NCBI RefSeq assembly: GCF_027257935.1
Contig: NZ_JANZKW010000002.1
Location: forward strand, 62,001-126,000
Direction: 5' to 3'
Length of the DNA: 64,000 nt
Source: Chitinimonas sp. BJYL2
GTDB taxonomy: Bacteria > Pseudomonadota > Gammaproteobacteria > Burkholderiales > Chitinimonadaceae
This document shows, one piece after another, positions 1-64,000 of this stretch (position 1 is its first letter; each line of letters starts with the position of its first letter). The notes below the pieces were generated by a model, which saw only the letters and a list, made by a program, of their open reading frames with translations, was not told the origin of the DNA and did no database searches. The position numbers and the translations under genes were made by a program.

Positions 1-54
1 CTCAAGCAGCTCGATAAAAAGTTCTCGATGGGCGTTCGCCGGGGAGAGTTCTGA
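1..54 (+). CDS. aotQ: Arginine/basic amino acid ABC permease, C-terminal end only
   Basis: Only the last 17 codons and the stop are present; the gene begins outside the window. The tail ends in FSMGVRRGEF, which resembles the C-terminus of HisQ/AotQ-type inner-membrane permeases. Its TGA shares one base with the ATG of the next permease gene, a coupling typical of the paired HisQ/HisM subunits. The identity as AotQ is inferred from position (upstream of aotM, aotP and argR), because too little protein remains to judge by sequence. Confidence 0.7.
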   Translation, partial: LKQLDKKFSMGVRRGEF

Positions 55-767
55 TGGAATGGGACGTCATTCTCAACGCCGAAACCCTGCAGCTGTTTGC
101 TGATGGTGTCTGGGTCACACTCAAGATGACCGTGATCTCGCTGCTGGTGGGCGGGCTGCTGGCCATCCCCATGGCGATCATGCGTGTCTCGCGCAACCGC
201 TGGGTATCCACGCCGGTCTGGCTGTACACCTATGTCATGCGTGGCACACCGATGCTGGTGCAGGTGTACATGATCTATTTCGGCCTGGCGCAGCTGGAGT
301 TCATCCAGTCGAACTGGGATACGGTTGCCGTACTCAAGCCGTTCAAGGATGCGATGTTCTGCGCCTTGCTCGCGTTCGCACTCAATACCTGTGCCTACAC
401 GACCGAGATGATCGCCGGCGCCATCCGGGACACCAATCACGGCGAAATCGAGGCCGCACGTGCCATGGGCATGAGCAAGTGGTTGCTGATGCGCCGCATC
501 GTGCTGCCATCGGCCCTGCGTCGTACCCTGCCGGCCTACTCGAACGAGGTCATCATGATGCTGCAGGGCTCATCCCTGGCCAGTACGGTGCCCGGATTGA
601 TCGATATTACTGGCGTCGCCAATGGTATCCGTTCGCAGTACTACCTGGTTTTCGAGCCCTACATCACGGCTGCTGTGCTGTACTTGATCCTGACCTTCAG
701 TCTGGTCTGGTTGTTCAAGCTCGCAGAGTCCCGCTGGCTGGCACACCTGAAACCACGTAAGGCCTGA
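54..767 (+). CDS. aotM: Arginine/ornithine ABC transporter, inner-membrane permease AotM/HisM type
   Basis: This 237-residue polytopic membrane protein has the features of the HisM branch of polar amino acid permeases. There is an N-terminal hydrophobic segment at about 17-40, the motif YTYVMRGTPMLVQ near 60-72, and the EAARAMGMSKW loop near 135-145 that docks on the ATPase. It would pair with the upstream permease and with the ATPase at 1950-2717 to import arginine or ornithine across the cytoplasmic membrane. The binding protein gene is not in the window. Its start overlaps the previous stop, so translation is probably coupled. Substrate is inferred from the adjacent ArgR and arginine catabolic genes. 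Confidence 0.88.
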   Translation: MEWDVILNAETLQLFADGVWVTLKMTVISLLVGGLLAIPMAIMRVSRNRWVSTPVWLYTYVMRGTPMLVQVYMIYFGLAQLEFIQSNWDTVAVLKPFKDAMFCALLAFALNTCAYTTEMIAGAIRDTNHGEIEAARAMGMSKWLLMRRIVLPSALRRTLPAYSNEVIMMLQGSSLASTVPGLIDITGVANGIRSQYYLVFEPYITAAVLYLILTFSLVWLFKLAESRWLAHLKPRKA

Positions 768-774
768 TTGTTCC

Positions 775-1890
775 ATGCGTATCCAACGTCACCCCCTGCT
801 TAGTCCCGCACTGGGCACCCAGCGTGAACTGCTGAGCTTCCATTACGGCGCAGGCAAGGGTCAGAAAATCTATCTGCAAGCCAGCCTGCATGCGGATGAG
901 CTGCCTGGCATGCTGGTGCTGCATCACCTCAAGGGGCTGCTGGCCGACTTTGAGGCGCGCGGCCAGATTCATGGTGAGGTGGTGGTGGTGCCCGTTGCCA
1001 ACCCCATCGGGCTTGACCAGACCCTCATGCACTCGCAGCTGGGCCGTTTCGAGTTTGCGTCCGCCGAGAATTTTAATCGCAATTACCCCGATCTGGCGGC
1101 TGCCATTCAGCCGGCCATCGAGGGCAAGCTGGGTCAGGACCCGGTGGCGAACGTGGCGGTGATCCGCGCTGCCATGGCCGACGCCATTGCCGCGATCAAG
1201 GTGCAGACTGAGTTACAGTCCCTGCGCAAGACACTGACCACGCTGGCATTTGATGCCGATGTGGTGCTTGATCTGCATTGCGACTTTGAAGCCGTCATGC
1301 ACGTCTATACCGAAACGCCGTACCTGGATCAGGCTGAGCCGCTGTATCGCCATCTGGGTGCTCGGGCCGTGTTGCTGGCCAAGGGTTCGGGTGGCTCCTC
1401 GTTTGACGAGGCCATGAGTGGGCCCTGGTGGCGTCTTGCCGAGCAGTTTGCCGGTCGCTTTCCGGTGCCGCTATCCTGCCTCTCGGCAACCGTAGAGTTG
1501 CGAGGTGCCGCCGATGTATACCATTCGCTGGCCGAGCAGGATGCCGCCAGTCTGATCGCCTTCATGCAGCATCGGGGCGTTTTGGGCGGTGCCGCACCTG
1601 CACTTCCGGCAGCGGCTTGCGTACCAACGCCGCTGGCGGGTTCCGAGACGTTGCGCGCCCCCCATGCAGGTGTGATTGCCTATCGCCGTGATACCGGTGA
1701 GCAAATCCAGGCCGGTGAGGTAGTGGCCGATGTGATTGACCCCCTCAGTGATACGGTAACGCCCGTCCACGCAAGTGTCAGCGGCGTGCTGTATGCCCGT
1801 TCCTTTGTGCGTTATGCCACCGCCGGCATGGACCTGTGCAAGGTCGCTGGCAGTGTGCCATTCCGTAGTGGTTATCTGCTGAGCGCGTAA
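775..1890 (+). CDS. aotO: AotO-like succinylglutamate desuccinylase/aspartoacylase family protein
   Basis: This 371-residue protein of the M14 AstE/AspA zinc-hydrolase family sits inside the transporter operon. Zinc-ligand positions are visible as HADE (H39, E42) and a later DLHCD (H168). The C-terminal third (about 285-371) looks like a biotinyl/lipoyl-type beta fold, with a PHAGVIAYRRDTGEQIQAGEVVADVIDP stretch split around residue 300. This is the usual two-domain build of this subfamily. In P. aeruginosa a gene of this kind lies at the same place between aotM and aotP, and no transport function is established for it. It might deacylate an N-acyl amino acid taken up by the transporter, but that is speculation. 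It begins 7 bases after aotM. Confidence 0.78.
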   Translation: MRIQRHPLLSPALGTQRELLSFHYGAGKGQKIYLQASLHADELPGMLVLHHLKGLLADFEARGQIHGEVVVVPVANPIGLDQTLMHSQLGRFEFASAENFNRNYPDLAAAIQPAIEGKLGQDPVANVAVIRAAMADAIAAIKVQTELQSLRKTLTTLAFDADVVLDLHCDFEAVMHVYTETPYLDQAEPLYRHLGARAVLLAKGSGGSSFDEAMSGPWWRLAEQFAGRFPVPLSCLSATVELRGAADVYHSLAEQDAASLIAFMQHRGVLGGAAPALPAAACVPTPLAGSETLRAPHAGVIAYRRDTGEQIQAGEVVADVIDPLSDTVTPVHASVSGVLYARSFVRYATAGMDLCKVAGSVPFRSGYLLSA

Positions 1891-1949
1891 GCGACGGCGG
1901 TAATGAAACGATCTGAACCAGACCAGAATAATTTGTCCCGGAGACAACC

Positions 1950-2717
1950 GTGAGCCTCAAGTTAACCGTCGAGAATCTGCACAAGAGCTATGGCAGCCAT
2001 GAGGTGCTCAAAGGCGTTTCGCTGACTGCCAATGCCGGCGATGTCATCAGCATCATCGGTTCCTCGGGTTCCGGTAAATCCACCTTCCTGCGTTGCATCA
2101 ACATGCTGGAGCGCCCGCACAGCGGCCGCATCACCGTTGCCGGCGAAGAAATGAAGCTGGTCCAGGCCAAGGACGGCATGCTCAAGGCGGCTGACGACAA
2201 GCAGCTGCAGATGATGCGTGCCAAGCTGGCCATGGTGTTCCAGCACTTCAACCTGTGGGCACACATGACGGTTTTGGAAAACATCATTGAGGCGCCTACC
2301 CAAGTGCTCAAGGTGCCCAAGGACAAAGCGGTGGAGTGCGCCCGCAAGTATCTGGAAAAAGTCGGCCTCAAGAATGTGGAAGACAAGTATCCGGCGCATA
2401 TGTCCGGTGGCCAGCAACAGCGCGTTGCCATTGCGCGTGCGCTGGCCATGGAACCCGAAGTCATGCTGTTCGACGAGCCGACCTCTGCATTGGACCCCGA
2501 GCTGGTGGGTGAAGTGCTGCGCGTGATGAAGGCGCTGGCGGAAGAGGGGCGCACCATGGTGGTGGTTACGCACGAAATGGCGTTCGCGCGGGAAGTCTCC
2601 AATCATGTGATCTTTCTGCACCAAGGCAAGATCGAGGAACAGGGCAATCCGCGCGAAGTGCTGGTCAACCCGCAGAGCGAGCGTTTGCAGCAGTTCCTCT
2701 CCGGCAGTCTCAAATAA
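1950..2717 (+). CDS. aotP: Arginine/ornithine ABC transporter ATP-binding protein AotP (HisP type)
   Basis: This 255-residue ATPase energises the permeases encoded upstream. All ABC motifs are intact: Walker [10 protein letters not shown] (37-45), a Q-loop around VFQHFNLW, signature MSGGQQQR, Walker [13 protein letters not shown] and switch histidine in VVTHEM. The start is GTG at 1950, preceded by GGAGA at 1940-1944. The length fits the HisP/ArtP family. Co-transcription with aotM and aotO is likely because the gaps are short and on one strand. Confidence 0.92.
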
Positions 2718-2738
2718 ACCGAAACGGACCCGCGCGGC

Positions 2739-3728
2739 ATGTTCGATTACGCTGACAAGCCTGCGACCCAGACGATCGCCGTGCTGCTTTTGCCGGGTTT
2801 TCCAGCTGGGGAGCTTGGCGTACTGCAGGATGGCGTCAGTGAAGTCAACCGCCTGACCGAGAGCGAGCTGTACCGTGTGAAGCTGCTCTCGATCAACGGC
2901 GAACCGGTGCAGGGCCGTCACGGCCGTATGCAGGACGTTGATGGTGCGCTGCGTAGCGATGAGACCGCCTTTCTGCTGCTGGTGTCTGCCAGTGATGCGC
3001 CGGGCGAGCTCAATTCAAGCGACCCGGTTGTATCGACGCTGATCGGGCTGTCGCGCCAGCGGATGACCTTGGGTGGCTGGCGGACCGGTGCGTTCTGGCT
3101 GGCTGCGGCGGGTCTGCTCAATGGCTGCCGTGCCACCGTACATTGGTCCCTGCTGGACCAGTTCAGCGACCGTTTCCCTGCTGTGATTACCGCTAGCTCC
3201 CTGTTTGAGGTGGATCGTGATCGCGCGACCTGCGGCGGTGGGGTGGCGGTCGTCGAGATGTTCCTGCATCTGCTTGCGCGCCAGCACGGAGCCGAACTGG
3301 CCGCCAGTGTGGCCGAGCATTTGCTGCTGGAACGCATACGCGGTCGGGATGATCGCCAGCGCATCCCGCTGCAGAACCGGCTGGGCAGTAATCAGCCCAA
3401 GCTCGTGCAGGCGGTGATGTTGATGGAAGCCAATCTTGAAGAACCGCTGACGACGGATGAGATTGCTCAGCACGTCTGTGTATCCCGCCGCCAGCTGGAG
3501 CGTCTGTTCAAGCAGCATCTTGAGCGTGTGCCCTCGCAGTACTACTTGGAGCTGCGCCTGAATCGGGCACGCCAGATGCTGCGGCAAACCTCCAAGTCCA
3601 TCATCCAGATCGGTCTCTCTTGCGGCTTCTCCAGTGGCCCGCATTTTTCCAGCGCTTACCGCAATCACTTCCAGGTGACCCCGCGGGAAGACCGGCAGCG
3701 TGGCTCGGTACGACCTGACAGCGCCTAA
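2739..3728 (+). CDS. argR: AraC-family transcriptional regulator ArgR of arginine uptake and catabolism
   Basis: The 329-residue protein has an N-terminal DJ-1/PfpI-like (glutamine amidotransferase-like) domain (about 10-190) and a C-terminal AraC double helix-turn-helix (about 215-315). The latter contains LTTDEIAQHVCVSRRQLERLF and a second helix pair ending in GFSSGPHFSSAYRNHF. This is the build of Pseudomonas ArgR, unrelated to the E. coli repressor of the same name. It is the last gene of the aot operon, 21 bases after aotP, and directly precedes the aru/ast genes. It should respond to arginine, activating catabolism and controlling its own operon. A matching operator lies just downstream (3752-3791). 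Confidence 0.88.
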   Translation: MFDYADKPATQTIAVLLLPGFPAGELGVLQDGVSEVNRLTESELYRVKLLSINGEPVQGRHGRMQDVDGALRSDETAFLLLVSASDAPGELNSSDPVVSTLIGLSRQRMTLGGWRTGAFWLAAAGLLNGCRATVHWSLLDQFSDRFPAVITASSLFEVDRDRATCGGGVAVVEMFLHLLARQHGAELAASVAEHLLLERIRGRDDRQRIPLQNRLGSNQPKLVQAVMLMEANLEEPLTTDEIAQHVCVSRRQLERLFKQHLERVPSQYYLELRLNRARQMLRQTSKSIIQIGLSCGFSSGPHFSSAYRNHFQVTPREDRQRGSVRPDSA

Positions 3729-3751
3729 AGGACGTCAGGTACGAACGAATA

Positions 3752-3778
3752 TGTCGCAATGCCACAAGCCGCCAATGT

Positions 3779-3791
<13 letters not shown>
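3752..3791 (+). promoter_or_regulatory. Predicted ArgR operator upstream of aruC
   Basis: TGTCGC at 3752-3757, eight bases, then AA at 3766-3767 match exactly the half-site pattern TGTCGC-N8-AA that I recall for P. aeruginosa ArgR. A weaker directly repeated copy starts with TGTTTG at 3776, 24 bases on. It overlaps a TTGACA at 3779-3784, which would suit activation from beside the polymerase. The exact half-site is seen; binding is inferred. Confidence 0.55.
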
Positions 3792-5036
<1,245 letters not shown>

Positions 5037-5063
5037 ACACCCACAGAAGCCGGACTCACCGAC

Positions 5064-6071
5064 ATGCTGGTTCTCCGTACCGCCCGCCTAGACGATCTGC
5101 CAGGCATCGAGCCATTGGCTACCCGCAGCCCGGCTGGCGTCACCACCTTGCCCGCCAATCGGGACAGCCTTTACCGTCGCGTCCAGGCATCCATTGATTC
5201 GCTGGCGGCCGAGGTGGCATTTCATGGCGAGGAGAGTTATCTCTTCGTTCTGGAGGACACCGATACCAAGGCCTTGGTAGGTATTTCCGGCATTGTCGCT
5301 TCGGCTGGCTTCAAAGAGCCGTTTTACAGCTATCGCAACGAAACCTTCATTCATGCTTCGCCGGGCTTGGGCATCCACAACAAGATCCACGCGCTCTCCT
5401 TGTGTCATGACCTGACCGGCAACACGCTGCTGACCTCGTTCTATATCAACGAGCCCCTTCGGTTCACGCAGTGGTCCGATTTGCTCTCCAGAGCCCGCCT
5501 CCTTTTCATCGCGCAATGGCCGGAACGCTTTGCCGATGGCGTGGTGTCGGAGATGCTGGGTGTCACCCGCGAAGACGGTGGCAGCGAGTTCTGGGATGCC
5601 GTGGGACGACGCTTTTTCGGTATCGAGTACCAGCAGGCCGAGTTTTACTGTGGTGTGCGTGGCCGTAAGTTCATCGCCGAACTGATGCCGCACCATCCGC
5701 TCTATGTTCCTTTGCTCAACGATGATGCGCAGGAAGTGATGGGGCAGGTGGGGCCGTATTCGGCACTGGCTTACGATATCCTCATGCGTGAAGGCTTTGA
5801 GACCGAGAACTACATTGATATCTTCGACGGTGGCCCCACGCTGTACGCCCCGGTCCGCGGCATCCGAACCATGATGGAGAGCCAGTTGGCCAAGGCGCAA
5901 GCCGGTGAGGGTAGCCGTACTCCCTGTCTGGTTGCGACCACGCGACTGGATGATTTCCGCGCATGCGTCGCGGATGTGGCGTTCGAGGCAGGCCAGGCCT
6001 ATATGCCGGCCGATGTCCTGAATGCGCTGGCCCTGCAGCCCGGCGACACCGTGCGCTTCGCCCCTCTCTGA
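5064..6071 (+). CDS. aruF: Arginine N-succinyltransferase, alpha subunit AruF
   Basis: This 335-residue AstA-family acyltransferase of the GNAT-like fold transfers succinyl from succinyl-CoA to arginine, the first step of the AST pathway. Typical family motifs are GVTTLPANRDSLYRRV near 24-39, YSYRNETFIHASPGLGIHNK near 88-107 and FIAELMPHHPLYVPLL near 208-223. It is paired with a paralogous second subunit immediately downstream, as in Pseudomonas, where AruF and AruG form a heteromer. Enterobacteria have a single AstA. Confidence 0.93.
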   Translation: MLVLRTARLDDLPGIEPLATRSPAGVTTLPANRDSLYRRVQASIDSLAAEVAFHGEESYLFVLEDTDTKALVGISGIVASAGFKEPFYSYRNETFIHASPGLGIHNKIHALSLCHDLTGNTLLTSFYINEPLRFTQWSDLLSRARLLFIAQWPERFADGVVSEMLGVTREDGGSEFWDAVGRRFFGIEYQQAEFYCGVRGRKFIAELMPHHPLYVPLLNDDAQEVMGQVGPYSALAYDILMREGFETENYIDIFDGGPTLYAPVRGIRTMMESQLAKAQAGEGSRTPCLVATTRLDDFRACVADVAFEAGQAYMPADVLNALALQPGDTVRFAPL

Positions 6072-6083
6072 GAGTAAATCGCC

Positions 6084-7103
6084 ATGCTGGTCCGTTCGAT
6101 TCGCCAGAATGATCTTGATGCGCTGCTGCAACTGGCGCGCAGTACCGGGGTAGGGGTGACCACCCTGCCTGCCAATGAAGAGCGCCTGAGCCGCCGCATC
6201 AGTGCGTCGCTGGCCGCCCAGTCGGGAGAGCCGAATCCGGCCGATTCGAGCTTTGTATTCGTGCTGGAAGACGATACCCAGTCTGGCCATGTGGCCGGCA
6301 TTTGCGCCATCGAGGGCGCGGTGGGTATGGATGAGCCCTGGTACAACTATCGCGTTGGTACGGCCGTCCATACCTCGCGCGAGATCGGCGTGTATCGCCG
6401 TCTCGAGACCCTGTTCCTGACCAATGACCTCACCGGTGCGGCCGAACTGTGCTCCTTGTTCCTGCAGCCCGAATACCGCCGCGACAATAATGGCAGCCTG
6501 CTTTCCAAGAGCCGCTTCCTGTTCATGGCGGAGTTCCCTGAGCGCTTCAGTCATAGGGTGATTGCCGAGATGCGGGGCGTCTCGGACGAGACCGGCCGCT
6601 CCCCCTTCTGGGAGAGCCTGGGTCGGCATTTCTTCAAGATGGATTTTTCCGAGGCCGACTATCTGTCCGGCATCGGCCAGAAGTCCTTCATTGCCGAGCT
6701 GATGCCGCAACACCCTGTCTATACCGCCTTCCTGAGCGATGAGGCCCGGGCGGCTATCGGCAAGGTGCACGAGAACACCAAACCCGCACTTGCCATGCTG
6801 GAAGGCGAAGGTTTCCGCTACAACGCCTATGTCGATATTTTCGATGCAGGCCCCACGGTCGAATGTGCGCTGGAGGACATCCGCGCTGTGCGCGAAAGCC
6901 GCGTCATGACGGCCGTGAGTGCCGATGAGACCAGTGGCCGTAACTGGCTGGTCTGCAACCGCCGTCTCAGCGATTTCCGCATTTGCGTCGCCCAGACCGA
7001 ACCCTTGCCGAACGGCATGCCGCTGACCCGCGAGGTGATTGATCGTCTGGCCATCCAGCCGGGCGACAGCGTGCGTGCTGTCCCCCTGTCGGCACGCAGC
7101 TGA
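6084..7103 (+). CDS. aruG: Arginine N-succinyltransferase, beta subunit AruG
   Basis: The 339-residue protein is a paralogue of the preceding AruF with the same order of motifs: GVTTLPANEERLSRRI near 24-39, YNYRVGTAVHTSREIGVYRR near 89-108 and FIAELMPQHPVYTAFL near 210-225. The two genes are only 12 bases apart and clearly arose by tandem duplication. The product should form the mixed succinyltransferase with AruF. The assignment of beta rather than alpha rests on position after aruF. Confidence 0.91.
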   Translation: MLVRSIRQNDLDALLQLARSTGVGVTTLPANEERLSRRISASLAAQSGEPNPADSSFVFVLEDDTQSGHVAGICAIEGAVGMDEPWYNYRVGTAVHTSREIGVYRRLETLFLTNDLTGAAELCSLFLQPEYRRDNNGSLLSKSRFLFMAEFPERFSHRVIAEMRGVSDETGRSPFWESLGRHFFKMDFSEADYLSGIGQKSFIAELMPQHPVYTAFLSDEARAAIGKVHENTKPALAMLEGEGFRYNAYVDIFDAGPTVECALEDIRAVRESRVMTAVSADETSGRNWLVCNRRLSDFRICVAQTEPLPNGMPLTREVIDRLAIQPGDSVRAVPLSARS

Positions 7104-7136
7104 AACAGACTCCAGTCCCGCAGTTGCCGGGATTGA

Positions 7137-8630
<1,494 letters not shown>

Positions 8631-8689
8631 GTCGTGGGGTGTGATGCGAGGTCGCCCGTCAGGGTGGGCCGATTACTGCATCCACCCAA

Positions 8690-8704
8690 CGCCTTGCGCC
8701 TCAC
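8690..8704 (+). repeat. Copy of a small intergenic repeat (15 bases)
   Basis: The sequence CGCCTTGCGCCTCAC immediately precedes the astB ribosome-binding site. Its reverse complement, with one mismatch, occurs between pyrG and kdsA at 28914-28928. Both sit in gaps of about 80 bases whose right ends share GCCTCACGGAG. Confidence 0.45.
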
Positions 8705-8715
8705 GGAGCGAAGAC

Positions 8716-10062
8716 ATGAGCGCATTTGAAGCCAACTTTGACGGTCTCGTCGGCCCAACCCACAACTATGCCGGCCTGAGCTTTGGCAATGTGGCATCCA
8801 CGGGTAACCAGAACGCGGTCGCCAATCCCAAGCAAGCGGCGCTGCAAGGCTTGGTCAAGATGAAGACCCTGCATGATCTGGGCTTCAAGCAAGGCGTGCT
8901 CGCCCCGCATGAGCGTCCCAATGTCGCCGCCTTGCGACAGATCGGCTTTACGGGCACCGATGCCCAGGTCATCGCCCGCGCGGCCAAGGAGGCTCCGGCC
9001 ATTCTGGCGGCTTGCTCATCGGCCTCCACCATGTGGACGGCGAATGCTGCGACCGTGAGCCCCAGTGCTGATACGGCGGACCGTCGTGTTCACTTCACGC
9101 CGGCCAACCTCAATAACAAGTTTCACCGCAGCGTGGAGCATCCCACCACGGGGCGCATTCTCAAGGCCATGTTTGCCGATGAGGCCCGTTTTGCCCACCA
9201 CATGGCCTTACCGGCGCAGATGCACTTTGGTGATGAAGGTGCGGCCAATCACACCCGCTTCTGTCATGAATACGACCAGCCCGGCGTGGAGTTCTTTGTG
9301 TTCGGTCAGGCGGCATTCGATAGCCGTTACCCCAAGCCGGCCAAGTTCCCTGCGCGCCAGACGCTGGAAGCGAGCCAGGCGGTGGCACGCCTGCACGGGC
9401 TGAGGGATGAGCTGGTGGTCTATGCACAGCAAGACCCGGACACCATTGATGCCGGCGTATTCCACAACGATGTGATTTCGGTGGGTAACCGTAACGTGCT
9501 GTTCCATCACGAGAAATCGTTTGTGAACCAGGCACAGGTGCTGGCCGAGCTGGATCGCAAGCTGGCTGCGGCCGGCGGCAAGTTTGTAGCCATCGAAGTG
9601 CCGGATGCCGAAGTATCGGTAGCCGAAGCCGTCAAATCCTATCTGTTCAACAGCCAACTGCTTAGCAAGGCCGATGGCAAATTGATCATTGTGGTGCCCG
9701 ATGAGTGCCGCGTGACCGAGCGAGTCTGGACCTATCTCAACAAGCTGGTGAACAGCGGTGGCCCGATCGACGAGATCAAGGTCTTTGACCTCAAGCAGTC
9801 GATGCAGAATGGTGGCGGCCCCGCTTGCTTGCGTCTGCGTGTGGCGCTTTCCGAGGCTGAGCTGGCGGCCGTGAATCCAGCGGTGTTGATGAACGATCAG
9901 CTGTTCGCCACCCTGAATGCATGGGTCAACAAGCATTACCGAGATCGACTGGAAGCCGCTGACCTCGCGGATCCGAGCCTGCTGACCGAATGTCGAACGG
10001 CGCTCGATGAACTCACGCAGATTCTGAAACTGGGCTCGGTTTACCCGTTCCAGTTCTGCTGA
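8716..10062 (+). CDS. astB: N-succinylarginine dihydrolase AstB
   Basis: The 448-residue enzyme hydrolyses N2-succinylarginine to N2-succinylornithine, ammonia and CO2, the second step of the AST pathway. It belongs to the amidinotransferase (pentein) superfamily. The catalytic cysteine is C371 in [12 protein letters not shown], and [18 protein letters not shown] near 8-25 is the family N-terminus. ATG 8716 is preceded by ACGGAG. An earlier in-frame ATG at 8641 would add 25 residues not expected in the family. Confidence 0.95.
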
Positions 10063-10126
10063 TCCACCGCCTCCCCGGCGAGGCAGCGTGGGGAGTGGGT
10101 TAAACTGCGCCCATCTCCTTCAGGCG

Positions 10127-10160
10127 CTCTCCGTCCTGACTCAAGGGTCAAGACGGGGAG
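10127..10160 (+). promoter_or_regulatory. Hairpin covering the yaiI ribosome-binding site
   Basis: Bases 10127-10140 can pair with 10147-10160 over 14 positions, with one mismatch (10136/10151) and one G-U pair, around a six-base loop. The right arm contains most of the GGGGAGGG ribosome-binding site of yaiI (ATG 10172). This could limit translation of yaiI within the ast transcript. Confidence 0.5.
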
Positions 10161-10171
10161 GGAATCACATC

Positions 10172-10624
10172 ATGAAAATCTGGGTTGACGCTGACGCTTG
10201 CCCGCGCGTGATCAAGGACATTCTTTTCCGCGCCGCCGATCGCGCGCAGATTGCCACCACACTGGTGGCCAATCAGCTTATCGCCGTGCCCCCGTCGCTG
10301 TATCTGCGTGCCGTACAGGTGCCATCTGGTTTTGATGTGGCAGATAGCTATATCGTCCAGGCGGTGGAAGCAGGTGATCTGGTCATCACCGCCGATATTC
10401 CGCTGGCTGCGCTGGTTGTCGAAAAGGGCGCCCGGGCGCTGGATCCGCGCGGTGAGCTGCACACCGCAGCGACCATCCGTGAGCGTCTGTCGATGCGTGA
10501 CTTCATGGAAAACCTGCGCGCCAGCGGTGTGGAAACCGGCGGCCCGGCTGCATTTGGTCAGGCAGAGCGACAAGCCTTTGCCAAACAGCTCGACAAGCTG
10601 CTGGCACAGCGCCCCAAGGGCTAA
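10172..10624 (+). CDS. yaiI: UPF0178 family protein YaiI/YqxD
   Basis: This 150-residue protein has the UPF0178 hallmarks: [20 protein letters not shown] at the N-terminus, [24 protein letters not shown] in the middle and [12 protein letters not shown] near 110-121. The family is widespread, has a PIN-like fold and no firmly established role, so nuclease activity is only a possibility. It lies between astB and astE, 13 bases before the latter, although its function has no obvious link to arginine. The strong ribosome-binding site may be masked by a hairpin (10127-10160). Confidence 0.9.
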
Positions 10625-10637
10625 GGGAGTTAACCGC

Positions 10638-11609
10638 ATGACCTATCTGGCCGATTTGCTTGCCTCACGTCCGGCCGATATACCGGCAAGCCTGCCTGAT
10701 GGCACACGCATTGTCTTGCATGGTGAAGGACTGCTGGCCATTGAGCCTGCCCGGCCGCTATTCGACCTGTTCATTTCCAGTGGCATTCACGGCAATGAAA
10801 CCGCGCCGATCGAACTGGCCGCCCGCTTGCTTGATGACGTGCTTAACGGCCTGTTGACGGCGCGTGCACGCATCCTGTTTGCCTTTGGCAACCCCGAAGC
10901 GATGCGCCGCAATGAGCGCTACCTGGACGACGATCTGAACCGTCTTTTCGGCAAGCCTGCAGCGCAGACTGGGGATGGCCCTGCGGCTCAGCGGGCGCGT
11001 GAGTTGGAGGCGGTATGCCAAGCCTTCTTTGCGGCATCGGCGGAGCGCTGGAAGCTGCACTACGACTTGCATACCGCCATACGTGGTTCAAAGATCGAGA
11101 AGTTCGCGATCTATCCCTATCCGCATGAGACGGCGTTTGATCGCGATGAAATCGCCCGTCTTGCGGCATGCGGGATCAGCGCGGTCCTGTTGCAGAGCAA
11201 AACCTCCCCCACCTTCAGTTACTTTACCCGCCGGCACTGCGGTGCTCACGGATTTACCCTGGAGCTGGGCAAAGCGCGACCGTTCGGGCACAACGAGAGC
11301 GTGGATGTAACTGCGCTGGAGGCTGAGTTGCGCCGTCTGATCGAGGGCGAGCGCAGACAGTATGAAAAGCCCATGCCGGCCCTGTTCCGCGTTGCGCGTG
11401 AAGTGACCAAGCAGACCGAGGACTTCCGGCTGCATCTGGCGGACGATGTGGAAAACTTCATGGAGCTCGCACCGGGTTTCGTGCTGGCTGAGGACGGGGG
11501 CGCCCGTTTCGTGATCGAGGAAGAGGGCGCACGCATCGTGTTTCCCAACCCCAAGGTCAAGCCGGGTTTGCGGGCGGGTATCGTCGTGGTCCCCGCGCGG
11601 CTGGATTGA
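10638..11609 (+). CDS. astE: Succinylglutamate desuccinylase AstE
   Basis: The 323-residue zinc-dependent hydrolase completes the AST pathway by splitting N-succinylglutamate into succinate and glutamate. The zinc ligands are visible as H51 and E54 in SSGIHGNETAP and H145 in DLHTAIRGS. The length is normal for AstE. It closes the operon-like run begun at aruC. It is distinct from the AotO-like relative at 775-1890, which has a different C-terminal domain. Confidence 0.94.
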   Translation: MTYLADLLASRPADIPASLPDGTRIVLHGEGLLAIEPARPLFDLFISSGIHGNETAPIELAARLLDDVLNGLLTARARILFAFGNPEAMRRNERYLDDDLNRLFGKPAAQTGDGPAAQRARELEAVCQAFFAASAERWKLHYDLHTAIRGSKIEKFAIYPYPHETAFDRDEIARLAACGISAVLLQSKTSPTFSYFTRRHCGAHGFTLELGKARPFGHNESVDVTALEAELRRLIEGERRQYEKPMPALFRVAREVTKQTEDFRLHLADDVENFMELAPGFVLAEDGGARFVIEEEGARIVFPNPKVKPGLRAGIVVVPARLD

Positions 11610-11954
11610 CCGTGGCAAACCGATCACACCGGCAGGCACACTGTTGCGGCGCCGCCGCAGTTGTGGCTAATGGTATGGCTGATACCGGTATTAGTGGCCT
11701 TGCCCTGCGAGCCTAGTGGCGACGCCAGTTTGACGCCAACGTCAAGTAATGATGTTTCAATAACCGTACGGTTGTACCGGTAAATTCCGCACTGCATCAT
11801 GGACTTACGTTTGCGGCGTGGGTCTTCGTATGGGCAATATCCCCCGTCGCTTGCCGCGACCGCGCAGGACGTTGAGGCTCTCAAAGAGTGGGAAATCAGG
11901 CTCGAGCACTGGCGCCAGCGTGACCGTCAATCCAATGTGGGGAGTCACATCGCA
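11610..11954. other. 345-base gap between astE and the subtilase gene, rich in short palindromes
   Basis: No gene is evident. The gap holds a 16-base element TTGACG-CCAA-CGTCAA (11730-11745), a perfect 12-base palindrome AACCGTACGGTT (11762-11773) and two copies of the 8-base palindrome TACCGGTA (11683-11690 and 11775-11782). These may be operators for the subtilase gene. No convincing -35/-10 pair is visible, and astE has no clear terminator hairpin here. Confidence 0.45.
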
Positions 11955-13511
11955 ATGCAAACGAAGTCCTACAGGCTTACCGGCCTGGCCCTGTCCTTGG
12001 CAATCGCTACCGGCGCAACCTACGCCAGTGCTGCCGCCGACACGACCCGTGTCATCGTCGCTTTCAAGCCCGGCAAGGCTGCGCAGGTTCACTCGGCCAT
12101 TGCGGCTGCACGTGGCCAGCACAAGCTCGATATTGTCGGCATGGATGCCATGGCCATTGAAGTGCCCACGCAGGCGCTCAAGGGTCTGCAAAACAATCCG
12201 AACGTGGAATACGTTGAGGTCGACGAAAAGCGCTATCCGTCTGCATTGACGACCCCTTCCACCGGTTCCCCCTACCTACAGGGTCAACTGGTTCCCTACG
12301 GTATCAAGATGGTGCAGGCTGATCAGCTCCCGGCTGGCGATATGAGCACCAGCAACCGCAAGGTCTGCATCATCGACTCGGGCTATGACCGTGCGCATGA
12401 GGATCTGGCCACCAACAACGTCAATGGCGAGTACGACTCTGGTACCGGCTGGTGGTACACCGATGAAAACCATCATGGTACGCACGTGGCCGGCACGATT
12501 GCTGCGGCCAACAACAGTGGTGTCGGTGTCGTCGGCGTGAACCCCAATGGCCTCCTGCGCCTGCATATCGTCAAGGTATTCGGTGCTGAAGGCTGGGCCT
12601 ATTCGTCCACCCTGGCCACCGCAGCCAACAAGTGTGCGGCTGCCGGCGCCAATGTGATCAGCATGTCACTCGGCGGCTCGCGTTCCAACAAGACCGAGCA
12701 ACGCGCGTTTGATAGCCTGCTCGCCAAGGGCATTCTGCCGATTGCCGCTGCAGGCAATGATGGCACGACCGCCAAGTCCTATCCTGCGTCCTACACCAGT
12801 GTGATGTCGGTAGCGGCGATTGACGAGAACAAGCAATGGGCCACGTTCTCGCAGTACAACACCGCCGTCGAGATTGCTGCACCTGGTGTGCAGGTGCTGT
12901 CGACGGTCCCCATGGGTGGTGGTTCCGAGTCCCGCTTGTCGGTGGCAGGCGTGAACTATGTCGCTGGTGATATGGACGGCTCGCCCAAGCGTTTGGCCAC
13001 TGCGGCGCTGATGAACTTTGGCATTGGCGACACGGTGAACGCCGCGGCGGCTGGCAAGATCTGTCTGATCGCACGCGGTACAGTCGATTTCTCCACCAAG
13101 GTCAGCAACTGTCAGAACAGTGGCGGTGTGGGCGCTATCGTTTACAACAATACCGCGGGTAGTTTCGGCGGTACGCTGGGCACGACCGTCACGACGATCC
13201 CGTCCGTGACGGCCAGCGATGTGGATGGCGCCGCAATGCTGACCAAGCTGGGTCAGAGCGCGACCGTTGAGGTTCGTCCGACCAACTACGCGTACTTTGA
13301 CGGTACTTCCATGGCCACGCCGCATGTGTCTGCCGTGGCTGCGCTGGTGTGGAGCTACTTCCCCACCTGCACGGCTACACAGATCCGCAATACGCTGAAC
13401 AAGTCGGCCGAGGACCTGGGAACGGCAGGCCGTGATACCAAGTATGGTTATGGCTTGGTTCGTGCGCGTGCCGCGTATGACCGTCTTGCCCAGTTCGGTT
13501 GCAACAACTGA
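11955..13511 (+). CDS. Secreted subtilisin-like serine protease (S8 family) with PA insert
   Basis: This 518-residue preproprotease has a signal peptide at about 1-27 and an I9-type propeptide at about 31-90. The S8 catalytic domain carries the triad D141 (IIDSGYD), H174 (HGTHVAGT) and S452 (GTSMATPH). The oxyanion region AAAGNDG is present. Between His and Ser lies a protease-associated (PA) domain of about 110 residues (ICLIARGTVDFSTKV is part of it), as in many proteobacterial extracellular subtilases. ATG 11955 follows GGGGAG; an upstream in-frame ATG would bury the signal peptide. There is no C-terminal prepeptidase or secretion domain, so export should be by Sec followed by type II secretion. 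Confidence 0.92.
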   Translation: MQTKSYRLTGLALSLAIATGATYASAAADTTRVIVAFKPGKAAQVHSAIAAARGQHKLDIVGMDAMAIEVPTQALKGLQNNPNVEYVEVDEKRYPSALTTPSTGSPYLQGQLVPYGIKMVQADQLPAGDMSTSNRKVCIIDSGYDRAHEDLATNNVNGEYDSGTGWWYTDENHHGTHVAGTIAAANNSGVGVVGVNPNGLLRLHIVKVFGAEGWAYSSTLATAANKCAAAGANVISMSLGGSRSNKTEQRAFDSLLAKGILPIAAAGNDGTTAKSYPASYTSVMSVAAIDENKQWATFSQYNTAVEIAAPGVQVLSTVPMGGGSESRLSVAGVNYVAGDMDGSPKRLATAALMNFGIGDTVNAAAAGKICLIARGTVDFSTKVSNCQNSGGVGAIVYNNTAGSFGGTLGTTVTTIPSVTASDVDGAAMLTKLGQSATVEVRPTNYAYFDGTSMATPHVSAVAALVWSYFPTCTATQIRNTLNKSAEDLGTAGRDTKYGYGLVRARAAYDRLAQFGCNN

Positions 13512-13547
13512 GCCTGACTCAGGCGGGGTGCGCCCTGTTTGAAGAAG

Positions 13548-13581
13548 ACAACACCCGCCGATCTGGCGGGTGTTGTTGTTT
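13548..13581. terminator. Terminator shared by the subtilase and trmJ genes
   Basis: A perfect 12-base stem (ACAACACCCGCC at 13548-13559 with 13565-13576) with a five-base loop is followed by TGTTT. It lies between two convergent genes and touches the trmJ stop. Confidence 0.85.
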
Positions 13582-14342
13582 CAGGGCCTGATTTGACGCG
13601 CTTCCTGCGCCGCGCGGAGCATGCCGCGCAAGATATCGACTTCCAGTTTTTCGAGCTGAATACGCGCAAACATGCGCCGTAATCGGGGCATCAGGCGCTT
13701 GGGGTTGTGGGGATTGAGGAACTGCAGGTCGACCAGTGCCTGTTCCAGATGAACATAGAAGCGCTCGATATCGTCGTGCGCGGCCAATTCGGTTTTCTCA
13801 TCCAGATGGCTGACGCCTTCATCCAGCGTACAGCGCAGCTCGTAGGCGAGGATTTGCACGGCTTGGGCCAGATTGAGCGATGAATAATCCGGATTGGTAG
13901 GGATGGTGACCAGCTGGTTGCACTTGCGAACCTCGTCATTGCTGAGGCCCGACATCTCGGTGCCGAACACCAGGGCAATCTGTTCACCTTGTGCCGCATG
14001 CCGGATCAGCTTGGGGGCGAGCTCGCGGGGCGTGTGACGCGGCACACTCACTTCATGGACGCGCGGACAGGTAGCCACTGTCAGCGTGCAACCCGCCAGT
14101 GCGGCATCCAGCGTATCCACGACGATTGCGTTATCCAATATGTCATCTGCGCGTGAAGCCAATGCCACGGCTTCCGGGTCCGGGAAGCGCTTGGGATTAA
14201 CCAGATAAAGCCGCGATAGCCCCATGGTTTTCATGGCACGGGCCACGCTGCCGATATTGCGTGGCAGGCTGGTGTGCGAGAGCACGACGCGGATGCGCGT
14301 CAGCACTTGGGGGTCGAGGTCTTGCGTGTCCAGTTTCGTCAT
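13581..14342 (-). CDS. trmJ: tRNA (cytidine/uridine-2'-O-)-methyltransferase TrmJ
   Basis: This 253-residue SPOUT methyltransferase modifies the 2'-O of position 32 in certain tRNAs using S-adenosylmethionine. The SpoU/TrmH motifs are present: HTSLPRNIGSVARAMKTMG near 21-39, ALVFGTEMSGLSNDEV near 120-135 and SSLNLAQAVQILAYEL near 148-163, which build the knotted cofactor site. The C-terminal helical extension fits TrmJ rather than TrmL. I chose ATG at 14342; an upstream in-frame ATG at 14375 lies across a terminator-like sequence. It is divergent from suhB, a common betaproteobacterial arrangement. Confidence 0.9.
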   Translation of the reverse strand: MTKLDTQDLDPQVLTRIRVVLSHTSLPRNIGSVARAMKTMGLSRLYLVNPKRFPDPEAVALASRADDILDNAIVVDTLDAALAGCTLTVATCPRVHEVSVPRHTPRELAPKLIRHAAQGEQIALVFGTEMSGLSNDEVRKCNQLVTIPTNPDYSSLNLAQAVQILAYELRCTLDEGVSHLDEKTELAAHDDIERFYVHLEQALVDLQFLNPHNPKRLMPRLRRMFARIQLEKLEVDILRGMLRAAQEARQIRP

Positions 14343-14362
14343 TGCCCGAGTTCGCGTAAAAT

Positions 14363-14402
14363 GCCAAAAAATCAACGGCGTCGGTTGTCCCGACGCCGTT
14401 TT
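14363..14402 (-). promoter_or_regulatory. Terminator-like hairpin in the trmJ leader
   Basis: An 11-base perfect stem (AACGGCGTCGG at 14374-14384 with 14390-14400) and a five-base loop are followed on the minus strand by GATTTTTT. It reads towards trmJ and ends about 20 bases before its ATG, so it may attenuate trmJ. On the plus strand the hairpin is followed by TTTTAT only. A second hairpin, ATCTGGC-CAT-GCCAGAT (14403-14419), abuts it. Confidence 0.55.
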
Positions 14403-14530
14403 ATCTGGCCATGCCAGATAGAGAATTGTTCTTTGCTTCCTGCCGCATCGTGTGCCGCGCCTGTGTTGATCTGGCGAGCTCGTCTATTGTTCCTTGGCAG
14501 GAGGCTTAACCCGTTGCCCAAGGACTAACC

Positions 14531-15307
14531 ATGCACCCGATGCTCAATACGGCCATCAAGGCCGCCCGCCGCGGCGCTTCCGTGATTCAGCGCGCCTCCA
14601 ATAATCTCGATCTCTTGCGTGTCGAGCGCAAAGCCAAGAACAGCTTTGTGACCGAGGTGGACCGTGCGGCTGAGCAGGCGATTGTCGAGACCCTGCTGGA
14701 GGCCTATCCAGGGCACGCCATTCTAGCGGAAGAGGGTGGTGCTCGAGGCGACAACGATTACACCTGGATCATTGATCCGCTGGATGGCACCACCAACTAT
14801 CTGCATGGTGTGCCGCAGTACTCGATCTCGATCGCCCTGTCGCACCGTGGCCAAATCACCCAAGCGGTTGTTTACGACCCCTGCGCCAACGAAATGTTTA
14901 CCGCTACCCGTGGCGGCGGTGCTTTCCTCAACGATCGCCGCGTTCGCGTTTCCAAGACACGCGAGTTGGCCGATTCGCTGGTCGGCACAGGTTTTCCCTA
15001 TACCGATTTCGACAAGCTCGATCTGTACATGCGCCAACTCAAGGAGGTCGTCCAGAAATCGGCCGGCGTGCGTCGTCCTGGCTCCGCGGCCCTGGATCTT
15101 GCCTACGTGGCCTGTGGCCGCTTCGATGCCTTCTGGGAAATGGGCCTGAACAGCTGGGACATTGCTGCAGGCAGCCTGCTGGTTCTGGAGGCTGGCGGCC
15201 TGATCACCGATCTCCAGGGCGATGCTGACTACATGGAAAGCGGTGATGTGATCGCCGGTTCACCCAAGCCATTTGCCCAACTGCTCCAGACCTTGCAACA
15301 GGCCTGA
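14531..15307 (+). CDS. suhB: Inositol-1-monophosphatase SuhB
   Basis: The 258-residue Mg-dependent phosphatase has DPLDGTTNY at 82-90, with metal-binding D82 and D85, and the second motif WDIAAGSLLVLEAGG near 211-225. In E. coli SuhB also joins the NusA/NusB rRNA antitermination complex; whether that applies here cannot be judged from sequence. AAGGA lies just before ATG 14531. It ends at a strong bidirectional terminator. Confidence 0.94.
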   Translation: MHPMLNTAIKAARRGASVIQRASNNLDLLRVERKAKNSFVTEVDRAAEQAIVETLLEAYPGHAILAEEGGARGDNDYTWIIDPLDGTTNYLHGVPQYSISIALSHRGQITQAVVYDPCANEMFTATRGGGAFLNDRRVRVSKTRELADSLVGTGFPYTDFDKLDLYMRQLKEVVQKSAGVRRPGSAALDLAYVACGRFDAFWEMGLNSWDIAAGSLLVLEAGGLITDLQGDADYMESGDVIAGSPKPFAQLLQTLQQA

Positions 15308-15315
15308 TCGATGCT

Positions 15316-15346
15316 AAAAAAGCCCGGTTCAGCCGGGCTTTTTTAT
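15316..15346. terminator. Bidirectional terminator between suhB and dacB
   Basis: A 12-base stem (AAAAAAGCCCGG at 15316-15327 with 15333-15344) with loop TTCAG gives a run of six T on either strand. It serves the convergent suhB and dacB genes. Confidence 0.95.
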
Positions 15347-16815
15347 TAGCGGTCACGTCTCAGCGGAGAGAGACTGGTTTCAGGGTTGTTGCTGGCCACC
15401 CAGTCGATCAGGGTGTCGAGCACCTTGCGATTGGCGACGGCATCACTGCCCTGATGATTGATCATCGCCGAGATTGCCCAATACTTGCCTCGACCATCCC
15501 GAACATAACCGGCCAGTCCCGTCACGCCAGACAGGGTGCCGGTCTTGAGCCGGGACCACCCGGCCGCCTCGCTGGTGGTGAGTCTGCGACGCATCGTGCC
15601 ATCTACACCGGCAATGGGCAGGCTGGCTTTCAGCTCATCGGCAAACTGGCTCTCCCAGGCACGCACCAGCATTTCGGCCATCGTGCGTGGCTGGATGCGT
15701 TCACTTCGGGAAAGTCCCGAACCGTTTTCAATCACCAGGCCATCAGCGTCAATCTCATGCCGCTTTAACCATTTGCGCACAGCCGCGTCAGCGCATTCGC
15801 TCGTCGTCTCCAGGCTACACGCGGCGTTGGCACCCATGGTCAGGTAGACCAACCGGGTAATGGCATTGTCCGATTGCTTGTTCATATTGCGGATCACCTC
15901 AGCCAGCGGTCGGCCGCGATGTGTGGCCACCCATTGTGCGGTGCCGGGGGCCACGCCCGGCTTCACGGTGCCCCGCAGGCTGCCACCCAGTTCGCGCCAC
16001 AGCTTGGTGATGACCTTCTGAGCGGTCCAGTCGCGCTCAAGCAGGTTCAAAGGCTCTTCGACCTTGCAGTTCTTGGGGAAACTCCCTTGAAAAACGATGC
16101 GGCGCAGCTCTCCGCTTGCTGTCACCTGCGGCAATCGCCAGTCGGACTCCCAGTCATTGCATGGGGTGTCGGTGAGGCTCACACCCTGGGTGTCTACGTC
16201 GAGTTGATCGATGATGGGGCTGGTGCTTACTCGCAGCGTGCGTTCATCGCTTTGGAACCTGAAATCAAGCAGGCTGCCATTGAGATGCAAGGCATCCGGG
16301 ATCACGTTGTAGGCAAACTCCGGGGCCTCATCAAAGGGCGGCTGGCCCAGATCAGCGCGCACCGGCTTGAACAGGCTGCGATCGAGCAAGACGTCGCCGC
16401 GCACTTCACGTATCCCGGACTCGCGCAGCTGACGCAGCAATTGCCACATTGCTGGCCAGTCCAGATCCGGATCTGCGCCGCCTACCAGATAGACATCTCC
16501 GTGGAGCACGCTACCTTCCTGCTTGCCGGCGATTTTCAGCTCGGTCTTGGCGCGATGATTCAGCCCGAGGCTATCGAGCGCAACAATCGTGGTGACCAGT
16601 TTCATGGTCGACGCCGGTTGCATGACCCGGCGTTGCTGAAAGCCCATCGGCGAGGCGTCGCTCTCCAGCGGCAAAATCGAATAGGCCAGCGCCTCCGCGG
16701 GCAGTCCGGCTGTATCCATGGCGTCAGCCACGGGCTCGGGTAGCCGTGAGGCGTGGGCGGTCGTCAGTAGCAAGGCCGAGCACAGGGCAAGAATCAGGGA
16801 AGGGCGTGCAGACAT
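15346..16815 (-). CDS. dacB: D-alanyl-D-alanine carboxypeptidase/endopeptidase DacB (PBP4 type)
   Basis: This 489-residue periplasmic S13-family protein trims peptidoglycan side chains and cross-links. It has a Sec signal peptide at about 1-22 (cut near AHA). The three penicillin-binding motifs are present: S69-TMK72 with nucleophile S69, SDN in NKQSDNAITRL, and KTGTLSG. The large insert between motifs one and two (about 100-300) is normal for class C PBPs. It is transcribed leftward into the terminator shared with suhB, and a reasonable promoter lies at 16845-16873. Confidence 0.92.
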   Translation of the reverse strand: MSARPSLILALCSALLLTTAHASRLPEPVADAMDTAGLPAEALAYSILPLESDASPMGFQQRRVMQPASTMKLVTTIVALDSLGLNHRAKTELKIAGKQEGSVLHGDVYLVGGADPDLDWPAMWQLLRQLRESGIREVRGDVLLDRSLFKPVRADLGQPPFDEAPEFAYNVIPDALHLNGSLLDFRFQSDERTLRVSTSPIIDQLDVDTQGVSLTDTPCNDWESDWRLPQVTASGELRRIVFQGSFPKNCKVEEPLNLLERDWTAQKVITKLWRELGGSLRGTVKPGVAPGTAQWVATHRGRPLAEVIRNMNKQSDNAITRLVYLTMGANAACSLETTSECADAAVRKWLKRHEIDADGLVIENGSGLSRSERIQPRTMAEMLVRAWESQFADELKASLPIAGVDGTMRRRLTTSEAAGWSRLKTGTLSGVTGLAGYVRDGRGKYWAISAMINHQGSDAVANRKVLDTLIDWVASNNPETSLSPLRRDR

Positions 16816-16844
16816 GGGAGCATCAGCATGTTCGGGAAAGCGTA

Positions 16845-16873
16845 TTTAAACGCGAGCCCTGCCCAATGGACAA
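16845..16873 (-). promoter_or_regulatory. Probable dacB promoter
   Basis: On the minus strand TTGTCC (16868-16873) is followed after 17 bases by TTTAAA (16845-16850). Each matches four of six consensus bases, and the spacing to the dacB start is about 30 bases. Confidence 0.5.
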
Positions 16874-17238
16874 AACAAATCGACACCAAATATAAGTTGA
16901 TGTCATGACAGAGTCGGTAGGTACCTCACCGCGTAGGGCTGGCTATGACGACATTCGCGGCAGCCAGATTGCGCACGCAAGGCGCTGCATGCCGGAAGCT
17001 GAGTCGAATATTCGAATTATCTGCTTCTGGTGGGGATAGTCAGAACTAGTGATGCGGCGCCTGCATGGTCTGGTTAAAGTTCCATATAGACAAATGTTCC
17101 TAATCACATACCAATCGGTATGTTAACTAGCCAGGTCTGCTGTATCATGTGGGCTGGTGACCATTTTGGTGTTGTATCAAAACGGTATATCCATTCTGCA
17201 TGAGCAGATAAATCAAATTATCTGAATGAGGAAAGTTC
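16874..17238. other. Long non-coding gap between dacB and the outer-membrane protein gene
   Basis: The gap between the two divergent genes is 423 bases in full. It is more AT-rich than its surroundings towards the right end and encodes nothing I can support. It contains an 18-base inverted repeat (17106-17123), a perfect 12-base palindrome TCGAATATTCGA (17004-17015) and an imperfect repeat, GACACCAA pairing with TTGATGTC, near 16890-16905. The outer-membrane protein promoter must lie here, but no clear boxes are visible. Confidence 0.5.
17106..17123. promoter_or_regulatory. 18-base inverted repeat, possible TetR-type operator
   Basis: ACATACC-AATC-GGTATGT has perfect seven-base arms. Size and symmetry suit a dimeric repressor of the TetR type. 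No such regulator is encoded in the window, so the binder is unknown. Confidence 0.45.
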
Positions 17239-17766
17239 ATGAAAAAGCAATTTGCCGCTCTGGCTCTGTTCGCTGCAATCGCTACGCCTGTTATGGCTGA
17301 TGGCTTCTATGTGGGTGCTGATGCGGGCCGCAGCAAGTATTCATTCGACGGCGGCAGCGAGAATGACACTACGCTGGGTATTTTTGCGGGTTATGACGTC
17401 CATCCGAATTTTGCGATTGAAGCCGGTTATCGCACCTTTGGCGAAATCAGTGGTTCCGATGAAGGTGTGGCACTGGCTGTTGAGGCAACTGGCCCACAAG
17501 CATCGCTGATTGCCAAGACACAGATTGCTGACGGCGTGGATGTTTATGGCCGTTTTGGTGTCATGTCGGTGAAGCTCAAGGCAACCGCCTCGATGGGGGG
17601 CGTGAGTGCCTCCGAGTCTGAGACCAAGGCTCGCACCCTGTTTGGTCTTGGTGCTCGCTACGCGGTTACCAAGGAGTTCGGTGTGCGCGCTGAATACACG
17701 CAGGTGGCAAAGTGGGACGACCTGAAGCTGTCGACCTTCACCGTTGGTGCTGACTACCGCTTCTAA
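17239..17766 (+). CDS. Small outer-membrane beta-barrel protein (OmpA/OmpW-like)
   Basis: The 175-residue precursor has a signal peptide cut after A20 (PVMA). The rest is an eight-strand-type barrel of alternating residues, starting [14 protein letters not shown] and ending in ADYRF with the C-terminal phenylalanine typical of outer-membrane barrels. It looks like the generic OMP_b-brl family with no peptidoglycan-binding domain. GAGGAAAG precedes the ATG. Role unknown; possibly an environmentally regulated porin or adhesion protein, given the long upstream gap. Confidence 0.82.
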
Positions 17767-17793
17767 TCGCTTCGCGTTCAAGCGTAGTGCTAA

Positions 17794-17834
17794 CAACGCC
17801 CGCTGCCCTGACCCGGCAGCGGGCGTTGTCGTTT
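17794..17834 (+). terminator. Terminator after the outer-membrane protein gene
   Basis: A perfect 14-base stem (CAACGCCCGCTGCC at 17794-17807 with 17815-17828) with a seven-base loop is followed by TCGTTT. Confidence 0.88.
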
Positions 17835-17859
17835 CTGCTAGCCATTCTTCGTTCCGGGC

Positions 17860-17865
17860 TAGAAT
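17860..17865 (+). promoter_or_regulatory. Probable -10 box of mutS
   Basis: TAGAAT lies 58 bases before the chosen start, in the context GGCTAGAATCGCG, which recurs exactly before ppsA. No good -35 box is visible. Confidence 0.4.
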
Positions 17866-17923
17866 CGCGCCTCTGTACTTCTCCCCCTCATCTGAATCAA
17901 CAGCCGTAGCCGTGGAATACGCC

Positions 17924-20485
17924 GTGGAAAAACACACCCCGATGATGCAGCAGTATCTGGGAATCAAATCCCAGCACCCGGACAAACTGGTGTTCTACCG
18001 CATGGGGGATTTCTACGAGCTGTTCCACGATGACGCCGCCAAGGCCGCACGACTGCTCGACATTACCCTGACCAGCCGTGGCCAGAGTGGTGGCCAGCCC
18101 ATCCGCATGGCGGGAATTCCCTATCACGCTGCCGAAGGCTATCTGGCCAAGCTGGTCAAGCTGGGGGAGTCGGTGGCCATTTGCGAGCAGATTGGCGACC
18201 CTGCGACCAGTAAGGGGCCGGTGGAACGCCGAGTCATGCGCATCGTCACGCCAGGCACGCTGACCGACGCGGCACTGCTGGACGAGAAGCGCGACAACCT
18301 GCTGCTGGCGCTCAATATCCACAAAGGACAGCTGGGCTTGGCCTGGCTATCGCTGGCCTCTGGTGAATTCCGCTTGCTGGACACGGACGCCGCGCAACTG
18401 CATTCCGAACTCGAACGCATCCGTCCCGCCGAGGTATTGCTGCCCGATGGCCTGCCGATCAACCTGCCGGCCGGTGCCCATGTGGCGCGCCGGGTGGCCG
18501 ACTGGCAATTCGACGCGGATACCGCGTTACGCAACCTCTCGCGCCAGTTCCAGACTCAGGATCTGAGTGGCTATGGCATTGATGCTGCCACGGTAGCGGT
18601 GGGGGCGGCAGGCGCCTTGCTGGAGTACGCGCGCCAGACGCAATGTGGCGCAATTCCACATATCACCGGCCTGATGCTGGAGCATGCAGGCCAGTATCTG
18701 ACGCTGGATGCCGCTACCCGGCGCAATCTGGAACTCACCGAAACCATCCGTGGCGAAGCCTCGCCCACCTTGTTCTCCCTGCTCGATGGCTGCCAGACCA
18801 GTATGGGTAGCCGCTTGCTGCGCCATTGGCTGCACCATCCCTTGCGCCAGCAGGGCAAGGTGATACGCCGCCGTGATGCGGTGCAGGCGCTGATCACCTG
18901 TCGGCAGCTTGATGCAGTACGCACCCATCTCGCAGGTGTGCACGATATCGAGCGCATTACCGCGCGGATTGCCCTACGCTCAGCTCGCCCGCGAGACCTG
19001 TCGAGCCTGCGTGATAGCTTGCTGGCACTGCCGCAATTGCTGCCCCTGCTGCCGCCGGATGCCCTGCTGACAGACATTGCCCGCCAGTTGCAAGCGCCGC
19101 CCGACGTCGTGAACCTGCTGCAAGCCGCGGTGATGGACGAACCCTCGGTCGTGCTGCGCGATGGCGGGGTCATCCGCCCCGGCTTTCACGCCGAACTCGA
19201 TGAGTTGCGTGCGCTGCAGACCAATCACGGCGATTTCCTGCTGGCACTGGAAGCACGCGAGCGTGAGCGCAGCGGGATACCCAACCTCAAGGTTGAGTAC
19301 AACCGTGTGCATGGTTTTTATATCGAAGTCACCAATTCGCATGGCGACAAGATCCCTGACGATTACCGGCGCCGCCAGACGCTGAAGAATGCCGAGCGCT
19401 ATATCACGCCTGAACTCAAAGCATTTGAGGACAAGGCGCTATCGGCGCAGGAGCGCTCGCTGGCGCTGGAAAAGCAGCTCTACGAACAGATGATCGACAT
19501 GCTCGCGCCGCATGTGCCCAGCTTGCAGTTGCTGGCACAGGCCGTAGCCGGGCTGGATGTGCTGGCCGCGCTGGCAGAGTGCGCGGTAAGGCTCGACTGG
19601 GTCGCCCCAGCCTTTGTAGACGACGTCACGCTGCAGATCGATGCAGGCCGGCATCCGGTCGTTGAGCAGCAGTTGCGGGATGGTTCGGGCGAAGCGTTCA
19701 TTGCCAATGATCTCCGGCTTGATGCGAGCCGCAAGCTGCTATTGATCACCGGCCCGAATATGGGTGGTAAGTCGACCTATATGCGTCAGGCCGCGCTGAT
19801 CGTACTGCTGGCCCATATCGGCAGCTTCGTGCCGGCCCGTGCTGCGGCCATCGGCAAGGTGGACCGTATCTTTACCCGTATCGGTGCTAGCGATGATCTG
19901 GCGGGTGGCCGTTCGACCTTCATGGTTGAAATGACCGAAACCGCCAATATTCTCAACAACGCTTCCGAACATGCGCTGGTGCTCATGGATGAAGTCGGTC
20001 GCGGGACTTCGACCTTCGATGGTCTGGCATTGGCTTGGGCAATTGCCCGCTCGCTGATCGAAAAGAACCGCAGTTACGCCCTGTTCGCCACTCACTATTT
20101 CGAGCTGACCCAGCTCGCACTCGAATACCCTCAGGTGGCCAACGTGCATCTGGATGCCGTGGAGCACAAGGACAAGATCGTGTTTCTGCATAGCGTGGAG
20201 GACGGTCCTGCAAGCCAGAGCTATGGTTTGCAAGTGGCACAGCTGGCGGGCTTGCCGCGTGACACCATCCGCCAAGCGCGCCGTTATCTGGGCGAGCTGG
20301 AAAGCCAGCGGGTCGGGCATACCTCGCAGGGCGATCTGTTCTCGGCGCCTACACCCGCTGAAGTGCATGCAGAGCCCGATCCACTGATCGAGCAACTCGC
20401 TACGCTGGACCCCGACAGCATGACACCGCGTGAGGCGCATGCCTTGCTCTATGCGCTGAATCAGGCAGCACGCAAACGCGACTGA
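17924..20485 (+). CDS. mutS: DNA mismatch repair protein MutS
   Basis: The 853-residue protein recognises mispairs and recruits MutL. The mismatch-binding N-terminus is visible in [14 protein letters not shown], where F-x-E contacts DNA. The connector, lever and clamp regions follow. The ABC ATPase has Walker [10 protein letters not shown] at 610-618, [12 protein letters not shown] and ATHYFEL. The usual C-terminal [15 protein letters not shown]-like dimerisation tail is present (here [10 protein letters not shown]). The start is uncertain: GTG 17924, with TGGAA seven bases upstream, keeps the conserved HTPMMQQY segment; GTG 17912 and ATG 17942 are alternatives. Confidence 0.95.
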
Positions 20486-20520
20486 ATCCCTTCCTCAGCC
20501 CGCTGTGCCTGCCGCGGTAG

Positions 20521-20545
20521 TGACGATTGAAAAATTCAATCGTCA
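20521..20545. terminator. Hairpin after mutS
   Basis: Perfect 11-base arms TGACGATTGAA and TTCAATCGTCA around AAA lie about 35 bases past the mutS stop. There is no T-run, so it may be a weak terminator, an RNA-stabilising structure or an operator. Confidence 0.45.
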
Positions 20546-20655
20546 TGCTGGCTTGCCCGCCGTGCTGAGGCCCGTCTATAACGGGTCAACGCGTTGCATG
20601 CTTGCCTTCCGGGGAAGGCGTCAGACTAACTACACACGCTGTGCGGAGTGACTTC

Positions 20656-21075
20656 ATGGTAGGTAACAGCAGCCGGCTGGACGATGGGCTGGCAAGAATC
20701 TTCGGCATCACGGCTGATCAGGCCGGGGTCAATCTGGACGCAATCCGCGCCAAGGCGGCGGGTAATCTGGCTGCCTACGGCAAGCTGATTAGTGCACTCT
20801 TTGATAGCCAGTCCATACCGATTCCGCCGCCAGTACACCTTCAATGGTGGGAAGAAGGCAGCCGTATCCATGTGGTCGCGGATCATCCTGATCGCGAACG
20901 CATAGAGATCCTGCTCAATGGTGATGGCGAACTGGTTGAGGAGTTCAAGGAGCTGGAATTGCTCCATGAGATTGTCCGCAACGCCGAACTGGCGGGTGCG
21001 GCCACAACCGAGGGGCAGCATTTCAATATCGGCGTGACCAGTTCGGGTCTCGTGGCTTTCTACACCGAAACCTGA
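20656..21075 (+). CDS. Hypothetical protein, 139 residues
   Basis: I do not recognise a family. The protein is acidic, soluble and without signal peptide or membrane segments. It has an N-terminal helical part (LDDGLARIFGITADQAG), a strand-rich centre opening PPPVHLQWWEEG and including IHVVADHPDRERIEILLNG, and a helical VEEFKELELLHEIVRNAEL stretch before a strand-like end. GGAG lies before ATG 20656. A strong terminator follows, so it is probably a monocistronic gene. Codon use and motif density look like a real gene, not chance. Confidence 0.7.
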   Translation: MVGNSSRLDDGLARIFGITADQAGVNLDAIRAKAAGNLAAYGKLISALFDSQSIPIPPPVHLQWWEEGSRIHVVADHPDRERIEILLNGDGELVEEFKELELLHEIVRNAELAGAATTEGQHFNIGVTSSGLVAFYTET

Positions 21076-21092
21076 GACAGCCGGCCGCCGAC

Positions 21093-21145
21093 AAGGCGAT
21101 CAGCGGCGCTTTTTGCGTGCCGTGCTGATCGCCTTTTTCTTTTTG
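21093..21145 (+). terminator. Terminator of the 139-residue gene, inside the convergent nlpC coding end
   Basis: A perfect 12-base stem (AAGGCGATCAGC at 21093-21104 with 21124-21135) is followed by TTTCTTTTT. The right arm and T-run lie inside the last 15 codons of the nlpC gene, where they encode its lysine-rich tail. Confidence 0.8.
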
Positions 21146-21750
21146 GTCTTGCCGGGTTTGATCGCCTTCTTCTTGGCGCTGCGCTGGCTGGCGCGCGCCT
21201 CTTCCATCAATTGCTGGAGGAAGGGGCTACGGGCGGTGACGGTCTCGTTGGTGACTCGCCGTGCGCCGTTATAGCGCTTGACCCAATAGGCATCCGATAG
21301 CCGTACGATCTGGATTTTCTGGCCCTTGCGCGGAGAGTGGATGAAGCGGTCGTCACCCAGATAGATTCCCACGTGCGAGAACTGTCGCCCCAGCGTGTTG
21401 AAGAACACCAGATCGCCCGGTTGCAGGGCGGATTTGTCGATATCTTCCCCCAGCCGGCTAATCGCAAAGGCGTTGTGGGGCAGGGCAATATTCAGTGACT
21501 GCTGGAACACGTAGCGGATAAAGCCGCTGCAATCGAGACCACTTTCCGGTGTGCTGCCGCCCCAACGATACTTGACGCCGATCAGCCCAAGGGCTTGCAG
21601 GATCATGTCTTGTGCAAATTCCGCATCGGGTGCTGGCTGGGTGGCACTCAAGGCGTCGGCTTCGGCAACGGGAGCGGGGGAGGGGGTCGGGGTGGCCAGC
21701 GCGAGCGGCGCCAGCAAGACCACGATCAGGTGTCGGAATTTCAACGTCAT
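21100..21750 (-). CDS. NlpC/P60 family peptidoglycan hydrolase
   Basis: This 216-residue exported cysteine peptidase has a signal peptide at about 1-20 and an Ala/Pro-rich linker. The NlpC/P60 domain follows with catalytic C74 (LDCSGF), H126 (FSHVGIYLG) and a third polar residue H138. It should cleave stem peptides in the cell wall. There is no lipobox, so it is likely periplasmic. The last 30 residues are strongly basic (repeated KKK and KKRR), perhaps for binding anionic wall or DNA. The start at ATG 21750 is chosen; a GTG at 21759 is also in frame. Confidence 0.88.
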   Translation of the reverse strand: MTLKFRHLIVVLLAPLALATPTPSPAPVAEADALSATQPAPDAEFAQDMILQALGLIGVKYRWGGSTPESGLDCSGFIRYVFQQSLNIALPHNAFAISRLGEDIDKSALQPGDLVFFNTLGRQFSHVGIYLGDDRFIHSPRKGQKIQIVRLSDAYWVKRYNGARRVTNETVTARSPFLQQLMEEARASQRSAKKKAIKPGKTKKKKAISTARKKRR

Positions 21751-21866
21751 GCCCGGCACTGTAAAAGGATTGGTTCAAAAAAAGAAGCCAGATTGCGATC
21801 CGCTGATGCAGAGCGACAAGTGTGCACGCACACGTTTTCTGGCCAACTGCCTGCTACGATGGGCTC

Positions 21867-23579
21867 ATGTTGAGAGAAACCCTGAGCCTGATGCGCGATC
21901 TGCCGCGTATCCGAGAAATCATCGGCGTGTTGGCCAGACACGGATTTGGTCAATTGGTTCGCCGCATGAACGTACAGCGGACCTTCGAGCGCGCTGGCGA
22001 GTCGCTGGAGTTGCCGGATAGCCCGGATCGCAGCGAGCAGGCCCCCGCTGTAAGAGCACGCAAGGCTCTGGAGGAACTAGGCCCGACCTTTATCAAGCTG
22101 GGCCAGGTAATGGCGACCCGGGTGGATGTATTTCCTCCCGAGTGGATCACTGAATTTGAAAAACTCCAGTCCAATGTTCCGGCTACGCCTTTCGCCGAAC
22201 TGGAGCAGGCATTAACACAGACCTGGGGGCGGGCGCCGCGGGAGCTGTTCAGCGGCCTCGATGAAACCCCTATCGGCTCTGCCTCCATTGCGCAGGTGCA
22301 TCGTGCCAGCTTGCCGGATGGTCGTCAGGTCATCCTCAAGATTCGCCGCCCCGGCATCGAGGCCAAGATCGAGGCCGACCTGCGGGTATTGCATCACCTG
22401 GCCAGCCTGATCGAGTTCGAGTTTCCCGAGGCCCGGCAGTATCAGCCTATCCGGATCGTGGAACAGTTCGCCAAGTCTTTGAGGCGGGAGCTCGATCTGG
22501 CAATGGAGGCCCATAACCACCGCCGCTTTGCCGAGAACTTTGCCGGCGATCCACATATTGTGATCCCCACCATTCACTGGGAATACACCAACGAAATCGT
22601 CAACGTCCAGGACTATATTGCCGGCGTGCCGGGCACCGAGATCAACTTGCTCGCTGCCGCCAATCTGGACCGTGTCCTGCTCGCGAAGCGCGGTGCCGAT
22701 GCCGTGCTCAAGATGATTCTGGTCGATGGCTACTTCCATGCCGACCCCCATCCGGGCAATGTGATCTATTTGCCGGAGAACCGTATTGCCTTCATTGATT
22801 TCGGCATGGTGGGCCGTTTACCGGCGGCACGGCGTGACGAGATCGTGGATTTGCTCACGGCATTGGTGGCGCGCGATGAAGGCGGCATCCTGAATGTGCT
22901 GCTGGACTGGACGGGTGATGCGCCGGTGGATGAGGATCGCCTTGCCGCCGATCTGGCCGAGTTCATGTTCAATTACGAGAACCTGACGCTCAAGGACATT
23001 CGCTTCGGGGCCCTGCTCAATGATGTGATCGCCATCATGCGCGAGCACGCCATTTCTTTGCCGCCGGATCTGACGCTGTTATTCAAGGCGCTGATCACAC
23101 TCGAAGGCTTGGGGCGCCAGCTCGACCCGGCATTCCAGATGGTGCCGCACCTGCGGCCCTTTGTTCGCAAGCTGGTTATCCACCGTTATTCACCGGCCAC
23201 CTTGTTCCACAAGGGGCGCCGCAATCTCTGGGAGGTCCTTTCGCTGCTGGGCGGGGTACCTCGCGATCTCTCCAGGCTGGTCAAGGCGGCCCGGCGCGGC
23301 AAGTTGAGGATAGATCTGGATCTCAAGCGGCTTGATCACTTTGGCAGCCAGATTGATCGTGCGGCTAACCGCTTGACCCTGGGCATCGTCACCGGTTGCC
23401 TGATCATCGGCTCCAGCATCGTGATGACGGTGAATGCCGGCCCCATGCTGTTCGGCCTGCCTGCGTTCGGGCTGATCGGCTTTCTGATTGCTTTCTTCAA
23501 CAGTGTCTGGCTGATCTGGTCAATCTGGCGTTCGGCCAAGCGTGGCCGCGATGCCGATTGGTTATCTGGTCATCTTTGA
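21867..23579 (+). CDS. ubiB: UbiB/AarF family atypical kinase-like protein
   Basis: The 570-residue protein belongs to the ABC1/ADCK/UbiB family needed for ubiquinone synthesis. Diagnostic motifs are FIKLGQ (KxGQ), ALR-like ARKALEELGPT, VILKIRRPGIEAKIEADL, the catalytic HADPHPGNV and IDFGMVGRL. Two C-terminal transmembrane helices (about 505-555) would anchor it to the inner membrane. It is slightly longer than E. coli UbiB and lies away from other ubi genes, so it could be a general AarF paralogue instead. ATG 21867 gives the expected start MLRETLSL. Confidence 0.85.
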   Translation: MLRETLSLMRDLPRIREIIGVLARHGFGQLVRRMNVQRTFERAGESLELPDSPDRSEQAPAVRARKALEELGPTFIKLGQVMATRVDVFPPEWITEFEKLQSNVPATPFAELEQALTQTWGRAPRELFSGLDETPIGSASIAQVHRASLPDGRQVILKIRRPGIEAKIEADLRVLHHLASLIEFEFPEARQYQPIRIVEQFAKSLRRELDLAMEAHNHRRFAENFAGDPHIVIPTIHWEYTNEIVNVQDYIAGVPGTEINLLAAANLDRVLLAKRGADAVLKMILVDGYFHADPHPGNVIYLPENRIAFIDFGMVGRLPAARRDEIVDLLTALVARDEGGILNVLLDWTGDAPVDEDRLAADLAEFMFNYENLTLKDIRFGALLNDVIAIMREHAISLPPDLTLLFKALITLEGLGRQLDPAFQMVPHLRPFVRKLVIHRYSPATLFHKGRRNLWEVLSLLGGVPRDLSRLVKAARRGKLRIDLDLKRLDHFGSQIDRAANRLTLGIVTGCLIIGSSIVMTVNAGPMLFGLPAFGLIGFLIAFFNSVWLIWSIWRSAKRGRDADWLSGHL

Positions 23580-23603
23580 CCCGCGATGAGGCAATCGCGG
23601 GTC
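23578..23603. terminator. Hairpin between convergent ubiB and ppsR
   Basis: A perfect 10-base stem (GACCCGCGAT at 23578-23587 with 23594-23603) overlaps the ubiB stop. Neither strand has a T-run behind it, so termination strength is uncertain. Confidence 0.5.
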
Positions 23604-23636
23604 GGCACGTTGATGGTCAACCAATTGTCTGCAGGA

Positions 23637-24461
23637 TCAGTAGATGCGGCGCGAGAGATTGGCTTTGTGCACGATGGTGGAGGCCAGTTCCTCAATCGAC
23701 TTGCTGGTAGTGTTGAGGTGCGGGATCCCGGCATTACGGTATAGCGCCTCGGCCTCGGCAACCTCGAACTTGCAGTTGTCGACTGAGGCGTAGCGGCTGT
23801 CGGGTTTCCGCTCTGCGCGGATTTGGGCCAGCCGCTCTGGGAGAATCGTCAGCCCGAAGAGCTTGTGCTTGAAAGGCTGCAAGGTTTTCGGCAACCCAGA
23901 CTGGCCGAAATCGTCAGGTGTCAGCGGATAGTTGGCGGCCTTGATACCGAATTGCAGTGCCAGATAGAGACAGGTAGGTGTCTTGCCCGAGCGGGAGACG
24001 CCCACCAGCACGATGTCGGCGGCATTCAGGTCGGCGGGACGGACGCCGTCATCATGCGCCAGCGCGAAATTCACTGCCTCGATACGGGCATTGTATTCGT
24101 TGAAGTTTTCGATGCTGTGGCTCTTGCCTACCGTGTGGGACGACTCCTTGCCCAGTTCGCTTTCCAGTGGCTCGATGAAAGCCTCAAAGAAATCGACCAC
24201 GTGCGCCTCGGGCACATGAATGATGTCGCGTAGCCGGTCTTCAACGAACGTCGAAAAAACCAGTGGCCGCGCACCGTCTGCTTCGCCGGTCTGGCGCACG
24301 CGCTCGGCAACCAGGCGGGCTTTTTCTTCGGTATCGATGAAGGGTAGGGTGATACGCTTGAACTCGATGCCTTCGAACTGGGTAATCAGGCTGTGGCCCA
24401 GCATTTCTGCGGTAATGCCGGTGCGGTCGGAGATGAAGAATACGGTTCGGCGTAAGGGCAT
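23637..24461 (-). CDS. ppsR: PEP synthase regulatory protein PpsR (kinase/pyrophosphorylase)
   Basis: This 274-residue DUF299-family protein inactivates PEP synthase by ADP-dependent phosphorylation of a threonine next to the catalytic histidine, and reverses this with phosphate. The P-loop-like [15 protein letters not shown] lies near 153-167, and the N-terminus [22 protein letters not shown] is typical. ATG 24461 is chosen; the upstream extension to 24545 is not conserved in this family. It is divergent from its target ppsA, the standard arrangement. Confidence 0.93.
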
Positions 24462-24698
24462 GGCGTGTTGTCCTGGCGGGGTTTTCTGCGAGGATGTTGC
24501 CACACCCAACCGGTCTGCTGACGAGCGGTTGTGCAGATGCAACATCGGCTAGCTGGGCCTGCATGACGCGCAAACCTTGTAGTGTCGGCGATTCTAACTA
24601 CATGACGGCCAACGATCGATGGCTGTTTCGTGTTGCGTTGCGTCATCCGGCGTTATCGAACGTCGCCTGGATGTCAGCGAGAAACGGCGTAAACAGGC

Positions 24699-24704
24699 TA
24701 GAAT
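24699..24704 (+). promoter_or_regulatory. Probable -10 box of ppsA
   Basis: TAGAAT lies 42 bases before the ppsA ATG within GGCTAGAATCGCG, identical over 13 bases to the mutS promoter region. The -35 region is poor. Confidence 0.45.
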
Positions 24705-24745
24705 CGCGGTCTCGAATCCCCAATTCCCCGCAAGGAAATTCAGCA

Positions 24746-27127
24746 ATGGCAGAGAAAAACGTCATCTGGTTCGAAGAACTGCGCATGACTGACGTTGAGA
24801 TCGTAGGCGGCAAGAACGCCTCGCTCGGCGAAATGATCAGTCAGCTCGCAGCCTCCGGCGTGCGCGTACCCGGTGGTTTTGCCACCACGGCCGATGCCTA
24901 CCGCGCCTTTCTGGCCCATGACGGCCTCTCCGCTCGCATCGATGTTGCCCTGAGTGCGCTGGATGTGGACAACGTGACTGAATTGCTGCGCGTGGGCAAG
25001 CAGATCCGTGAATGGGTGATCAACCAGCCGTTCCCTGCTGCGCTTGAGGCTGATATTCGTGCGGCCTACGCCAAGATGGAAGCCGATTCAGGCGCCACCA
25101 TTTCGGTCGCCGTACGCTCCTCGGCCACTGCCGAAGACTTGCCTGATGCCTCGTTTGCCGGCCAGCAGGAAACCTTCCTTAATATCGTGGGCGTGGACAA
25201 CGTTCTGCACGCCATGAAGGAGGTGTTCGCCTCGCTGTATAACGACCGCGCCATTTCCTACCGCGTTCACAAGGGTTTCGAGCATTCCGTCGTTGCCTTG
25301 TCGGCCGGTGTGCAGCGCATGGTCCGTTCGGACAAAGGCGCGGCAGGTGTCATGTTCACCATCGATACTGAATCGGGTTTTGACGATGCCGTGTTCGTCA
25401 CGTCCAGCTATGGCTTGGGCGAAACGGTGGTGCAGGGTGCCGTAAACCCCGACGAATTCTACGTGTTCAAGCCGAACATCCGCGCCGGCAAGCCCGCTAT
25501 CCTGCGTCGCAACCGTGGCTCCAAGCTGATCAAGATGGAATTCACCGCCGAGGCCAAGGCCGGCAAGTCGGTGCAGACCGTCAATGTGTCCGATACCGAC
25601 CGCAATCGTTTCTCGATTACCGATGCGGAAGTTGAAGAACTGGCTCGCTATGCATTGATCATCGAGAAGCACTACCAGCGCCCGATGGATATCGAGTGGG
25701 GCCGTGATGGTGTCGATGGCAAGCTCTATATTCTGCAGGCTCGCCCTGAGACGGTGAAGTCGCAGGAAGCGCGCGGCGAAACGCTGCGCCGTTACCGTCT
25801 CAACAGCAAGTCGGCGGTGTTGACCACGGGTCGCGCCATTGGCCAGAAAATCGGCCAAGGCGTGGTGCGCCTGATTCGCGATGCCAGCGAGATGGACAAG
25901 GTCAAGCCCGGCGATGTTTTGGTGACCGACATGACCGATCCCGATTGGGAGCCGGTAATGAAGCGTGCTGCTGCCATCGTGACCAACCGTGGCGGCCGCA
26001 CTTGCCACGCTGCCATCATTGCGCGTGAACTCGGCATCCCGGCCGTCGTCGGTTGCGGCGACGCGACCCGCGCGCTGGTCGATGGCCAGCAGGTCACCGT
26101 ATCGTGCGCCGAAGGCGATACGGGCAATATCTATGAAGGCTTGCTCGACGTCGAAATCATCGACCTCAAGCTCGACAGCATGCCCAAATCCCCGGTCAAG
26201 CTGATGATGAACGTGGGCAACCCGGAGCTGGCTTTCGACTTCAGCCATCTGCCCAATGAAGGTGTGGGTCTGGCGCGCCTTGAGTTCATCATCAACCGCA
26301 TGATCGGTATCCACCCCAAGGCGCTGCTCGCCTATCCGGATCTGCCTTGGGATCTGAAGCAGCAAGTCGACGAGCGCATCGGTGGCTACACATCGGCAGT
26401 GGACTTCTATGTGGAGAAGCTTGTTGAAGGCGTTGCCACCATCGCTGCAGCGTTCTACCCCAAGAAGGTCATCGTGCGCATGTCGGACTTCAAGTCCAAC
26501 GAGTACTCGAACCTGATCGGTGGCCAGAACTACGAGCCGCATGAAGAAAATCCGATGATCGGCTTCCGTGGTGCCTCTCGCTATATCAGCGAATCATTCC
26601 GCGATTGTTTCGAGCTCGAAACCCGCGCGCTCAAGAAGGTGCGCAATGAGATGGGTCTGACAAACGTCGAGATCATGATCCCGTTTGTGCGCACGCTCGA
26701 TGAGGCCAGCAAGGTGGTTGAGCTGCTCAAGGAACAAGGCCTGGAGCGTGGCAAGGATGATCTGCGCCTGATCATGATGTGCGAGATTCCTTCCAATGCA
26801 ATCCTGGCGGATCAGTTCCTCGAATACTTCGATGGTTTCTCGATTGGCTCCAACGACATGACCCAGCTCACGCTGGCGCTGGACCGTGACTCGGGTGGCC
26901 CCATTGCCAGTCTGTTCGACGAGCGTAATGAAGCGGTCAAGGCCCTGTTGTCGATGGCGATCAAGGCGTGTCGTGCCAAGGGCAAGTACATCGGCATTTG
27001 CGGTCAGGGTCCGTCGGATCACCCTGATCTGGCTCGCTGGCTGGTGGAGCAGGGCATCGAGACGGTATCGCTGAATCCGGATACGGTGGTCGAAACGTGG
27101 CTTTATCTGGCCAAGGAATTAGGCTAA
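24746..27127 (+). CDS. ppsA: Phosphoenolpyruvate synthase PpsA
   Basis: The 793-residue enzyme makes PEP from pyruvate and ATP, with AMP and phosphate as other products, for gluconeogenesis. It has an N-terminal ATP-grasp domain ([13 protein letters not shown] near 15-27), a swivelling phosphohistidine domain with H421 in [13 protein letters not shown], and a C-terminal PEP-binding TIM barrel ([17 protein letters not shown]). T419, two residues before H421, is the site expected to be phosphorylated by PpsR. AAGGAA precedes ATG 24746. This suggests growth on amino or organic acids, in line with the arginine catabolic locus. Confidence 0.96.
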
Positions 27128-27150
27128 AACCACAGTAATATCAGCAAGAT

Positions 27151-27178
27151 AAGGGCGCTCAACGAGCGCCCTTGTTCA
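27151..27178 (+). terminator. Terminator after ppsA
   Basis: A 10-base perfect stem (AAGGGCGCTC at 27151-27160 with 27164-27173) has a three-base loop. It is followed by GTTCATT, a weak T-run. Confidence 0.7.
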
Positions 27179-27198
27179 TTGCGCAGCGCGCTCGCGCG

Positions 27199-27227
27199 TT
27201 GAGAGGGTGGCCCTTTGCGGGTAAAAT
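27199..27227 (+). promoter_or_regulatory. Promoter of pyrG
   Basis: TTGAGA (27199-27204) and TAAAAT (27222-27227) are separated by exactly 17 bases. They lie 28 bases before the pyrG ATG. This is the best sigma-70-type promoter in the window. Confidence 0.7.
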
Positions 27228-27254
27228 GCGGAATTACCACTAGGTGATGCACTC

Positions 27255-28907
27255 ATGACCAAGTACATCTTCGTTACCGGCGGCGTTGTCTCCTCTCTGG
27301 GGAAAGGCATCGCCGCCGCGTCACTTGCGGCCATCCTCGAATCGCGTGGCCTCAAAGTCACCATGATGAAGCTGGACCCGTATATCAACGTGGATCCGGG
27401 CACCATGTCGCCACTTCAGCATGGCGAGGTCTTCGTGACCGAAGACGGCGCCGAGACTGATCTTGACCTCGGCCACTACGAGCGCTTCATCCAGGCCAAG
27501 ATGAAGAAGTCGAACAACTTCACCACCGGGCAGATTTACGAGTCGGTGATCAAGAAAGAACGTCGTGGTGATTATCTGGGCAAGACCGTACAGGTCATCC
27601 CCCATATCACCGACGAAATCCGCTTGTTCATCAGCCAAGGCGCCAGCGATGCCGAACTGGCCGTGATTGAAGTGGGTGGCACGGTGGGCGATATCGAATC
27701 GCTGCCCTTCCTTGAAGCCATTCGCCAGATGGGCGTGACGCTGGGCAAGGAAAACACCTGCTTCGTGCACCTGAGCTACGTGCCTTACATTGCTGCCGCC
27801 GGCGAGATCAAGACCAAGCCTACCCAGCACTCGGTGAAGGAGTTGCGTGAAATCGGTATCCAGCCAGATGTGCTGATCTGCCGCGCTGACCGCATGGTCC
27901 CGGATGATGAGCGCCGCAAGATCGCCCTGTTCACCAATGTCGCGGAGAAGGCGGTTGTGTCCTGCCCGGACATGGACAGCATCTACAAGATTCCGCGCGT
28001 GCTCAGCGAGCAGCATATCGACGACATCATCTGCAAGCAGCTGCAACTGGATCTGCCCGCGGCCGATCTGTCGGTATGGGACCGCATCATCGATGCCATC
28101 GAGAACCCGACGCAGACCGTCAATATCGCCATGGTCGGCAAGTACGTCGATCTGACCGAGAGTTACAAATCCTTGATCGAAGCGTTGCGCCATGCGGGTA
28201 TTCATACCCGCAGCGAGGTCAAGATCCATTACGTGGATTCGGAAGAACTCGAGAGCGGCAATCTCGACCAGATCAAGAACATGGATGCGATCCTGGTGCC
28301 TGGCGGTTTCGGCAAGCGCGGTGTGGAAGGCAAAATCCGTGCGGTCCAGTTTGCCCGTGAGAACAATGTGCCGTACTTGGGCATCTGCCTGGGCATGCAG
28401 CTGGCGCTGATCGAATTTGCACGCCACAAGGCCGGCATGAGCGAGGCCAACTCGACCGAATTCACGCTGGAAACCCCGTTCCCGGTGGTGGCCCTGATCG
28501 ACGAATGGGTCAACCACGACGGCAAGGTCGAACAACGCGACGAAAACTCGAATATGGGTGGCACGATGCGACTGGGTAGCCAGGATTGCGATCTGCAACC
28601 GGGTTCGCTGGCCGCGCGTGTCTATGGCGCCGAGCGCATTACCGAGCGCCATCGCCATCGCTACGAAGTGAACAATTACTACCTGCCGCGACTCGAAGCC
28701 GCTGGTCTCAAGGTGAGTGGTCGCTCCACCGATCCCAACCACCTGTGCGAAACCATCGAACTGCCTGATCACCGCTGGTTCTTTGGCTGCCAGTTCCATC
28801 CGGAATTCACCAGCACGCCGCGTGATGGGCATCCAATGTTCAAGGCCTATGTCGAAGCTGCCATCGCTTATGCCAAGGAGCACGGGCGCGAAGGCCGGAG
28901 CTGCTAA
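27255..28907 (+). CDS. pyrG: CTP synthase PyrG
   Basis: The 550-residue enzyme aminates UTP to CTP with glutamine. The N-terminal amidoligase domain begins [16 protein letters not shown] with its P-loop, and [27 protein letters not shown] is split around residue 60. The C-terminal glutaminase domain has nucleophile C378 in [12 protein letters not shown], and the His/Glu of the triad lie in FHPEF. AGGTGA precedes the start. It heads the conserved pyrG-kdsA-eno-ftsB run. Confidence 0.97.
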
Positions 28908-28913
28908 TTGTTT

Positions 28914-28978
28914 GTGAGGTGCAAGGCGCAAGGGACAGGATATTGCTGCCCATCTGCGTCTCGCGCCCCACGCCTCAC
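28914..28978. repeat. Imperfect long inverted repeat filling the pyrG-kdsA gap
   Basis: GTGAGGTG (28914-28921) pairs with CGCCTCAC (28971-28978), with one G-U pair. An inner stem, GGCGC at 28925-28929 with 28963-28967, continues it after a small internal loop. The left 15 bases are the reverse complement, with one mismatch, of the repeat before astB. The right end touches the kdsA ribosome-binding site. Confidence 0.45.
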
Positions 28979-28989
28979 GGAGTAACACC

Positions 28990-29841
28990 ATGAAACTCTG
29001 CGGTTTTGATGTCGGTCTGGATCACCCATTCTTTCTGATCGCCGGCCCCTGCGTGATTGAAGGTGAGCAGTTCTCTATTGATGTGGCCGGCCAGCTCAAG
29101 GAAATCACTACCGAGCTGGGTATCCCCTTCATCTTCAAGTCGAGCTTTGACAAGGCCAACCGCTCCAGCGGCAAGTCTTTCCGTGGCTTTGGCATGGACG
29201 AAGGCCTGCGCATCCTCGCCAAGGTGCGCGAACAGGTTGGCGTGCCGGTACTCACCGATATTCACGAGATTGATCAGATCAAACCCGTGGCATCCGTGGT
29301 GGACGTGTTGCAGACCCCCGCATTCCTGTGCCGCCAGACGGATTTCATTCGCGCCTGCGCCCAGAGTGGCAAGCCGGTGAACATCAAGAAGGGCCAGTTC
29401 CTTGCCCCCGGCGATATGAAGAACGTGATGGACAAGGCGCGCGAAGCTGCGCGCGAAGCGGGCCTGCCTGAAGACAACTTCATGACTTGCGAGCGCGGCG
29501 CCAGCTTCGGCTACAACAATCTGGTCTCGGACATGCGTTCCTTGGCCATCATGCGCGATACCGGCTGTCCGGTCGTGTTCGATGCCACCCACTCGGTGCA
29601 GTTGCCGGGCGGGCAGGGTGACAAGTCCGGTGGGCAGCGCGAGTTTGTGCCGGTACTCGCACGTGCGGCCGTCGCCGTGGGGATTTCTGGCCTGTTCATG
29701 GAAACCCACCCGGACCCGGCCTGCGCCAAATCCGATGGCCCCAATGCCTGGCCGCTGCCACGCATGAAGGCGCTACTGGCCGTGCTCAAGGAGCTGGATA
29801 CCTTGGTCAAGCGCCAGCCGCTGCACGAAAACACCCTGTAA
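28990..29841 (+). CDS. kdsA: 3-deoxy-D-manno-octulosonate 8-phosphate synthase KdsA
   Basis: This 283-residue enzyme condenses PEP with arabinose 5-phosphate to make Kdo-8-phosphate for lipopolysaccharide. Family motifs are [13 protein letters not shown] near 16-28, [12 protein letters not shown] near 53-64, FLCRQTDFI, and [15 protein letters not shown] near 196-210. The sequence [16 protein letters not shown] has the N-x-K-K form of metal-independent KdsA. ACGGAG precedes the ATG. A strong terminator follows, so eno has its own promoter. Confidence 0.96.
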
Positions 29842-29845
29842 GCCG

Positions 29846-29881
29846 ACAAAACGGCCTGCCTGTGCGCAGGCCGTTTTGTTG
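29846..29881 (+). terminator. Terminator after kdsA
   Basis: A perfect 14-base stem (ACAAAACGGCCTGC at 29846-29859 with 29866-29879) provides its own T-run, TTTTGTT. Confidence 0.92.
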
Positions 29882-29925
29882 CCTGCCGTCGCGGCCCTAC
29901 CAAACCGTAAGCCGACTGGTCTTGA

Positions 29926-31287
<1,362 letters not shown>

Positions 31288-31306
31288 GCGGGCAGGCAAG
31301 ACACAG

Positions 31307-31331
31307 AAGGGGCGGGCAACCGTCCCTTTTG
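31307..31331 (+). terminator. Terminator after eno
   Basis: A nine-base stem (AAGGGGCGG with CCGTCCCTT, one G-U pair) with loop GCAA is followed by TTTTGC. It separates eno from ftsB. Confidence 0.75.
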
Positions 31332-31386
31332 CATTGGTATCGCAGTATCGTAAGCTGCGGTTGTAAGGTGCCATAAGGTCACGTGC

Positions 31387-31444
31387 CGCATTGCACCGGG
31401 CCGCAAATCAGGGAAATGGTGCAATGCGCTGCGCTTATTGCACC
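31387..31444. repeat. Overlapping inverted repeats between eno and ftsB
   Basis: GGTGCAATGCG (31418-31428) is fully complementary to upstream CGCATTGCACC (31387-31397). Its first eight bases also pair with downstream ATTGCACC (31437-31444). The two stems exclude each other. The core resembles the small palindromic repeats scattered in many proteobacterial intergenic regions. Confidence 0.6.
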
Positions 31445-31468
31445 CTACGGGCTACAATGCCGCCCATC

Positions 31469-31834
31469 ATGCGCATTCTCGCCATTGTCCTCGCCTTGCT
31501 AATTGTCGTGCTCCAGTGGCCACTCTGGATCGGCAAAGGCTCGTGGCTGAAGGTCTGGCAGATTGAGGCCCAGCTGAGTGAGCAGACCATTCAGAACGGA
31601 AAGCTGAAGTTGCGCAACGAAGCCCTGGATGCCGAAGTGCGGGATTTGAAAACCGGCACTGACGCGATTGAAGAGCGTGCCCGTAATGAGCTGGGCATGG
31701 TGCGGCAGGATGAGGTGTTCTTCCAGATACTGCAGACGCGCCCCCCCGCCGCGCCGGTTGTTCAGCCAGGGCCCGTCTCCCCCGCGCCTGGCCCGCAGTC
31801 CGATGCGGCCAAACCCGCCCCAACGCAGCCCTGA
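31469..31834 (+). CDS. ftsB: Cell division protein FtsB
   Basis: The 121-residue bitopic protein has one N-terminal membrane helix (about 2-20). A periplasmic coiled coil follows (about 28-65), then [22 protein letters not shown], the signature end of FtsB/DivIC septum initiators. It would form the FtsQLB complex. The tail after residue 92 is Pro/Ala-rich. ATG 31469 lies only 10 bases after a TACAAT -10-like box (31453-31458) and lacks a ribosome-binding site, so the mRNA could be nearly leaderless; ATG 31457 is an alternative. Position after eno is conserved. Confidence 0.9.
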
Positions 31835-31947
31835 TAACGTAGCGGAGCTGCTGTCTTGGCAGGCAGTGCTTCATCGGGTGCCGATGCATCGTCGCGCAAC
31901 CCGTGCTGCACGAATACCGATTCTGCCCCGAGTTGCCTGACAGACCC

Positions 31948-33753
31948 ATGGCCTTCGATCCCAAACCCATACTTGCCGCTTTGCCCAGTTTGCCGGGGGT
32001 TTACCGATTCCTCTCGGACAAAGGGGATGTGCTGTATGTGGGCAAGGCCATAGATCTCAAGCGCCGCGTATCGAGCTATTTCCAGAAAAACGATCAATCG
32101 CCGCGCATCCGTCTGATGCTGACGCAGGTCGCGGATATCCAGACCACAGTGGTGCGCTCCGAGGCCGAAGCGCTGATCCTTGAAAACAACCTGATCAAGG
32201 CGTTGACGCCGCGCTACAACATCCTGTTTCGCGACGACAAAAGCTACGCCTATCTGGTGCTGAGCGGCCACGCTTTTCCTCGACTGGGATACTACCGCGG
32301 GGCGCTGGACAAGCAGCATCAGTACTTCGGCCCCTTTCCCAGTGGTTATGCCGTACGTGAAAGCATCCAGTTGCTGCAAAGGGTTTTCAAGCTGCGTACT
32401 TGCGAGGATTCGGTTTTTGATAATCGCTCGCGACCGTGCCTGCTATTCCAGATCAAGCGCTGCAGTGGTCCCTGTGTGGATGAGATTTCGCAGGAGGATT
32501 ACCGCCGTGATGTGCACCATGCCACCCAGTTCCTGCAGGGCAAGGCAAACGACCTGATTGCGGATCTGGACGAAAAGATGCGCCATGCGGCGGCCGCCTG
32601 GCAGTTTGAAGAGGCGGCGGCATTTCGCGATCAGATTCAGGCTTTGGCCAAGGTTCAGGAGAAGCAGTTTGTCTCCAGCAATATGAGCGAGACCGATGCC
32701 GACATCGTGGCATGTGCCGTCGATCAAGGCATGGTGTGCGTGAATCTGGTGATGATCCGGGGTGGGCGCCATGTGGGCGACAAATCCATTTTCCCTAGTC
32801 ACGGCGAGGACTACGACGCACCGTCTGCGCTTGAGGCTTTCCTGGTGCAGCATTACCTCGGTCGAACGATTCCGCCAGTCATCATCTGCAACGGTAGCGA
32901 TGCACTGGGTGTGCTGGCAGAGCTGTTGAGCGCGCAGGCCGAGCGCAAGGTTGCCGTGGTGACCCACCCCATCGGCGAGCGCCGTGTGTGGCTGGAGATG
33001 GCGCTCAAGAATGCCACCTTGGCGATCAGTCAGCGCTTGTCGCTGGAGTCCACGCAGGTCGGGCGTTTGCAGGCACTGCAGGTGGCATTGCAACTGCCAG
33101 ACACGGCCCAGCGCATCGAGTGTTTCGATATCAGCCATACCATGGGTGAAGCCACCGTCGCGTCCTGTGTGGTGTATGACCGCCTCGGCATGCAGCCCAA
33201 GGAATACCGCCACTACAACATCACCGGCATTACCCCGGGTGATGATTATGCTGCCATGCGCCAGGTGCTGGAGCGACGCTACAGCAAGATTGCCGCGGGC
33301 GAGGGGGTGGCGCCGGATGTCATCCTGATTGACGGCGGCAAAGGGCAGATTGGCGTAGCGGTTGAGGTCATCGAAGAAGTGGGCTTGCAGGGCGCCTTGC
33401 TTGTGGGGGTGGCCAAAGGAGAAACCCGCAAGCCCGGCTTGGAGCAGCTCGTTGTTCCGTCGCGCGGTGAAACGCTACAATTGCCGCGCGATTCGGTGGC
33501 TTTGCACCTGATCCAGACCATTCGTGACGAAGCGCACCGCTTTGCGATTACCGGTCATCGTGCCCGTCGTGCCAAGGCACGTGTATCCTCCAGCCTTGAA
33601 GAGATTCCCGGCATCGGCGCAAAACGCCGGCAAAAGTTGCTGACCCGCTTTGGCGGGCTGCAAGGCGTTCGCGCTGCCAGTCTGGATGATCTTTGTCAGG
33701 TTGAAGGCATCAATCGGGCCTTGGCCGAGATCATCTACAACGCACTACACTGA
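31948..33753 (+). CDS. uvrC: Excinuclease ABC subunit C
   Basis: This 601-residue subunit makes both incisions in nucleotide excision repair. The N-terminal GIY-YIG nuclease spans about 14-92 ([18 protein letters not shown]). A UVR motif that binds UvrB lies near 205-240, and the central RNase H-like nuclease contains [11 protein letters not shown] and [10 protein letters not shown]. Tandem helix-hairpin-helix motifs at the end include [21 protein letters not shown] 31948 gives the conserved start. Followed by pgsA after 24 bases, a common pairing. Confidence 0.96.
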
Positions 33754-33777
33754 AGAAAATCCCGGGCAACGCGCCTC

Positions 33778-34356
33778 ATGCCGCTCAATCTCCCCAATAT
33801 CCTCACCTGGATCCGGATCCTGATGATCCCGCTGATCCTGGGTACCTACTATCTGCCGGATTCATGGTTGTCCCCGGCGGCCAAGAATCTTTTCGGTGCC
33901 TCCCTGTTCGTGTTGGCGGCCATTACGGATTGGTTTGATGGCTATCTGGCCCGCAAATGGAATCAGCTATCGCCTTTCGGTGCGTTCCTCGATCCGGTGG
34001 CGGACAAGCTGATGGTGGCGGCAGCGCTGATCTTGCTCGTCCAGCTGGACCGTGCCGATGCGTGGTTGGCTGCCATCATCATCGGTCGGGAAATCACCAT
34101 CTCTGCCTTGCGTGAGTGGATGGCGCAGCTTGGCGCAACCCGCAGTGTGGCCGTGTCATTTGTCGGCAAGCTCAAGACCACTGCGCAAATGATCGCCATC
34201 ACCGTGCTCCTGTTGCACGAAAACGTGATTCCCGGCCTGCCTACACAGCAACTGGGCTCGATATGCCTGCAGATCGCTGCCATGCTGACCCTGTGGTCAA
34301 TGGGTTATTACCTGCGCATGGCGTGGCCTGAGCTGAACGGGCGCAAAACCGACTGA
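33778..34356 (+). CDS. pgsA: CDP-diacylglycerol-glycerol-3-phosphate 3-phosphatidyltransferase
   Basis: This 192-residue inner-membrane enzyme makes phosphatidylglycerol phosphate, the committed step to phosphatidylglycerol and cardiolipin. The CDP-alcohol phosphotransferase motif is complete: DWFDGYLARKWNQLSPFGAF leading into LDPVADK, with the D-G-A-R-G-D-D pattern. Several membrane helices surround it. It begins 24 bases after uvrC and probably shares its transcript. No tRNA genes follow, unlike many relatives. Confidence 0.95.
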   Translation: MPLNLPNILTWIRILMIPLILGTYYLPDSWLSPAAKNLFGASLFVLAAITDWFDGYLARKWNQLSPFGAFLDPVADKLMVAAALILLVQLDRADAWLAAIIIGREITISALREWMAQLGATRSVAVSFVGKLKTTAQMIAITVLLLHENVIPGLPTQQLGSICLQIAAMLTLWSMGYYLRMAWPELNGRKTD

Positions 34357-34543
34357 TCCGCGCATGGGATGAGGTGGGTTCATCCTCCCCGGGTTTGCCC
34401 ACCCGGCTGCTTGCCACCGCGGCGCGAGTACTTTGCCCTGCCACCATACTCATATGCATAGCGCCCGCCGGCGGTTGCTGCACCGCCGCACTGCATGGTA
34501 AGTTCGACCTCCTTCCCGAACCCGACCTTGGCTGTAATTCGCG

Positions 34544-35950
34544 ATGGCGCAGACCCTGTACGACAAGCTGTGGCATAGCCACGTAGTGCACGAAGAAGCC
34601 GATGGCACCGTGCTCCTCTACATTGATCGCCATCTGGTGCATGAAGTCACCAGCCCGCAGGCGTTTGAGGGGCTGAAGCTGGCTGGCCGCAAGCCCTGGC
34701 GCGTTTCGTCGATTGTGGCAACGGCTGACCACAACACCCCGACCGACCATTGGGACGAAGGCATCAAGGACCCGATTTCACGTCAGCAGGTTGAAACGCT
34801 GGATGCCAACATCAAGGAATTCGGCGCGCTGGCCTACTACCCTTTCAAGGACAAAAAACAGGGCATTGTCCACGTGGTGGGACCCGAGAACGGCGCTACC
34901 TTGCCGGGCATGACCGTGGTCTGTGGCGATAGCCACACCTCCACCCATGGCGCTTTCGCGTGTCTGGCCCATGGCATCGGCACGTCGGAAGTCGAACATG
35001 TGATGGCCACCCAGACACTGGTGGCAAAAAAATCCAAAGCCATGCTGGTCCGCGTAGACGGCCAACTGGGTGCTGGCGTCACGGCCAAGGATGTGGCGCT
35101 GGCCATTATCGGCAAGATCGGTACCGCAGGCGGTACCGGCTATGCCATCGAGTTCGGTGGCGCCGCCATCCGAAGCTTGAGCATGGAAGGTCGGATGACG
35201 CTGTGCAATATGGCGATCGAGGCTGGTGCCCGTGCCGGTATGGTGGCGTTTGACGCCACCACCGAGGCCTATGTGAAGGGGCGTCCACTTTCGCCCACGG
35301 GCGCAGTGTGGGATCAGGCGGTTGCGTACTGGCGTACGCTGGTCAGCGACGAGGGTGCCGAATTTGATGCCGTCGTGACCTTGCAGGCAGAAGACATTGC
35401 ACCGCAAGTCACCTGGGGTACTTCGCCCGAGATGGTAGTGACCATCAATGATCGCGTGCCTGACCCGGCGACCGAGACGGACCCGGTCAAAAAGAGCGGC
35501 ATGGAACGCGCGCTGGCTTATATGGGCCTCACAGCCAATACACCCATCAGCGAAATCGCGGTCGATAAAGTCTTCATCGGCTCCTGCACCAACTCGCGGA
35601 TTGAAGATCTGCGTGCAGCCGCCGCGGTCGCCAAGGGGCGTAGCAAGGCCGCCAATGTCAAAGCGGTACTGGTGGTGCCGGGTTCTGGCCTGGTCAAGGC
35701 GCAAGCCGAGGCCGAGGGCTTGGACAAGGTTTTTATCGCCGCTGGTTTTGAGTGGCGCGAGCCGGGTTGCTCCATGTGTCTGGCCATGAATGCCGACCGA
35801 CTCGAGCCGGGCGAGCGCTGCGCCTCTACGTCGAACCGGAATTTCGAGGGTCGACAAGGGCAGGGTGGCCGTACCCATCTGGTCAGCCCGGAAATGGCAG
35901 CGGCTGCTGCCGTTGCGGGTCATTTTGTCGATGTCCGCACGCTCGCTTGA
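34544..35950 (+). CDS. leuC: 3-isopropylmalate dehydratase large subunit LeuC
   Basis: The 468-residue iron-sulfur subunit isomerises 2-isopropylmalate to 3-isopropylmalate together with LeuD. Three cysteines hold the 4Fe-4S cluster: C348 in [12 protein letters not shown]409 and C412 in [37 protein letters not shown] is split near 125. No clear ribosome-binding site precedes ATG 34544. It opens the leuC-ecn-leuD-leuB-asd group. Confidence 0.96.
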
Positions 35951-35984
35951 GCGTGCCTGTTTACCTTACACGGAGCCTGTCATC

Positions 35985-36113
35985 ATGAAGCGCCTTGTCC
36001 TGATCATTACTACCGCTGTGTTCGCCCTTGGCCTTGCTGGTTGCAACACCATCAATGGCATTGGTAAAGATATCAAGAAGGGTGGCGAAGCCATCGAGAA
36101 GGCCGCTAACTAA
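35985..36113 (+). CDS. Entericidin-like small lipoprotein
   Basis: This 42-residue lipoprotein precursor carries the lipobox LAGC with lipidated C20, then a short Lys/Glu-rich mature part ([22 protein letters not shown]), the pattern of EcnA/EcnB. CACGGAG lies 9 bases before ATG 35985. Entericidins in E. coli form a toxin/antidote-like pair; here only one copy exists and its role is unknown. It lies between leuC and leuD, a position seen in other betaproteobacteria. Confidence 0.85.
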
Positions 36114-36149
36114 GCCAACCGTACTGCGCTCACCAAGGCGCAATACCCG

Positions 36150-36178
36150 GAATCGCCCGTGCCGGAACCGGGCGATTC
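36150..36178 (+). terminator. Hairpin between the entericidin gene and leuD
   Basis: A perfect 10-base stem (GAATCGCCCG at 36150-36159 with 36169-36178) has a nine-base loop and no T-run. Within an operon it may stabilise the upstream message or partly terminate it. Confidence 0.5.
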
Positions 36179-36198
36179 GTCAGATCGAGTCCAATACC

Positions 36199-36837
36199 AT
36201 GCAAGCGTTTACCACCCTGACGGGACTGGCGTGTCCGCTGGATCGCGCCAATGTCGACACCGACGCCATCATCCCCAAGCAGTTCCTCAAGTCGATCAAG
36301 CGCTCCGGCTTCGGCCCGAACCTGTTCGATGAGTGGCGCTATCTGGATCATGGCGAACCCGGCATGGACAACAGCAAACGCCCCTTGAACCCGGACTTCG
36401 TACTGAACCAGCCGCGTTACCAAGGAGCCCAGGTGCTGTTGGCCCGCGAAAACTTTGGCTGCGGCAGCTCGCGCGAACACGCGCCTTGGGCGCTGGAAGA
36501 CCACGGATTTCGCTCGGTGATCGCGCCATCGTTTGCCGATATCTTCTTCAACAACTGCTACAAGAATGGCGTGTTACCCATCGTGCTGCCCGCCGACGTG
36601 GTGGATCAACTTTTCCGCGAAACGGTGGCGACCGAAGGCTACAAGCTGACCATCGACCTGGCCGCACAAACGGTGACCACGCCGTCCGGACAGTCTTTCG
36701 GCTTTGATATTACCGGCCACCGCAAGCACTGCCTGTACAACGGTCTCGACGAAATCGGTCTGACGCTGAACCATGCCGACAAGATCAAGGCTTACGAAGC
36801 CCAGCGCCGCGCGCAGCAGCCCTGGTTGTTTGCCTGA
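36199..36837 (+). CDS. leuD: 3-isopropylmalate dehydratase small subunit LeuD
   Basis: The 212-residue swivel domain subunit completes the isopropylmalate isomerase with LeuC. Family motifs are [17 protein letters not shown] near 15-31, [18 protein letters not shown] near 83-100 and [17 protein letters not shown] near 113-129. ATG 36199 gives the usual N-terminus; the reading frame stays open upstream through the entericidin gene but without a family match. Confidence 0.96.
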
Positions 36838-36879
36838 TCACCTCCCGTACTCCCGACGACTCAAAAAGACTGACGCATC

Positions 36880-37950
36880 ATGACCATGAAAATCGCCATC
36901 CTCCCCGGTGACGGCATCGGCCCCGAAATCGTTGCCCAGGCCGTGCGCGTGCTCGACAAGTTCAAGGCCGAAGGCATGGCCATCGAGACGACCACCGTAC
37001 CGCTGGGTGGCGCTGCGTATGACCAGTATGGCGAGCCGTATCCGCAAGCCACGCGTGATGCGGCGCATGCTGCCGATGCGATCCTGCTGGGTGCTGTGGG
37101 TGGCCCGCAGTACGACACCCTGCCGCGCGACAAGCGCCCCGAGCGTGGTCTGCTGGCCATTCGCAAGGATCTGGGCCTGTTCGCCAATCTGCGCCCGGCC
37201 ATGCTCTACCCCGAACTGGCCGGTGCCTCGTCGCTCAAGCCCGAAGTCGTCGCGGGTCTGGACATCATGATCGTCCGTGAACTGACCGGCGATATCTACT
37301 TCGGCCAGCCGCGTGGCATCCACACCAACGAAGCCGGCGAGCGCGAAGGCTTCAATACCATGCGCTACAGCGAGTCGGAAATCCGCCGCATTGCCAAGGT
37401 GGCGTACGAGATCGCCCAGAAGCGCGGCAAGAAGCTGTGCTCGGTCGACAAGGCCAACGTGCTTGAGTGCACCGAGTTCTGGAAAGAAATCGTCACCGAC
37501 ATGTCAGCGCAATACCCCGATGTCGCGTTGAGCCATATGTATGTGGACAACGCCGCCATGCAGCTGGTGCGCGCACCCAAGCAGTTCGATGTGATCGTTA
37601 CCGGCAATATCTTCGGCGACATCCTCAGCGATGAGGCCTCGATGCTCACGGGTTCGATCGGCATGCTGCCTTCGGCCTCGCTGGATGCAAACAACAAGGG
37701 CCTGTACGAGCCCTGCCACGGTTCTGCCCCGGATATCGCCGGCAAGAACGTGGCCAACCCGCTGGCGACCATCCTCTCGCTGGCGATGATGATGCGCTAC
37801 ACCTTCAACCGCGAAGATCTCGCGCAGCGCATTGAAAATGCCGTCCAGGCTGTCCTCAAAAAGGGCTACCGCACGGCGGACATTTACGAACCCGGTACCG
37901 AGAAGCTCAGCTGCTCGGCCATGGGCGACGCCGTGGTGGCGGCGCTGTAA
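36880..37950 (+). CDS. leuB: 3-isopropylmalate dehydrogenase LeuB
   Basis: The 356-residue NAD-dependent dehydrogenase oxidises and decarboxylates 3-isopropylmalate in leucine synthesis. [13 protein letters not shown] near 10-22, [16 protein letters not shown], and the signature [20 protein letters not shown] lie in order. Two in-frame ATGs (36880 and 36886) are possible starts. It follows leuD by 42 bases. Confidence 0.96.
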
Positions 37951-38010
37951 ACATCATCGCGATGTGGTCTTTGCGACGGCATCGGTAACACATTCGAGTC
38001 AGGAATCATC

Positions 38011-39120
38011 ATGTTGAAAGTAGGTCTGGTCGGTTGGCGCGGGATGGTCGGTTCCGTGCTCATGCAACGGATGCGCGAAGAGAACGACTTCGCCCACATT
38101 GACCCGGTGTTCTTCACCACCTCCAACGTCGGCGGCAATGGTCCGGACGTGGGTCGTGGTGCCTCGCCACTGCAAGATGCCAAGTCCATCGAGGCCCTCA
38201 AGGGCATGGACGTCATCATCACCTGCCAGGGGGGTGACTACACCACCGACATTCACCCCAAGCTGCGTGCTGCCGGCTGGAATGGATACTGGATTGACGC
38301 CGCCTCCACATTGCGGATGGATAACAACGCGGTCATCGTGCTGGACCCCGTCAATCTGGATCAGATCAAAGGCTCGATCGCCACGGGTGGCAAGGATTTC
38401 ATCGGCGGCAACTGCACCAACTCTATCCTGTTGATGGGTGTGGGCGGCCTGTTCAAGGCCGGTCTGGTCGAGTGGGTTTCGTCGATGACCTACCAGGCCG
38501 CTTCGGGCGCCGGCGCTCAGAACATGCGCGAGCTGATCAGCCAGATGGGTGCCATCAACGGCTCGGTTGCGCACCTTCTGGCAGACCCGGCTTCGGCCAT
38601 TCTCGACATTGATCGCCGCGTGGCCGAGACCATGCGCGGTGATGCCTTCCCGACCGACAATTTCGGCGCTCCGCTGGCCGGTAGCCTGATCCCCTGGATC
38701 GACAAACAGCTCGACAACGGCCAGTCCAAGGAAGAATGGAAGGGTCAGGCCGAGGTCAACAAGATCCTGGGTACGCAAGCAACAGTGCCGGTCGATGGCC
38801 TGTGTGTGCGTATTGGTGCCATGCGTTGCCACAGCCTTGCGCTGACCATCAAGCTGAATCAGGACCTGCCGCTAGCCGAAATCGAAAAGCTGATCGCTGG
38901 CAGCACGCCATGGACGCACTTCGTGCCCAACGACCGCGCCATCACCGTGCAACAGCTGACTCCGACCTTCGTCACCGGCAAGCTCGATATCGCCGTCGGT
39001 CGCGTGCGCAAGCTGAATATGGGCCCTACCTATGTCAGCGCCTTCGTTTGCGGTGACCAGCTCCTGTGGGGCGCCGCCGAACCGCTGCGTCGCACCCTGC
39101 GCATCCTGCTCGACAAGTAA
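38011..39120 (+). CDS. asd: Aspartate-semialdehyde dehydrogenase
   Basis: This 369-residue NADPH-dependent enzyme reduces aspartyl phosphate to the semialdehyde for lysine, methionine, threonine and diaminopimelate. The N-terminal [17 protein letters not shown] binds NADP. The nucleophile is C135 in [10 protein letters not shown], and the length matches the Gram-negative branch. It follows leuB and ends at a strong terminator. In many betaproteobacteria fimV and truA come next; here they do not. Confidence 0.96.
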
Positions 39121-39134
39121 GTCCGTCAAGCGAC

Positions 39135-39170
39135 AATGGCCCGGCCCTCTGGCCGGGCCGTTTTGTTTTT
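39135..39170 (+). terminator. Terminator after asd
   Basis: A perfect nine-base GC stem (GGCCCGGCC at 39138-39146 with 39151-39159), extended by weaker pairs, is followed by TTTTGTTTTT. Confidence 0.93.
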
Positions 39171-39180
39171 GGAGCCCTGC

Positions 39181-40017
39181 GTGCATCTGCATGTATTCGA
39201 TGATCCGGTCGCCTTCCGGGCTGCCACGCTGCCCTTCCTGAAGGCTCGGCAACAGCATCTGAACCAGCTGTTGGTCAGCGTCATGCGGCTGACGCCGGTA
39301 TCGGCTGCTCAGCATCAGGTGTGGATGGCTGGTTTGTACGATGGTGATGTGCTGCAGGCTGTGGCTTGCTGCGTTTCGCCCTTGCCCAACCGGCACCTGG
39401 TCATCAGCGACTGGCCGTTAGATGCCGTAGCATGGCTGGCCGATCGGGCAGCTGCGCTTGAGGTCAATGCCGTGGTCGGCCCGCGTACCAGTGCACAGGC
39501 GGTTGGTGCGGCTTTGGGCCTGCATCTGGAACGATTCCATTTCCAGAACTACGTCTTGAACCAGCCACCCGCTTTGCTCAGTGCTACAGGTGCTCACCGC
39601 TTGGCACAACAGGCCGATATTCCGCTGCTGGCCGATTGGTTTCATGCCTTCGAGGCCGAATGCGGCATGGTGCATCGTCCCCGTGACTTGCTTATCCGTG
39701 GCTTCGAAGAGGATCTCTTGCCGGGCAGCACCCGCGCAAGCTGGTTGTGGGAGCAAGATGGCGCGCCGGTCGCGCTTTCGGGCATGGCGCTTAGCGGCCC
39801 TGTTGCGCGTATCGGCCCGGTTTACACGCTGCCTGAGTGGCGTGGCAGGGGTTATGCCGGGGCCTTGGTCGTGCAGCAAGCCCGCCACGCTTTTGCGCAG
39901 GGTGCCGAGGCTGTCTGCCTGTATGCCGATGCCAAAAACCCGATCAGCAATGGCTTGTATCAACGCATTGGCTTCGCGCATACCGGAGACTTTGCGCACA
40001 TTGATCAGGGTGGATAA
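39181..40017 (+). CDS. GNAT family N-acetyltransferase
   Basis: This 278-residue protein has a C-terminal GNAT fold with the acetyl-CoA loop VYTLPEWRGRGYAGALV near 215-231 and the later motif NPISNGLYQRIGF. The N-terminal half (about 1-130) is a divergent GNAT-like domain, so this may be a double-GNAT protein. Substrate unknown. I place the start at GTG 39181 behind GGAG, because the in-frame ATG at 39136 lies inside the asd terminator. Confidence 0.82.
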   Translation: MHLHVFDDPVAFRAATLPFLKARQQHLNQLLVSVMRLTPVSAAQHQVWMAGLYDGDVLQAVACCVSPLPNRHLVISDWPLDAVAWLADRAAALEVNAVVGPRTSAQAVGAALGLHLERFHFQNYVLNQPPALLSATGAHRLAQQADIPLLADWFHAFEAECGMVHRPRDLLIRGFEEDLLPGSTRASWLWEQDGAPVALSGMALSGPVARIGPVYTLPEWRGRGYAGALVVQQARHAFAQGAEAVCLYADAKNPISNGLYQRIGFAHTGDFAHIDQGG

Positions 40018-40059
40018 GCTGTCCCACTCATTGAAGCCCCTCTCTCGCAGCATCAGCCC

Positions 40060-41211
40060 ATGTCCCCCTTGTTGAACCGCCTCCGCGACTGGCTGCCCGA
40101 TGCCGCCACCGTCAGCTGGCCCGAACGCTGGCGTGCCGGTGTAGGCGGCGTATTGGGTATTCTTGCCGTCAGCCTGATTGCTGCCAGCCTTGGTGACTGG
40201 ACTAGCAGCCTGCTGATTTCGGCAGCCATGGGTGCCTCGGCCGTCATCGTATTCGGTCTGCCCACCAGTCCTTTGGGACAACCCTGGCCACTGGTCGGTG
40301 GACATTTACTGTCTGGCGTTGTTGGCATGTTGTGTTACCGCTGGATACCCGAGTCCCACTTTGCTGCCGCGCTGGCGGTAGGGTTGGCGATTGTCGTCAT
40401 GATGGCCTGCCGATGTGTACACCCGCCGGGCGGCGCAACGGCACTGACTGCCGTGATCGGCGGGCCGGCCATTCATGCCATGGGCTGGTATTACCTGCTG
40501 CACCCGGTATTCAGTGGGGCACTGGCCATCATGCTGACCAGCCTCGTCGTCAACAATCTGTTTCCCGGCCGGGTTTACCCGCTGCGCAAGCACCTGAACA
40601 GCCGGCACGGTGCGCAGGACCGTGCACCACAGGCGCGGGGCCCTGTGCAGCAGGCCGATATGGCCCGTGCAGTAGCCGAGCAGGATGCACTGATCGACCT
40701 GACCCCGGCCGAACTGGAAGCGCTATACCTGTCTGCCGAACGCCATGCTGCCCGCCGACTGGCCGGGCCGCTGCGCTGCGGCGATATCGCCTCACGCGAT
40801 GTGCTGCGGCTGCCTGCCGACATGCCCGCCGCACAGGCATGGACGCAACTACACGCCCGGCAGATCGACAGCGCGCCAGTAGTGGATGCGCAGGGCAGGG
40901 TGGTGGGCTTGTTCGCCCCGTCCGACATGCTGCGCGATGCGCCGGAATTGCCACTCGCCGAAGCGGCATTAGGTTACTGGCACAAACATACTGTGGGGGA
41001 TCTGGCTGTGGCCGACGTACCCCTAACCAAGGCTAATAGCCCGGTGGCCGATTTGCTCGCGCAGATGAGCGCCAGCGAATCGCGCCGCTGTCTGGTACTC
41101 GACGACGCTGGTGCACTAGTCGGGGTCATTACCCAGACCGACCTGATCGCCCATCTGTTCCACCAGCAACTTTTCGCGACACACGCCGGCGCCGCCGGCA
41201 CTCAAAGCTGA
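40060..41211 (+). CDS. HPP family membrane protein with CBS domain pair
   Basis: The 383-residue protein has four N-terminal membrane helices (about 27-175) with the HPP motif in CVHPPGGATALTAVIGG. A cytoplasmic tail contains two CBS motifs (about 245-300 and 315-375) that usually bind adenine nucleotides. Some HPP proteins have been linked to nitrite transport in plastids and cyanobacteria, but that role cannot be assumed here. Its stop is three bases before the tex start, so the two are probably co-transcribed. Confidence 0.88.
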   Translation: MSPLLNRLRDWLPDAATVSWPERWRAGVGGVLGILAVSLIAASLGDWTSSLLISAAMGASAVIVFGLPTSPLGQPWPLVGGHLLSGVVGMLCYRWIPESHFAAALAVGLAIVVMMACRCVHPPGGATALTAVIGGPAIHAMGWYYLLHPVFSGALAIMLTSLVVNNLFPGRVYPLRKHLNSRHGAQDRAPQARGPVQQADMARAVAEQDALIDLTPAELEALYLSAERHAARRLAGPLRCGDIASRDVLRLPADMPAAQAWTQLHARQIDSAPVVDAQGRVVGLFAPSDMLRDAPELPLAEAALGYWHKHTVGDLAVADVPLTKANSPVADLLAQMSASESRRCLVLDDAGALVGVITQTDLIAHLFHQQLFATHAGAAGTQS

Positions 41212-41214
41212 ACC

Positions 41215-43527
41215 ATGCTACCTACGATTGAACAACGCCTCGCCACCGAACTGAACTGCCGCACCAACCAGGTCAAGGCAGCTATCACCCTGCTCGACGA
41301 AGGTGCCACCGTGCCCTTCATTGCCCGATACCGCAAGGAGGTCACCGAGGGTCTCGATGACACCCAGCTGCGCAATCTGGAGGAGCGGCTGCGCTATCTG
41401 CGCGAACTGGAAGAGCGTCGCGTTGCCGTGATTGCCTCGGTACAGGAACAAGGCAAGCTCACGCCCGAGCTGCACGTGGAATTCCTCAGCGCCGACAACA
41501 AGCAGCGCCTCGAAGACCTTTACCTGCCGTACAAGCAGAAGCGCCGTACCCGCGCGCAAATTGCCAAGGAAGCGGGACTCGAACCCTTGGCCGACCTGCT
41601 GTTTGCCGATTCGAAGCGCAATCCCGAAACCGAAGCCGCCGCCTTTGTCGATGAAGCGAAAGGCGTGGCCGACATCAAAGCCGCACTCGACGGCGCCCGT
41701 CACATCCTGATCGAGCGCTACGCCGAAGACGCCACTTTGCTGGGTGAGCTGCGCGAACTGCTGTGGGACAAGGCCGAGCTCGTCGTTACGCTGGCCGACG
41801 AAGCCAAGCGTGAAGAAGGCGCCAAGTTTGCGGATTACTTTGACCACCGCGAGCCGCTGGCCAAGACACCCTCACATCGCGCGTTGGCCATTCTGCGTGG
41901 CCGTAACGAAGGTATCCTCAATTTCACGCTGCAACTCGCCGAAGACATCGATCTGCCGGCTGGCAGGCAAAGCGCAGGCGAAGCCCGCATCTCGCGCCGC
42001 TTTGGTTTGCGTGACGAGGGCAGGGCGGCAGACCGCTGGTTACTCGACGGTGTGCGCCTGGCCTGGCGCGCCAAGATATTCCTCTCGCTCGAAGTCGAAC
42101 TGGTCAACCGTATCCGCGAGAGCGCTGAAGCCGAAGCCATTCGCATCTTCGCCAGCAACCTCAAGGATTTGCTACTTGCCGCCCCGGCCGGCCCACGTGC
42201 CACTTTGGGCCTGGACCCCGGCCTGCGTACCGGTGTGAAGGTGGCCGTGGTCGATGCCACCGGCAAGCTCGTCGCTACCGACACCATCTACCCTCATGCG
42301 CCACGTAACGACTGGGACGGCAGTCTGCACCGTCTGAGTCGCCTGTGCGCCGTACACAAGGTCGACCTGATCGCCATCGGCAACGGCACCGCCAGCCGCG
42401 AAACCGACAAGCTGGCTGCCGACCTGATCAAGCAGAATCCGGAGCTGAAACTGCAAAAGATCGTTGTCTCGGAAGCCGGTGCCTCCGTGTATTCGGCATC
42501 CGAACTGGCCGCCAAGGAGTTCCCTGATCTTGATGTCAGCCTGCGCGGCGCTGTCTCGATTGCTCGCCGCCTGCAAGACCCGCTGGCTGAGCTGGTCAAG
42601 ATCGAACCCAAGGCGATTGGCGTGGGCCAGTACCAGCACGATATCAACCAGACCGAACTGGCCCGCTCGCTCGACGCTGTGGTGGAAGACTGCGTGAACG
42701 CGGTGGGCGTGGATGTGAATACGGCCTCCAGCGCACTGCTGGCGCGCGTATCCGGCTTGAGCACGACGCTGGCCGGCAATATCGTGGCCCACCGCGATGC
42801 TCATGGCGCATTCCGCTCCCGTGAAGCGCTCAAGGCGGTGCCACGTCTGGGCGACAAAACCTATGAACTGGCGGCCGGCTTCTTGCGTGTAATGAATGGC
42901 GACAATCCGCTCGACGCCTCGGCGGTACACCCAGAAGCCTATCCCGTCGTCGAAAAGATCCTCGCCAAGACCGCCAAGCCGGTGAAAAGCCTGATCGGTG
43001 ATTCCGCTTTCCTCAAGCAACTGAACGCCGGGGACTTTACCGACGAGCGCTTCGGGCTGCCCACTGTCAAAGACATCCTGCGAGAACTCGACAAACCCGG
43101 CCGCGACCCGCGCCCCGAGTTCAAGACCGCCACTTTTCAGGAAGGCGTGGAAACCCTGGCCGATCTGCGCCCAGGCATGACGCTTGAAGGTGTGGTCACC
43201 AACGTCGCCGCGTTTGGCGCGTTTGTGGACATTGGCGTGCATCAAGATGGTCTGGTGCACGTCTCCGCCCTATCGACCAAGTTCGTCAAAGACCCGCGCG
43301 AAGTCGTCAAGGCTGGCGATGTGGTCAAGGTGAAGGTGCTGGAAGTGGACATCAAGCGCCAACGGGTGGCCTTGACCATGCGCTTGAGCGACGAGGTGAG
43401 CAAGCCAAGCGGACCGCGTACCGATGGCCCCAGAGACAGCAAGGGTAGGGCAGATCGTGCCCCTCGCTCCCCAAGCTCAGATGCCCCTACGGCGCTGGCC
43501 GCGGCCTTTGCTGCCCTGAAACGTTAA
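41215..43527 (+). CDS. tex: Tex family S1 RNA-binding protein
   Basis: The 770-residue nucleic-acid-binding protein is related to eukaryotic Spt6. In order: an N-terminal helical region ([27 protein letters not shown]), a YqgF/RuvC-like domain ([17 protein letters not shown]), helix-hairpin-helix motifs ([19 protein letters not shown]), and a C-terminal S1 domain ([23 protein letters not shown]). The tail after residue 725 is basic and serine-rich. In Pseudomonas and Bordetella it affects expression of virulence genes; its molecular role is not settled. Confidence 0.95.
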
Positions 43528-43535
43528 GCCTCTGT

Positions 43536-43573
43536 GATATCGGTCAACCCGACTGAGCCAGTTGGCCGATATC
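43536..43573 (+). terminator. Hairpin between tex and yjdM
   Basis: GATATCGGTCAAC (43536-43548) can pair over all 13 positions, one G-U, with 43561-43573 around a 12-base loop. There is no T-run. It may be a weak terminator or processing signal. Confidence 0.55.
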
Positions 43574-43607
43574 CTGAGCCGCTTTCACCATTTACCGGAA
43601 AACCATC

Positions 43608-43949
43608 GTGAGCAATCTGCCCAACTGCCCAAAATGTAGCTCGTCGTTCACCTATGAGGATGACGGCCACTACATTTGCCCCGAATGCGCCCATGAGTGG
43701 AAACCGGAATCGGATATGGCCGCACCGGTAGCTGACAAGGTAGTCCATGATGCCAACGGTAATGTGCTGCAGAACGGCGATACCGTTGTTGTCATCAAGG
43801 ATCTCAAGGTCAAAGGGTCATCATCCGTCGTCAAAGTGGGCACCAAGGTCAAGAACATCCGTCTTGTCGATGGCGACCACGATATCGACTGCAAGATCGA
43901 AGGCTTTGGCGCGATGCAGCTGAAGTCAGAGTTCGTCAAGAAGGCGTGA
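43608..43949 (+). CDS. yjdM: YjdM/PhnA family zinc-ribbon protein
   Basis: This 113-residue protein has an N-terminal zinc ribbon ([21 protein letters not shown], four cysteines) and a C-terminal PhnA domain rich in beta strands ([32 protein letters not shown] split near 75). Despite the old name it is not phosphonoacetate hydrolase, and its function is unknown. The start is GTG 43608 with CGGAA upstream. Confidence 0.9.
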
Positions 43950-44129
43950 TGTCGGGTGCCCGCAAACTCGTCTGTCGCTGTGTTCCGCGGCGTTTGGCAT
44001 TTGCGGGCTGAGTGGACGATCTGCGGTATGGATGAGCTTGGGAATCCACTTAACTTTACATAATAAACATTATGCGCATCTATGTGTGCGTTGAATGGGC
44101 AGCCTCGCAGCTGCCCATCATGCCCGGTC
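43950..44129. other. Gap between convergent yjdM and the OsmC-YcaO gene, with nested hairpins
   Basis: No gene is evident. Nine-base arms GCCCGCAAA (43958-43966) and TTTGCGGGC (44000-44008) could form a long-loop hairpin. ATGGGCAGC (44095-44103) pairs perfectly with 44110-44118. An AT-rich palindrome, CATAAT-AAAC-ATTATG, sits at 44059-44074. The second hairpin may terminate the leftward OsmC-YcaO transcript. Confidence 0.45.
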
Positions 44130-46334
44130 CTAGCTGGCGGTCGCCGCTATTCTGGCACGGGCCACGTGCAACTTCTGGTAGCTGTCGATCAAGCGTTGAT
44201 GCCGCTCCAGTCCTTCGAGCTTCATGCTGGTTGGTGTCAGCCCGTGGAATCGCACGCTGCCGCCTACTGAGCCGATCACTGCGTCCATGCGCGCGTCACC
44301 GAACATGCGGCGGAAATTGGTTTCGTAGTCGTCCAGTGCCAGTTCATCGTCCAGAATCACTGCTAGTACGACATTCAAGGCTTGATAGAACAAGCCGCGC
44401 TCAACCGAGTTGTCGTTGTATTGCAGGAACGCGCCCACCAGATCATGTGCCGTTTCAAAATCCTGCAAGGCCAGATTGATCAGCAGTTTCAGCTCCAGAA
44501 CAGTTAGCTGACCCCATGGGGTGTTTTCGTCGAACTCAATGCCGATCAAGGTGGCGATATCGCCGTATTCGTCCAGCTCATTATTCTCCAGACGATCCAG
44601 CAAGGCTTCCAGGCTGGCATCGTCGAGTTGATGCAGGTTCAGAATATCTTCGCGGAACAAGAGCGATTTATTGGTGTTATCCCAGATCAGATCTTCTACC
44701 GGATAAATCTCTGAATAACCGGGTACCAGAATGCGACAGGCTGCGGCACCCAAGTGCTCATAAACCGCCACATAGCTCTCTTTGCCCATGTCCTTGAGAA
44801 TGCCGAACAAGGTTGCCGCTTCTTCTGCATTGGAATTGGCACCTTGGTGAGTGAAATCCCATTCAACGAATTCAAAATCTGCCTTGGCGCTGAAAAAGCG
44901 CCAGGACACGATGCCGCTTGAATCAATAAAATGCTCAACAAAGTTGTTGGGCTCAGTAACGGCCTGGCTTTCAAAGGTGGGCTGAGGCAAATCGTTCAGG
45001 CCTTCAAAACTGCGGCCTTGTAGCAATTCCGTCAGGCTGCGTTCGAGCGCCACTTCAAAGCTGGGGTGTGCGCCGAATGAGGCAAAGACACCGCCCGTGC
45101 GTGGATTCATCAGGGTCACGCACATGACCGGGTACTGGCCGCCCATGGATGCGTCCTTGACCAACACTGGGAAGCCCTGCTCTTCCAGTCCTTTGATGCC
45201 GGCGACGATACTTGGGAACTTGGCCAGCACATCCTGCGGCACATCCGGCAAGGCGAACTCGCCTTCAATGATCTCCCGTTTGACCGCCCTCTCAAAAATC
45301 TCCGACAGACATTGCACCTGCGCTTCAGCCAGGGTATTGCCGGCGCTCATGCCATTGCTGGCATAGAGGTTTTCGACCAGGTTGGATGGGAAATACACCG
45401 TCTCGCCATCCGAATGGCGCACGAATGGCAAGGAGCAGATGCCGCGCGCTACATTGCCGGAGTTGGTGTCGTACAGGTGCGAGCCCCGCAGCTCGCCATC
45501 CGGGTTGTAAATGTCGCGGCAGTACTCATCCAGAATCTCGGCTGGCAGTGCATCCTTGCGGCCCGGTTTGAACCAGCGCTCGTTCGGGTAGTGCACAAAT
45601 GGCGCATTGGCGATTTCTTCGCCCCAGTAAGAGCCGGCATAAAAGTGATTGCAATTGAGTCGTTCGATATATTCACCGAGTGCCGATGCAAGTGCACTTT
45701 CCTTGGTGGAACCCTTGCCGTTGGTAAAACACATCGGCGAATGCGCATCGCGAATATGCAATGACCATACATTAGGCACAATATTGCGCCACGAGGCGAT
45801 TTCAATCTTGACACCCAGACCTGCCAACAGCGCCGACATATTGGCAATGGTTTGTTCCAGTGGCAGATCTTTGCCCGGAATATAAGTACTGGTGCCCGTC
45901 GCTGGATTCAAGGTCAGCAAGGCCTGGGCATCGGCGTCGAGGTTTTCCACTTCTTCAATAATGAATTCCGGCCCGGTCTGTACCACCTTTTTGACCGTGC
46001 AGCGATCAATGGATCGCAGAATGCCTTCACGGTCTTTGGCCGAAATATCGGCCGGCAATTCAACCTGAATCTTGAAAATCTGCTGATAGCGGTTTTCCGG
46101 ATCGACAATATTATTTTGTGATAGCCGGATATTCTCGGTGGGAATATTGCGCGTATTGCAGTACAGCTTCACAAAATAAGCGGCACACAAGGCTGAGGAG
46201 GCCAGAAAGTAATCAAATGGGCCCGGTGCAGAGCCATCACCCTTGTAGCGGATGGGTTGATCAGCCACCACCGTGAAATCATCGAACTTGGCTTCAAGAC
46301 GAAGCTTGTCGAGAAAGTTGACCTTGATTTCCAT
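44130..46334 (-). CDS. OsmC domain-YcaO domain fusion protein
   Basis: The 734-residue protein joins an N-terminal OsmC-like domain (about 1-135, cysteines C50 and C112 at the spacing of OsmC peroxidases) to a YcaO ATP-dependent domain (about 150-560). ATP-site features include GKGSTKESALASALGEYIERL and EAQVQCLSEIFERAVKREI. A helical TPR-like C-terminal part follows (about 590-720), as in E. coli YcaO. YcaO proteins activate amide backbones with ATP; E. coli YcaO has been linked to RimO-dependent thiomethylation of ribosomal protein S12. No peptide-precursor gene lies nearby, and the protein lacks a Pro-rich end typical of azoline synthetases. GGAG precedes the ATG. Confidence 0.88.
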   Translation of the reverse strand: MEIKVNFLDKLRLEAKFDDFTVVADQPIRYKGDGSAPGPFDYFLASSALCAAYFVKLYCNTRNIPTENIRLSQNNIVDPENRYQQIFKIQVELPADISAKDREGILRSIDRCTVKKVVQTGPEFIIEEVENLDADAQALLTLNPATGTSTYIPGKDLPLEQTIANMSALLAGLGVKIEIASWRNIVPNVWSLHIRDAHSPMCFTNGKGSTKESALASALGEYIERLNCNHFYAGSYWGEEIANAPFVHYPNERWFKPGRKDALPAEILDEYCRDIYNPDGELRGSHLYDTNSGNVARGICSLPFVRHSDGETVYFPSNLVENLYASNGMSAGNTLAEAQVQCLSEIFERAVKREIIEGEFALPDVPQDVLAKFPSIVAGIKGLEEQGFPVLVKDASMGGQYPVMCVTLMNPRTGGVFASFGAHPSFEVALERSLTELLQGRSFEGLNDLPQPTFESQAVTEPNNFVEHFIDSSGIVSWRFFSAKADFEFVEWDFTHQGANSNAEEAATLFGILKDMGKESYVAVYEHLGAAACRILVPGYSEIYPVEDLIWDNTNKSLLFREDILNLHQLDDASLEALLDRLENNELDEYGDIATLIGIEFDENTPWGQLTVLELKLLINLALQDFETAHDLVGAFLQYNDNSVERGLFYQALNVVLAVILDDELALDDYETNFRRMFGDARMDAVIGSVGGSVRFHGLTPTSMKLEGLERHQRLIDSYQKLHVARARIAATAS

Positions 46335-46438
46335 GGGGTGGCTCCAGAATGATGGCGCGAGTGGCCAAATATAACCTGTTAATCAATGCACTAAGCGATA
46401 CGGTAGATGGGTAAATGCGCTGGCGTCCGTGGCAAGTA

Positions 46439-46466
46439 AAACGGCCAGCTACGCTGCTGGCCGTTT
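46439..46466 (-). terminator. Terminator after rhlE
   Basis: A perfect 11-base stem (AAACGGCCAGC at 46439-46449 with 46456-46466) with a six-base loop gives TTTTAC on the minus strand. It separates rhlE from the downstream OsmC-YcaO gene. Confidence 0.8.
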
Positions 46467-46497
46467 CCTGTTTCACTACGCAGCGCCTACCCGCGTA

Positions 46498-47844
46498 TCA
46501 ATGATGCCGGCCTGTCGGCTTACGGCCGGGGCCTGCGCCGCGGCTGTTATGGTTGCCGGATTGCCCTACCGGTTGACGGGCTTGGCCGTTGCCGCGGTTG
46601 CCGTTGGCGTTGCCGGACGCACTGCGCGGCGCCGAACGGCCCTGCCCTTGGCGCGGGCCGCCGCTGGAACGTTGCTGGATGGGCTCGGGCCGTGCATTGG
46701 GATCGGGTACAAACCCGGGCACCACTTCACGGGGCAGTTCGCGTTTGATGACCTTTTCGATATCGGCCAGCAGCTTCTTTTCATCCACGCAAACCAGCGA
46801 AATCGCTTCGCCCTCGGCACCGGCGCGGCCTGTACGGCCAATGCGGTGTACGTAGTCTTCGGGCACGTTGGGCAGCTCGTAGTTCACCACATGCGGCAGC
46901 TGGTCGATATCGATACCGCGTGCGGCGATATCGGTCGCCACCAACACCTGCAGCGAGCCGTCCTTGAATTCGCTCAGCGCACGGGTGCGCGCGCCCTGGC
47001 TCTTATTGCCATGTATGGCCATGGCGCTGATGCCATCCTTGCCCAGTTGCTCGGCCAAGCGATTGGCGCCGTGCTTGGTGCGGGTGAACACCAGCACCTG
47101 GAACCAGTTGTTGGTCTTGATCAGGTGGGCCAGCAGTTCACGCTTCTTGTCGCGGTCTACCGGGTGGATTTTCTGGGCGATGGTGTCGGCTGTGGCGTTA
47201 CGGCGAGCCACTTCGATCAGGGCTGGCGATTTGAGCAGGCCATCGGCCAGCGCCTTGATTTCGTCTGAGAAAGTGGCTGAGAACAGCAGGTTCTGGCGGT
47301 CACGCGGCAGCAGCGCGAGGATCTTGCGGATATCGCGGATGAAGCCCATGTCGAGCATGCGGTCGGCTTCGTCGAGCACAAGGATTTCGATTTGCGAGAG
47401 ATCGATCGTGCCTTGCTGCACGTGGTCGAGCAGACGGCCCGGTGTAGCAACCAGGATATCCACACGGCTGCGCAGGGTCTTGATTTGCGGGTTGATGCTG
47501 ACGCCGCCGAACATGGCCATCGAAGTCAGCTTCAGATGCTTGCCGTAGTTGCGGACCGATTCCTCAACCTGCGCCGCCAGTTCGCGGGTGGGGGTCAGTA
47601 CCAGTGCGCGCACCGGCGGGCGGCCTGTCGACGGGCCCTTGCTGGCGCGGTTGGACAGACGATGCAGGATGGGCAGCGTGAAGCCGGCGGTCTTGCCGGT
47701 GCCAGTCTGGGCGCCGGCCAGCAAGTCGCCACCGCTCAGTACGGCGGGGATGGCTTGCTGTTGAATAGGGGTGGGAACGGTGTAACCAAGTTCATGGACA
47801 GCACGGACGATATCGTCCGACAGCCCGAGGGCGGCGAAAGACAT
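46498..47844 (-). CDS. rhlE: DEAD-box ATP-dependent RNA helicase RhlE
   Basis: This 448-residue helicase has the DEAD-box motifs in order: [14 protein letters not shown] (Q motif), AQTGTGKT (45-52), [19 protein letters not shown], and [10 protein letters not shown]. The tail after about residue 375 is long, disordered and rich in Gly, Arg, Asn and Gln, as in RhlE proteins, and probably binds RNA. It likely acts in ribosome assembly or RNA decay, mainly in the cold. ATG 47844 is preceded by AGGAG; the open frame upstream is not part of the gene. Confidence 0.94.
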
Positions 47845-47979
47845 AACAGTAACTCCTGAGGGGGCATCGGCCCTGCCCGGGTCAGGAGCAGCAGTCTGCG
47901 GCGGATTGCTTGGGGATTGGGTCTGAAGGCCGGGCGCGAAGACTGGAATCAACCCGGCGGGCGGCATTGTACCAGCACC

Positions 47980-48777
47980 CTACCCGGTTAGCCGCGCAAT
48001 CATGGCTTCGATCCGCTCGGCGGCTTGCACGGGTTGCTCGAACGGGAACAGGTGTCCGGCGTCGAGACTGTCGATCACGATGCCGAAATGCTCGCGCATC
48101 TGGGTGATATCGCTAGGGTGGACATAGGCCGATCTGGCACCGCCGATGAAGCCGGTCGGCACTTTGAGTGTGCCGCGATAACGCGGAAAAATATGCGGCA
48201 GGCCGCAATAGATCTGGTATTCGACTTCGGGATCAAAACGCAGGCGCACCCCTTCGGCATGCGGAATCGTGCCGGCTTCCACATAGGCGCGCAGGCTGGC
48301 ATCGGTAAATTCGGCAAAGGCTTTCTTGTCACGGAAGTAACGAAAGGCAGCTTCGTGGTCTTCCCAATCGCGCCGGCGTTTGCGGGTGCCATTGCCGGGC
48401 GTGATGCGTTCTATCAGCCCGAACAACTTGGCCGTTTTGAGTGCCAGCGAGGTGCGACGGCTGAAAATCGGCGAATCCAGCAGCACGATGGCTTTGAAAT
48501 AGTCCGGCTTTTGCAGTGCAGACAGGAAGGACAGGAAACCACCCAGCGAGTGGCCCACGGCGATGACCGGCTCGTCGTAGTTCTTCTCGATGTAATCCAG
48601 TGTTTCGGCAACCAGGTTCGGCCAGCAATCCGTTACCGGGAAGCGCGGGTTGTGGCCGAGCGTATCGATATAACCGATCTCATAACGTGGTTCGAGCTGG
48701 CCCAGCATTTCGCGATAGCACCCCGCGGGGAAACCGTTGGCGTGGGAGAAATGCAGGGCGGGTTTGGGCTGGGTCAT
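47980..48777 (-). CDS. Alpha/beta hydrolase
   Basis: The 265-residue cytoplasmic protein has the alpha/beta hydrolase nucleophile elbow GHSLGG near residue 97 and an early oxyanion segment HFSHANGFPAGCY. A catalytic Asp/His pair is expected near the end; DAGHLFPFEQP supplies the histidine. Such FSHANGFP proteins are common, with unknown substrates. ATG 48777 is preceded directly by an in-frame GTG, and either could start translation. Confidence 0.85.
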   Translation of the reverse strand: MTQPKPALHFSHANGFPAGCYREMLGQLEPRYEIGYIDTLGHNPRFPVTDCWPNLVAETLDYIEKNYDEPVIAVGHSLGGFLSFLSALQKPDYFKAIVLLDSPIFSRRTSLALKTAKLFGLIERITPGNGTRKRRRDWEDHEAAFRYFRDKKAFAEFTDASLRAYVEAGTIPHAEGVRLRFDPEVEYQIYCGLPHIFPRYRGTLKVPTGFIGGARSAYVHPSDITQMREHFGIVIDSLDAGHLFPFEQPVQAAERIEAMIARLTG

Positions 48778-48822
48778 CACAAGGCCATTAAAGCAAGCAA
48801 TCGCTTGGTTCTAATGAAGGCC

Positions 48823-48851
48823 ACTATAGCGGCTGAGTGCGGCCCTGACTA
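48823..48851 (-). promoter_or_regulatory. Possible promoter of the alpha/beta hydrolase gene
   Basis: On the minus strand TAGTCA (48846-48851) and TATAGT (48823-48828) are 17 bases apart, about 45 bases before the gene start. Confidence 0.4.
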
Positions 48852-48960
48852 CCTGACAACAGACAACAGCCAGCAAACTAGGCAGCATCCTGTGGCACCT
48901 TATGGTAGAAAACAGTACGGCCGTTCAATTTTGCCTCCGTAACTCGTTCCCACGGTGCTG

Positions 48961-49812
48961 ATGATGACTCAAATCCTGCCTCAGTTGCTGCTGATAGCCC
49001 TGGCCCTTGTGATGTTCGGGGTTGGCCTGTCTCTTAGTGCTGCCGACTTCCTGCGTCTGCGGGAACACCCCAAAGCCGTAGTGCTTGCCTTGATGCTGCA
49101 AATGATCCTGCTGCCAGCCATCGCCTGGGGGCTGGCCATTGGTTTTGACCTGAGCCCCTTGTTTGCCGTTGGCCTCATGCTGCTGGCTGCCAGCCCCGGT
49201 GGGGTTACGGCCAACCTGTTCTCGCATCTGTTCGGCGGCCATGTGGCGCTGAATCTCTCACTGACAGCCATCAATACTTTGCTCAGCGTGGTCACGATGC
49301 CCCTGATTGCCAACATGGCGCTCACGCACTTCATCGGCGAAGGCGTGGTGCCTTTGCAGACGCAGAAGGTCGTAGAGGTCATGGCGGTGGTGCTCATCCC
49401 GGTGGCGCCGGGCATGATCTTGGCCAAGTCACTCCCCGCTATCGCGAACAAGCTGCAAAAGCCGTTCAAGATTTTCAGCGCGGTTGTGCTGGCCTTGCTG
49501 GCTGTCGGCGCCATTGCCAGGGAATGGACCGCACTCAGCGAGGCGGCCGGCAGCATAGGTGGCGCGGTGCTGGTATTTAACCTGTTGAGTCTTGGATTGG
49601 GTTATTGGGCCAGCCGATTGGCCGGGCTGGACAAACCGATGTCCACGGCAATCGGCTTTGAAATCGGCATCCACAACAGCACGCTGGCGCTATATATCGC
49701 CTTGTCGGTGCTCGGCAGTTTCCCGATGACGCTGCCGGCTGCGGCTTATTCGGTGACGATGTATGTGCTGGGCGTGGTGTTCGGCATGCTGCTGCGTCGC
49801 CTGCCGGGTTGA
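48961..49812 (+). CDS. Bile acid:sodium symporter (BASS) family transporter
   Basis: This 283-residue inner-membrane protein has about nine or ten hydrophobic helices. Typical motifs are MLLAASPGGVTANLFSHLFGGHVALN near 76-101 and the later EIGIHNSTLALYIALSV. Bacterial members move organic acids or pantoate-like anions rather than bile acids; the substrate here is unknown. ATG 48961 or 48964 are both possible, with no clear ribosome-binding site. Confidence 0.87.
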   Translation: MMTQILPQLLLIALALVMFGVGLSLSAADFLRLREHPKAVVLALMLQMILLPAIAWGLAIGFDLSPLFAVGLMLLAASPGGVTANLFSHLFGGHVALNLSLTAINTLLSVVTMPLIANMALTHFIGEGVVPLQTQKVVEVMAVVLIPVAPGMILAKSLPAIANKLQKPFKIFSAVVLALLAVGAIAREWTALSEAAGSIGGAVLVFNLLSLGLGYWASRLAGLDKPMSTAIGFEIGIHNSTLALYIALSVLGSFPMTLPAAAYSVTMYVLGVVFGMLLRRLPG

Positions 49813-49845
49813 TAGAACACCCGGAATCGCATCGCGACGCAGGCG

Positions 49846-49851
49846 TATAAT
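49846..49851 (+). promoter_or_regulatory. Probable -10 box of mfd
   Basis: A perfect TATAAT lies 33 bases before the mfd ATG in the context GGCGTATAATCCGCC. The -35 region is weak. Confidence 0.5.
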
Positions 49852-49884
49852 CCGCCACCTTGCTTGTTCTGCCGGTTATCCGCC

Positions 49885-52800
49885 ATGTCGTCGCTGCTGC
49901 CCCTGCCCTCCTTACCGCCCGCCGGACAACGCCTGCGCCTGAGCCTGCCTGCGGGTTCGGCCGACGCGAGCGTGATTGCGGCACTGGCCAAGCAGGTCCG
50001 GCCCGTGGTGGTGATTACCTCGGATGCGCAGGCCGCCGCGCGGCTCAAGGATGAGATCAGCTGGTTTGCGCCCAACCAGACCGTGTCCATGCTGCCCGAC
50101 TGGGAGACCCTGCCTTATGACAGCTTCTCGCCCCACCACGACCTGATTTCCGAGCGCTTGGCGACGCTTTGGCAGATCCGCCAGCAGCAGGCCGATGTCG
50201 TCATCGTCCCCGTACAGACCGCCCTGCTGCCGCTACCGCCGCTGGAGTACCTGACTGCCTACAGCTTCTTCCTTAAGGCCAAGACCCGGCTCGATGTGGA
50301 AAAGCTGCGCAGTGACCTGACCTTTGCCGGTTACAGCCATGTCACCCAGGTCTACGGCCCCGGCGAGTTCTCGATACGCGGCGGCCTGATCGACCTGTTT
50401 CCCATGGGCTCGACCCTGCCCTATCGCATCGACCTGTTCGATGACGATATCGAAACCATTCGCACCTTTGATGTCGATACCCAGCGCAGCATCTACCCTG
50501 TGCCGGAGATCCGTCTGCTGCCTGCGCGTGAGTTCCCGCTTGATGACGGTGGCCGCAGCAAGTTCCGTTCGCGTTTTCGTGAGGTATTCGAGGGTGACCC
50601 AAGCAAGTCCCGCGTTTACAAGGACATCTCCAATGGCCTGATACCGCCGGGTGTCGAGTATTACCTGCCCTTGTTCTTCGACCACACCGCCACGCTGTTC
50701 GATTACATCGGCACGGATGCGCTACTGGTCCAGCACGGCGACCTGATGCAAGCTTGTGACCGCTTCTGGGCCGATACCCAAAGCCGCTACAAGCTGCTGG
50801 CCGGTGACAAGGATCGTCCGCTGCTGCCGCCTACCGAACTGTTTGTGACCACCGACCAGTTCTTTGCGAGCATGAAGCCCTACCGGCGCGTGGATTTCAC
50901 GGTCAACTCACCCGCCGTGGAGGACGCCAGCGATACTGCCTGGCGCGAAGCCAGCCGCACCCTGCCCGATTTGCGGGTGGATCGCCGCGCCGATAATCCA
51001 GTGCAGAAACTGGCCGATTTTGTGGCTGGCTTCGATGGCCGCGTGATGCTGCTGGCCGAATCGTTAGGTCGGCGCGAAACGCTGAGTCAGTACTTTGCTG
51101 AACACGGTCTGCAGCCCAAGCTGATCGAAACCTGGCAGGACTTTTTTGGTCGTCACGATGCCCTGTTGCTCGGCGTATCGCCGCTGTATGCCGGCTTTAT
51201 TGCCGACAAGGTCGCCTTGGTCACTGAGGCCGATCTCTACGGCCAGACCAATACTTTGAGCCGCCGCAAGGCGCAGAAGCGCAGCAATGCGGAGGGCATG
51301 CTGCGTGATTTGTCCGAACTCAAGGTGGGCGACCCGGTCGTGCACGAACAGCATGGCATCGGCCGCTACAAGGGCCTGGTCAGCATGGATCTGGGCGAAG
51401 GCAGCAGCGAGATGCTGCATCTGGAGTACGCGGGTGGCGACACGCTCTATGTACCGGTATCACAGCTGCATGTAATCAGCCGCTATGCCGGCGGCGCGGA
51501 AGACAGCGCCCCGCTACATAAGCTGGGTTCAGGTCATTGGGAGAAAGCCAAGCGCAAGGCGGCCGAGCAGATACGCGATACGGCCGCCGAGCTGCTGAAC
51601 CTGTACGCCCGCCGCGCTGCGCGCGAGGGCTATGCGTTCCAGTTCAATCCGCACGATTACGAAGCCTTTGCGGCGGGTTTCGGTTTTGAAGAGACGGCCG
51701 ATCAGGCCGGTGCCATCGAGGCGGTGATTGCCGACATGACCAGCGGCAAACCGATGGACCGCCTTATTTGTGGCGATGTGGGCTTTGGTAAGACCGAAGT
51801 CGCCCTGCGCGCAGCCTATGTGGCGATTGCCGACGGCAAGCAGGTGGCCGTGCTGGTGCCCACCACGCTGCTGGCCGAACAGCACTTCCAGAACTTTGCC
51901 GACCGCTTTGCCGATTTGCCGGTCAAGGTGGCCGAGCTGAGCCGCTTCCGCAGCAAGAAGGAAGTAGATGCCGCGCTCGCGGGTCTGAAGGAAGGCAGTA
52001 TCGATATCGTCATCGGCACCCACAAGCTGGTGCAGGACGGCATGCAGTTCAAGAATCTGGGCCTGGTCATCATCGACGAGGAGCACCGCTTCGGCGTGCG
52101 CCAGAAGGAACAGCTCAAGGCGCTGCGCAGCGAAGTGGATGTGCTCACCCTGACCGCCACGCCGATTCCGCGCACCCTGGCCATGAGCCTGGAGGGGCTA
52201 CGCGACTTCTCGGTGATTGCCACCGCGCCATCGCGCCGCCTTGCCATCAAGACCTTTGTCGCCAACTGGAGCGACGGCGTGATCCGCGAAGCCGTGCTGC
52301 GCGAACTCAAGCGCGGCGGGCAGGTGTTCTTCCTGCATAACGAAGTCGACACCATCGAGAACATGCGCGAGCGGCTCACGGCGCTGCTGCCCGAGGCCCG
52401 CATCGCCGTGGCTCATGGCCAGATGCGCGAACGTGAACTCGAACAGGTGATGCGCGATTTCAACCAGCAGCGCTTCAACCTGCTGTTGTGCACGACCATT
52501 ATCGAAACCGGTATCGATATCCCCAACGCCAACACCATCATCATGAACCGGGCCGACAAGTTCGGCTTGGCACAGCTCCACCAGATGCGCGGCCGGGTCG
52601 GCCGATCGCACCACCAGGCTTATGCGTATTTGCTGGTGCCCGATATCAAGGGGTTGACGGCGTCGGCGCAGAAGCGGCTGGAGGCGATCCAGCAGATGGA
52701 GGAACTCGGTGCCGGCTTCTATCTGGCCATGCACGATCTGGAAATCCGCGGTGCCGGCGAAGTACTGGGCGAAGGCCAGAGCGGCGACATGCAGGAAATC

Positions 52801-53319
52801 GGCTTCAGCCTTTACTCGGCCATGCTCAACGAGGCGGTCAAGGCGCTCAAGAAGGGTATCGAGCCCGATCTGAATGCGCCACTGGGCGTGGCCACCGAGA
52901 TCAATTTGCACAGCCCTGCCCTGCTACCTGAGGACTATTGCCCCGATGTGCATGAACGGTTGGTGATCTACAAGCGCCTCGCCAACTGCGAGACCAATGA
53001 TGATCTGGACGACATGCAGCAGGAACTCATCGACCGTTTCGGCCTGTTGCCCACGCCCGCGAAAATCCTCATGGATTGCCACCGGCTGCGGCTGATCGCC
53101 AAGCCCTTGGGCGTGAGCAAGCTCGATGCATCGGAAGTGGCCATCTCGGTGCAGTTTGCCCAGCAGAACAGCATCGACCCGATGAAGGTGATGAAGCTGA
53201 TCCAGCAGAAGCGCAACTACAAGCTGGCCGGCCCCGACAAGCTGCGCGTGGAGAGCGCCCTGCCCGATCCAGCCATGCGTGCCGCCAGGGTCAAGGAATT
53301 GTTGAACGAATTGGTATGA
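49885..53319 (+). CDS. mfd: Transcription-repair coupling factor Mfd
   Basis: The 1144-residue translocase removes RNA polymerase stalled at lesions and recruits UvrAB. The N-terminal UvrB-homology module is visible in YGPGEFSIRGGLIDLFP near 155-171. The RNA polymerase interaction domain follows (VGDPVVHEQHGIGRYKGL near 480). The helicase then has GDVGFGKTEVALRAA, DEEHRFGV and the C-terminal helicase lobe with GRVGRSHHQAYAYL. A C-terminal TRCF domain closes it. ATG 49885 gives the expected length. Confidence 0.96.
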   Translation: MSSLLPLPSLPPAGQRLRLSLPAGSADASVIAALAKQVRPVVVITSDAQAAARLKDEISWFAPNQTVSMLPDWETLPYDSFSPHHDLISERLATLWQIRQQQADVVIVPVQTALLPLPPLEYLTAYSFFLKAKTRLDVEKLRSDLTFAGYSHVTQVYGPGEFSIRGGLIDLFPMGSTLPYRIDLFDDDIETIRTFDVDTQRSIYPVPEIRLLPAREFPLDDGGRSKFRSRFREVFEGDPSKSRVYKDISNGLIPPGVEYYLPLFFDHTATLFDYIGTDALLVQHGDLMQACDRFWADTQSRYKLLAGDKDRPLLPPTELFVTTDQFFASMKPYRRVDFTVNSPAVEDASDTAWREASRTLPDLRVDRRADNPVQKLADFVAGFDGRVMLLAESLGRRETLSQYFAEHGLQPKLIETWQDFFGRHDALLLGVSPLYAGFIADKVALVTEADLYGQTNTLSRRKAQKRSNAEGMLRDLSELKVGDPVVHEQHGIGRYKGLVSMDLGEGSSEMLHLEYAGGDTLYVPVSQLHVISRYAGGAEDSAPLHKLGSGHWEKAKRKAAEQIRDTAAELLNLYARRAAREGYAFQFNPHDYEAFAAGFGFEETADQAGAIEAVIADMTSGKPMDRLICGDVGFGKTEVALRAAYVAIADGKQVAVLVPTTLLAEQHFQNFADRFADLPVKVAELSRFRSKKEVDAALAGLKEGSIDIVIGTHKLVQDGMQFKNLGLVIIDEEHRFGVRQKEQLKALRSEVDVLTLTATPIPRTLAMSLEGLRDFSVIATAPSRRLAIKTFVANWSDGVIREAVLRELKRGGQVFFLHNEVDTIENMRERLTALLPEARIAVAHGQMRERELEQVMRDFNQQRFNLLLCTTIIETGIDIPNANTIIMNRADKFGLAQLHQMRGRVGRSHHQAYAYLLVPDIKGLTASAQKRLEAIQQMEELGAGFYLAMHDLEIRGAGEVLGEGQSGDMQEIGFSLYSAMLNEAVKALKKGIEPDLNAPLGVATEINLHSPALLPEDYCPDVHERLVIYKRLANCETNDDLDDMQQELIDRFGLLPTPAKILMDCHRLRLIAKPLGVSKLDASEVAISVQFAQQNSIDPMKVMKLIQQKRNYKLAGPDKLRVESALPDPAMRAARVKELLNELV

Positions 53320-53352
53320 ACCGCCCAACCCTTTTGAACCGGAAAGCCTGCC

Positions 53353-53694
53353 ATGGCTAAACACCGTAGCGAACGTCTACTCAAGAAACTCCACCTCGGC
53401 CCCTACCAGCAACTGGGATTTGCGCTCACGCTCAAGGTCAAACCCGAGGTGACTGCGGCGCAGGCCGAGGTGTTCCTCGCGGATTTCCTGAGCCATTGCA
53501 TCGAGGCCAATGGCCTGGTATTCGGTGGTGGCATGGATTGCGGCTGGGTGGATGCGGACGGCCGAGGCAGCGCATCGGAAGCGCATCGCCAACTGGTGGG
53601 AGACTGGCTGCTCGCGCGGCCGGAACTCGATACGGTGGTGATCGGTCAGCTATGCGATGCCTGGTACGGCCCGTTCGATCTGGGCGAAGCCTGA
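53353..53694 (+). CDS. yggL: YggL family (DUF469) protein
   Basis: This 113-residue protein matches the YggL family: KHRSERLLKKLHLGPYQQLGF at the N-terminus (split at residue 20) and FGGGMDCGWVDADGRGSASE in the middle. E. coli YggL has been reported to associate with the 50S ribosome, but a role is not settled. GGAAAG precedes ATG 53353, 33 bases after mfd, so it may share that transcript. Confidence 0.88.
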   Translation: MAKHRSERLLKKLHLGPYQQLGFALTLKVKPEVTAAQAEVFLADFLSHCIEANGLVFGGGMDCGWVDADGRGSASEAHRQLVGDWLLARPELDTVVIGQLCDAWYGPFDLGEA

Positions 53695-53869
53695 CGCTGG
53701 CGGGATCACTGCGCAGCCAAACTGGGCAAATCACAACAACCTGCCTGGACGTACCTGAATCAAAACAAGCACTTCCAGACGATAGCCTTGGCCGACATGA
53801 AACCGTCATGCTGATCGGCTTGTATGTGCACACGAATTTCACCAGAATCAGTTCAAACCGGAGGACGTA

Positions 53870-54322
53870 ATGACCGCAGTCCCTGCGATTTCCCTGCCCA
53901 TGACCGGCAACCAGACGTTTGATACCGCCGCGCTCGCAGGCTCGCTTTACGTACTCTACTTCTACCCCAAGGACAACACGCCCGGCTGCACCAACGAGAG
54001 TGCAGACTTCCGTGACCAGCACGCCGCCTTCAAGGCCGCCGGCTGCAGCGTGTTTGGCGTGAGCCGCGACAGCATCAAGTCCCACGAGAACTTCAAGGCC
54101 AAGCTTGAGATGCCCTTCGAGCTGGTATCCGATCCTGACGAGATGCTGTGCGAAGCGTTCGGGGTGATGAAAATGAAGAACATGTATGGCAAGCAGGTGC
54201 GCGGGGTGGAGCGGTCTACCTTCGTCATCGATGCCAGGCAAGAGATCGTGAAGGAATGGCGTGGCGTGAAAGTGCCGGGCCATGTGAGTGAAGTGCTGGC
54301 TTTCGTACAAACCCTTAAATGA
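53870..54322 (+). CDS. bcp: Peroxiredoxin of the Bcp/PrxQ family
   Basis: The 150-residue thiol peroxidase reduces peroxides through C40 in DNTPGCTNES. The resolving cysteine found five residues later in E. coli Bcp is missing (A45 here). C59 and C94 are present but not at a classical resolving position, so it may be a one-cysteine or atypical enzyme. GGAGG lies before ATG 53870. A strong terminator follows. Confidence 0.92.
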   Translation: MTAVPAISLPMTGNQTFDTAALAGSLYVLYFYPKDNTPGCTNESADFRDQHAAFKAAGCSVFGVSRDSIKSHENFKAKLEMPFELVSDPDEMLCEAFGVMKMKNMYGKQVRGVERSTFVIDARQEIVKEWRGVKVPGHVSEVLAFVQTLK

Positions 54323-54324
54323 CC

Positions 54325-54360
54325 CACAACGCCCGTCTCTGTACGGGCGTTGTGCTTTGT
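54325..54360 (+). terminator. Terminator after bcp
   Basis: A perfect 12-base stem (CACAACGCCCGT at 54325-54336 with 54343-54354) with loop CTCTGT is followed by CTTTGT. Confidence 0.85.
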
Positions 54361-54496
54361 AAGGTGATAGCTGATTTTGCTTAAGCACCTGCATGACTTG
54401 CGCGGAGACTTGGCCGTTGCCCACCTTGGGCGACAGGACAGGTCTCCGTTTTCATTTGTCACGCCGATTTGTTAACCAACCACCGCGAGGAAACCG

Positions 54497-55900
54497 ATGG
54501 CCGCTGCCCGTAAAGCCAAGAACACCAAGCTCTTCGTGCTGGATACCAACGTGCTGATGCACGATCCGACCAGCCTGTTCCGTTTCGAGGAACACGATGT
54601 CTGTCTGCCCATGGTGACGCTCGAAGAGCTCGATGGGCATAAAAAGGGCATGAGCGAAGTCGCGCGCAATGCGCGGCAGGCCAGCCGCTTCCTCGACGAG
54701 ATCGTCAGCGGCAAGGAAGGTGAGATCGTCGCCGGGGTGGCGCTGACCGGTCCGTCCAAAGGCATGGCGACGGGCCACCTGTTCTTGCAGACCGAGGCCA
54801 CCACGGTGGCGTTGCCGGCCAATCTGCCGGTCGGCAAGGCGGATAACCAGATCCTGACAGTGGTCATGCAGCTGGCACAGCAACACGCCAAGCGCGAAGT
54901 CGTGTTGGTGTCCAAGGACATCAATATGCGCATCAAGGCCCGTGCGCTGGGTCTTGCGGCGGAGGATTACTTCAATGACCAGGTGCTCGAAGATACCGAT
55001 CTGCTCTACACCGGTGTGCGCGAGATCGACCAGGCCTTCTGGGAGAAGAACGGCAAGGACATGAAGAGCTGGCAAGAAGGCGGCCGCGCCATGTACCAGC
55101 TCAAGGGTCCGGACTGCCCGAGCCTGCTGCTCAACCAGATGATCTGGCAGGACGGCGACAAGCCTTTCCTAGCGATGGTGAAGTCGGTTGAGGGCAAGAC
55201 GGCGGTACTCGAATCGATCAAGGACTACAGCCATCCCAAGAACGCGATCTGGGGCATTACCGCGCGTAATCGCGAGCAGAACTTCGCCATTAACCTCCTG
55301 ATGAACCCGGATATCGATTTCATTACATTGCTGGGTCAGGCTGGCACGGGCAAAACCCTGCTGACCATTGCCTCGGCCCTGATGATGACGCTTGAAGAAA
55401 AGCGCTACACCGAAATCATCATGACGCGCGTCACCGTGCCGGTGGGTGAAGACATCGGTTTCCTGCCGGGCACCGAAGAGGAAAAAATGGCCCCGTGGAT
55501 GGGGGCGCTCGAGGACAACCTCGACGTACTCAACCAGACGGATGCCGAATCGGGTGAATGGGGCCGTGCCGCCACGCGCGATCTGATCCGCTCGCGTATC
55601 AAGGTGAAGTCGCTTAACTTCATGCGCGGCCGTACCTTTCTCAACAAGTTCCTCATCATCGACGAGGCGCAGAATCTCACGCCCAAGCAGATGAAGACCC
55701 TGATCACCCGCGCCGGTCCCGGTACCAAGGTGGTGTGCCTGGGCAATATCGCGCAGATCGATACACCTTACCTCACCGAGGGGTCATCAGGCCTGACCTA
55801 TGTGGTGGATCGTTTCAAGGGCTGGGGGCATTCGGGCCACATCACGCTGCAACGTGGTGAACGTTCGCGGCTGGCGGATCACGCGGCCGAAGTGTTGTAA
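54497..55900 (+). CDS. PIN-PhoH ATPase (PhoH2/YlaK type)
   Basis: The 467-residue protein joins an N-terminal PIN ribonuclease domain (about 10-150, with acidic LDTNVLMHDP) to a PhoH ATPase domain. The latter has Walker A GQAGTGKT at 280-287 and Walker B FLIIDEAQNLTPKQ. Members of this type act as RNA helicase/ribonucleases in some bacteria, and the PIN part recalls toxin nucleases although no antitoxin gene is adjacent. GAGGAAA precedes the ATG. Confidence 0.92.
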   Translation: MAAARKAKNTKLFVLDTNVLMHDPTSLFRFEEHDVCLPMVTLEELDGHKKGMSEVARNARQASRFLDEIVSGKEGEIVAGVALTGPSKGMATGHLFLQTEATTVALPANLPVGKADNQILTVVMQLAQQHAKREVVLVSKDINMRIKARALGLAAEDYFNDQVLEDTDLLYTGVREIDQAFWEKNGKDMKSWQEGGRAMYQLKGPDCPSLLLNQMIWQDGDKPFLAMVKSVEGKTAVLESIKDYSHPKNAIWGITARNREQNFAINLLMNPDIDFITLLGQAGTGKTLLTIASALMMTLEEKRYTEIIMTRVTVPVGEDIGFLPGTEEEKMAPWMGALEDNLDVLNQTDAESGEWGRAATRDLIRSRIKVKSLNFMRGRTFLNKFLIIDEAQNLTPKQMKTLITRAGPGTKVVCLGNIAQIDTPYLTEGSSGLTYVVDRFKGWGHSGHITLQRGERSRLADHAAEVL

Positions 55901-55907
55901 GCAGCCA

Positions 55908-55939
55908 TTTGCCCGGCTCAGGGCAGCGAGCCGGGCAAA
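55908..55939. terminator. Hairpin after the phoH-like gene
   Basis: A perfect 12-base stem (TTTGCCCGGCTC at 55908-55919 with 55928-55939) has an eight-base loop but no T-run on the coding strand. A TACAAT -10-like box (55947-55952), possibly for parA, follows it closely. Confidence 0.55.
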
Positions 55940-55987
55940 GCCAGCCTACAATCACGGTATTGCGCATGCCCTACCGAGATTGCCTGC

Positions 55988-56758
55988 ATGACTATCATTG
56001 CCGTGTTCAACCAGAAAGGCGGCGTGGGTAAAACCACCACCACCGCCAACCTCGCTGCCGCTATGGCGCGCAACGGGCTCAACCCGCTCGCGATTGATCT
56101 GGACCCGCAGGCGCACCTGACCAGCATGTCGGGGGTCAAGCTACCCGCCACCAAAACGGCTGTTGGTTTTTTTCAGAACCACACGCCCTTGTCGGATCTG
56201 GTGGTGCAGTTACCTAATCAGGTCAATCTGATTCCTTCCCACATGGAGTTGGCGCGCATCGACATGATGCTGGGCAATAATCGTCGTGACTTGCGTGTGC
56301 TGAAAAAGGCGATGGCAGAGGAAATGCTGTCGAGCAGTGATACGCCAGTGCTGATCGATTGTTGCCCGATGCTGGGTGTTCTGTCGCTCTCCGCGCTGAT
56401 TGCGGCGGATGTCGTACTGGTGCCGGTTACAGCCGAGTATCTCGCCATGAACGGTGCGCAGCAGCTGGATCAGACTCTCAATGGTCTTACTGCGCAGGGC
56501 CTTTATCGGCCGCGAAAGGTGTTCATCAATCGCTATCAGCGAGGCCACACCACCTCGGAAAAGGTGCTGCATGAGCTTACCCGCCGCTATGGCAGAGACT
56601 TTTGCCGCACCCGTGTGTTCGAAAGCCAGAGCGTGCTGGAAGGGGTTGGCAACAATCAGGATGTATTCAGCTACGCCCCCGACTCAGAAGGTGCTGAGGA
56701 CTTCGGCTTCCTGCTCGATGAGCTGATCGAGACGGGATTCATCAAGGTCAATCTGTGA
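55988..56758 (+). CDS. ParA/Soj family ATPase, orphan
   Basis: This 256-residue Walker-type ATPase has KGGVGKT at 10-16, the A' segment IDLDPQAHLTS and a Walker B-like VLIDCCPMLGVLSL. Chromosomal ParA normally pairs with ParB beside gidB; here no ParB-like gene is nearby, so this is more likely a cargo-positioning ParA (for example polysaccharide, chemotaxis or pole functions). The classical IDCPPSLG reads IDCCPMLG. The next gene overlaps it by four bases, making that TPR protein its likely partner. Confidence 0.88.
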   Translation: MTIIAVFNQKGGVGKTTTTANLAAAMARNGLNPLAIDLDPQAHLTSMSGVKLPATKTAVGFFQNHTPLSDLVVQLPNQVNLIPSHMELARIDMMLGNNRRDLRVLKKAMAEEMLSSSDTPVLIDCCPMLGVLSLSALIAADVVLVPVTAEYLAMNGAQQLDQTLNGLTAQGLYRPRKVFINRYQRGHTTSEKVLHELTRRYGRDFCRTRVFESQSVLEGVGNNQDVFSYAPDSEGAEDFGFLLDELIETGFIKVNL

Positions 56759-57657
56759 TTCGGGTACTGCTGGCCGCTTTGCTGTGCGTGGCAGCGGAGG
56801 CAGCCGACATCGACAAGCTGTGGGATTTTGACCTGCCGGCAGAATCTGAACAGCGCTTCCGCACGGCACTGGTAGCGGCACAGCGTGAAGCGGATGTTGC
56901 CCTGCAGGCCGAACTGGTTACCCAGATTGCACGTGCACGCGGCTTGCAGGGTGATATGGCAGCAGCCAATGCTGCGCTTGATAGTCTGGTTCCCCGCCTG
57001 GCGGAGCTTCCTCCTGCAGTCAGCGTACGCTACATGCTTGAGCGCGGCCGTCTGTATCAGCTCGCTACGGACATACCCAAGGCCAAGCGGTGGCTACGTA
57101 ATGCGCTATCTCATGCGCAGCGGCATCAGCTGGATTATCTGGCGATTGATGCCTTGCAAATGCTGGGTTACCTGGAAACGGCCAAGAATGCCGTCGGCTT
57201 GCAGATGCAGGCACTCAATCTGGCACTGGCCAGCCAGGACCCGCGCGCGCAGAACTGGCTGGGTGTGCTCTATCAGAATCTGGGTTGGACCTATCGTAAT
57301 CAGCGTGATTATCCCAAGGCGCTCGATTTCTTCCGGCAGGCGCAGGCTTGGCACGAGCAGCGCGGCGGCGGCAAACCTTGGCTGATTGCCCGCTGGAGTG
57401 TGGCCAAGGTATTGCGCGAATCCGGCGAGCCTGACAAGGCATTGCTGATACAACTGGATGTGGAGCGCGGCTGGCAGAAATTGGGCCAGACGGATGGTCA
57501 CGTACTGGAAGAAATTGGCGAGAACCTGCTGACCTTGGGGCGTCGTGCCGAAGCGCGTCCCTACTTTGTACGCGCGCTAGACGTGCTGTCCCGTGACCCG
57601 TGGTTTGCCCGGAATGAGCCGGCTCGCCATGCACGGCTCGCCAAACTGGCGCAGTAG
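56755..57657 (+). CDS. Exported TPR-repeat protein of unknown function
   Basis: The 300-residue protein starts at a GTG that overlaps the parA stop. It has a short signal-like N-terminus (about 1-16, RVLLAALLCVAAEA) and then helical repeats in TPR style, clearest around NWLGVLYQNLGWTYRNQRDYPKAL near 164-187 (split around 180). If exported it would be periplasmic, which makes direct contact with cytoplasmic ParA unlikely unless the N-terminus is a membrane anchor. Function unknown. Confidence 0.78.
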   Translation: MIRVLLAALLCVAAEAADIDKLWDFDLPAESEQRFRTALVAAQREADVALQAELVTQIARARGLQGDMAAANAALDSLVPRLAELPPAVSVRYMLERGRLYQLATDIPKAKRWLRNALSHAQRHQLDYLAIDALQMLGYLETAKNAVGLQMQALNLALASQDPRAQNWLGVLYQNLGWTYRNQRDYPKALDFFRQAQAWHEQRGGGKPWLIARWSVAKVLRESGEPDKALLIQLDVERGWQKLGQTDGHVLEEIGENLLTLGRRAEARPYFVRALDVLSRDPWFARNEPARHARLAKLAQ

Positions 57658-57691
57658 CTGCCGTTAGCGCTGAGCACCGCGCAGGCTATAT

Positions 57692-59122
57692 TTATTCGCC
57701 TGAGGACCAGCCCCCGCCGGGTAGTGCCGCATTCTCGAAGCGTGAGTAGTGGCCCAGGAAGGTAAGCTTCACGACACCGGTAGGACCATTACGGTGTTTG
57801 CTGACAATGATCTCAGCCAGGCCTTTGTCGGGCGAGTCCGGATTGTAGTACTCGTCTCGGTACAGGAACATGATCAAGTCGGCATCCTGTTCAATGGCGC
57901 CCGATTCCCGCAAGTCCGACATCATGGGCCGTTTGTTGGGCCGTTGCTCCACCGAGCGGCTCAGCTGTGACAAGGCAATGATGGGCACCTTGAGTTCCTT
58001 GGCTAGCCCTTTGAGCGAGCGGGAGATTTCACCGAGTTCGGTAGCCCGGTTCTGATCGCGGCCGGAACCCTGCATCAGCTGGATGTAATCGATGACAATC
58101 AGCCCGAGCTGGCCACCAAACTGCCGGGCCAGCCGACGCGAACGGGCGCGGATTTCCAGTGCGGTCAGCGCCGGGGTTTCATCAATGAAAATCTGCGCTT
58201 CCGATAGCTTGCCAGCGGCATAGGTGAGCTTTTGCCAATCATCGTCTTCGAGCTTGCCGGTCTTGATCTTGTGCTGGTCGAGCCGGCCCACCGAGCCGAT
58301 CATCCGCATGGCGAGCTGCGCGCCGCCCATTTCCATCGAGAAGATCGCTACTGGCAAACCGGCATCAATCGCCACGTTCTCGGCCACGTTGACCGAAAAC
58401 GCGGTTTTACCCATCGATGGGCGCCCTGCCACAATGATCAGGTCGCCACCTTGCAGACCCGATGTGCGGGAATCCAGATCGGTAAACCCGGTCGGTATGC
58501 CCGTCACATCGCTGGGATTGTCGCGGCTGTAGAGCTCATCAATACGGGTGACGACTTCCTTGAGCAGATCCGGCATGGCCAGAAAGCCCTGCTTGCCGCG
58601 CGCCGATTGCTCGGCAATCTCGAAGACTCGCCCTTCCGCCTCATCCAGCAACTGGGCCGCCTCGCGGCCCTTGGGCGCATAGGCTGCATCGGCAATATCG
58701 GTGCCCACTGCGGCGAGCTGACGCATGATCGAGCGCTCGCGCACGATTTCGGCATAGCGCTTGATATTGGCAGCGCTGGGCACATTCTGCGCGAGCGAGG
58801 CGAGGTAGGTGAGGCCGCCGATGTATTCAAGCTGACCCGCGTTGTCGAGCGATTCGGCTACCGTTACCGCATCGGCTGGGCGGCCGGTTTCGACCAGTCG
58901 GGCCACGTGGCGGAAAATGACACGATGGTCGTCGCGATAAAAGTCGGCCTCGGTGATGGCATCGGCAATCCGGTCCCAGGCGCCGTTATTGATCAACAGG
59001 CCACCCAGTACCGACTGTTCCGCGTCAATCGAATGTGGTGGCGTGCGGATCGCCATCATCTGCGGGTCTGCGTCGCGCGCTTCTTCGTTAAAATGCGGGA
59101 TGTCGTCGTGATCAAATTGCAT
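57692..59122 (-). CDS. dnaB: Replicative DNA helicase DnaB
   Basis: The 476-residue hexameric helicase unwinds DNA at the replication fork. The N-terminal primase-binding domain begins TPPHSIDAEQSVLGGLLINN. The RecA-like C-terminal domain has Walker A GRPSMGKT, DYIQLMQG, LSRSVEQRPNKRP and a final arginine-rich region. It lies divergent to ratA. The expected neighbour rplI is not adjacent in the window. Confidence 0.96.
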   Translation of the reverse strand: MQFDHDDIPHFNEEARDADPQMMAIRTPPHSIDAEQSVLGGLLINNGAWDRIADAITEADFYRDDHRVIFRHVARLVETGRPADAVTVAESLDNAGQLEYIGGLTYLASLAQNVPSAANIKRYAEIVRERSIMRQLAAVGTDIADAAYAPKGREAAQLLDEAEGRVFEIAEQSARGKQGFLAMPDLLKEVVTRIDELYSRDNPSDVTGIPTGFTDLDSRTSGLQGGDLIIVAGRPSMGKTAFSVNVAENVAIDAGLPVAIFSMEMGGAQLAMRMIGSVGRLDQHKIKTGKLEDDDWQKLTYAAGKLSEAQIFIDETPALTALEIRARSRRLARQFGGQLGLIVIDYIQLMQGSGRDQNRATELGEISRSLKGLAKELKVPIIALSQLSRSVEQRPNKRPMMSDLRESGAIEQDADLIMFLYRDEYYNPDSPDKGLAEIIVSKHRNGPTGVVKLTFLGHYSRFENAALPGGGWSSGE

Positions 59123-59166
59123 GGTGATGGCGTATCTTGGCCGAGGCCGGCGTGACCGAGCCCTGC

Positions 59167-59172
59167 ATTCTA
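59167..59172 (-). promoter_or_regulatory. Probable -10 box of dnaB
   Basis: On the minus strand TAGAAT lies about 45 bases before the dnaB ATG, again in a GC-rich setting without a clear -35. Confidence 0.4.
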
Positions 59173-59209
59173 CTCGCGCTATCGCGCGGGATTTTCACTA
59201 AATGGTCCT

Positions 59210-59638
59210 ATGTCCCAGGTTCGCAAATCTGTCCTTGTTCCCTTTGCCGCCATCCGCATGTTCGAGCTGATCGACCGGGTCGAGGACTACCCACGTTTTC
59301 TCCCCTGGTGCGGTGAGACGACCATACATCTGCGTGATACTGACTGGACCATTGCAACGGTTGGGATTGATTACCTTGGCCTTAAATCCGGATTCACGAC
59401 CGAGAATCGCAAGCAGGAAAACCTGATTACCATGGAGCTCAAGGACGGTCCGTTTCGTGCACTTACCGGGGCTTGGCGCTTGATTCCGCTGACTGAGGAT
59501 GCCTGCAAGATCGAGTTTGAGCTCGATTACGAGTTCGCAAACCGGGCGTTGGAGAATCTGGTGGGGCCGGTGTTCGGCAAGATCGCGGCCACGTTTGTGG
59601 ATGCATTTGTCAAGGAAGCGGAGAGGCGGTTCGGATGA
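59210..59638 (+). CDS. ratA: RatA/Coq10-like START-domain protein
   Basis: This 142-residue polyketide cyclase/START protein shows the typical RVEDYPRFLPWCGETTI segment near 21-37 and a C-terminal helix FGKIAATFVDAFVKEAERRFG split near 130. The eukaryotic relative Coq10 binds ubiquinone. E. coli RatA was described as blocking 70S ribosome formation. Its stop overlaps the rnfH start by four bases, the standard ratA-rnfH pair. No ribosome-binding site is obvious. Confidence 0.92.
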   Translation: MSQVRKSVLVPFAAIRMFELIDRVEDYPRFLPWCGETTIHLRDTDWTIATVGIDYLGLKSGFTTENRKQENLITMELKDGPFRALTGAWRLIPLTEDACKIEFELDYEFANRALENLVGPVFGKIAATFVDAFVKEAERRFG

Positions 59639-59934
59639 GTCAGATCGTCAACGTTGCCCTCGTCTACGCCAGCCCTGATCGACAGCATCTGGTGCAGCTA
59701 GAACTGGCTGTCGGCAATACGGTGGGCGATGCACTGTCCGTGGCCCGAGGTATGGCCGAATTTGACGGCATCGACTTCACCCAGCTCAAGACCGGCATTT
59801 TCGGTCATGTCTGCAAGTCAGACCGCTGCCTTCAGGACGGGGATCGCATCGAGCTTTACCGGCCGCTCATCGCCGACCCCAAAGAGGCGCGACATCGGCG
59901 GGTGGCCTTGGGCAAAACCATGCGCAAGGCATGA
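59635..59934 (+). CDS. rnfH: RnfH family ubiquitin-like protein
   Basis: The 99-residue protein of the RnfH/UPF0125 family has a beta-grasp ubiquitin-like fold. Motifs are VALVYASPDRQHLVQLEL near 6-23, KTGIFGHVCKSDRCLQDGDRIELYRPL near 52-78 (split at 70) and the basic tail DPKEARHRRV. Role unknown. ATGA overlap with ratA implies translational coupling. Confidence 0.93.
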   Translation: MSQIVNVALVYASPDRQHLVQLELAVGNTVGDALSVARGMAEFDGIDFTQLKTGIFGHVCKSDRCLQDGDRIELYRPLIADPKEARHRRVALGKTMRKA

Positions 59935-59944
59935 TCCGCTGGGC

Positions 59945-60421
59945 TTAGCGCCCGCGGCCGCAAGCTTGCGCTTTTTCTTTGCGGGCCGCCGCCAGTAGCT
60001 GGTTCACTTCCGATACGGAAAGCTCGCGCTGATTTCCCTTGGCATCGGTTGCCGAGTGCGATGCGGCGTCTTCAATGCCCTGGAGCTTATCCGTTGCCTG
60101 CTTACAGGCCTCTTGGGCTGCAGCCCTCTCCGCGGCGGGATCGGATTTTTCCGCAGGCAGCGGGGGCGCCTCGGCCTCCGTGCCCTTTGGTCTTCTCTCG
60201 GATGCACCAGACTCCATCGAATCGCCGCCGGCACGTTGCACAGGCATCATGCCGCCGCTCTTGTGAATGCGAACCAAGTCACGCTTGACCGTGCCGGGTG
60301 GCGGCTGGTCACTGTATTGAGTCTGCCCGTTGGCATCGACCCACTTGTAGACCTCGGCTGCGCCGACCCAGCCTGCTGCAAAACACAGGGCGCCGAGTAA
60401 CAGGTTGCGGCTTTTCATCAT
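59945..60421 (-). CDS. DUF4124 domain-containing exported protein
   Basis: This 158-residue precursor has a signal peptide at about 1-21 (cut after VGA). It is followed directly by the DUF4124 signature EVYKWVDANGQTQYSDQPPPG. The rest is charged and low in complexity, with a helical AAQEACKQATDKLQGIED region. The function of the domain is unknown. Its ATG (60421 or 60418) overlaps the rmuC stop, so the two are coupled. Confidence 0.88.
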   Translation of the reverse strand: MMKSRNLLLGALCFAAGWVGAAEVYKWVDANGQTQYSDQPPPGTVKRDLVRIHKSGGMMPVQRAGGDSMESGASERRPKGTEAEAPPLPAEKSDPAAERAAAQEACKQATDKLQGIEDAASHSATDAKGNQRELSVSEVNQLLAAARKEKAQACGRGR

Positions 60422-61959
60422 CAGGTTTCCTCGTTCAGCGCGAGCGCACCGGCCGGTTGCGGTACCTCGCTGGGGTCGTCCAGACGGACATGTTCAATCT
60501 CGTCAAAGCGGCGGCTGATCTTCTCGCTGGTCAGCTGCACTTGCTGGGCATCTTCATGCGCCATGCGGATATGGTCGGCGAGCTTCTTCATGCGTTGGTC
60601 AAAACGGCCGAATTCCTTGCTCAGTTTGCCTAGCGCATCCTTGATGATATGCACTTGGCGGCGCGTTTCCACATCCTTGATCACGGCGCGGGCCGTATTG
60701 AGCACGGCCATCATCGTGGTGGGCGAGACAATCCACACCCGCTTGCCCATGGCGTACTGCACCAGTTCGGGATGATAGGCATGGATCTCGGCAAATACGG
60801 CTTCGGCAGGAATGAACATCACCGCGCCATCCGCGGTTTCTCCTGCGACGATGTACTTGTCACCGATCGCATCGACATGCTTTTTGACATCGGCCTTGAA
60901 CTGTCGTTGCGCCAGTGTGCGCTCGGCCTCGTTGGCAGCCGAGAACATGCGGTGATAGTTTTCGAGCGGAAACTTGGAGTCTACCGCCACCGTGCCCGTA
61001 GGCTCCGGCAGACGTAGGATGCAGTCGGCGCGCGCACCATTGCTCAGGGTGGCCTGCAGCTGATAGCACGACGCCGGCAGCACATTGCTGATCAGGTGTT
61101 CGAGCTGCACCTCGCCAAAGGCCCCGCGTGAGCGCTTGTCGCCTAGCAGTTCCTGCAGGCTCACTACATTGGTCGTGAGGCCATCGATTTTCTTCTGGGC
61201 CTCATCAATCGTAGCCAACCGAGCCATCACGCTCACAAAAGTCTCATTGGTTTTCTTGAAACCTTCGTCGAGCCGCTCGCTGACCTTGCCGGAAATCTGC
61301 TCCAGCCGTTTATCCACGACTTCGCTCATCTGCGTGATGGTTTGGGTCAGTTGCTCGGTGGTGCGCCGCAAGGTATTGAGCAGCAACTCCTGCTGTGCCC
61401 TGCCCTGCTCTCCCACCTGTTTGGCCACCAGCTCCAGCAGCTCCCGGCGCAGGGTGTCCTGCTTGTCCTGAATGGCGAGGGAGATCTCGCTTAACTGCTT
61501 GGCCATCAGCTCCCGGCCCTCGGCCAGCGCTTGGGTCTGCGCCAGTTGCATGGCTTGCAGGGCGGCAGTCTGGGCAAGCTGGGCGGCTTGCAGTGATTCG
61601 GTCTGGCGCAGGCTCAGGCTGTCGAGCCCCTGTCGGGTTTCGCGCAGCTCATTGCTCACCGCCTCGCGCAGACGCTCTGCCGATTGCGCCACGCTGTCTC
61701 GCAGGCGATCACCCGACTCCTGCAGGCTGTTGCGCAGGCGCTCGCCTTGTTCGGCAAAGCCCTGCCCCAGCGCATCGGACTGCCGCTGCAGGCCGGCATG
61801 CAGATCCTGCAGCATGGCGCGATGCTTTTCCTCCTGCTGAATACTCAGCGCGCCCAACAGCTCACGCTGGGTTTGCGCAAGCTGACCCAGGCGGATCGCG
61901 ACGAACCCGCCGGTCAGCAGAATCAGCAAGGCGGCGATGCCAAACAATAGTTCCAGCAT
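60421..61959 (-). CDS. rmuC: RmuC family DNA recombination protein
   Basis: The 512-residue protein has an N-terminal membrane helix (about 3-22) and a very long coiled coil (about 30-250). A C-terminal RmuC domain with a nuclease-like fold follows, including VDSKFPLENYHRM and FIPAEAVFAEIHAYHPEL. E. coli RmuC limits inversions at short inverted repeats and has been tied to phage defence. I take ATG 61959 (MLELLFG); the in-frame TTG at 61968 is less likely. It is followed directly by the DUF4124 gene. Confidence 0.92.
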   Translation of the reverse strand: MLELLFGIAALLILLTGGFVAIRLGQLAQTQRELLGALSIQQEEKHRAMLQDLHAGLQRQSDALGQGFAEQGERLRNSLQESGDRLRDSVAQSAERLREAVSNELRETRQGLDSLSLRQTESLQAAQLAQTAALQAMQLAQTQALAEGRELMAKQLSEISLAIQDKQDTLRRELLELVAKQVGEQGRAQQELLLNTLRRTTEQLTQTITQMSEVVDKRLEQISGKVSERLDEGFKKTNETFVSVMARLATIDEAQKKIDGLTTNVVSLQELLGDKRSRGAFGEVQLEHLISNVLPASCYQLQATLSNGARADCILRLPEPTGTVAVDSKFPLENYHRMFSAANEAERTLAQRQFKADVKKHVDAIGDKYIVAGETADGAVMFIPAEAVFAEIHAYHPELVQYAMGKRVWIVSPTTMMAVLNTARAVIKDVETRRQVHIIKDALGKLSKEFGRFDQRMKKLADHIRMAHEDAQQVQLTSEKISRRFDEIEHVRLDDPSEVPQPAGALALNEET

Positions 61960-62233
61960 GAAAATCAAACCTGCTTGAGGAGTTCAATGACGGGATCATA
62001 ACGCTTGCCGAGCTGGCTTGCGTGCTCATGCATCCGGGTCGACAGAGCGTACTTGGCCGCCCGAATGTCTGCTGCAGCGGCCTGGTTGCACCTGGGTGGT
62101 GAGGGACAGCTGCGTGGACGCTCGCCAAACTGGCTGAGACTTCAAATGAAGCGGACCGGCTAACATGTTGAGATTCTTGCGTTTCTGGCACTTCAGTTCC
62201 AAACTTGAAAATCCAACGTCATAAACGGGAACG
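61960..62233. other. Gap between divergent rmuC and flgA
   Basis: About 270 bases contain no supported gene. The only notable motif is TGGCAC-N5-TTCCA at 62186-62201, close to a sigma-54 promoter (consensus TGGCAC-N5-TTGCA) but with the conserved GC at -12 reading CC. Confidence 0.35.
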
Positions 62234-62920
62234 ATGTTGTTCAGATTGCTGCTAGCCCTGTTGCTGCTGTGTCCGTTTGCCTTGGCGGCCGAGTCCCGCC
62301 AGAGCCTTGAGGCGATTAACGATGCGGCAACCCGTTTCCTGTCGGCACAGCTCGACAGCTACGGCCCGCGTGCGAGTTTTCAGCTGGGACGGCTCGACAA
62401 CCGGCTCAATCTGGCGCCTTGCCAGAAGCTTGATGTGCAGCTTGCGCAAGGTAATCGGTTGATCGGGAATACCAGCCTGCGCATCAGTTGCGGCAAGGGC
62501 GCGCGCTGGGCGGTGAACCTGCCTGCGGCCATCTCGATCCAGTCGGATTACTGGGTCAGCGCCCGTGCCTTGCCAGGCGGGTATGAAATCACCGAGAACG
62601 ACATCGAGAAGCGCACGGCTGATCTGGCCACCCTGCCCGCTACCGTGATCGTGGACTTCACCCAGGCTATTGGCCGTACCGTGATTGGCGGCATTCCCGC
62701 TGCTGCGCCATTACGCAGCGATTTGCTGCGTGCACCGTATGCCGTGAAGGTCAATGAGTACGTCAAGGTGCTCGCATCGGGCCAGGGTTTTGAAGTGGCC
62801 AGCGAAGGCCGCGCACTGGGCAATGCCAATGAAGGCCAGAATGTCAGTGTGAAGATGGCTACCGGCGCCATCGTGCAGGGTGTGGCCCGTGCTTCGGGCA
62901 CGGTTGAAATCCGCTACTGA
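62234..62920 (+). CDS. flgA: Flagellar basal body P-ring formation chaperone FlgA
   Basis: This 228-residue periplasmic chaperone assists FlgI assembly into the P ring. It has a signal peptide at about 1-18 (cut after ALA) and an N-terminal beta domain. The C-terminal SAF domain starts near SARALPGGYEITENDIEKR and ends in KMATGAIVQGVARASGTVEIRY (split at 215). No other flagellar gene is in the window, so it is detached from the flgB operon and from flgM/flgN. Confidence 0.92.
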   Translation: MLFRLLLALLLLCPFALAAESRQSLEAINDAATRFLSAQLDSYGPRASFQLGRLDNRLNLAPCQKLDVQLAQGNRLIGNTSLRISCGKGARWAVNLPAAISIQSDYWVSARALPGGYEITENDIEKRTADLATLPATVIVDFTQAIGRTVIGGIPAAAPLRSDLLRAPYAVKVNEYVKVLASGQGFEVASEGRALGNANEGQNVSVKMATGAIVQGVARASGTVEIRY

Positions 62921-62976
62921 TACCCCAGCCGCCTGAAAATACACTGTTTTTTGCATGCCGATGGCCGGCCCGGGCA

Positions 62977-63005
62977 TAGACCCCTATCGCCCCCGCAAGT
63001 AGAAT
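62977..63005 (+). promoter_or_regulatory. Probable ribF promoter
   Basis: TAGACC (62977-62982) and TAGAAT (63000-63005) are 17 bases apart and 31 bases before ATG. The -10 lies in the loop and right arm of a small hairpin, CCCGCAA (62992-62998) with TTGCGGG (63005-63011). Confidence 0.5.
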
Positions 63006-63035
63006 TGCGGGTTCCTTTTCCGGCGTCTTCCTTGC

Positions 63036-63992
63036 ATGCAGGTTTTCCGTGGCCTCCCCTTCCGATCTGCCGGCGCGTGCGCGTTGACCATCGGCAACTT
63101 CGATGGTCTGCACCTCGGCCATCGGGCCATGCTCGAACGCCTGATCCGCACGGCCCGTGAGCGTGGCCTGCCCGCTGCGGTGCTGACCTTCGAGCCGCAC
63201 CCGCGCGAACTGTTCACGCCCGACGCTGCGCCCGCACGGCTTTCCAGCCTGCGTGAAAAGCTCGAACTGCTGCGTGATGCTGGCGTGGACCGGGTTTATC
63301 TTGCCCATTTCAATCGCGCCTTTGCCAGTCTGGATACGGACGCCTTTGCGCGCGATGTGCTGGCTGCGCAGGTCGGCGCGCGTCATGTACTCGTGGGCGA
63401 TGACTTTCGTTTCGGCAAGGCGCGCGCTGGCGATACGACCAAGCTGGCCGAGCTGGGCCAGCAGCATGGTTTCAGCACCGATGTCATGCACGAAGTGGCG
63501 CTAGGCGAGCAGCGTGTATCCAGTACCTCAGTACGCACCGCGCTTGCCGCAGGTGATATGGCTGCCGCCAGCCGCTTGCTGGGCCGCCCTTACAGCATCA
63601 GCGGCCGCGTCAAGCATGGCCGCAAGCTGGGTCGCGAGATTGGTTTCCCCACGGCCAACATCCAGGTCAAACACAATCGCCCGCCGGTGACCGGGATTTT
63701 CGTGGTCGAAGTCCACGGTCTGGGCGCGCCGATTGCCGGCGCTGCCAGCCTGGGTTTGCAACCGACGGTGGATCATTCGGGTCTGATGTCGCTGGAAGTG
63801 CATTTGCTGGACTTCAGCGGCGACATTTACGGCCAGCATCTGCGCGTGGATTTTCTCAAGAAGCTGCGCGACGAAATCAAATACGAAGGACTGGACCCGC
63901 TGATTGCGCAAATCCGCCGCGATGTGGATGCCACGCGCGCCTGGTTCCGCGAGCGCCAGCACAGCGAACGAATTATCAGCCCCCGTCCGTAA
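63036..63992 (+). CDS. ribF: Bifunctional riboflavin kinase/FAD synthetase RibF
   Basis: The 318-residue enzyme phosphorylates riboflavin to FMN and adenylates it to FAD. The N-terminal FAD synthetase (nucleotidyltransferase) domain shows LTIGNFDGLHLGHRAML near 18-34 and SSTSVRTALAAGD near 160-172. The C-terminal flavokinase domain begins near 180 (GRVKHGRKLGREIGFPTANI) and includes SLEVHLLDFSGDIYG. In most relatives ileS and lspA follow; the window ends eight bases after the stop. Confidence 0.95.
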   Translation: MQVFRGLPFRSAGACALTIGNFDGLHLGHRAMLERLIRTARERGLPAAVLTFEPHPRELFTPDAAPARLSSLREKLELLRDAGVDRVYLAHFNRAFASLDTDAFARDVLAAQVGARHVLVGDDFRFGKARAGDTTKLAELGQQHGFSTDVMHEVALGEQRVSSTSVRTALAAGDMAAASRLLGRPYSISGRVKHGRKLGREIGFPTANIQVKHNRPPVTGIFVVEVHGLGAPIAGAASLGLQPTVDHSGLMSLEVHLLDFSGDIYGQHLRVDFLKKLRDEIKYEGLDPLIAQIRRDVDATRAWFRERQHSERIISPRP

Positions 63993-64000
63993 GCGGGCGG

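Follow-up and report, generated by a model that had tools for sequence, protein, structure and literature searches.

A solitary ParA-type ATPase gene in the 64,000-nucleotide stretch of Chitinimonas sp. BJYL2 DNA analysed here (the window) belongs to a clade of orphan ParAs that is, as far as sampled, confined to betaproteobacteria and is divided into groups with distinct gene neighbours; in the home family of the window genome, parA is followed by a TPR protein gene with the sequence features of export. The reading that we favour, with a little more than even confidence, is that this ParA is a nucleoid-using positioning ATPase that in one family is cotranscribed with a periplasmic TPR scaffold and serves the same pathway. 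Orphan ParAs place chemotaxis arrays, carboxysomes and other cargo in the cell, and the usual difficulty lies in identifying the partner. A clade that extends across the betaproteobacteria with clear neighbourhood groups supplies direct candidates for tests of partner and cargo. The clade and its group-specific neighbours are a more interesting result than the gene overlap and the motif variant singled out by a preliminary description of this DNA.

The gene pair lies at positions 55988-57657, on the forward strand. The parA gene (55988-56758; ATG start, 256 aa) is defined by its open reading frame and translation, by Pfam AAA_31/CbiA matches and by its placement in trees; the TPR gene (56755-57657; GTG start, 300 aa) is defined by its reading frame, Pfam TPR matches, a signal sequence conserved in eight loci and a solenoid structure model. 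Both reading frames are under coding constraint, as real genes are: identities to the nearest locus at the three codon positions are 0.87/0.91/0.51 (parA) and 0.70/0.75/0.44 (TPR gene). A phoH-like gene precedes the pair (54497-55900, forward strand; conserved group II context in several families) and a convergent dnaB-like gene follows it (57692-59122, reverse strand), both placed by synteny and named by sequence reading. As the preliminary description had it, no ParB-like reading frame adjoins parA, in the ORF list or in the neighbourhood comparison; the adjoining genes are phoH, TPR and dnaB. The genome's own Soj-type ParA, 34% identical to the orphan, is encoded on a different contig (C1:1132804).

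The two genes share the four bases GTGA (56755-56758), and a Shine-Dalgarno-like AAGG is read seven bases ahead of the GTG start of the TPR gene, within the 3' end of parA (AAGG, spacer and start codon together spanning 56743-56757, forward strand). The overlap had been taken to imply fixed co-translation. That does not hold across the family: with ATG and GTG starts counted, the overlap is 4 bp in four of eight loci and 1 bp in two, and the remaining two have a gap of 2-9 nt instead. Short gene overlaps are common in bacterial operons, and this one is ordinary for an operon, common in the family and not fixed. The stretch separating phoH from parA contains a perfect 12-bp inverted repeat (8-base loop; 55908-55939, forward strand), present in a single copy within the 64-kb window; folding of the relatives' sequences gives most of them a strong hairpin at this site too, though not the same one, and in one case it is followed by a T run. 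Because a hairpin follows phoH in the window and in most relatives, parA and the TPR gene probably form a transcription unit of their own, separate from phoH. Scans for sigma-70 promoters and classical terminators returned no match.

The ParA protein (Pfam AAA_31, 1.7e-40) carries the deviant Walker A sequence NQKGGVGKTT, intact as had already been noted, the KGGVGKT core with its signature lysine being accompanied by the switch aspartates of ParA/MinD ATPases. The signature lysine K10, the P-loop residues K15/T16, D39 (in DLDPQ), D124, R176 and R182 are invariant in the clade, and the conservation of these lysines and aspartates argues for an active ATPase. Clade members also share the sequences FNQKGGVGKTT, DLDPQAHLT, PSHxEL and IDC(C/S)PxLGVLS. 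The sequence IDCCPMLG, previously singled out as an oddity, turns out to be the norm: it is the commonest form of IDC(C/S)PxLG, which is a clade-wide signature.

The clade comprises 95 sequences, which score at least about 190 bits against the window ParA, whereas Soj proteins score at most about 107 bits, with no sampled locus in between. Of 150 genomes sampled from the order, 78 encode a relative (E 1e-40 or better), as against none of 273 other sampled genomes of the class at the comparable threshold of 1e-45. A contig scan, the main pattern of which was the Walker A motif and which returned mostly general ParAs, added five clade members labelled Gallionellaceae, Burkholderiales, Rhodocyclales or Proteobacteria. 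A tree that includes 4 Soj sequences and 19 further ParAs as outgroups recovers the clade as monophyletic, with moderate support (0.71; FastTree, as are all support values given here). It is probably old, and apparently vertically inherited and mostly solitary. A search of the open-access literature, with most subscription papers outside its range, found no description of it.

One rival reading is that the gene is a remnant or satellite of a ParABS-type plasmid or phage partition system. In its favour, plasmid and phage ParAs are broadly similar to the window protein (about 32-36% identity; PHROG 164), but no plasmid or phage match reaches 60% identity, ParB is missing, the setting is one of chromosomal housekeeping genes, and the clade is long conserved and, in the sample, restricted to betaproteobacteria. 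This origin is very improbable.

The trees divide the clade into three main groups, each with its own gene neighbourhood and none mixed with another; two sequences of one further family stand apart. In group I, glmS lies upstream of parA in the same orientation; group II, to which the window parA belongs (support 0.93), has phoH, dnaB or tex nearby; group III has a small convergent gene downstream. Several genomes of the home family, but not the window genome, carry a second orphan ParA copy; the one such copy included in the tree (L062:4580-5801) falls in group III and has the small convergent gene. In scattered families, CheV-like, receiver-domain and GGDEF/EAL genes follow an orphan parA on the same strand (L050:4073-5014, L249:4421-5362, L225:2863-3225, L253:1186-3564, L098:3151-4578).

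Such neighbours raise the question of chemotaxis: the ParA might position chemotaxis arrays, as ParC and PpfA do, and the TPR protein might play a part in the polar envelope. All 13 surveyed group II genomes encode cheW, the sole group I genome that lacks it is only 68% complete, and the association across the survey (71 of 78 ParA-positive against 47 of 72 ParA-negative genomes) has a p value of 1e-4 that is uncorrected for phylogeny or genome size; CheV, receiver-domain and GGDEF/EAL genes behind parA point the same way. However, 79% of the surveyed genomes have cheW in any case, six group III genomes that encode the ParA lack it, and the window parA lies outside any chemotaxis operon. A chemotaxis role is possible for groups I and II; as an account of the window pair, it is unlikely. 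Polyhydroxyalkanoate (PHA) granules were rejected as a cargo: phaC is not positively associated with the ParA (47 of 78 ParA-positive versus 53 of 72 ParA-negative genomes; Fisher p 0.12).

The small convergent gene of group III encodes a protein of ~72 aa on the strand opposite to parA and just downstream of it, at 29 of 90 distinct loci (one locus, fetched twice, is counted once) in 16 families; some group III members have no such gene nearby. Examples are L052:5597-5839, L118:5765-5971 and L115:5795-6007, alongside about 28 others, and the shared motif is KFGFxIRTRxG...RDxxEAERKLxQMYxxCEI. All 34 sampled genomes that encode the protein also encode an orphan ParA of this clade, a co-occurrence with hypergeometric probabilities of 2.5e-12 by genome and 1.8e-5 by family, neither of them fully corrected for relatedness. 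The protein has no significant match in Pfam, NCBIfam or PDB sequences; its structure model is a small beta-beta-alpha-beta fold for which a fold search found no significant structural match. It is a candidate ParA partner in group III, and a small protein that co-occurs so strictly with one group while being absent from Pfam and NCBIfam is the kind of candidate that the neighbourhood groups offer. It is not encoded in the window genome, and therefore is not the partner of the window ParA.

What the window ParA has beside it is the TPR protein. The N-terminus of the window copy reads MIRVLLAALLCVAAEA and then AD, with an AXA-type site at the junction. Across the family, each of eight distinct loci opens with a short basic segment, continues with a hydrophobic stretch and has an AXA-type site immediately ahead of a conserved acidic motif; since the hydrophobic stretch and the site are conserved in all eight, a cleaved Sec signal is likely. 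Of the two fates proposed for residues 1-16, a cleaved signal or an anchor, the sequence features thus favour cleavage, and the location predicted for the protein is the periplasm. A lipoprotein is unsupported: the Cys that the window copy carries is not conserved, and parA-linked members have no lipobox. The TPR assignment made from the letters alone is borne out by Pfam (TPR_12, 5.9e-14), by the tandem 34-residue helical repeats apparent in the Pfam match, model and fold search, and by a single-sequence structure model that is an all-helical TPR solenoid (mean pLDDT 78.8). The fold search of this model returned general similarity to the TPR domains of kinesin light chain and LGN, which are peptide-binding scaffolds, and nothing specific to a function.

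The pairing is conserved within the home family. The TPR gene directly follows the orphan parA in nine of ten family genomes, which answers the earlier concern that the adjacency might be peculiar to one strain. The tenth (G001) encodes only a Soj-type ParA and has no TPR relative; phoH, parA and the TPR gene are all missing from 9.5 kb of sequence on the parA side of dnaB. In G007, phoH and dnaB still adjoin, while a different contig carries both parA and the TPR gene, together; in G004 and G009 the pair has remained with phoH but lies away from dnaB. These arrangements indicate that the two genes have stayed paired while their surroundings were rearranged. They have not evolved in step: identities across the family are 72-84% for ParA and 43-59% for the much faster-evolving TPR protein.

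When genes adjoin within a single family, inherited gene order can be part of the reason, and the view that the TPR gene is a passenger, which landed or arose behind parA in an ancestor of the family and is expressed from its transcript while being functionally unrelated, carries substantial weight; we rate it at somewhat less than an even chance. Outside the home family, parA occurs without the home-family TPR gene: more than 70 sampled genomes have the solo ParA without it, and a TPR neighbour is lacking in most of the clade. Relatives of the TPR protein occur without the ParA in two genomes (G046 and G131), and in families f32 and f38 they are unlinked to the ParA where both are present. 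Together with the opposite compartments predicted for the two products, these distributions leave unsupported the suggestion that the TPR protein is a general partner of such ParAs, and they are what a passenger would leave, as is the largely conserved gene order around the pair. Against a mere passenger stand the persistence of the pair when it was relocated (G007) and when it was parted from dnaB, in two genomes (G004 and G009), the fact that both genes are missing together in G001, and a second occurrence elsewhere in the clade. In families f29 and f39, a different and unrelated TPR gene of ~155 aa, also with export features, starts 10-75 nt beyond parA and in the same orientation at five of five group I loci (L240:3070-3522, L238:4272-4739, L236:3330-3791, L230:4156-4620, L204:3238-3717). 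Two independent cases of an exported TPR protein encoded behind an orphan parA are suggestive of recurrence. Paralogues of the TPR gene in the home family, and relatives of it, are also seen in unrelated contexts, beside a gcvP-like gene (L084, L085, L086) and after a dapB-like gene (L079, L080), the neighbours being named by sequence reading; those after the dapB-like gene may be lipoproteins.

The preferred reading, a positioning ATPase and a periplasmic scaffold in one pathway, can be spelled out as follows. The ATP-bound ParA dimer would most likely bind the nucleoid nonspecifically, by analogy with other orphan ParAs; nucleoid use is favoured by the lack of a membrane-targeting tail and by conserved basic residues. 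A partner encoded away from parA would stimulate hydrolysis, and a protein cargo would thereby be distributed or anchored. In the home family, parA would have become the leading gene of a two-gene operon in which the second gene encodes a Sec-exported TPR scaffold. Since the two proteins are predicted to lie on opposite sides of the inner membrane, direct contact is unlikely, and any link between them would pass through an inner-membrane protein; the predicted periplasmic location of the TPR protein thus makes direct partnership a less favoured account than a pathway or expression in common. In the periplasm, the TPR protein probably acts on a structure of the envelope that is needed under the same conditions as the ParA; alternatively, that structure may belong to the same trans-envelope cargo as the ParA. 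A broader proposition is put forward tentatively, as something that we consider rather doubtful at present: that solitary positioning ATPases of a hitherto undescribed family occur in betaproteobacteria and have partners specific to each lineage. These would be the undescribed 72-aa protein in group III and, on two independent occasions, a TPR protein that is exported; the latter would mean that a ParA system based on the nucleoid is wired to an envelope structure.

None of the named families tested fits these proteins, and trees and NCBIfam scores place the ParA in no identifiable clade with an established partner. BcsQ comes nearest: among the named ParA families it gives the highest NCBIfam score, and BcsC, a periplasmic TPR protein, would offer a counterpart for the second gene, so that the pair might be a BcsQ-like ATPase of a cellulose system and a BcsC-like export part. 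Yet the score (TIGR03371, 98.4 bits) is well under the cut-off of 157.85, the TPR protein has no barrel domain, and a search for bcsB (PF03170) found no match in the window genome while its control was positive in E. coli; this identity is scarcely credible. MinD/FlhG is rejected on score (minD_bact, 42.6 versus 212.9 bits) and on a C-terminus, GFIKVNL, that by eye has no amphipathic tail. The TPR protein resembles the periplasmic and outer-membrane TPR scaffolds PilF/PilW, NlpI and BamD in having a signal sequence followed by a TPR solenoid, but differs from them in that the parA-linked members have no lipobox; its PilF/PilW score (TIGR02521) is 20.5 bits against a cut-off of 154.

The Soj/ParA proteins of chromosomal ParABS systems (e.g., PDB 8ray and 1wcv) share with the window ParA the fold family, the deviant Walker A motif, about one-third of residues and the lack of an obvious membrane-targeting tail. 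The window ParA nevertheless forms part of a separate clade, has no adjacent parB at its locus, and coexists with the genome's own Soj. It also resembles the orphan ParAs that position cargo, ParC, PpfA and McdA; nucleoid use is established for ParA, McdA and ParC (PMC10241942, PMC9178275). Like these, it has no ParB, is a predicted nucleoid user and has no obvious partner. It departs from them in its surroundings: the window parA lies outside any chemotaxis operon, no McdB or carboxysome genes were seen in its neighbourhood, its neighbour is a gene for a TPR protein predicted to be exported, and the neighbour of parA in the sister group is an undescribed 72-aa protein.
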